This document shows positions 1-23,531 of a stretch of DNA of 23,531 nt, piece after piece (the first letter of the stretch is position 1; every line of letters starts with the position of its first letter). The notes under the pieces are model-generated. The model had not been told where the DNA came from. It saw only the letters and a list, made by a program, of their open reading frames with translations, and did no database searches. Location of the stretch: NCBI GenBank assembly GCA_001942045.1, contig MSTD01000069.1:1-23531 (forward strand). Direction: 5' to 3'. The position numbers and the translations under genes are program-made. Source of the stretch: Mycolicibacterium porcinum (GTDB lineage: Bacteria > Actinomycetota > Actinomycetes > Mycobacteriales > Mycobacteriaceae).

Positions 1-1450
1 GCAGCCCGCACTCGTTCGATTGGATGGTGGTGGTCTGGGCTCCTGCCAGCACACCGTCAGGCTGCGGCATCAACGACAACGCCGTATCCATCGCCTGCTG
101 CCCGACGTTCGGCGCCTCGCAGGGCAGCGAGCCTCTCCCCGGATCGCCCTGCCACGAATTGTTGAGATAGCGGAACACCGCCGTCATACCGCCGCCCTCG
201 GTGTACGCCACGGCATGGTTGGTGCCGTCCATGCGCGTCGACGTCGCAACGCATCCCGAGGGCGTGCAGGCCGACCGGAATGCCCACCAGTAGCTGGCGA
301 TCTGGTTGCCCGCCGCCGGCCACGGATTGCCGTTGAGGGTGGCGTGCGGGTTGTCGTAGTCGAGGCGGTAGAGACCGTCGAAAACCGGGGCCACGGGTGG
401 CGGGGTGGCCGCCGCGTTCGTCACACTCGCAACGGCGGTGGCGGGCGACGAGCTCGGCTGCTCACTCGCCGTGGCGTCGGCGGCAGGCCACAGCTGCCAC
501 AAGCCGATGCTGACGACGACCCCGGCGGCGACGATCGCCGCGACGGGCGCCCACCTCGGCAACTCGGGTAACCGGAACCCACTCGCCTGGTGGCCGAATA
601 CCGGCGCGGCCGGTGCCTGCGTCAAAGTCAGTGCGGGCATCGGGGTTTCATCGGCCAGCGCATGGGCGAAAGCGCCGCAGCTGGCGAAGCGGTCGGCCGG
701 GTTCTTGGCGAGGGCCTTGGCGAACACCGGGTCGAGATCGGCCAACTCGGGACGGATGTCGGCCAAAGCCGGCGGCTTGGAGTTGACGTGGCGGCTGACC
801 ACGACGGCGGGGTTGGGGTGCGCGAACAGTTGCGTCCCGGTCAGCAGGTGGTACGCGGTGCAGGCCAGGGCGTACTGGTCTGCACCGGCGTCGGCATCCT
901 CCCCCACCAGTTGTTCCGGTGCCGCATATCCGGCGTTGTCAGCAGCGCCTACGCCGCGCGCGATTCCAAGGCCGGCGAGCACAGCTCGCGCCACCCCCTC
1001 ACCGTCGACGTCGGCGAGGACGATGTTGCCCGGCCTGACATCGCGATGCAGCAAACCATGCTTGTGCGCATAGTCGAGTGCCCCGGCAACCGCGATGACG
1101 ATGCGGCAAACCTGTTCGCGCGGCAGGCCGTTGGGATACCGCTGATCGAGAAGACCAGCGACATCCGTGCCCTCGACGAACTGCCTGGACATCCAGAGCC
1201 GGCCGTCGGCCTCCCCGTGCCCGCAGACCTTGGCAATGCTGGGATGCCACAACGAGGCGGCCACGTCCGCCTCGCGGTGAAACCGCTCCCGGTAGTCGGG
1301 CTCGGCGGACCACTCGGTGGGCAGCACGGTCAGCACTTCGCGTCCGCGACGTCTGGGATGCTGAGCGAGGTAGACCTCCCCTGCCCCGCCTGACCCCAGC
1401 GATCGAACGATCCGGAACACGGAGAACGTCTCACCGACGTTGAGCGGCAT
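1..1450 (-). CDS. PknF-like membrane Ser/Thr kinase homologue, probable pseudokinase (3' end cut by window edge)
   Basis: The reading frame stays open from an ATG at 1450-1448 to the window edge (483 codons visible). The protein begins MPLNVGETFSVFRIVRSLG and follows the PknF-clade kinase layout. It keeps the glycine-rich loop (G19-S-G-G-A-G24), the alpha-C glutamate (E60), HRD (135-137), N142, APE (178-180, AAPEQ) and D191. Three key positions differ: the ATP-binding lysine of 'ALKVLP' is Thr41 (VLTVLP), the catalytic-loop Lys is Arg139 (HRDVRPGN), and DFG reads G160-L-G162. The activation loop is short and lacks the usual threonines. A membrane helix at about 301-321 is followed by a Pro/Ser/Thr linker and an extracytoplasmic domain (FDGLYRLDYDN..., with paired cysteines in ACTPSGCVA). 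The start is supported by TAGGAT at 1462-1457, 6 nt before the ATG, which suggests a leaderless mRNA. The fold assignment is firm. Loss of activity is inference, since some kinases tolerate such changes. Confidence 0.88.
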   Translation of the reverse strand, partial: MPLNVGETFSVFRIVRSLGSGGAGEVYLAQHPRRRGREVLTVLPTEWSAEPDYRERFHREADVAASLWHPSIAKVCGHGEADGRLWMSRQFVEGTDVAGLLDQRYPNGLPREQVCRIVIAVAGALDYAHKHGLLHRDVRPGNIVLADVDGEGVARAVLAGLGIARGVGAADNAGYAAPEQLVGEDADAGADQYALACTAYHLLTGTQLFAHPNPAVVVSRHVNSKPPALADIRPELADLDPVFAKALAKNPADRFASCGAFAHALADETPMPALTLTQAPAAPVFGHQASGFRLPELPRWAPVAAIVAAGVVVSIGLWQLWPAADATASEQPSSSPATAVASVTNAAATPPPVAPVFDGLYRLDYDNPHATLNGNPWPAAGNQIASYWWAFRSACTPSGCVATSTRMDGTNHAVAYTEGGGMTAVFRYLNNSWQGDPGRGSLPCEAPNVGQQAMDTALSLMPQPDGVLAGAQTTTIQSNECGL

Positions 1451-1456
1451 CCACGA

Positions 1457-1462
1457 ATCCTA
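1457..1462 (-). promoter_or_regulatory. -10 box of leaderless kinase-like gene
   Basis: TAGGAT on the minus strand fits TANNNT and ends 6 nt before the ATG at 1450. No Shine-Dalgarno is visible and no convincing -35 was found. Leaderless initiation is inferred from the spacing alone. Confidence 0.45.
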
Positions 1463-1565
1463 CGAACTGGCCTGCGGCGCGTGCGTCCGGTGTCCAGATC
1501 ATCGCTGCCGTCTCGCTGGGCGGGTTTGCTTTTGTTGCCCCACAATGCAAGTCAGACCGAGGGAT

Positions 1566-1595
1566 TTGTGTCTGCGCGCATCGGTCCGCTAATGT
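1566..1595 (+). promoter_or_regulatory. Promoter of tRNA-Gly
   Basis: TTGTGT (1566-1571) and TAATGT (1590-1595) are separated by 18 nt. They lie about 39 nt before the mature tRNA, as expected for a housekeeping sigma-factor promoter. Transcription would start near 1602, leaving a short 5' leader for RNase P to remove. Confidence 0.55.
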
Positions 1596-1633
1596 TCGGG
1601 CTTCGCGACGGGCGACGATCTCGCTCGTGGCGC

Positions 1634-1706
1634 GCGGATGTAGCGCAGTTGGTAGCGCATCACCTTGCCAAGGTGAGGGTCGCGGGTTCGAATCCCGTCA
1701 TCCGCT
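1634..1706 (+). tRNA. tRNA-Gly (anticodon GCC)
   Basis: A 73-nt cloverleaf can be drawn by hand. The acceptor arm GCGGATG pairs with CATCCGC, followed by discriminator T1706. The D-arm is GCGCAGTTGGTAGCGC, the anticodon arm is CACCT-TGCCA-AGGTG with anticodon GCC, and the T-arm is CGGGTTCGAATCCCG. The 3' CCA is not encoded, since CAA follows the discriminator. It reads GGC/GGU glycine codons. The gene stands alone between the kinase start and the hydrolase stop. Confidence 0.96.
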
Positions 1707-1729
1707 CAACAGTGTGATCGTGGCATCGA

Positions 1730-3379
1730 TCAGCGACTGACCACGTACCGTTCGCTGCCCACGATCGCATCCTGAATCCGCAAGGTCAGCGCGGGATCCC
1801 ACGCGCGCGGCGCCAAGATGTCGACCCAGAGATCGGCGGCGTCCGGGCCGAAGGCGTGCCCGTATCCGTAGGGCACGTCCGCGGAGAAGATCATGTCCAG
1901 CGTCACCCGCCAGAACGTCACGAACGGCAGCCATCGCATCCCCGGGTCCACATCGGGTCCCAAGGGCTCCCGCAGCCAGTCCGGGCGGTGAAACAGCAGG
2001 TCAAATGACCACCAGGTGATCGGGTCACTGGCGTGCTGCCAGAACACCACCCGCGGAAACTCCCACGGGCCAGGCAGATTCACATCGGACGTCCGGGACG
2101 CGAAGCGGATGTGGTGTCCCTGGTCGATCACCGGCAGGCGCTCGAACGAGCCGGGGTCGCGGTTGGCGGTGATTCTCCCCCACGGCTGGGCGAAATTGGG
2201 TGTCCCGACCAACAGCGCACCGTCGGTGCGGGCGACGATGTCCGCACCCGAGGCGAACGCCGACTGTCCGCCGAAGGAACCCAGGCTCTCCCCGAACACC
2301 ACGAGTTTCGGGCGCTTGGCTTCCGGCAGCGTGGTCCACACCCGGTGCACCGCCTCGAACAACGCCTGTCCCGCCAGCGGCGGGGTTTCCCGGTCGGCGA
2401 TGAAGGACAACGCGCTGGGCAGGAACGAATACTGCATGGACGCGATCGCGGTGTCGCCGTCGTTGACGTATTCGAGGGCGGCCGCGACGTTCGGGTTCAC
2501 CCACCCGCGGCCGGTCGTGGTCACCACCGCGAGCACCTTGCGTTCGAACGCGCGGGTGCGGTGCAGTTCGGCGATGACCTGCTCGGCGATGCCGTCGACG
2601 CTGTCCGCGGAGGTGCGGCCGGCGTACACCCGGATCGGGGTGAGCGCCGGTCGCCCTGTCACCGTCGAGATCTGTTGGGCACTCGGGCCACCGGCGACAA
2701 AGTTGCGCCCTTCCCGCCCGAGGGTGTCCCACGCCTGCGCCGACGCCGGCGAACCGGAGCGCTCCGGCGCACTCGGTTGCGTCACGCCCTCGGCGGTGCT
2801 CTTGTCAGCTGCCTCCGCCGAGCGTTCGGCCATGCTCAGCAGTCCGCGATGCAGGGCGCCGTCGAGCCCCATCACCACCAAGGTCACCACGATGGCCACC
2901 GCGGTCAGCCGGGCGACGGGTCCGGGCACGACCCGCCCACCGACGTCGGTCAAACGATTGGTGGCCCAACGCAATCCACGTCCGATGGCGATGAGGGCGA
3001 TTGCGATCGCCACGGCGATCAACAACACCAGAATGTAGAAGGACCGCTCGGTGCGCGGCATCCCGATCAGCTCGCGCAGGATCTGCTGCCACCATGACCC
3101 GAGCACCAGGAACGTCGGGACGAGCACGACAGCGGTACCGGCCAGCGTCCACCACCCGATCCGGCGGGTGCGCGATGACCACTGTGGGCGGATCCCGCAG
3201 CGGCGCACTACCCACGCGATGGCGCACCCCAACCCGTACCCGATGCCGAGGCTGATACCCGTCGCGACTCCTTGCAGATACCAGGCGCGGGGCAACAGCG
3301 AGGGGCTCATCGACCAGGCGAAGAACAGCAGGGCGACGGCCAAGCCGATCGGATGGAGGGTGCGCCAGGCACGCAGCAC
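1730..3379 (-). CDS. Membrane-anchored alpha/beta-hydrolase (Abhydrolase_9 / DUF2319-type)
   Basis: This 549-residue protein starts at a GTG (3379-3377). About five hydrophobic helices fill the first ~180 residues (for example ALLFFAWSM, LAGTAVVLVPTFLVLG, FYILVLLIAVAIAIALIAIG and AVAIVVTLVVMG). A soluble hydrolase domain follows, with the nucleophile elbow G-E-S365-L-G-S-F-G-G and, near the C-terminus, FGPDAADLWVDILAPRAWDP. The architecture matches the mycobacterial family that includes Rv1069c (recognised from memory), whose substrate is not established. The catalytic domain should sit at the membrane, and a lipid or ester substrate is only a guess. The gene stands alone and is transcribed away from the TetR gene at 3497, leaving a 117-bp divergent region. 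Confidence 0.85.
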   Translation of the reverse strand: MLRAWRTLHPIGLAVALLFFAWSMSPSLLPRAWYLQGVATGISLGIGYGLGCAIAWVVRRCGIRPQWSSRTRRIGWWTLAGTAVVLVPTFLVLGSWWQQILRELIGMPRTERSFYILVLLIAVAIAIALIAIGRGLRWATNRLTDVGGRVVPGPVARLTAVAIVVTLVVMGLDGALHRGLLSMAERSAEAADKSTAEGVTQPSAPERSGSPASAQAWDTLGREGRNFVAGGPSAQQISTVTGRPALTPIRVYAGRTSADSVDGIAEQVIAELHRTRAFERKVLAVVTTTGRGWVNPNVAAALEYVNDGDTAIASMQYSFLPSALSFIADRETPPLAGQALFEAVHRVWTTLPEAKRPKLVVFGESLGSFGGQSAFASGADIVARTDGALLVGTPNFAQPWGRITANRDPGSFERLPVIDQGHHIRFASRTSDVNLPGPWEFPRVVFWQHASDPITWWSFDLLFHRPDWLREPLGPDVDPGMRWLPFVTFWRVTLDMIFSADVPYGYGHAFGPDAADLWVDILAPRAWDPALTLRIQDAIVGSERYVVSR

Positions 3380-3434
3380 GAGGTACCGCCCTTCATTCAG
3401 TTGGGTATCGAGACTGTAGTGGACCGCGTGATCG

Positions 3435-3455
3435 CCAGCCGATTGCTAAGGCTGG
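3435..3455. repeat. Inverted repeat between divergent hydrolase and tetR genes
   Basis: CCAGCC and GGCTGG are perfect 6-bp arms around a 9-nt spacer (GATTGCTAA) in the 117-bp divergent region. It could be an operator, but it does not resemble the long palindrome before hemO, so a link to this TetR protein is uncertain. Confidence 0.35.
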
Positions 3456-3496
3456 ACTGACAGCTTCGGATTCCGTGGCGGGCGTTAGAGTCGAGC

Positions 3497-4063
3497 GTGC
3501 CCAGGATCAGCGCCTCATCGGTCGAAGAACACCGCGAGCTGGTCCAACAGCGCATCTTCGAGGCTTTCGCCACACTCATGGCCGAGTACAGCTTCGATGC
3601 CATCACGATGGCCAAACTCGCCGCCGAGGCGGGCATCGGCCGCACCGCGATCTATCACCACTTTCCGGACAAGGAATCGGTGGTGATCGCCTTCGCCTCC
3701 CACGAGACGACGCGCTACCTCGACGGACTGCGCGCCGCGCTGTCGGAGGTCGACGATCCGGTCGCCCGTCTGGGCGTCTACATCCGGCATCAGCTGGAGG
3801 CCGGGCAGGAATTCCACATGGGCATGGGCATGCAGCTCTACGGCGCGTTGTCGACCGAAACCATGCTGGCCATCCGCGACCACGTCGTGGCGGTGGAAGA
3901 CGTGCTGCGCGAGATCCTGGCCCAGGGTGTGGCCAGCGGCCAGTTCGTCGTCGACGACGAGCCCGCCACGATGTCGTTGATTCATGCGTGCCTGGCGCCG
4001 CGGCACCTTCCGGTCGAGGCCATCGAACGGTTCGTCCTGCGCGCACTGAGCGCGACGGTCTAG
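3497..4063 (+). CDS. TetR/AcrR-family transcriptional regulator
   Basis: This 188-residue protein has the normal TetR length. An N-terminal helix-turn-helix occupies about residues 37-57 (ITMAKLAAEAGIGRTAIYHH, then FPDKES), with the family's hallmark YHHFPDKE. The C-terminal ligand domain (about 70-188) has no motif that reveals the effector. The start is a GTG at 3497 with no good Shine-Dalgarno; TAGAGT at 3486-3491 is 5 nt upstream, slightly close for a leaderless start. The gene lies 120 bp upstream of the heme oxygenase in the same direction, and a 33-bp palindrome lies between them. The simplest reading is that this protein represses the oxygenase. Heme or a heme product as ligand is inference from the neighbour only. 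Confidence 0.9.
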   Translation: MPRISASSVEEHRELVQQRIFEAFATLMAEYSFDAITMAKLAAEAGIGRTAIYHHFPDKESVVIAFASHETTRYLDGLRAALSEVDDPVARLGVYIRHQLEAGQEFHMGMGMQLYGALSTETMLAIRDHVVAVEDVLREILAQGVASGQFVVDDEPATMSLIHACLAPRHLPVEAIERFVLRALSATV

Positions 4064-4121
4064 TCACGACTCGCTCGAAAAACGTAAGCCCCCGAACCCG
4101 TCGGCACCGTGTTAGGTTTCC

Positions 4122-4154
4122 GACAGGTTGTCAGCATCATGCTGACAAGCTGTC
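4122..4154. promoter_or_regulatory. 33-bp palindromic operator upstream of heme oxygenase
   Basis: The arms GACAGGTTGTCAGCAT and ATGCTGACAAGCTGTC are complementary at 15 of 16 positions around a single C (4138). The inner 21 bp (4128-4148) is perfectly palindromic. A possible -10 (TAGGTT, 4113-4118) lies just upstream, which would place the palindrome at the transcription start and early 5' UTR, a roadblock position. The oxygenase ATG is 30 nt downstream. Length and position fit a TetR operator for the regulator encoded immediately upstream. Confidence 0.7.
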
Positions 4155-4183
4155 AAAGTTGAGCCCTACCAAGTGGAGCGAGT

Positions 4184-4840
4184 ATGCCGCCGAGCGCCGT
4201 CGCAACCGAGTCCGTCCGTTCACTGTCCGCGGCGATGCGTCAGGACTCGACCGACCAGCACGACGCCGCCGAGCAATCGCCGTTTGTCACCGAACTGCTG
4301 AGTGGCCGGGTCAACGAGCGGGGCTACATCGACTACCTGCTGCGGTTGCGCGCGATCTACGCCGCGCTGGAAACCGCCGTGCGCGAGCACCGCGACGATC
4401 CCCTCGTCGGCGCCGTGTACGACCCGACCCTCGAACGGCTGAGTGCCATCGACGCTGATCTGGAGCACTGGGCGCCCGGCACGGATCGCGATGTCGACTC
4501 ACCCGCCGTACGCGCCTATTGCGCCCGGTTCACCGATGCCCCGTGGGGCGGCGCACTGGTGGCGCACCACTACACCCGCTACCTCGGCGACCTCTCCGGC
4601 GGCCAGGCCATCGGTCGCATCTTGGGGCGGTCCTTCGAGCTCGACGGCGACGGTCTGGCCTTCTATGACTTCCCAATGCGGCCCAAGCCGTACAAGGACG
4701 CCTACCGTGCCCGCCTCGACGGACTCGAGCTCGACGCGGATGAGATCGACCGCGTGGTCGACGAGGTGAAACTGGCCTTCAGTCTCAACCAGCGCGTCTT
4801 CGACGAACTCGCCGAGCAGCTGCCGTCCTACCGGCGCTGA
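4184..4840 (+). CDS. Heme oxygenase (biliverdin-producing, HmuO type)
   Basis: This 218-residue protein matches canonical bacterial heme oxygenases. It oxidises heme to biliverdin, CO and ferrous iron in the cytosol, using electrons from a reductase partner. The proximal-ligand region is DSTDQH26DAAEQS. The distal helix is TRYLGDLSGGQ, with G135, D136 and G139-G140 at the positions expected for HmuO. SFELDGDGLAFYDFP and LAFSLNQRVFDEL are also family features. The ATG at 4184 follows a GGAG Shine-Dalgarno (GTGGAGCGAGT). This differs from the MhuD-type heme degraders of mycobacteria. The gene sits between a TetR gene with a palindromic operator and an iron-box-linked PPE gene, which suggests use of heme as an iron source. 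Confidence 0.95.
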   Translation: MPPSAVATESVRSLSAAMRQDSTDQHDAAEQSPFVTELLSGRVNERGYIDYLLRLRAIYAALETAVREHRDDPLVGAVYDPTLERLSAIDADLEHWAPGTDRDVDSPAVRAYCARFTDAPWGGALVAHHYTRYLGDLSGGQAIGRILGRSFELDGDGLAFYDFPMRPKPYKDAYRARLDGLELDADEIDRVVDEVKLAFSLNQRVFDELAEQLPSYRR

Positions 4841-4908
4841 CCTCACCCCAACCCCCGTATTGACGATCCGCCAACACATAGGAACTTCATACCCCAAATC
4901 AGCTGAAG

Positions 4909-4927
4909 TTAGCTTACGCTAACCATA
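4909..4927. promoter_or_regulatory. IdeR-type iron box
   Basis: TTAGCTTACGCTAACCATA matches the IdeR/DtxR consensus TTAGGTTAGSCTAACCTAA at 15 of 19 positions. The overlapping CATACT (4924-4929) is a possible -10, so bound IdeR would block transcription when iron is plentiful. It lies between the heme oxygenase stop and the PPE gene and points to iron repression of the PPE unit. The -35 is unclear. Confidence 0.68.
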
Positions 4928-5001
4928 CTTAGCTGCTGGGGGCAAAGCGATCGAAAGGAGGCGCCGGGCCGCCTGCACGCACTGCACCCCGGACTACGCC
5001 G

Positions 5002-5073
5002 ATGACCATGTGCACTCCCAACCCCAAGGCAGCAAACAGCTCCGTCGCCACCCTGTTGGGTGGACCGCGATGA
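5002..5073 (+). CDS. Possible 23-codon leader ORF overlapping the PPE start
   Basis: ATG at 5002 (with a second in-frame ATG at 5008) opens a 23-codon frame beginning [14 protein letters not shown] and ending LLGGPR. It stops at TGA 5071-5073, which overlaps the PPE ATG (5070-5072) as ATGA, a classic translational-coupling arrangement. No good Shine-Dalgarno precedes it; the strongest nearby motif, AAAGGAGG (4954-4961), is about 40 nt upstream. It may only reflect the way the next start is embedded, so coding is not certain. It lies downstream of the iron box and would be on the PPE mRNA. Confidence 0.4.
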
Positions 5074-6671
5074 CCGCCCCGGTCTGGATGGCCGTACCGC
5101 CCGAAGTGCACTCCGCGCTGCTGAGCAGCGGCCCCGGCGCCGGCCCGCTACTGGCCGCGGCCGGAGCCTGGAGTTCCCTGAGCACCGAATACTCTTCTGC
5201 GGCAAGCGAATTGACCGCCCTGATCGGCACCGTGCAGGCCGGCGCCTGGGAGGGCCCGAGCGCCGAGCGTTACACGGCGGCACACGTGCCCTACCTGGCC
5301 TGGCTGAGTGAGACGAGCGCGAGCACCGCCGGGGTGGCCGCGCAGATCGAGACCGCCGCCGCCTCCTACACCGCCGCCCTGGCCGCGATGCCGACACTGG
5401 CCGAGTTGGCCGCCAACCGCACGACCCTCGGTGTGCTGGTGGCCACCAACTTCTTCGGGATCAACACCGTCCCGATCGCAGTCAATGAAGCCGACTACGT
5501 ACGCATGTGGATCCAGGCAGCGACGACGATGACCCTCTACCAGGGCGCCACCGAGGTCGCGGTCGCCACCACACCGCCGTCCACCGCAGCACCGCTGCTG
5601 GTGGCGCCGGGAATCGGAGAGGCCGGCTCCGCATCGGCCACCATGACGCAGTCCGCGGCCGTAGCCAGGGCCTCCGAGTCCGGTTCTTCCCTGAGCTTGA
5701 GTGACTTGATCAGTTCGTACGAGGAGTTCGTCGAGTGGGTGAAGGCCAACGATCCGATCGGGAACTGGTTGGCCGGGCAATCTGAGCACTTCTACGGAAT
5801 GTACGACCAGCTCAGGGAATTCATTCTCGAGCCATGGCGGATTCCGCAGGTGCTGGCCGAGATCATCGCCGACCCGTCATTGCTGTTCAGCACCTACATC
5901 AACGTGTTCTTCCTCGGTGCGTACACGGCGGTGTTCGCCGTACTCGGAACCCCCTTGTACGCCGCGGCGGTCGCCGCGGCCTCCCCTGCCATGCTCGGCA
6001 TGCTCGGGCTCATCTCACTGGCACAGGCGTACGACGTCCCGCTCGACCCGCCGGCCGAGGAGATCGCCCCACGTGCCGAGCAGCCCGCGGTGGCCGCGTT
6101 GCCCGGCTCCCCGCCGCCGGCATCGGTGACCGCGGGCGCCGCACCTACGACGGCACCCACCGCCGCGCCGGCCGCCCCCGCACCGTCAACTCCCGCTCCG
6201 ATGCCTGCCGGTGCCGAGAGCGCCCTCTATGCGGTGCCGGGCGGGGGTTCAGGATTCGGCTTCGGCTCGACATCGAAGTACAGCGCCACAGCGAAGGCCT
6301 CGGACTCGGTCGGGGCATCAGCCGCTGCCGCCGCGACCGCGGCCGCGATCGACAAGCGACGGGCGCAGGCCCGCAAGCGTCGTGCCGGGACGGCCAAGGA
6401 CCGCGGCTACCGCTACGAGTTCATGACCGCCGACGGCGACGCCGCCGCACCGCCGCCCGACCAACCCGCCACCACCCGGGTCTCCAGCACCGGCACCGGC
6501 AATCTCGGATTCACCGGCACCGCAGTGAAATCCGCCGTCGCCGGCCCGGCCGGGCTGACCACCCTGGCCGACGACACGTTCGGCAACAGCACCGCCACTC
6601 CGATGCTGCCGGGCAGCTGGCAGAGCCGGGCCGGTGAGGTGCCCGGCACGGACAACGAGGCCGGCGCCTAA
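5070..6671 (+). CDS. PPE-family protein, PPE-PPW subgroup (PPE37-like)
   Basis: This 533-residue protein begins [20 protein letters not shown], with the PPE motif in the expected place. The conserved N-terminal helical PPE domain (about 1-180) contains WEGPSAERY and [18 protein letters not shown] hydrophobic middle ([23 protein letters not shown]) and a Pro/Ala-rich stretch follow. The C-terminus carries the subgroup signatures G480-F-T-G-T484 and P511-M-L-P-G-S-W517. The N-terminal part reads closely like M. tuberculosis PPE37 (Rv2123), which is iron-repressed and linked to heme use (from memory). PPE proteins are usually type VII secretion substrates and often pair with a PE protein; no PE gene is adjacent here. 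ATG 5070 is chosen because family homology starts there and GGTGGA precedes it; a GTG at 5010 would add 20 unrelated residues. Confidence 0.92.
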
Positions 6672-6754
6672 CCGATCTATGTTGAGGCCGTGAACAATTG
6701 GTGAGAACTGGCGCCGCCGGCCGTCTCTGAGGTCCGGTTCCGGCGACTCGTGGC

Positions 6755-6760
6755 GATACT
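6755..6760 (+). promoter_or_regulatory. Possible -10 box before the membrane protein gene
   Basis: GATACT lies 27 nt before the GTG at 6788, with a GGGAG Shine-Dalgarno in between. The match is weak and no clear -35 is seen. The 116-bp gap after the PPE gene also contains the arms CGCCGG...CCGGCG, possibly a weak terminator hairpin. Confidence 0.25.
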
Positions 6761-6787
6761 GGTGACTCCGAGCGAAGGGAGCACCGC

Positions 6788-7600
6788 GTGACGGCCGACA
6801 CCGCGCAGCAGGCCGGCGGCTGGGAAAGCACGCTCCCCCACTTCTCGACCGTGGAGAAGCACGGCGCCATCACGGTGCCGGTCTCCCACCCCTCGGAGAC
6901 ACTGCGGTTCTTCGCCGGGCTCACCTTCGTGTTGTGGGCGCTCGTCGCTGTCGGGGCCGCGTTCTGGTATCACACCATGCAGACCCACGCCCCGTCGCCA
7001 TGGCTCGGTTTCGCCACGATCCTGGGTTCGTTCCTGCCCGCCATCCTCTCCACCATCGTCGCCGACGAGGCCCGCGACACATTCGGGCAACGCCGGACCG
7101 GAAATCGGATCGCACTGATTCCGACTCTGTCCGGTGTCGCGGTCGGGTTGCTCGGCGCCGCAGTGTGGTTCAGAGATGTCAGCGGCGCTGTCATCGCCCT
7201 GGTCAGCGTGGTGTGCTCAGCCGGCGCGGCGATCGCCACCCTCACGGCATGGCGGGGCGTGCGCTACCTCCGGCGGCGCCAGGACCGGCTGGCGGCGTTG
7301 CGGAACCACGGCGTTCGTTCCACGGGTGAGCTGCGCAACGTGAAATTCCTGAAACGTTGGACCGCGGACGACCCGCAATTCACCGTCACCGTCGCATTCG
7401 AAGGTCCGACCGGACGCCGGGTGGTGACGGCGAACATGGTCGCCGATCACGCCCGGGTTCCGCTGGCGGGGTCACGTGTCCTCGTCTTCTGTGCACCGCA
7501 CGACGCCAGCGATGACGTGCTGATCGAACTCGACCCCGCCGATCCGCCCAAGTTCGACCGCGATCCCGGTGGCCGGTACCGCAAGCCGAGCGGCACTTAG
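6788..7600 (+). CDS. Unrecognised membrane protein with C-terminal soluble domain
   Basis: This 270-residue protein is not from a family I can name. After a polar N-terminus there are about four hydrophobic helices: ~39-60 (FAGLTFVLWALVAVGAAFWY), ~70-90 (GFATILGSFLPAILSTIVA), ~106-125 (LIPTLSGVAVGLLGAAVWF) and ~130-150 (AVIALVSVVCSAGAAIATL). A basic stretch (RYLRRRQDRLAALRNHG) leads into a small domain with beta-like strands (FTVTVAFEGPTGRRVV, GSRVLVFCAPHD, DVLIELDP), loosely like DUF3592-type domains. The GTG start at 6788 has a GGGAG Shine-Dalgarno 7 nt upstream. It ends convergently with the DAHP synthase gene, sharing the bases TTAG for both stop codons. Confidence 0.75.
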   Translation: MTADTAQQAGGWESTLPHFSTVEKHGAITVPVSHPSETLRFFAGLTFVLWALVAVGAAFWYHTMQTHAPSPWLGFATILGSFLPAILSTIVADEARDTFGQRRTGNRIALIPTLSGVAVGLLGAAVWFRDVSGAVIALVSVVCSAGAAIATLTAWRGVRYLRRRQDRLAALRNHGVRSTGELRNVKFLKRWTADDPQFTVTVAFEGPTGRRVVTANMVADHARVPLAGSRVLVFCAPHDASDDVLIELDPADPPKFDRDPGGRYRKPSGT

Positions 7601-8655
7601 CCGTTACGAACCGCCAATTCCCGCAGCACCAGATCCGTTGCGTCCCAATCCATGCACTTATCGGTGACCGACTGGCCGTAGGTCAGCGGACGGGCGTCGG
7701 GCGACTGGGCACCGGCGATCAGGAAGCTCTCCAGCATCACCCCGCTGATCGGCAATCCGTCACGTACCAACTGGGCCACCTCGGCGGCCACCGACGCCTG
7801 GCGGATGTGGTCCTTGCCGGAATTGGCGTGGCTGCAATCGATCACGACCCGACCGGGAAGCCCGGCAGCGGTCAGCTTGGCGGCGGCATCGGCCACCGCG
7901 TCGGCCCCGTAGTTCGGTCCGTCGGTCCCGCCGCGCAGGATCACGTGGCAGTCCTCGTTGCCTTCGGTACTCACCACCGCGCCGCGGCCCATGTCGTCCA
8001 TACCGAAGAAGACATGCTCGGCCGCAGCGGCTTTCACGCCGTCGACCGCGACCTGGATGTTGCCGTCGGTGCCGTTCTTGAACCCGACCGGCATTGACAG
8101 TCCCGACGCCAGCTGACGGTGCACCTGCGACTCGGTGGTGCGGGCGCCGATCGCGCCCCAGGCGACGGCGTCGGCGATGTACTGCGGGCTGGTCGGCTCC
8201 AGGAACTCACACCCGACCGGCAGGCCGATGTCGATGATGTCGAGCAGCAGTTGACGGGCCACCCGCAGGCCACGCGCGACATCGTAGGTGCCGTCCATGC
8301 CCGGATCGTTGATCAGGCCCTTCCACCCGATGGTGGTGCGCGGCTTCTCGAAGTACACCCGCATCACGATCTTGAGCTGGTCTTTGAGCTCATCGGCCAC
8401 CTTGACCAACCGGCTGGCGTATTCCAGCGCAGCCGCGGGGTCATGCACCGAACAGGGGCCGACGACCACGAGCAGCCGGTCGTCCCGACCGGCCAGGATG
8501 TCGGCGATCTCGTCGCGGTCTCGGGACACCCGCTCGGCGCGGCGCTCCCCCAACGGGAACTCGGTCAACACATCGTGCGGGCTGGGGATCGCGCTGAAAC
8601 TGCGGACCCGTCGGTCCGATGTGGCGGGGGCGTTGGCGATCTGCGCCAAATTCAT
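7597..8655 (-). CDS. aroF: 3-deoxy-7-phosphoheptulonate (DAHP) synthase, class I
   Basis: This 352-residue enzyme condenses phosphoenolpyruvate and erythrose 4-phosphate, the first step of the shikimate pathway to Phe, Tyr and Trp. The class I (AroF/G/H) motifs are all present: VVGPCSVHDP, MRVYFEKPRTTIGWKG, GARTTESQVHR, KNGTDG and DCSHANSGKDH. The length matches the family. Slow-growing mycobacteria such as M. tuberculosis rely on a class II enzyme (AroG), so a class I enzyme is probably an additional, separately regulated isozyme. The ATG is at 8655, with AGGAAGG upstream placed inside a hairpin. A leader peptide rich in aromatic residues and an attenuator-like terminator precede it. The gene symbol follows usage for this class; feedback specificity (Tyr or Phe) cannot be read from the sequence. 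Confidence 0.95.
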   Translation of the reverse strand: MNLAQIANAPATSDRRVRSFSAIPSPHDVLTEFPLGERRAERVSRDRDEIADILAGRDDRLLVVVGPCSVHDPAAALEYASRLVKVADELKDQLKIVMRVYFEKPRTTIGWKGLINDPGMDGTYDVARGLRVARQLLLDIIDIGLPVGCEFLEPTSPQYIADAVAWGAIGARTTESQVHRQLASGLSMPVGFKNGTDGNIQVAVDGVKAAAAEHVFFGMDDMGRGAVVSTEGNEDCHVILRGGTDGPNYGADAVADAAAKLTAAGLPGRVVIDCSHANSGKDHIRQASVAAEVAQLVRDGLPISGVMLESFLIAGAQSPDARPLTYGQSVTDKCMDWDATDLVLRELAVRNG

Positions 8656-8659
8656 TTTT

Positions 8660-8687
8660 CAGGTGCCTTCCTGGTGGTGGGCACCTG
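8660..8687 (-). promoter_or_regulatory. Hairpin holding the aroF Shine-Dalgarno
   Basis: On the minus strand, CAGGTGCC and GGCACCTG form a perfect 8-bp stem with a 12-nt loop (CACCACCAGGAA). The ribosome-binding sequence AGGAAGG straddles the loop and 3' arm, and the aroF ATG follows 4 nt after the stem. Folding could limit initiation or require unfolding. It could also simply be a chance structure in GC-rich DNA. Confidence 0.4.
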
Positions 8688-8707
8688 CGAGAGTTCCGGC
8701 GCCCTGT

Positions 8708-8740
8708 AACGACGAAAGGCAGCGACCGATGGTCACTGCC
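8708..8740 (-). terminator. Attenuator terminator in the aroF leader
   Basis: On the minus strand, GGCAGTGACC-ATC-GGTCGCTGCC folds into a 10-bp stem with one G-U pair and a 3-nt loop (8740-8718). It is followed by TTTCGTCGTT (8717-8708), a modest U-rich tail. It lies between the leader peptide stop and aroF, as expected for a transcription attenuator. Its 3' arm can pair instead with the leader hairpin's 3' arm. Confidence 0.62.
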
Positions 8741-8762
8741 TGGGCTCCGGGTGGATGCGTGC

Positions 8763-8837
8763 TTAGTGCTGCGCTTTATCGGCTCCGCCCGGAGCCTCGA
8801 TAAAGCGCCAATAGCCGGCACACACACCGATAGTCAC
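8763..8837 (-). CDS. Aromatic leader peptide of the aroF attenuator
   Basis: A 24-codon frame runs from GTG (8837-8835) to TAA (8765-8763). It starts V-T-I-G-V-C-A-G and then reads Y9-W10-R11-F12, so codons for all three aromatic amino acids fall within four positions. The 5' arm of a strong hairpin overlaps the Arg and Phe codons. The start is supported by TAGCCT (8850-8845) 7 nt upstream with no Shine-Dalgarno, so the leader peptide is probably made from a leaderless mRNA. Its role would be to sense charged aromatic tRNAs: stalling at Tyr/Trp/Phe codons would favour read-through into the DAHP synthase gene. Similar attenuation before an actinobacterial DAHP synthase has been reported in Corynebacterium (from memory). 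Confidence 0.75.
   Translation of the reverse strand: MTIGVCAGYWRFIEAPGGADKAQH
8771..8808 (-). promoter_or_regulatory. Leader hairpin (segments 1 and 2) of the aroF attenuator
   Basis: On the minus strand, GCGCTTTATC-GA-GGCTCC pairs with GGAGCC-GATAAAGCGC around a GGGC loop: 16 base pairs with a 2-nt bulge. The 5' arm overlaps the Arg11-Phe12 codons of the leader peptide and the 3' arm ends just before its stop codon. The 3' arm sequence AAAGCGCAGC can alternatively pair with GCTGCCTTT of the terminator (one bulged C), which would prevent terminator formation. Confidence 0.65.
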
Positions 8838-8844
8838 GTCGGCC

Positions 8845-8875
8845 AGGCTACACGACCGCCGACGCCGGATCACAA
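8845..8875 (-). promoter_or_regulatory. Promoter of the aroF leader transcript
   Basis: On the minus strand, TAGCCT (8850-8845) is a TANNNT -10 ending 7 nt before the leader GTG. TTGTGA (8875-8870) is a possible -35 with a rather long 19-nt spacer. The start site would coincide with the leader peptide's first codon. Confidence 0.5.
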
Positions 8876-8884
8876 CCGGGCAGT

Positions 8885-8903
8885 TCACAAGCGTGGTTTG
8901 TGA
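8885..8903. promoter_or_regulatory. 19-bp inverted repeat, copy A (LysR/aroF divergent region)
   Basis: TCACAA-N7-TTGTGA is a perfect 6-bp inverted repeat. Read on the minus strand it is TCACAAACCACGCTTGTGA, identical at 18 of 19 positions to copy B at 11120-11138. It ends 21 bp before the LysR start codon and is centred about 57 bp upstream of the predicted aroF-leader start site. The arms do not have the T-N11-A spacing of a textbook LysR box. Confidence 0.65.
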
Positions 8904-8924
8904 CCACAACCTACGATCCTGAGC

Positions 8925-9857
8925 ATGCCGCTCAGCCCAAGGATGCCCGAGCTGGCAGCGTTCGAAGTGCTGCTGGCGATCGCGCGCACCGGCAGCCTCG
9001 GAGCCGCCGGCCGCGACCTCGGGCTCACCCAGCAGGCGGTATCTGCGCGCCTGGCGTCGATCGAGGCCCAGACCGGGGTGCGCCTGGTGCAGCGCAGTCC
9101 CCGTGGATCGCGGTTGACCGCGGCCGGCGCGGTGGTCGCGGAGTGGGCCGACCAGTTGCTCGACGTCGCCGGGCGCGTGGACGCGGGGCTGGCCGCGATG
9201 CGTAGCGAAAGCCACAGCCGGATCACCGTGGCGGCCAGCCTCACCATCGCCGAGCAACTCATGCCACGGTGGTTGGTATCGCTGCAGGCCGATGCGACGC
9301 GCCGGGGTGTCACCGCACCACAGGTCATCCTCACTGCGGCCAACAGCGACCAGGTGATCACCGCGGTGCACGACGGTTCGGCCGACCTCGGTTTCATCGA
9401 ATCCCCAGGCGCCCCAGCCGGTTTACACAGCCGGGTGATCGCGCGTGACGAGCTGGTCACCGTGGTGCCGCCGGAGCACAAATGGGCGCGACGATCGGCC
9501 CCGATCAGCCCCGCCGAACTCAACGAGACCGCCCTCGTGTCACGCGAACCAGGTTCGGGCACACGGGAAGCCCTCAGCACTGCACTGCGTTCTGCACTGG
9601 GACCGGCGAGCCGCCAGGCCGACCCGGTGATCGAATTGTCCTCTGCGGCAGCGATGCGCGCCGCGGTGCTGGCCGGAGCCGGGCCTGCGGTGATGAGCAG
9701 GCTGGCCGTCGAGGACGACCTGACCCTGGGCAGACTACGCGAGGTCCCCGTCGTCGGGCTGGATCTGCGTCGCGAGCTGCGCGCGATCTGGTCGGGAGGG
9801 CGCACGCCGCCGGCCGGGGCGGTGCGCGAGCTGCTCAGCCACATCGCGTCGCACTGA
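8925..9857 (+). CDS. LysR-family transcriptional regulator
   Basis: This 310-residue protein has the standard LysR layout. The N-terminal winged helix-turn-helix (about 8-66) includes GSLGAAGRDLGLTQQAVSAR and LASIEAQTGVRLVQRSPRGS. The C-terminal substrate-binding domain (about 93-300) includes ADLGFIESP, TVVPPEHKWA and a conserved SREPGSGTRE. ATG 8925 is chosen because TACGAT (8912-8917) ends 7 nt before it, consistent with a leaderless mRNA; an alternative ATG at 8943 is also possible. It is divergent from the aroF leader and convergent with the TDT transporter. A near-identical inverted repeat occurs at its own promoter and upstream of the transporter, so autoregulation and control of the transporter are likely. 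The effector cannot be inferred. Confidence 0.93.
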   Translation: MPLSPRMPELAAFEVLLAIARTGSLGAAGRDLGLTQQAVSARLASIEAQTGVRLVQRSPRGSRLTAAGAVVAEWADQLLDVAGRVDAGLAAMRSESHSRITVAASLTIAEQLMPRWLVSLQADATRRGVTAPQVILTAANSDQVITAVHDGSADLGFIESPGAPAGLHSRVIARDELVTVVPPEHKWARRSAPISPAELNETALVSREPGSGTREALSTALRSALGPASRQADPVIELSSAAAMRAAVLAGAGPAVMSRLAVEDDLTLGRLREVPVVGLDLRRELRAIWSGGRTPPAGAVRELLSHIASH

Positions 9858-9863
9858 TGTCTC

Positions 9864-9920
9864 CGAGACCGGCGAAATGGTCGCTCCTACCGCGGTTTTA
9901 CAACCATTTCGTCGTTCTCG
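9864..9920. terminator. Bidirectional terminator-like inverted repeat
   Basis: CGAAATGGT (9873-9881) and ACCATTTCG (9903-9911) form a perfect 9-bp stem. Outer arms CGAGA (9864-9868) and TCTCG (9916-9920) extend it across a 4x4 internal loop. It lies between the convergent LysR and transporter stop codons. The loop is large (21 nt) and there is no clear U-tract, so efficiency is uncertain. Confidence 0.45.
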
Positions 9921-9926
9921 GTGTGG

Positions 9927-11063
9927 TCAGCCGCGCAGTAGGCGGCCGGACCGCACACCACGCATCGTGTTGGTGGCGACCGTCGCCCAGGCGCCCAACA
10001 ACAGCACGTACAACGCCACCGCCAGCCAGGAGATGGCCACGGCACCGGTCGCCGCACCCAGCGCCGAGGCGCCCGTCACGCAAGTACCGACCGGGAAGGT
10101 GAAGCTCCACCACGTCAGGCTGAACGACAAACCCCGCCGCGCGGCATGCACCGTCAGTGCGGTCGCGAGGCAGAACACGAACACCCCGAAGCCACCCATC
10201 ACCAGGCCGTAGATGATGCCGAAAGCGTGCAGGGCCGAGACCGTGCCGGCGTCGGCGAGCACCGAACCGGAATGGGCGGCAAGCAGATTGGCGGCGGTGA
10301 TCGACTGGCCGACGACACCGAGCACGATCCACACCGTGGGGATCGCCTGCACTTGGCTGAAGCCGCCGTGCATGAGCCGCGAATACACCATGGTCGTGGT
10401 GATCAGGCCGGCCAGCAGACTCAGACCGAACATGGCGTAGCAGGCCACCAACAAGGTCATCCCGGCCTGCCCCGGCCCGAGGTGCGACAGGAGCAGGGCG
10501 CCGGTGGAGGCTGAGACCATGGGCGACACCACCGGCATCATCCAGGCCGGGACCGCCTCCACGTCGGCGTGATCTGTGCGGGTGATCATCGCGAACGGAA
10601 GCCACAGGGCGACAACCAATCCCAGCGCCGTACCGGCGGCCCACAGCGTCACGTCCAGGGCCAACGCCGCGGACGGACCGATGATCGGAGGGCCGAACAG
10701 CAGCGCCCCGGCACCGACGGTGAGCAGCGCCATGGCCGGCGCCCCGTAGAACTGCCCCACCACGTGATGGGCGGCATAGGCTTTCGCCTGCTCCCGATGC
10801 CGGATCCAGTGCGTGGCGAATGCCGCGGTCAGCACCACCAACACGGTGCCGGCCAGAATCCACACCGCGGTGGCGAATCCGTGTAGGCCCGGCAGCTGCA
10901 GCGGCAGGGTGGCTGCGGCGGTCGCGACGATGCCGGTGCCCATGACCGAGGCGAACCAGTTCGGGGTGATGTGCCGGAACGCCGAACCCGCACTGTCCAA
11001 TTCGGCCAGTAGCGCGGTGTGGAACGGCCTTTCGGCGGTATAGCCGGCTGCGTAAGTGGTCAC
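9927..11063 (-). CDS. TDT-family (TehA/Mae1/SLAC1-like) membrane transporter
   Basis: This 378-residue protein has about ten membrane helices and the family's opening signature FRHITPNWFASVMGTGIVA (about 32-50). Later helices include MALLTVGAGALLFGPP, WAAGTALGLVVALWLPFAM, GTVSALHAFGIIYGLVMGGFG and SLTWWSFTFPVGTCVTGA, where WWSFTFPVG is typical of the family. Members export or import small anions such as C4-dicarboxylates, sulfite or tellurite, and the substrate here cannot be told. The GTG at 11063 has only a crowded Shine-Dalgarno (GGTGAG touching it). It is convergent with the LysR gene, and a copy of the LysR-region inverted repeat lies 57-75 bp upstream of its start, so LysR control is plausible. 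Confidence 0.9.
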   Translation of the reverse strand: MTTYAAGYTAERPFHTALLAELDSAGSAFRHITPNWFASVMGTGIVATAAATLPLQLPGLHGFATAVWILAGTVLVVLTAAFATHWIRHREQAKAYAAHHVVGQFYGAPAMALLTVGAGALLFGPPIIGPSAALALDVTLWAAGTALGLVVALWLPFAMITRTDHADVEAVPAWMMPVVSPMVSASTGALLLSHLGPGQAGMTLLVACYAMFGLSLLAGLITTTMVYSRLMHGGFSQVQAIPTVWIVLGVVGQSITAANLLAAHSGSVLADAGTVSALHAFGIIYGLVMGGFGVFVFCLATALTVHAARRGLSFSLTWWSFTFPVGTCVTGASALGAATGAVAISWLAVALYVLLLGAWATVATNTMRGVRSGRLLRG

Positions 11064-11100
11064 CTCACCAATCGTGGTGGGCCGCTCCGATCACCGGTAG

Positions 11101-11120
11101 ACGCCACGATGTTGTGGCGT
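11101..11120. repeat. Inverted repeat upstream of the TDT transporter
   Basis: ACGCCAC and GTGGCGT are perfect 7-bp arms around a 6-nt spacer, directly abutting copy B of the 19-bp repeat. It could terminate the upstream MFS transcript (no U-tract is seen) or be a second operator. Confidence 0.4.
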
Positions 11121-11138
11121 CACAAACCAGGCTTGTGA
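11120..11138. promoter_or_regulatory. 19-bp inverted repeat, copy B (upstream of TDT transporter)
   Basis: TCACAAACCAGGCTTGTGA differs at one base from the minus-strand reading of copy A at 8885-8903. It lies 57-75 bp before the transporter start and just after the MFS stop codon. This is the position expected for an activator or repressor site serving the transporter. Confidence 0.65.
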
Positions 11139-11139
11139 C

Positions 11140-12393
11140 TCAGACGTAGCGGTTACGGCCGGCTTGCGCACCGGCCACCATCTGCACCAGGTAGACCACC
11201 AGAACCATGACGAACGGCGCGGTCCAGCCCGCGGTCAGGTCATGGAGCAACCCGAACGTGAACGGCCCCACACCGGCCAGCAGGTAGCCGAAGCCCTGCG
11301 CCATCCCGGACAGCCTCGCGGTGTCCTCGGCGTTCCGGGCCCGCAGCGCGATCACGGTGAGCGCCAACGAGAACACGCTCATCCCGATGCCGACGAAGAA
11401 GCTCCACAGCAGCGGCGCCGCGCCCGGATTGACGAGCAGACCGATCATGCCGACCATCCCGACCACCCCGAGGCCGACGATCCACCCGCTCTGGTTCTTC
11501 TGCTTGGCCGCCAGCGGCGGCACGATCAGGCTGATCGGCACCGCGAGGATCGACACCAGCCCGAGCAACAGCCCCGCGTCGGTCTTGCTGACCCCGCTGT
11601 CGATGAACACCTCGGGCAGCCAACCCATCATGATGTAGGCCAGGAACGACTGGCAGCCGAAGAACAACGTGACGGTCCAGGCCAGCGGGCTCCGCAGCAG
11701 GGAGCGTGCGGATCCACCCGTGGCAGCTTCCTCGGTGCGGGCCTGGCTGATACCGCGCGCGCCCACCAGCCAGAACAGCAGCGCGACGACAGCCACCAAG
11801 GCCCAGGAACCCAGCGCCCCGCGCCAGCCGCCGAGCAGAGGCTCCAGCGGCGGGGTGACCGCGGATCCCAGCGCGCCGCCGCCCTGCAGGGCTGCGGTGT
11901 AGACACCGGTCATCAGACCGATCTGGGCCGGGAACGAACCTTTGATGACGACCGGGATGAGCACGTTGACCAGCGCGATGCCTCCGGTGGCCACCAGCGT
12001 CCCGCCGATCACCACATAGGGGCCGTCGAGCACGCGGGTGACCAGGCCGATGCTGAGGATCACCAGGGCGACCGAGATCGCCCGGCCCAACCCGATCCGG
12101 CGGGCCAGCCACGGCGCGGTCAGACCTGCGGCGGCGAAGCACAGCCCGGGCAGAGTGGTCAGGACACCGGCCCACACGGCCGAGGCGCCGAGCGATTCAC
12201 GCATCTCCCCGAGGACGGGCCCGACGCTGGTGATCGCCGGGCGCAGGTTCAGCGCGGTCAGGATCACCGCGACGACCAGGAGGGCGCCGCCTGCCGCCAT
12301 CGTCCCCGGGCGGACCTCTACGGCACCGTCCAGCTCGAGCTCCAGATCGTGCTCGTAACCGTTCAGGGATTCATTGCGCAGGGTCCGACTCAC
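11140..12393 (-). CDS. MFS transporter, CynX/NimT type
   Basis: This protein has 417 residues from GTG 12393. After a polar N-terminus (VSRTLRNESLNGYEHDLELE) come about 12 membrane helices. The first conserved block is ALNLRPAITSVGPVLGEMRE, typical of the CynX/NimT branch (cyanate and 2-nitroimidazole transporters); GVLTTLPGLCFAAAGLTAPW and RIGLGRAI follow. The frame is open upstream to 12654, but that would run through the divergent GntR gene and the residues there look random. CATCAT lies 6 nt before the GTG, compatible with a leaderless start. The 46-bp divergent gap shared with the GntR gene suggests that the regulator controls this transporter. The substrate is unknown. Confidence 0.88.
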   Translation of the reverse strand: MSRTLRNESLNGYEHDLELELDGAVEVRPGTMAAGGALLVVAVILTALNLRPAITSVGPVLGEMRESLGASAVWAGVLTTLPGLCFAAAGLTAPWLARRIGLGRAISVALVILSIGLVTRVLDGPYVVIGGTLVATGGIALVNVLIPVVIKGSFPAQIGLMTGVYTAALQGGGALGSAVTPPLEPLLGGWRGALGSWALVAVVALLFWLVGARGISQARTEEAATGGSARSLLRSPLAWTVTLFFGCQSFLAYIMMGWLPEVFIDSGVSKTDAGLLLGLVSILAVPISLIVPPLAAKQKNQSGWIVGLGVVGMVGMIGLLVNPGAAPLLWSFFVGIGMSVFSLALTVIALRARNAEDTARLSGMAQGFGYLLAGVGPFTFGLLHDLTAGWTAPFVMVLVVYLVQMVAGAQAGRNRYV

Positions 12394-12410
12394 CCGGCTA
12401 TGATGCCATA

Positions 12411-12427
12411 CATCCCATGATTGGATG
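12411..12427. promoter_or_regulatory. Candidate GntR operator
   Basis: CATCC-CATGATT-GGATG is palindromic at 14 of 17 positions. It overlaps a possible -10 (CATGAT, 12416-12421) of the GntR gene and lies within the 46-bp gap between the divergent MFS and GntR starts. It does not closely match the TNGTNNNACNA pattern of some FadR-type operators. Confidence 0.35.
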
Positions 12428-12439
12428 AAAGGACTTTTT

Positions 12440-13102
12440 GTGCCTCTCGCCACAACGCGACGCACGGGCCTGGTCGACCAGGTCATCGAGCAGCTGCGCA
12501 CCCTGGTCACCTCCGGCGAATGGCCGGTCGACAGCCGGATCCCCACCGAGCCCGAACTGGTCGAGGCGCTGGGGGTCGGGCGCAACACGGTGCGTGAGGC
12601 CATCCGGGCGCTGGCACACAACGGCATCTTCGAAGTCCGCCAGGGTGACGGCACCTACGTCCGCGCCACCAGCGAGGTATCGGCAGCGCTGCGCCGGCTG
12701 TGCGGATCCGAGCTGCGCGACGTGTTGCAGGTGCGGCGCTGCCTCGAGGTGGAGGGCGCCCGACTGGCTGCCACCGCGCGCACCGACGAGGACCTGGCCG
12801 AGCTGCGCGCCCTGCTGGCACACACCGACACCACCGACCACGCGCAGTTCACCCACTCCGACACGGAGTTCCACCTGGCGGTGGTGCGCGCGTCGCACAA
12901 CCCGGTGCTGATCGAGATCTACCGCGGGCTTCTCGAGGCGATCACCGCCAGCGTCGCGACCACGAGCGCAGGCCCGGGCGGCATGTTCCCGCACGACGAA
13001 CTGGTCGAGGCGATCGCCGCCGGCGAAGTCGAACGCGCGGGGCGCGAGGCCACGGGCTTTCTCGACGAGCTCCTGGCCCGGATGCCGGCTCCGGACTGCT
13101 GA
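12440..13102 (+). CDS. GntR-family regulator, FadR type
   Basis: This protein has 220 residues from GTG 12440. The N-terminal winged helix is clear (TGLVDQVIEQLRTLVTSGEW, then RIPTEPELVEALGVGRNTVR, then GIFEVRQGDGTYV). The C-terminal all-helical FCD domain is present (VRRCLEVEGARLAA, FHLAVVRASHNPVL, PHDELVEAIAAGE), where D/H residues usually bind a metal. GTG 12440 is preferred because AAAGGA (12428-12433) sits 6 nt upstream; an in-frame ATG at 12425 would add five residues and lacks such a site. It is divergent from the MFS transporter and is its likely regulator. FCD proteins commonly sense small organic acids; the ligand here is unknown. Confidence 0.92.
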   Translation: MPLATTRRTGLVDQVIEQLRTLVTSGEWPVDSRIPTEPELVEALGVGRNTVREAIRALAHNGIFEVRQGDGTYVRATSEVSAALRRLCGSELRDVLQVRRCLEVEGARLAATARTDEDLAELRALLAHTDTTDHAQFTHSDTEFHLAVVRASHNPVLIEIYRGLLEAITASVATTSAGPGGMFPHDELVEAIAAGEVERAGREATGFLDELLARMPAPDC

Positions 13103-13114
13103 CCTTCGACTCAA

Positions 13115-13148
13115 GTCACATAAGTGCGCAACTGCGCACTTATGTGAC
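13115..13148. promoter_or_regulatory. Perfect 34-bp palindrome at the MFS-arsR promoter
   Basis: The arms GTCACATAAGTGCGCA and TGCGCACTTATGTGAC are perfectly complementary around AC (13131-13132). The right end abuts the -10 CATACT (13148-13153), 6 nt before the MFS GTG. The element therefore covers the -35 to -10 region. This is a repressor position fitting the ArsR protein encoded at the end of the operon, whose family binds AT-flanked GCGC-type palindromes. Confidence 0.75.
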
Positions 13149-13159
13149 ATACTGGCGGG

Positions 13160-14434
13160 GTGACGAGCCATCCCCTGCGCATCAGCTTGTTCCGGCGTCT
13201 GTACGCGGCGCAGGTCGTGGCGCTGCTCGGCACCGGTCTACTGACCGTCGCCCTGGGGCTGCTGGCGTACGACATCGCCGGAGACGACGCCGGTGCGGTG
13301 CTCGGAACCGCGCTGGCGATCAAGATGATCGCCTATGTGTGCGTCGCTCCGGTGATGGCTGCGGCCACCTCTCTGCTGCGGCCCCGGTCGGTCCTCGTCG
13401 CGACGGACATCCTGCGGGCCGGCGTCGCCCTCTGCCTACCATTCGTCGAATCCGTCTGGCAGATCTACCTTTTGGTATTTCTACTGCAGGCCGCATCCGC
13501 CACGTTCACACCCGCCTATCAGGCGGTGATCGCATCGGCACTGACCGACGAGCACACCTACACCAGGGCACTGTCGTTGTCCCGCCTCGCCTACGACCTG
13601 GAATCGCTGGCCAGTCCGGTACTCGCGGCCACCCTGCTGACCGTCGTCGGCTACCCCACCCTGTTCCTCGGAACCGTCGCCGGATTCCTGTCCTCGGCTA
13701 CCGCGATCTCGCTGGCCCGCATCCCCCGCACCCCGGAAACCGCGCGTCCGGCTCGGTTTCGCGACCGCACCCTGGCCGGCGTCTGCGTGATGTGGCGCTC
13801 GCCGCAACTGCGGGCCCTGCTGGCACTCAATGTCGTCGTGGCAGCCGCCACCGCGCTCGTGGTGGTCAACACCGTGATCTATGTCCGGCCCCTGCTCGAC
13901 GGTCGGGACAGCGGTCTTGCGTTGGCACTAGCCAGTTTCGGCGGTGGTTCGATGTTGGTCGCGCTGACGTTGCCGCGGCTGCTCAACTCGATCCCCGACC
14001 GCGCGATCATGCTCACCGGCGCAGTCGTCTGCGCCGGGACACTGGGCGCCACAACCGATTTCATCCTTGCCGCACCTTCCGGAGCGTTCGGCTGGATCAC
14101 GCTGTGCACGCTGTGGGCGATCACCGGTGCAGGCACCTCGATGATCAACACACCGTCAGCCCGCCTGCTGCGCCGCAACTCGACCGACCAGAACCGCACC
14201 GAGGTGTTCACCGCACAGTTCTCGCTGTCACACTCCGGGTTCCTGCTCACCTACCCGGTGGCCGGCTGGGTCGGCGCCACGCTCAACCAAGCTATTGCCG
14301 CCCTCCTACTGGCCGCGCTGGCTACACTCGCGACACTGGCGGCAGTCACGACGTGGCCGCGTCACGGGAGGGAGTTCCATGGCACCGCAGCCCGGGAGTC
14401 CATCGTCGCGGCCGCAGGACAGCCTGGTCCATGA
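13160..14434 (+). CDS. MFS efflux transporter, probably metal-linked
   Basis: This 424-residue protein has about 12 membrane helices and begins VTSHPLRISLFRRLYAAQVV, followed by ALLGTGLLTVALGLLAYD. The fold resembles the MFS_3/NreB-like branch of drug and metal exporters (FTPAYQAVIASALTDEHTYT and LSRLAYDLESLASPVLAA are typical). The GTG at 13160 is 6 nt after CATACT, consistent with a leaderless mRNA. The last 56 nt overlap the ArsR gene in another frame, so the two form an operon. Because that ArsR is KmtR-like, nickel or cobalt export is the best guess, but no metal-binding motif in the transporter confirms it. The non-hydrophobic C-terminal tail (PRHGREFHGTAARES...) has unclear function. 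Confidence 0.87.
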   Translation: MTSHPLRISLFRRLYAAQVVALLGTGLLTVALGLLAYDIAGDDAGAVLGTALAIKMIAYVCVAPVMAAATSLLRPRSVLVATDILRAGVALCLPFVESVWQIYLLVFLLQAASATFTPAYQAVIASALTDEHTYTRALSLSRLAYDLESLASPVLAATLLTVVGYPTLFLGTVAGFLSSATAISLARIPRTPETARPARFRDRTLAGVCVMWRSPQLRALLALNVVVAAATALVVVNTVIYVRPLLDGRDSGLALALASFGGGSMLVALTLPRLLNSIPDRAIMLTGAVVCAGTLGATTDFILAAPSGAFGWITLCTLWAITGAGTSMINTPSARLLRRNSTDQNRTEVFTAQFSLSHSGFLLTYPVAGWVGATLNQAIAALLLAALATLATLAAVTTWPRHGREFHGTAARESIVAAAGQPGP

Positions 14435-14750
14435 GGGCGCGCCCAACCAGGAGCGGCTCGACGTCGCCAGCGAGACGTTTCGGATGTTGTCGGACCGCAC
14501 CCGGCTTCACCTGCTGTGGCTCCTGACCCAGGGCGAGGCCGATGTCACCGCACTGGCCGAGGCCACCGGAGGATCCCGCACCTCGATCAGCCAGCACCTG
14601 GCGAAACTCCGTTTCGCCCGCATGGTCGACACCCGCAAAGACGGACGCCGGGTCTACTACCGGCTGCGCGACGGGCACCTGAGCCGTCTGGTCCAAGAAG
14701 GGCTCAACCACGCCGACCACCGCGTCACCGGGGAACCGTCGCACCCCTGA
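14379..14750 (+). CDS. ArsR/SmtB-family metal-responsive repressor (KmtR-like)
   Basis: This 123-residue protein has an ArsR winged helix: VASETFRMLSDRTRLHLLWL, then VTALAEATGGSRTSISQHLA, then KDGRRVYYRLRDGH. It reads most like mycobacterial KmtR, whose nickel/cobalt site uses C-terminal His/Glu residues. Matching positions here are H100, H111, D113-H114 and H122, with Asp replacing the KmtR Glu. ATG 14379 is chosen because GGGAGGGAG (14366-14374) precedes it by 4 nt; an earlier GTG or ATG would add an unrelated basic stretch. It overlaps the MFS gene by 56 nt. It probably binds the 34-bp palindrome at 13115-13148 and releases it when metal binds. It ends 2 nt from the convergent histidine kinase gene. 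Confidence 0.92.
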   Translation: MAPQPGSPSSRPQDSLVHEGAPNQERLDVASETFRMLSDRTRLHLLWLLTQGEADVTALAEATGGSRTSISQHLAKLRFARMVDTRKDGRRVYYRLRDGHLSRLVQEGLNHADHRVTGEPSHP

Positions 14751-14752
14751 AC

Positions 14753-16150
14753 TCAGAACGGCGCGTCCTCCACGCGCGCCCGTCTCAGCGGCAGCCGCAA
14801 CAACAACCGCGCTCCGCCCAGCGGACTCTCCAGCAAAGCCGCTGTACCACCGTGCAATTCGGCCTGCTGGGCCACCAGAGCCAGGCCCAGACCGGACCCT
14901 GAACGCGACGCGGTCGAGCCCCGGGCGAACCGCTCGAACACCTCGGCCCGCTCCGCCTCGGGCACCCCGGAACCGTTGTCGTCGACCACGATCTGCACGT
15001 CGTCGGCCGAACTGACCGCGCTGAGCCGGATCTCGGTGGCGCCACCGTGTTTGACGGCGTTGGCGATGGCATTGTCGATCACCAGACGCAAGCCCGCCGG
15101 CATGCCGAGCATCAGCACCGTCGGCGAGGGCATCAGCGTCGCCCGCAAGCCCGGATAGGTGCGCAAGGCGTCGTGCGCCGCGCGGTCGAGCAGCTCGGTG
15201 ACATCCATCGGCACGAAGTCCTCGACCGTGGTCAACTCCCCCTGCGCCAACCGCTCCAGCGCGGTCAAGGTGCCCTCGATCCGACTCTGCGTGCGCAGCA
15301 CGTCCCCGATCACCTCCTGGCGCTGATCGGCGGTCATGTCCAAGGTGGACAGCACTTCCAGATTGGTGCGCATCGCCGTCAGCGGCGTGCGCAGCTCGTG
15401 AGAGGCCACCGCGGCGAAGTCGCGGGCCGACTCCAGTGCGGCCTTGGTGCGTTCCTGTTCGTTGCCGATGCGCGCCAGCATGCCCTCGACCGCCTCGGCG
15501 ATCTCCACTGCCTCGCGCACACCGCGCACCTGCACCTCGTCGGGCTTGGACTGGGCGTTGATGGCCCGCGCCTGCTGCGCCAGCAGCCGGAACGGCGTGA
15601 TCATCACCAGCGAGATCATCCAACCCACCACGATGGTGCTGCCGATGACACCGCCGCAGATCAGCAGCACGCGCAGGTGCAGCTCGTCGATCCGGCGCTG
15701 GGTCTCGGCCAGCGGCGCCCCGAGCGCGATGCTGGCCGGACCGGCGGTGAACGTGCGCACGCGGTACTCGACCCCGTCGATCGTGGTGTTGGCGTAACCG
15801 TTCTCCAGCTTGGGCAAGACGATGTCGCTGGGGACCGAGACACTGACACCGCCGATGTGTGCGGTGCGGACCAGGCCGCCGTCGTCGGGCATGGACTTGT
15901 CCGCCGCGCCCTGCTTCGTCGCGCTGAGCAGCGTGCTCACGTCGCCGAGACTGCTCAACGAATCGAGACGCCGGTCCAGCTGGCTGTACTGGTCGTTGGT
16001 GACGCCGAGCCACACCCAGGTCCCGAGCGTGATCACGGTGACCACCACCGACAGCGCACCGACGATGACGATGGTGCGCAGCGACAGCACCCGCATCACC
16101 GGCCGCAGCACCGGCCGCAACAGGTTGAGCACGCGCTCTTCGAGATTCAC
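14753..16150 (-). CDS. PrrB-like sensor histidine kinase without adjacent response regulator
   Basis: This protein has 465 residues from GTG 16150. Membrane helices at about 27-48 (TIVIVGALSVVVTVITLGTW) and about 165-190 (LLICGGVIGSTIVVGWMISL) bracket a periplasmic domain, and a HAMP region follows (TPFRLLAQQARAINA). The phosphoacceptor H251 lies in AAVASHELRTPLTAMRTNLE. The ATPase boxes are DNAIANAVKHGG (N), DDNGSGVP (G1) and SGSGLGLALVAQQAELHGG (G2). From the HAMP onward it reads nearly like M. tuberculosis PrrB (Rv0902c), including TNLEVLSTLD and LDRAAHDA. PrrB is normally co-transcribed with prrA, but no response regulator gene exists in this window. The frame is open far upstream (to 17491), but that overlaps clpC2 and is not coding. 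It is divergent from clpC2. Confidence 0.93.
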   Translation of the reverse strand: MNLEERVLNLLRPVLRPVMRVLSLRTIVIVGALSVVVTVITLGTWVWLGVTNDQYSQLDRRLDSLSSLGDVSTLLSATKQGAADKSMPDDGGLVRTAHIGGVSVSVPSDIVLPKLENGYANTTIDGVEYRVRTFTAGPASIALGAPLAETQRRIDELHLRVLLICGGVIGSTIVVGWMISLVMITPFRLLAQQARAINAQSKPDEVQVRGVREAVEIAEAVEGMLARIGNEQERTKAALESARDFAAVASHELRTPLTAMRTNLEVLSTLDMTADQRQEVIGDVLRTQSRIEGTLTALERLAQGELTTVEDFVPMDVTELLDRAAHDALRTYPGLRATLMPSPTVLMLGMPAGLRLVIDNAIANAVKHGGATEIRLSAVSSADDVQIVVDDNGSGVPEAERAEVFERFARGSTASRSGSGLGLALVAQQAELHGGTAALLESPLGGARLLLRLPLRRARVEDAPF

Positions 16151-16214
16151 CGGCGCTATCTTGCCCGATCCGCACGGGCGGATGCCCGGCGCTCCGGTCG
16201 CCGACGCCCGACCA

Positions 16215-16235
16215 TCGTCAACTTTTGGTTGACGA
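16215..16235. promoter_or_regulatory. clpC2 operator 1
   Basis: TCGTCAAC-TTTTG-GTTGACGA is a perfect 8-bp inverted repeat with a 5-nt spacer. It overlaps the clpC2 -35 (TTGACG, 16229-16234). Its centre is 28 bp from that of operator 2, under three helical turns. Confidence 0.78.
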
Positions 16236-16257
16236 CCCGCTATCGTCAACCTAGAGT
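16229..16257 (+). promoter_or_regulatory. clpC2 promoter (leaderless)
   Basis: TTGACG (16229-16234) and TAGAGT (16252-16257) are spaced by 17 nt. The -10 ends 7 nt before the clpC2 ATG at 16265, so transcription should start at the first codon. Both elements lie inside the two inverted repeats. Confidence 0.75.
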
Positions 16258-16262
16258 TGACG
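16244..16262. promoter_or_regulatory. clpC2 operator 2
   Basis: CGTCAAC-CTAGA-GTTGACG repeats the arm sequence of operator 1 with the same 5-nt spacer. It covers the -10 and ends 2 nt before the clpC2 start codon. Confidence 0.78.
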
Positions 16263-16264
16263 CC

Positions 16265-17008
16265 ATGACCAAGCCAGTCACCCTCACCAACCCCGTCCGC
16301 CTCGACGACCTCATCGGCGCGATCAAGAAGGCGCACACCGAACCCCTCGAGCAGTTGATCGACGCCGTGATCGCCGCAGATGCCCTCGGCGACATCGCCG
16401 ACCACCTCATCGGACATTTCGTCGACCAGGCCCGGCGCTCCGGCGCCTCCTGGACCGACATCGGCAAGGCCATGGGCGTCACCAAGCAGGCCGCCCAGAA
16501 ACGGTTCGTACCGAAGGTTCCCGATTTCGACCCGGCCACCCTCGACCCCAACGCCGGATTCGGCCGGTTCACCCCGCGCGCCCGCAACGTGGTCGTCGTC
16601 TCCCAGAACACCGCGCACGCGGCAGGCAACGCCGAGATCACGCCCGAGCACCTGTTGCTGGCACTGTTCGCCGAACCCGACGGCCTTGCCGCCAAACTCC
16701 TTGCGGGGCAAGGCATCACCGAGGAAGCGGCCCGAAATGCCATTACCCTGCCGCCGCGCGCCGACGAGGTCCCTGCCCTGATCCCGTTCAACGGGGGCGC
16801 CAAGAAGGCACTCGAACTGACCTTCCGCCAAGCACTTCGGCTCGGCCACAACTACATCGGCACCGAACACATCCTGCTCGCGCTGGCCGAGGCCGAAGAC
16901 GAGGACGGACCACTGCACCGCCTCGGCGCCGACCCGCAACGGTTCGAGACCGACCTGGCCGCCGCGCTGGCGCCGTTCATGGCCAAAGACCAGGCCGCCG
17001 AAGAATGA
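16265..17008 (+). CDS. clpC2: ClpC2: Clp N-domain protein without ATPase modules
   Basis: This 247-residue protein has two parts. Residues 1-95 contain a helix-turn-helix-like segment at 62-81 (SWTDIGKAMGVTKQAAQKRF). Residues about 100-240 form a double Clp N-domain repeat (FTPRARNVVVVSQNTA...ITPEHLLLALF and LTFRQALRLGHNYIGTEHIL...), as in ClpC1. There is no Walker A motif, so it is not an unfoldase. Length, layout and the following DUF1942-GNAT-zapE-ribD genes match M. tuberculosis Rv2667. Mycobacterial ClpC2 is reported to bind ClpC1-targeting cyclic peptides such as cyclomarin and to repress its own gene (from memory). Two palindromes in the leaderless promoter fit that autoregulation. The ATG at 16265 is fixed by the -10 at 16252-16257. 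Confidence 0.92.
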   Translation: MTKPVTLTNPVRLDDLIGAIKKAHTEPLEQLIDAVIAADALGDIADHLIGHFVDQARRSGASWTDIGKAMGVTKQAAQKRFVPKVPDFDPATLDPNAGFGRFTPRARNVVVVSQNTAHAAGNAEITPEHLLLALFAEPDGLAAKLLAGQGITEEAARNAITLPPRADEVPALIPFNGGAKKALELTFRQALRLGHNYIGTEHILLALAEAEDEDGPLHRLGADPQRFETDLAAALAPFMAKDQAAEE

Positions 17009-17047
17009 GCCGGGAATGAAAGCGGCCGGCCATCCGTAGAACCAACC

Positions 17048-17473
17048 GTGATACTCAACGACGCCGCACGCGAACTGATCGGCGCAGGGGCCGACGCCAC
17101 GCTGGTCACGCTGAACCCGGACGGCAGCCCACAGGTCACGCTGGTCTGGGTGGCGTTGCAGTCCACCCCCGACGGCGATGAACTCGTCACGGCCCACCTG
17201 TCCGAACACAAGAAGATCCGCAATGTACGCCGCGATCCCCGGGTCGCGGTGACGATCATCGACCCGGGTCGGGTGGGTGAGGCGATGCGCCCCTATCTGG
17301 CGATCACCGGCACCGCCCGCATCGTCGAAGGCGGCGCACCGGAACTCCTCAAGGAACTGGCCCAGACCCTGGCCGCTCCCGACGTTCCGTTCCCGCCGAA
17401 GGACGCGCCGCCGGGGTGGCTCACCCGGATCCGGATCGACAAGGTCGGCGGCGTCGGCCCCTGGGTGTCCTGA
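17048..17473 (+). CDS. PPOX-class, probably F420-dependent oxidoreductase (FDOR-B-like)
   Basis: This 141-residue split-barrel flavin/F420-binding protein contains TLVTLNPDGSPQVTLVWVAL, then DELVTAHLSEHKKIRNVRRD, then PRVAVTIIDPG, the usual order for the pyridoxamine-phosphate-oxidase-like family. Small actinobacterial members of this type mostly use coenzyme F420; members such as Rv1155 and Rv2991 are the comparison. Substrate is unknown. The GTG at 17048 lies 39 bp after clpC2, with no clear Shine-Dalgarno and TAGAAC 5 nt upstream, so it may have its own start or be read through from clpC2. Confidence 0.88.
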   Translation: MILNDAARELIGAGADATLVTLNPDGSPQVTLVWVALQSTPDGDELVTAHLSEHKKIRNVRRDPRVAVTIIDPGRVGEAMRPYLAITGTARIVEGGAPELLKELAQTLAAPDVPFPPKDAPPGWLTRIRIDKVGGVGPWVS

Positions 17474-17509
17474 CCCATCCGGCTGTAACACGTTTCACTC
17501 TGTGCGATC

Positions 17510-18055
17510 ATGCCTGGCATGCCTCGCTGGTTTGCGCTCATGTTCACGGCCATGGTGGTGGCTGTCACCGCCCTCGTGGCCCCGCCGGCGGCCTCGGCCG
17601 ACGAAGGCACACCCATCGGCAACATCGGCGACACGCTGCGGGTCCAGACCGCCAACGGCATCATCGCCGACGTCACCGTGCACGACGTGCTCGCCAGCGA
17701 CGTCCCGCCCGGCTGGGGCTGGAACGGCTCTCCGCGGTGGCGCGCTCAGGGCGGCCCGTGGCGGGTCCCCATCACAGTGACCACCATCCAGGCGCCCAAC
17801 CCGTACGCGATGGCGCTGGCGTTCACGTTCAACGGCGTCACCCCGTACGCGGACGCCTACGCGCCCAAGCACACCGACGCGCCCAACCGGCTCGAAGAGG
17901 CGCTACGCAACGCGCCCCCCGGCGCCACCGTCAACGGCGACGTCTACTGGGACGTCTACCGCGCGCTGGTCACCAACGTGGTGCTGACCGACACCAAGTC
18001 GGGCAAACACCTGGCGCAGTGGAATCTGTGGCAGCCGGGCGCGCCCCTGCCTTGA
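17510..18055 (+). CDS. Secreted DUF1942 / MPT63-like protein
   Basis: This 181-residue protein has a classic signal peptide: MPGMPRWF, a hydrophobic core ALMFTAMVVAVTALVAPPA, and probable cleavage after A30 (AASA|DEGT). The mature part resembles the MPT63 immunoglobulin-like beta fold: IGDTLRVQTANGIIADVTVH, PITVTTIQA, GDVYWDVYR and KHLAQWNLW. It corresponds by gene order to M. tuberculosis Rv2668. Function is unknown; MPT63-type proteins are abundant secreted antigens. There are two candidate starts (17510 and 17519), and the first is used here. The stop TGA overlaps the next gene's ATG (TGATG), so translation of the two is probably coupled. Confidence 0.87.
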   Translation: MPGMPRWFALMFTAMVVAVTALVAPPAASADEGTPIGNIGDTLRVQTANGIIADVTVHDVLASDVPPGWGWNGSPRWRAQGGPWRVPITVTTIQAPNPYAMALAFTFNGVTPYADAYAPKHTDAPNRLEEALRNAPPGATVNGDVYWDVYRALVTNVVLTDTKSGKHLAQWNLWQPGAPLP

Positions 18056-18573
18056 TGGTCACCCCGGCCACGGCAGCCGACATCCCCGAGGTCGCCGCCG
18101 TCGCGGCCGCCACCTTTCCGCTCGCCTGTCCCCCATCGGTGACGCCTGACAACGTCGCCGCCTTCATCGCCGAGAACCTGTCCGAGGAACGCTTCGGCGA
18201 GTACCTCGCCGACCCGAAGCGGATCGTGCTGGTGGCGCGGCAGGACTCAATATCGGGATACGCCATGCTGATTCACGGTGTGCCCGACGACGACTCCGTC
18301 CAGCGTGCGGTGGCGGTGCGGCCCGCGCTGGAACTGTCGAAGATCTATGTGCTGCCCGATCACCACGGCGCCGGCGTGGCCCAGGCCCTGATGACCGCGG
18401 CCCTGGACGCCGGGGCGCGATCCGGCGCGAAGTGCGTGTGGCTGGGCGTCAATCAACTGAACGAACGCGCCCAGCGCTTCTACGGCAAGAACGGCTTCAC
18501 CGTCAGCGGCACCAAGACCTTCCGGCTCGGAACCCGTGTCGAGAACGACTACGTGATGGTCCGTCCGCTCTAG
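18055..18573 (+). CDS. GNAT-family N-acetyltransferase
   Basis: This 172-residue protein has the GNAT fold. N-terminal TPATAADIPEVAAVAAATF is typical of the first strand and helix. LELSKIYVLPDHHGAGVAQA holds the beta4 strand and the acetyl-CoA pyrophosphate loop (H-H-G-A-G-V-A). WLGVNQLNERAQRFYGKNGF is the standard C-terminal motif B. It corresponds by order to Rv2669. The acceptor substrate is unknown. ATG 18055 overlaps the upstream stop by one base. Its TAG stop shares the palindrome CTAG with the convergent zapE stop. Confidence 0.9.
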   Translation: MVTPATAADIPEVAAVAAATFPLACPPSVTPDNVAAFIAENLSEERFGEYLADPKRIVLVARQDSISGYAMLIHGVPDDDSVQRAVAVRPALELSKIYVLPDHHGAGVAQALMTAALDAGARSGAKCVWLGVNQLNERAQRFYGKNGFTVSGTKTFRLGTRVENDYVMVRPL

Positions 18574-19607
18574 GCGGTTTTCTGGGCCGCGGCGGTCAGC
18601 GCCAGTAGCCGCGAGGTGGCCCGCAGGTACTTCTTCCGGAAGCCACCGGCCACCATCTCCGGGCTGAAAATGGTGTCCAGCTTGGTGCCGGATGCCAGCA
18701 CCGGGATACCCGCGTCGTACAGGCGGTCGGTCAACGCCACGAGCCGCAGCGCCACACTCTGATCCTCGATCGGGTGCACCCCGGTGATGAACACCTCGGT
18801 CACCCCTTCGATCAATGCGTGATAGCGCGACGGGTGCATGGTGGCCAGGTGCGCACACAGCCCGTCGAAATCGTCGAGGGTCGCGCCGGTGACGCCCTCG
18901 GCCCGCTGCGCCACCTCGTCGTCCGACAACGGCTCGGGGGCCGGCGGCAGGTCGCGATGCCGGTAGTCGGGTCCCTCGATCCGCACCGTGGTGAAAATCT
19001 GGGCCAGCGTGTTGATCTCCCGCAAGAAGTCCTGGGCGGCGAACCGGCCCTCGCCCAGCTGTTCGGGCAGGGTGTTCGAGGTGGCCGCGATCGACACCCC
19101 GCGCTCCACCAACGCCGAGAGCAGCCGGGAGATCAGCGTCGTGTTGCCCGGGTCGTCGAGCTCGAACTCGTCGATGCACACCACCGAGTACTCCGACAGC
19201 AGGTCGATGCACTCGTTGTAGCCGAATACGCCGGCCAGCTGAGTCAGCTCGCCGAACGTGGCGAACGCTGTCGGCGCATCCCCCTTCGACAGCGTGTAAT
19301 ACGTCGAGGCCAACAAGTGGGTCTTGCCGACGCCGAACCCGCCGTCCAGGTACAGCCCGACCCCGGGCAGCACCTCGCGCTTGCCGAACAGCTTCTTCTT
19401 GCCCGCCCGTCGAATCGCGGCCTGCTCACAGAAGCTGCGGCAGGACTCCACCGCGGCAGCCTGCGACGGTTCGGCGGGATCCGGGCGGTAGCTGTCGAAG
19501 CTGACGTCGGCGAACGTCGGCGGCGGGATCAGCTGTGCAACCAGCCGCTCCGGCGTGACAGTGGGATGACGATCGGCGAGATGAGCGACGCCGCTGGACC
19601 CGTGCAT
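18570..19607 (-). CDS. zapE: ZapE/AFG1-family ATPase
   Basis: This 345-residue P-loop ATPase of the AFG1/LACE1/ZapE family has Walker A at 89-96 (GGFGVGKT), Walker B with D146-E147 (VVCIDEFEL), LISRLLSALVERGVSIAATS (sensor 1) and a C-terminal part with LVALTDRLYDAGIPVLASG, characteristic of the family. In E. coli, ZapE acts at the division ring; the mitochondrial members assist turnover of respiratory proteins. The mycobacterial role is not settled. It corresponds by position to Rv2670c. The ATG at 19607 has TACGCT (19619-19614) 6 nt upstream, suggesting a leaderless mRNA. Only 34 bp separate it from the divergent ribD start. Confidence 0.93.
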   Translation of the reverse strand: MHGSSGVAHLADRHPTVTPERLVAQLIPPPTFADVSFDSYRPDPAEPSQAAAVESCRSFCEQAAIRRAGKKKLFGKREVLPGVGLYLDGGFGVGKTHLLASTYYTLSKGDAPTAFATFGELTQLAGVFGYNECIDLLSEYSVVCIDEFELDDPGNTTLISRLLSALVERGVSIAATSNTLPEQLGEGRFAAQDFLREINTLAQIFTTVRIEGPDYRHRDLPPAPEPLSDDEVAQRAEGVTGATLDDFDGLCAHLATMHPSRYHALIEGVTEVFITGVHPIEDQSVALRLVALTDRLYDAGIPVLASGTKLDTIFSPEMVAGGFRKKYLRATSRLLALTAAAQKTA

Positions 19608-19613
19608 TCAGGC

Positions 19614-19619
19614 AGCGTA
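19614..19619 (-). promoter_or_regulatory. -10 box of leaderless zapE
   Basis: TACGCT on the minus strand fits TANNNT and ends 6 nt before the zapE ATG. It lies within the 34-bp gap to ribD, so the two divergent promoters must overlap. Confidence 0.45.
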
Positions 19620-19641
19620 ACGACGTGCTCCAATTCAGTTC

Positions 19642-20412
19642 ATGTCCGATGACACCGCCGGGACTGACCTGACCGTGCTGGGAAACGTCGACAACATCGC
19701 CGACGGCCAGCTGGCCGACTACTACACATATCCCGATGACCTGCAGAGATGTTGGGTGCGGGGCAACATGATCAGCAGCCTGGACGGCGGTGCCACCGAG
19801 GACGGCAAGTCCGGTGGGCTGGGCAGCCCGGGCGACCGGGCTGTGTTCAATCTCATGCGGCAGGCCGCCGACGTCATCCTGATGGGCGCGGCAACGGTGC
19901 GGATCGAGAACTACTCCGGCGTGCAGCTGTCGGTCGCGCAACGGCAGCAACGCCAGCGTCGTGGACAGGCCGAGGTGCCGCCGATCGCCGTCATCACCGC
20001 ATCGGCCGAGCTCGACCACGACGCCAAGTTCTTCACCCGCACCGAGGTGGCGCCCCTGATCCTCACCGCCACCAAGACCGTCGCCGACGCACGGCACCGG
20101 TTGGGCATGGTCGCCGAGGTGCTCGACGCCTCGGGCGCGGACCCCACCCGCGTCGACCCGGCCGTGGCATTGCGAATCCTGGCCGAGCGAAAGCTCTTCC
20201 GGGTGCTGACCGAGGGCGGCCCGTCGCTGCTGAGCCTGCTCATCGAGAACGACCTGCTGGACGAGCTGTGCCTAACCGTGGCGCCGATTCTGGTCGGCGG
20301 GGTGGCCCGGCGCATCGCCACCGGTCCGGGCCACGCCCACACCCGGATGCGGCCGTCACACCTGCTCACCGACGACGAGGGCTACCTCTACACACGCTAC
20401 GTCCGCGGGTAG
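19642..20412 (+). CDS. ribD: RibD C-terminal-domain (DHFR-like) reductase, Rv2671 type
   Basis: This 256-residue protein consists only of the reductase half of RibD; the zinc deaminase half is absent. Family features are WVRGNMISSLDGGATEDGKS, LMRQAADVILMGAATVRIE, VLTEGGPSLLSLLIENDLLD and LTVAPILVGG. It corresponds by position to M. tuberculosis Rv2671, annotated ribD. Rv2671 is reported to act as an alternative dihydrofolate reductase and to affect para-aminosalicylic acid susceptibility (from memory). NADPH binding is expected. The true substrate may therefore be a pteridine or a riboflavin precursor. The ATG at 19642 has no obvious Shine-Dalgarno, and its upstream region is shared with the divergent zapE gene. 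Confidence 0.9.
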   Translation: MSDDTAGTDLTVLGNVDNIADGQLADYYTYPDDLQRCWVRGNMISSLDGGATEDGKSGGLGSPGDRAVFNLMRQAADVILMGAATVRIENYSGVQLSVAQRQQRQRRGQAEVPPIAVITASAELDHDAKFFTRTEVAPLILTATKTVADARHRLGMVAEVLDASGADPTRVDPAVALRILAERKLFRVLTEGGPSLLSLLIENDLLDELCLTVAPILVGGVARRIATGPGHAHTRMRPSHLLTDDEGYLYTRYVRG

Positions 20413-20427
20413 TGCAGAACGTGTCGC

Positions 20428-20433
20428 TACTGT
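20428..20433 (+). promoter_or_regulatory. -10 box deciding the start of the Rv2672-like lipoprotein gene
   Basis: TACTGT fits TANNNT and ends 7 nt before ATG 20441. It overlaps the alternative GTG at 20432, so that earlier codon would not be in the transcript if this is the promoter. Confidence 0.5.
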
Positions 20434-20440
20434 GGTCGGC

Positions 20441-22018
20441 ATGCGTCATCAGCTGGTGAAAGCCCTGAGGAGATCGGCGGTCGCCGCGCCCGTCCTGTCG
20501 TTAATGCTCACCGCCTGCTCACCGCTGTTCGCCGCAGATCCGCGCTACGCCACCGACTCCGGCGCTCACCCGCAGGGACAGCCCGAGACCACCTCGGCCG
20601 CCCCGCCCGGTCCACCCGGCATCGAAGCCCCCAAGAACGACCTGTCCTGGCGGGACTGCACCCCCCGCCTGTTCAACGGCGCCGGGGTCCAGCCGCCCGC
20701 CGACGTCACGCTGGAATGCGCGAGCTACGACGCCGACCTCGACTCGATCAACGGGGCCACCGGCACGATCAGCATCGGCGTGGTACGGGCCCGCTCGACG
20801 CAGACCCCGCCCGACGCGGGCCCGCTGGTGATGACCACCGGATCCGACATCCCGACGTCGGTGCAACTGCCGTCCTGGTTGGCGCGTTCGGGAACCGACA
20901 TCCTCAAGTCCCATCCCATCGTCGCCGTGGACCGGCGCGGCATGGGCATGTCCGGCGCACTCGACTGCCGTGACGTCTACGACCGCCAGGAAATGCTGGA
21001 CCAGACCCAGTTTCAGGCCGGCGATGATCCGGTGGCCAACCTCGGCGCGGTCACCATGACCGCCACCACCAGTTGCACCGACACCATCGCCCCGGGCGAC
21101 TCGGCCTACGACAACGCGCACGCGGCCGAAGATCTGGAGCGGCTGCGCAGCACCTGGGACGTGCCGTCCCTGGCGCTCGTGGGCATCGGCAACGGCGCTC
21201 AGGTGGCCCTGGCCTACGCCGGTTCGCACCCCAACAAGGTGTCGCGACTGGTCCTGGACTCCCCGTTGCCGCTGGCGATCGGTGCCGAGGCGGCCGCCGA
21301 GCAACGCGTCAAAGGCCAGCAGGCCGCGCTCGACGCGTTCGCCGCGCAATGTGTGGCCACCAACTGCCCGCTGGCTCCCGACCCGAAGGGCGCCGTCGAC
21401 GCGCTGCTGGCCGACGCGCGCGCCGGCCGCGGCCCCGGCGGGGCCTCGGTGGCCACCCTGACCGACGCGATCGTCACCGGAATGGGCTTCCCCCAAGGCG
21501 ACCGGATCGCCGCGACCAACAACCTGGGGACCGCCCTGGCCGCGGCTCGCGCCGGTGATGCCGGCCCGATCTCTGCCCTGATCACCCAGGCCGACGGCCT
21601 GCGCCAGACCGACGGCCAGTTCGTCAATTCCTGCAGCGACGCGCTGAACCGCCCGACCCCCGACCGCGTCCGCGAACTGGTGGTCGCCTGGGGCAAGCTC
21701 TACCCCCAGTTCGGCGCCGTCGGTGCGCTGAACCTCGTCAAATGCCTCAACTGGCCCAGTGGCACGGCACCGAAAGACCCGCAGAACCTCAAGATCCCGG
21801 TGCTGCTGCTCGGGGTACGCAACGACCCGATCGTCGGCAGCGAAGGCGTCGCGGCCGTCGCCGCCACCATCATCAATGCCGGCGCCAACAACCGCCGGGT
21901 GATGTGGCAGGGCATCGGGCACGGCGCCAGCATCTACACCGCGTGCGCGCTGCCCCCGCTGACGGGCTACCTCGACAGCGGCAAACTGCCCGAGACCGAC
22001 ACGTACTGTCCCGCCTGA
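20441..22018 (+). CDS. Lipoprotein with alpha/beta-hydrolase (TAP-like) fold lacking the nucleophile Ser
   Basis: This 525-residue exported protein has a lipobox L-T-A-C26 after RRSAVAAPVLSLM, so it should be anchored outside the membrane. The fold is that of the tripeptidyl-peptidase-like secreted hydrolases (Rv2672 by position; Rv2223c/CaeA-type relatives): VAVDRRGMGMSGALDC, HAAEDLERLRSTWDVP, then the nucleophile elbow, then VSRLVLDSP, and a C-terminal TAP-like domain. The elbow, normally G-x-S-x-G, reads G248-I-G250-N-G252, so the serine is absent. The partner residues look kept: D462 (RNDPIVG) and H494 (GIGHGAS). ATG 20441 is chosen over GTG 20432 because of the -10 at 20428-20433. It may be a non-catalytic binding protein, or use another residue. 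Confidence 0.88.
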   Translation: MRHQLVKALRRSAVAAPVLSLMLTACSPLFAADPRYATDSGAHPQGQPETTSAAPPGPPGIEAPKNDLSWRDCTPRLFNGAGVQPPADVTLECASYDADLDSINGATGTISIGVVRARSTQTPPDAGPLVMTTGSDIPTSVQLPSWLARSGTDILKSHPIVAVDRRGMGMSGALDCRDVYDRQEMLDQTQFQAGDDPVANLGAVTMTATTSCTDTIAPGDSAYDNAHAAEDLERLRSTWDVPSLALVGIGNGAQVALAYAGSHPNKVSRLVLDSPLPLAIGAEAAAEQRVKGQQAALDAFAAQCVATNCPLAPDPKGAVDALLADARAGRGPGGASVATLTDAIVTGMGFPQGDRIAATNNLGTALAAARAGDAGPISALITQADGLRQTDGQFVNSCSDALNRPTPDRVRELVVAWGKLYPQFGAVGALNLVKCLNWPSGTAPKDPQNLKIPVLLLGVRNDPIVGSEGVAAVAATIINAGANNRRVMWQGIGHGASIYTACALPPLTGYLDSGKLPETDTYCPA

Positions 22019-22042
22019 CGCCGGGCCTGATCGGCGGCGGTA

Positions 22043-22048
22043 TAAGGT
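22043..22048 (+). promoter_or_regulatory. -10 box of leaderless aftC
   Basis: TAAGGT fits TANNNT and ends 6 nt before the aftC GTG at 22055, with no Shine-Dalgarno. It lies in the 36-bp gap after the lipoprotein gene, so aftC probably has its own promoter. Confidence 0.45.
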
Positions 22049-22054
22049 TCGCTG

Positions 22055-23356
22055 GTGGCCGAAGCAGAATCCACGACCAATCCAGTCAGATTCGGTCTTC
22101 TGAACCTTTTCCGTCCTCGCACCACCCCGCCGAGCACCGCCACGGTGCTGCGCTCGGTGCTGTGGCCGCTCGCGATCCTGTCGATCATCCATCGCAGCTA
22201 CGTGCTGGCCACCAACGGCTACATCACCGACGACTTCGGTCCGGTGTACCGCGCGGTGTCCAACTTCCGGCGGCACTGGGCCATCTACAACGAGCACTTC
22301 AGCTACGTCGACCCGCACTACCTGTACCCGCCCGGCGGCACACTGCTGCTGTCCCCGTTCGGCTTCCTGCCGGAGTTCGCCTCCCGGTTCTGGTTCGTCG
22401 CGATCAACGCGGTGGCCGTCATCATCGCGGCCGCGCTGCTGGTGCGCCTCTTCAAGTTCTCGCTCACCTCGGTGGCGCTGCCGGCTCTGCTGCTGGCCAT
22501 GTTCTGCACCGAATCGGTAACCAACACATTGGTTTTCACCAACATCAACGGCTGCATCCTGCTCGCCGAGGTGCTGTTCTTCACCTGGCTGCTGTCCGGC
22601 AAGGTGAGCCATCAGTGGTGGGCCGGCGCGGCGATCGGCATGACGCTGGTGGTCAAACCTCTGCTCGGCGTGCTGCTGCTCCTGCCGCTGCTGAACCGGC
22701 AGTGGCGCGCATTGGTGACGGCGATCGCCGTGCCCGTCGTGTTCAACGCCGTCGCCTGGCCGCTGTCGGCCGACCCGATGGGCTTCGTGCGCAACACGCT
22801 GCCCTACATCATGGAGACCCGCGACTACTTCAACTCCGCCATCCTGGGCAACGGCATCTACTACGGGCTGCCGATGTGGCTGATCGTCGCGCTGCGGGTG
22901 ACGTTCGTGGTGCTCGCCGCGGTCAGCCTGTGGCTGCTGTACCGCTACTACCGCGAGCGCGATCAACTGTTCTGGATGCTGACGTCCTCGGGCGTGCTGC
23001 TGATCACCTCGTGGCTGGTGCTCTCGCTGGCCCAGGGCTACTACTCGATGACGCTGTTCCCGTTCCTGATGACCGTGGTGCTGCCGAACTCGGTACTTCG
23101 CAACTGGCCGGCCTGGCTGGCGGTCTACGGATTCATGACGATGGACCGCTGGCTGCTGTGGCGCTGGCCCACCACCGGGCGGTTCCTGGAGTACATGAAG
23201 ATCACCTACGGGTGGTCGCTGATGCTGGTCGTGGTGTTCTGCGTGCTGTACTTCCGGTATCTGGACGCCAAACAGGACGGCAGGCTCGACGACGGTATCG
23301 ACCCGCCGTGGCTGAGCCGTCCCGAGGCCAAGGACAAGGAAGCCGCGTCAGTCTGA
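22055..23356 (+). CDS. aftC: Alpha-(1->3)-arabinofuranosyltransferase AftC
   Basis: This 433-residue GT-C membrane glycosyltransferase adds alpha-1,3 arabinose branches to arabinogalactan and lipoarabinomannan on the outer face of the plasma membrane, using decaprenyl-phospho-arabinose. About ten membrane helices are visible. The first external loop carries GYITDDFGPVYRAVSNF, with the acidic pair expected of GT-C enzymes. Other conserved blocks are HYLYPPGGTLLLSPFGFLP, FTNINGCILLAEVLFFTWLL and TLVVKPLLGVLLLLPLL. Gene order (after ribD and the Rv2672-like gene) matches Rv2673. The start GTG 22055 follows a TANNNT box by 6 nt. In M. tuberculosis the next gene is msrB; here a putative insertion sequence begins 27 bp after the stop. 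Confidence 0.94.
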   Translation: MAEAESTTNPVRFGLLNLFRPRTTPPSTATVLRSVLWPLAILSIIHRSYVLATNGYITDDFGPVYRAVSNFRRHWAIYNEHFSYVDPHYLYPPGGTLLLSPFGFLPEFASRFWFVAINAVAVIIAAALLVRLFKFSLTSVALPALLLAMFCTESVTNTLVFTNINGCILLAEVLFFTWLLSGKVSHQWWAGAAIGMTLVVKPLLGVLLLLPLLNRQWRALVTAIAVPVVFNAVAWPLSADPMGFVRNTLPYIMETRDYFNSAILGNGIYYGLPMWLIVALRVTFVVLAAVSLWLLYRYYRERDQLFWMLTSSGVLLITSWLVLSLAQGYYSMTLFPFLMTVVLPNSVLRNWPAWLAVYGFMTMDRWLLWRWPTTGRFLEYMKITYGWSLMLVVVFCVLYFRYLDAKQDGRLDDGIDPPWLSRPEAKDKEAASV

Positions 23357-23370
23357 GGTGAACTGCATGA

Positions 23371-23384
23371 CCTGGCCCGCCAGG
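23371..23384. terminator. Short GC-rich hairpin after aftC
   Basis: CCTGGC-CC-GCCAGG is a perfect 6-bp inverted repeat just after the aftC stop. The loop is only 2 nt, so at most 5 pairs would form, and there is no U-tract. It may be a weak terminator or simply flank the insertion sequence end. Confidence 0.25.
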
Positions 23385-23531
23385 GGGGTGTCAGATGTTC
23401 TGTGTAGGTCCTAACGGAAGGATCTCAGAACGTGAAGGATGGCAAGGACGTGGATGTGACGCTGGCTGAGGCTGGGTCCACGGTGGAGATGGCTGAGGCG
23501 CTGCGGGCCTCGGGGGCAGTCGATGAGCTGC
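23383..23531 (+). mobile_element. Left end of a probable IS256-family insertion sequence (cut by window edge)
   Basis: From about 23383 the sequence reads GGGGGGTGTCAGATGTTCTG and then TGTAGGTC, which resembles the terminal repeat of IS256-type elements (TGTGTA is common near such ends). A transposase-like frame starts about 50 nt later. The exact first base, the right end and the target duplication cannot be determined here. Confidence 0.5.
23432..23531 (+). CDS. N-terminal fragment of a probable mutator-type (IS256) transposase
   Basis: GTG at 23432 opens a frame that remains open to the window edge (33 codons): VKDGKDVDVTLAEAG..., ending ALRASGAVDEL. GGAAGG lies 10 nt upstream. The acidic, helical start and its distance from the putative terminal repeat fit an IS256 transposase, but the catalytic DDE part is outside the window, so the family call rests mainly on the element end. 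Confidence 0.45.
   Translation, partial: MKDGKDVDVTLAEAGSTVEMAEALRASGAVDEL

Follow-up and report, generated by a model that had tools for sequence, protein, structure and literature searches.

What does a short open reading frame (ORF) carrying neighbouring aromatic codons do directly upstream of a DAHP synthase gene in Mycolicibacterium porcinum, and does it, as the initial annotation had it, encode the leader peptide of an attenuator? This enzyme stands at the head of the pathway to the aromatic amino acids. We analysed this locus within the window, i.e., the whole stretch of 23,531 nucleotides of contig MSTD01000069.1, and compared it with related loci. The explanation that we favour, at a probability of roughly 0.65, is a sensor of aromatic amino-acid shortage, in which a leaderless peptide and helices switched by a stalled ribosome would precede the DAHP synthase gene; the stalling itself and the direction of the control are what we infer from these data. 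The promoter, the leader ORF, and its putative target are arranged as follows, the segments named here being described below:

8845..8850, minus strand: -10 box TAGCCT, 7 nt upstream of the GTG (predicted leaderless promoter)
8763..8837, minus strand: leader ORF MTIGVCAGYWRFIEAPGGADKAQH, 24 codons (sequence and alignment of relatives)
8802..8813, minus strand: putative regulatory codons TAT TGG CGC TTT, i.e., Tyr, Trp, Arg, and Phe, lying 17, 14, 11, and 8 nt upstream of segment A
8661..8672, minus strand: Shine-Dalgarno-like AGGAAGG and segment E, GGCACCU (sequence, swap test, and alignment)
7597..8655, minus strand: class I DAHP synthase of the aroF/G/H type, 352 aa (profile matches)

The leader ORF starts with the GTG at 8837 and stops with the TAA at 8765-8763 on the minus strand; its codons 9 to 12 are TAT (8813-8811), TGG (8810-8808), CGC, and TTT (8804-8802). 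The 24-codon frame with Tyr9, Trp10, and Phe12, predicted to be leaderless, that the initial annotation had described is, therefore, confirmed by the sequence and by a comparison of TANNNT boxes, and the proposed target holds as well: the gene at 8655-7597 matches TIGR00034 (E 1.4e-150) and PF00793, which identifies it as a class I DAHP synthase. The aromatic leader lies directly 5' of this gene, as it does in an aroR-type leader. The extent first given to the element, 8708..8837, proved too short, as the element reaches further, to about 8655. The leader peptide has no match in Pfam or NCBIfam up to E 0.01. Scanning the window with Rfam at the gathering score returned only a tRNA and no T-box, riboswitch, or other leader, and Rfam covariance models run against 8560-8900 gave no match up to E 5. 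The tRNA gene (RF00005) occupies positions 1634-1706 of the window on the plus strand; a gene for a LysR-type regulator (PF00126, PF03466), at window positions 8925-9857, is divergent from the leader, the two starts being 88 nt apart.

How far is such a leader shared by other genomes? Of 189 actinomycete regions lying 5' of class I DAHP synthase genes, 162 contain an aromatic leader, defined as an ORF with three or more aromatic residues within five codons; the set is redundant, and the wrong ORF was picked at least twice (L011 and L194). These upstream regions came from the best 80 loci of a larger list and from further genome sets (matches in 14/61 genomes, in 247/397 for the order and in 80/394 for the class, with 80 regions added). 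The leader carries YWRF in Mycolicibacterium, Gordonia, Williamsia, and Catellatospora and YFWF in Nocardia and Amycolatopsis, other forms in further genomes being RWYxRF, RWYAYF, and WRFYF. In the close alignment A1, which comprises 43 leaders, including that of the window, Tyr-Trp-Arg-Phe is kept in 41; the two exceptions read Tyr-Arg-Arg-Phe (L028, Trp lost) and His-Trp-Arg-Phe (L011, Tyr lost). Of 156 nonredundant leaders, 154 have a TANNNT box 6-8 nt upstream of an in-frame start, most often with a gap of 7 (119 hits), as compared with 5 hits at gaps 6-8 in a control using the reversed upstream sequence; because of this box, leaderless transcription is likely the rule among these leaders. 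A motif search detected the core once per genome in 67 of 251 genomes of the family, and none in the reversed control; all 25 of these 67 that were checked, ten loci of the single genus g214 by search and fifteen by coordinate comparison, lie upstream of the same gene, DAHP synthase. Judged by this comparison of sequences, the aromatic leader before DAHP synthase is real and conserved.

Two observations concern the genomes themselves. In Mycolicibacterium houstonense NZ_LT546207.1 (L020), the leader region is present twice, at 1305-1474 and 2331-2500, i.e., 1026 nt apart; the copies are identical over the 170 nt compared, which points to either a tandem duplication or an assembly artefact. The class I gene is also patchy, with a match in 11 of the 37 genomes in the genus of the nearest genome; genomes lacking a class I match may rely on a class II enzyme.

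The leader transcript is predicted to fold into a long hairpin, P1, followed by a second hairpin, T, and the fold of the 182-nt leader is unusually stable (z -6.7; none of 200 shuffles as stable). Its segments are as follows:

8799..8808, minus strand: 5' arm of the lower P1 stem, GCGCUUUAUC (fold and swap test)
8788..8796, minus strand: segment A, GGCUCCGGG, with B or segment 3 as predicted partner (folding and covariation)
8781..8786, minus strand: segment B, GGAGCC, 3' arm of the upper P1 stem (fold and alignment)
8771..8780, minus strand: 3' arm of the lower P1 stem, GAUAAAGCGC (fold, swap test, and alignment)
8743..8751, minus strand: segment 3, CCCGGAGCC, predicted to pair with A on stalling and otherwise with C
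8717..8741, minus strand: hairpin T, terminator-like, with the tail UUUCGUCGUU (fold, alignment, and tail count; absent from the hits of a strict terminator scan)
8696..8704, minus strand: segment C, GGGCGCCGG, with 3 or D as predicted partner (swap test, folding, and alignment)
8679..8686, minus strand: segment D, AGGUGCCC, with C or E as predicted partner (swap test, folding, and alignment)

The last base of the Trp codon lies in the lower P1 stem, together with the codons for Arg, Phe, and Ile. A hairpin 5' arm overlapping the Phe codon, as originally described, is indeed seen in the sequence at 8808-8799, and the corresponding 3' arm does adjoin the leader stop.

Choosing a measure of pairing was not straightforward. 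RNAduplex admits long interior loops, and its energies are therefore noisy at a high G+C content; compared with dinucleotide shuffles, they reached p<0.05 in 67/147 leaders for A:3 and in 61/147 for 3:C, a weak signal. We, thus, used anchored haplotype counts and swap tests, in which cognate arms are compared with swapped ones, keeping in mind that the sequences are related and that the counts are, therefore, not independent events. For A:3, 93 of 110 cells pair over the 22 haplotypes of the variable halves; the shuffled mean is 71.4 +/- 3.4, and 0 of 2000 shuffles reach 93. Pairing variants are found, for example, in Catellatospora (GGCUCUGGGU with ACCCAGAGCC) and in L012 (GGCUCUGGAG with CUCCAGAGCC). 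The cognate arms did better in 48/49 comparisons for A:3 and in 57/71 for the lower P1 stem, both run without a reversed control; for 3:C, they did so in 95/102, the reversed (71/102) and shuffled (62/107) controls both giving smaller effects. The last two tests were confined to YWRF leaders whose Shine-Dalgarno motif was recognised; there, the cognate arms were better in 43/52 for C:D (control, 20) and in 39/52 for D:E (control, 25).

On alignment A1, the structure expected with the gene off gives standard pairs in 94.8% of the cells, as compared with 32-47% when it is slid along the alignment, and both sides have changed in 6 pairs, of which D:E contributes four, T two, and 3:C none. The alternative, on structure has 97.7% standard pairs and does not stand clearly above shuffles (27/500 for the covariation score and 172/500 for further pair types). 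All nine A:3 pairs (9/9) are invariant in A1, which for this reason is uninformative on A:3 covariation; the evidence for that helix comes from the wider set. Taken together, the comparisons support the leader, its codon register, and the helices P1, A:3, 3:C, C:D, and D:E.

We expressed the distance between the aromatic codons and segment A as an offset, i.e., the number of nucleotides before segment A; 97 of 100 anchored leaders follow the main register. Among these 97, Phe is found at offset 8 in 95 and an aromatic codon at offset 17 in 91, at 14 in 75, at 11 in 51, at 20 in 23, and at 2 in 6; none has an aromatic codon at offsets 5, 23, or 26. The leader also uses codons that are avoided by its gene: TTT encodes the Phe at offset 8 in 92 of 95 leaders, and TAT encodes the Tyr at offset 17 in 84 of 86, while the aroF genes themselves use TTT in 3/426 and TAT in 8/276 cases.

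We then folded 29 of 86 leaders in silico with a ribosome placed at each codon, using leading edges of +9 and +12. With the edge at +9, the A:3 score exceeds 0.5 at offsets 17, 14, 11, and 8 in 25, 28, 29, and 27 of the 29 leaders, respectively, falling to 6/29 at offset 5 and to 0/29 when the ribosome covers A; it does so in 12/29 without a ribosome, in 13-17/29 at offsets 23-32, and in 28-29/29 when the ribosome stands 25-28 nt past A. Since this last position also favours A:3, the model needs a fast release of the ribosome at the stop codon. With the edge at +12, A:3 forms most often at offsets 11-20, and only 6/29 leaders would read the Phe codon at offset 8. The idea that the Phe codon is silent, only codons far from A being sensed, hinges on the assumed ribosome edge; we did not retain it, as no residue is more constant than the Phe at offset 8. 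The aromatic codons lie 8-20 nt upstream of A, roughly the range from which a stalled ribosome is predicted to expose A to segment 3, and the agreement between register and modelled folding at the near side is the best evidence that A:3 would read the stall.

Median pairing probabilities over 43 leaders describe the same exchange. In the free full RNA, A:B reaches 0.96, 3:C 0.88, and D:E about 0.73-0.83; once a ribosome occupies the Tyr, Trp, or Phe codon (edge +9), A:3 rises to 0.95, 0.99, and 0.77, respectively, and 3:C is lost. A stall position, thus, switches A:B to A:3 in silico, in these medians as well as in most of the 29 leaders above. The median of D:E is 0.17 with a ribosome stalled at Tyr, and the mean accessibility of the Shine-Dalgarno region hardly shifts on stalling (medians from 0.43 to 0.44). 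In the window, D:E stays at about 0.75-0.86 in every state of the full-length RNA, that with a stalled ribosome included, and the predicted last step towards the gene is ambiguous there. In RNA folded without E, as it would be before that segment is transcribed, C:D is above 0.5 in 42, 42, and 41 of the 43 leaders with a ribosome stalled at Tyr, Trp, and Phe, respectively; without a ribosome, the same level is passed by C:D in 26/43, by A:3 in 17/43, and by 3:C in only 15/43. Exceptions exist at the minimum energy: L024 retains A:B and 3:C with a ribosome at Tyr or Trp, L010 retains 3:C with a ribosome at Phe, and L034 and L040 form A:3 without a ribosome; in g214, where two of the ten loci were folded, L217 retains 3:C at Tyr and Phe and L218 forms A:3 without a ribosome. 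Codon conservation and predicted refolding, therefore, uphold the central proposal of the initial annotation, a ribosome-stall attenuator logic with codons for three aromatic amino acids.

According to the explanation that we favour, the leader peptide would sense a lack of charged Tyr, Trp, and Phe tRNA. With ample amino acids, the ribosome would pass, P1 would form, and A would be held as A:B; segment 3 would then pair with C across T, and D could pair with E, resulting in low DAHP synthase. If the ribosome instead stopped at an aromatic codon, 8-20 nt upstream of A, it would cover the lower P1 arm and leave A open, allowing A:3 to form, which would free C for D before E is made; E and the Shine-Dalgarno region may then be released, resulting in high DAHP synthase. 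The output of the signal could be the translation start, termination at T, or both. Put in its fullest form, this amounts to a relay of six segments, B-A-3-C-D-E (off: A:B, 3:C, and D:E; on: A:3 and C:D), which would carry the stall signal over ~140-160 nt to the gene start, round an intact T possibly controlled by the docked ribosome, with the codon positions acting as a ruler for the amino acids sensed; we offer this full version tentatively, as one that may well prove wrong. Our caution about it, and about the favoured explanation as a whole, owes something to the 26/43 free leaders in which C:D passes 0.5 ahead of E, and to the discordant single folds.

The mechanism first proposed was that of a classical transcription attenuator, in which the freed P1 3' arm AAAGCGCAGC would pair with the T 3' arm GCUGCCUUU and block termination. 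Their complementarity, with one bulged C, is indeed present in the letters of the window, and a hairpin after segment 3 has a tail with at least 5 U in 10 nt in 81 of 144 leaders (at most 3 U in 46), a count in which the hairpins found in the Nocardia and Amycolatopsis types may not be T. As a functional pairing, however, this complementarity finds no support: folding assigns it a rounded probability of 0.0, by mean as well as by median, in each of the five states modelled for the 43 leaders, and clear covariation is lacking, the cognate arms being better than swapped ones in 38/69 (p 0.077), or in 32/55 of YWRF leaders (p 0.068). Nor is there support for the claim that the switch breaks the terminator: T forms in all modelled states, with medians of 0.97-0.99 with or without a stalled ribosome, and antiterminator and terminator do not exclude each other by base pairing there. 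Since T is intact throughout, A:3 cannot serve as a pairing-type antiterminator and termination would not be gated by pairing exclusion. Judging from the haplotypes, the covarying helix predicted on stalling is that of A with segment 3, and not that of the 3' arms of P1 and T, and we consider the classical scheme very improbable. A docked ribosome might still act on T by proximity: A:3, which ends close to T, would hold the stalled ribosome by T and the RNA polymerase and suppress T without any pairing exclusion. The gap between segment 3 and T is 0-5 nt in 85 of 109 leaders (15 of the rest being overlaps of the hairpin finder) and in 109 of 144 according to another finder, which allowed gaps of no more than 11, while the distance from leader stop to segment 3 ranges from 5 to 89 nt; this constancy suggests that closeness to T matters. 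According to the accessible part of PMC4824070, E. coli terminators located at most several bp from the end of a gene undergo almost complete repression. The geometry is our own reconstruction, however, and the tail has at most 3 U in about a third of the leaders, as counted above. By eye, the ten g214 loci (L217-L226) retain A, 3, and C and have a U-poor T tail, CCUCCCGCC or CCUUCCGCC, and we judge control by proximity unlikely.

These same loci lend themselves to a purely translational reading, in which T has no terminator function and the switching helices control access to the ribosome-binding site and nothing else. In all ten (10/10, by eye), an upstream CACGGC can pair with GCCGUG over the GUG start, and both C:D and D:E covary among YWRF leaders. 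Equilibrium folding nevertheless leaves the Shine-Dalgarno region of the window unreleased, in both of the folded g214 leaders the start region stays paired even with a ribosome stalled, and the tail is U-rich in 81 of the 144 leaders counted above; such a reading is possible, and we would sooner doubt it than adopt it. Lastly, the ORF and the hairpins could be conserved for another reason, e.g., a functional small peptide, without any aromatic sensing. Peptide similarity does extend past the aromatic codons (APGGADKAQH in many Mycolicibacterium), but that part falls in paired segments and varies between genera, and the aromatic codons retain both their register and rare synonymous codons, which makes this last reading hardly credible. 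The sensor of aromatic amino-acid shortage, with its stall-switched helices, is what we compare with known systems below.

E. coli trpL is a trp-type transcription attenuator. The present leader shares with this type the codons for pathway end products, present in sequence in the great majority of A1 leaders (Tyr-Trp-Arg-Phe), as well as the predicted stall-dependent alternative helices and a terminator-like hairpin; it differs in that the stall-induced helix does not overlap T and that an extra chain of helices reaches the ribosome-binding site. In erm-type translational attenuators, a drug-stalled ribosome in the leader ORF frees the ribosome-binding site via alternating helices. A stalled leader ribosome and helices alternating towards the ribosome-binding site would be common to both, whereas erm stalling is drug-induced and involves no amino-acid codons. 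Among Actinobacteria, trp leaders are described in PMC1262725, together with the LEU element of leuA, in which leucine codons pair with the Shine-Dalgarno box. The likeness here lies in leader codons and a long-range alternative pairing to the Shine-Dalgarno box; in our leaders, however, the aromatic codons are in or just before P1, and the signal would go via A, 3, C, and D. Indeed, no LEU-type pairing of codons with the Shine-Dalgarno region is seen in the folds, where the aromatic codons pair within P1 and E with D.

Upstream of aroF, the accessible part of PMC8632094 reports the uORFC-13-1 motif only from Acholeplasma and environmental sequences, and mentions that a similar control was once hypothesised for E. 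coli aroF; our leader resembles it as a predicted attenuator before DAHP synthase, by description and not by structure. In the portions of the literature accessible to us, the 2005 survey of Actinobacteria reports no RNA structure conserved upstream of operons for Phe and Tyr (PMC1262725), a Streptomyces lividans survey names eight leaders, none of them aro (PMC8079986), and a 2026 paper on attenuation in M. tuberculosis makes no mention of aroG or DAHP (PMC13236596). Among the open-access matches listed, there was no description of a mycobacterial or general actinomycete aroF leader beyond that of C. glutamicum.

Aromatic leaders also precede class I DAHP synthase genes in Proteobacteria, e.g., Bordetella and Dyella, with FYFYFYGF or YFWFYGY (L070, L084, L064, L085, L074, and L081). 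In several of them, a segment after the codons (e.g., CCGCUGGCGG) complements, by eye, the 5' arm of a strong U-tailed terminator, which is the classical, exclusive arrangement.

The closest known system is aroR, the leader of aroF in Corynebacterium glutamicum, of which Neshat et al. (2014) is reportedly the original paper. That a DAHP synthase attenuator exists in Corynebacterium, as the initial annotation stated, is correct: the available text of PMC4046766 and PMC11802643 describes aroR with its Phe-Tyr-Phe. According to the part of the review PMC11802643 at hand, stalling at the leader codons enhances transcription under Phe limitation, and Tyr availability is without effect, which speaks against our favoured explanation. 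Both systems have a short aromatic leader peptide before one DAHP synthase gene, with Phe-Tyr-Phe in C. glutamicum versus Tyr-Trp-Phe here. Two loci from small, Corynebacterium-like genomes in the family of the nearest genome (L121 and L146) have WRFYF leaders with A, 3, and hairpin T. The leader of the window is, thus, a candidate aromatic amino-acid attenuator resembling C. glutamicum aroR, and is possibly of the same lineage. So far as the accessible sources go, a DAHP synthase attenuator has been reported as functional in C. glutamicum, predicted in Acholeplasma, and once hypothesised in E. coli; the comparison extends the leader to many actinomycete genera, and the putative codon ruler would predict which amino acids are sensed. 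In place of the expected antiterminator stands a covarying chain of predicted helices, testable one helix at a time. If the relay is true, the two-structure attenuator of the known systems would here be lengthened to a chain joining amino-acid sensing, a terminator-like hairpin, and the translation start.
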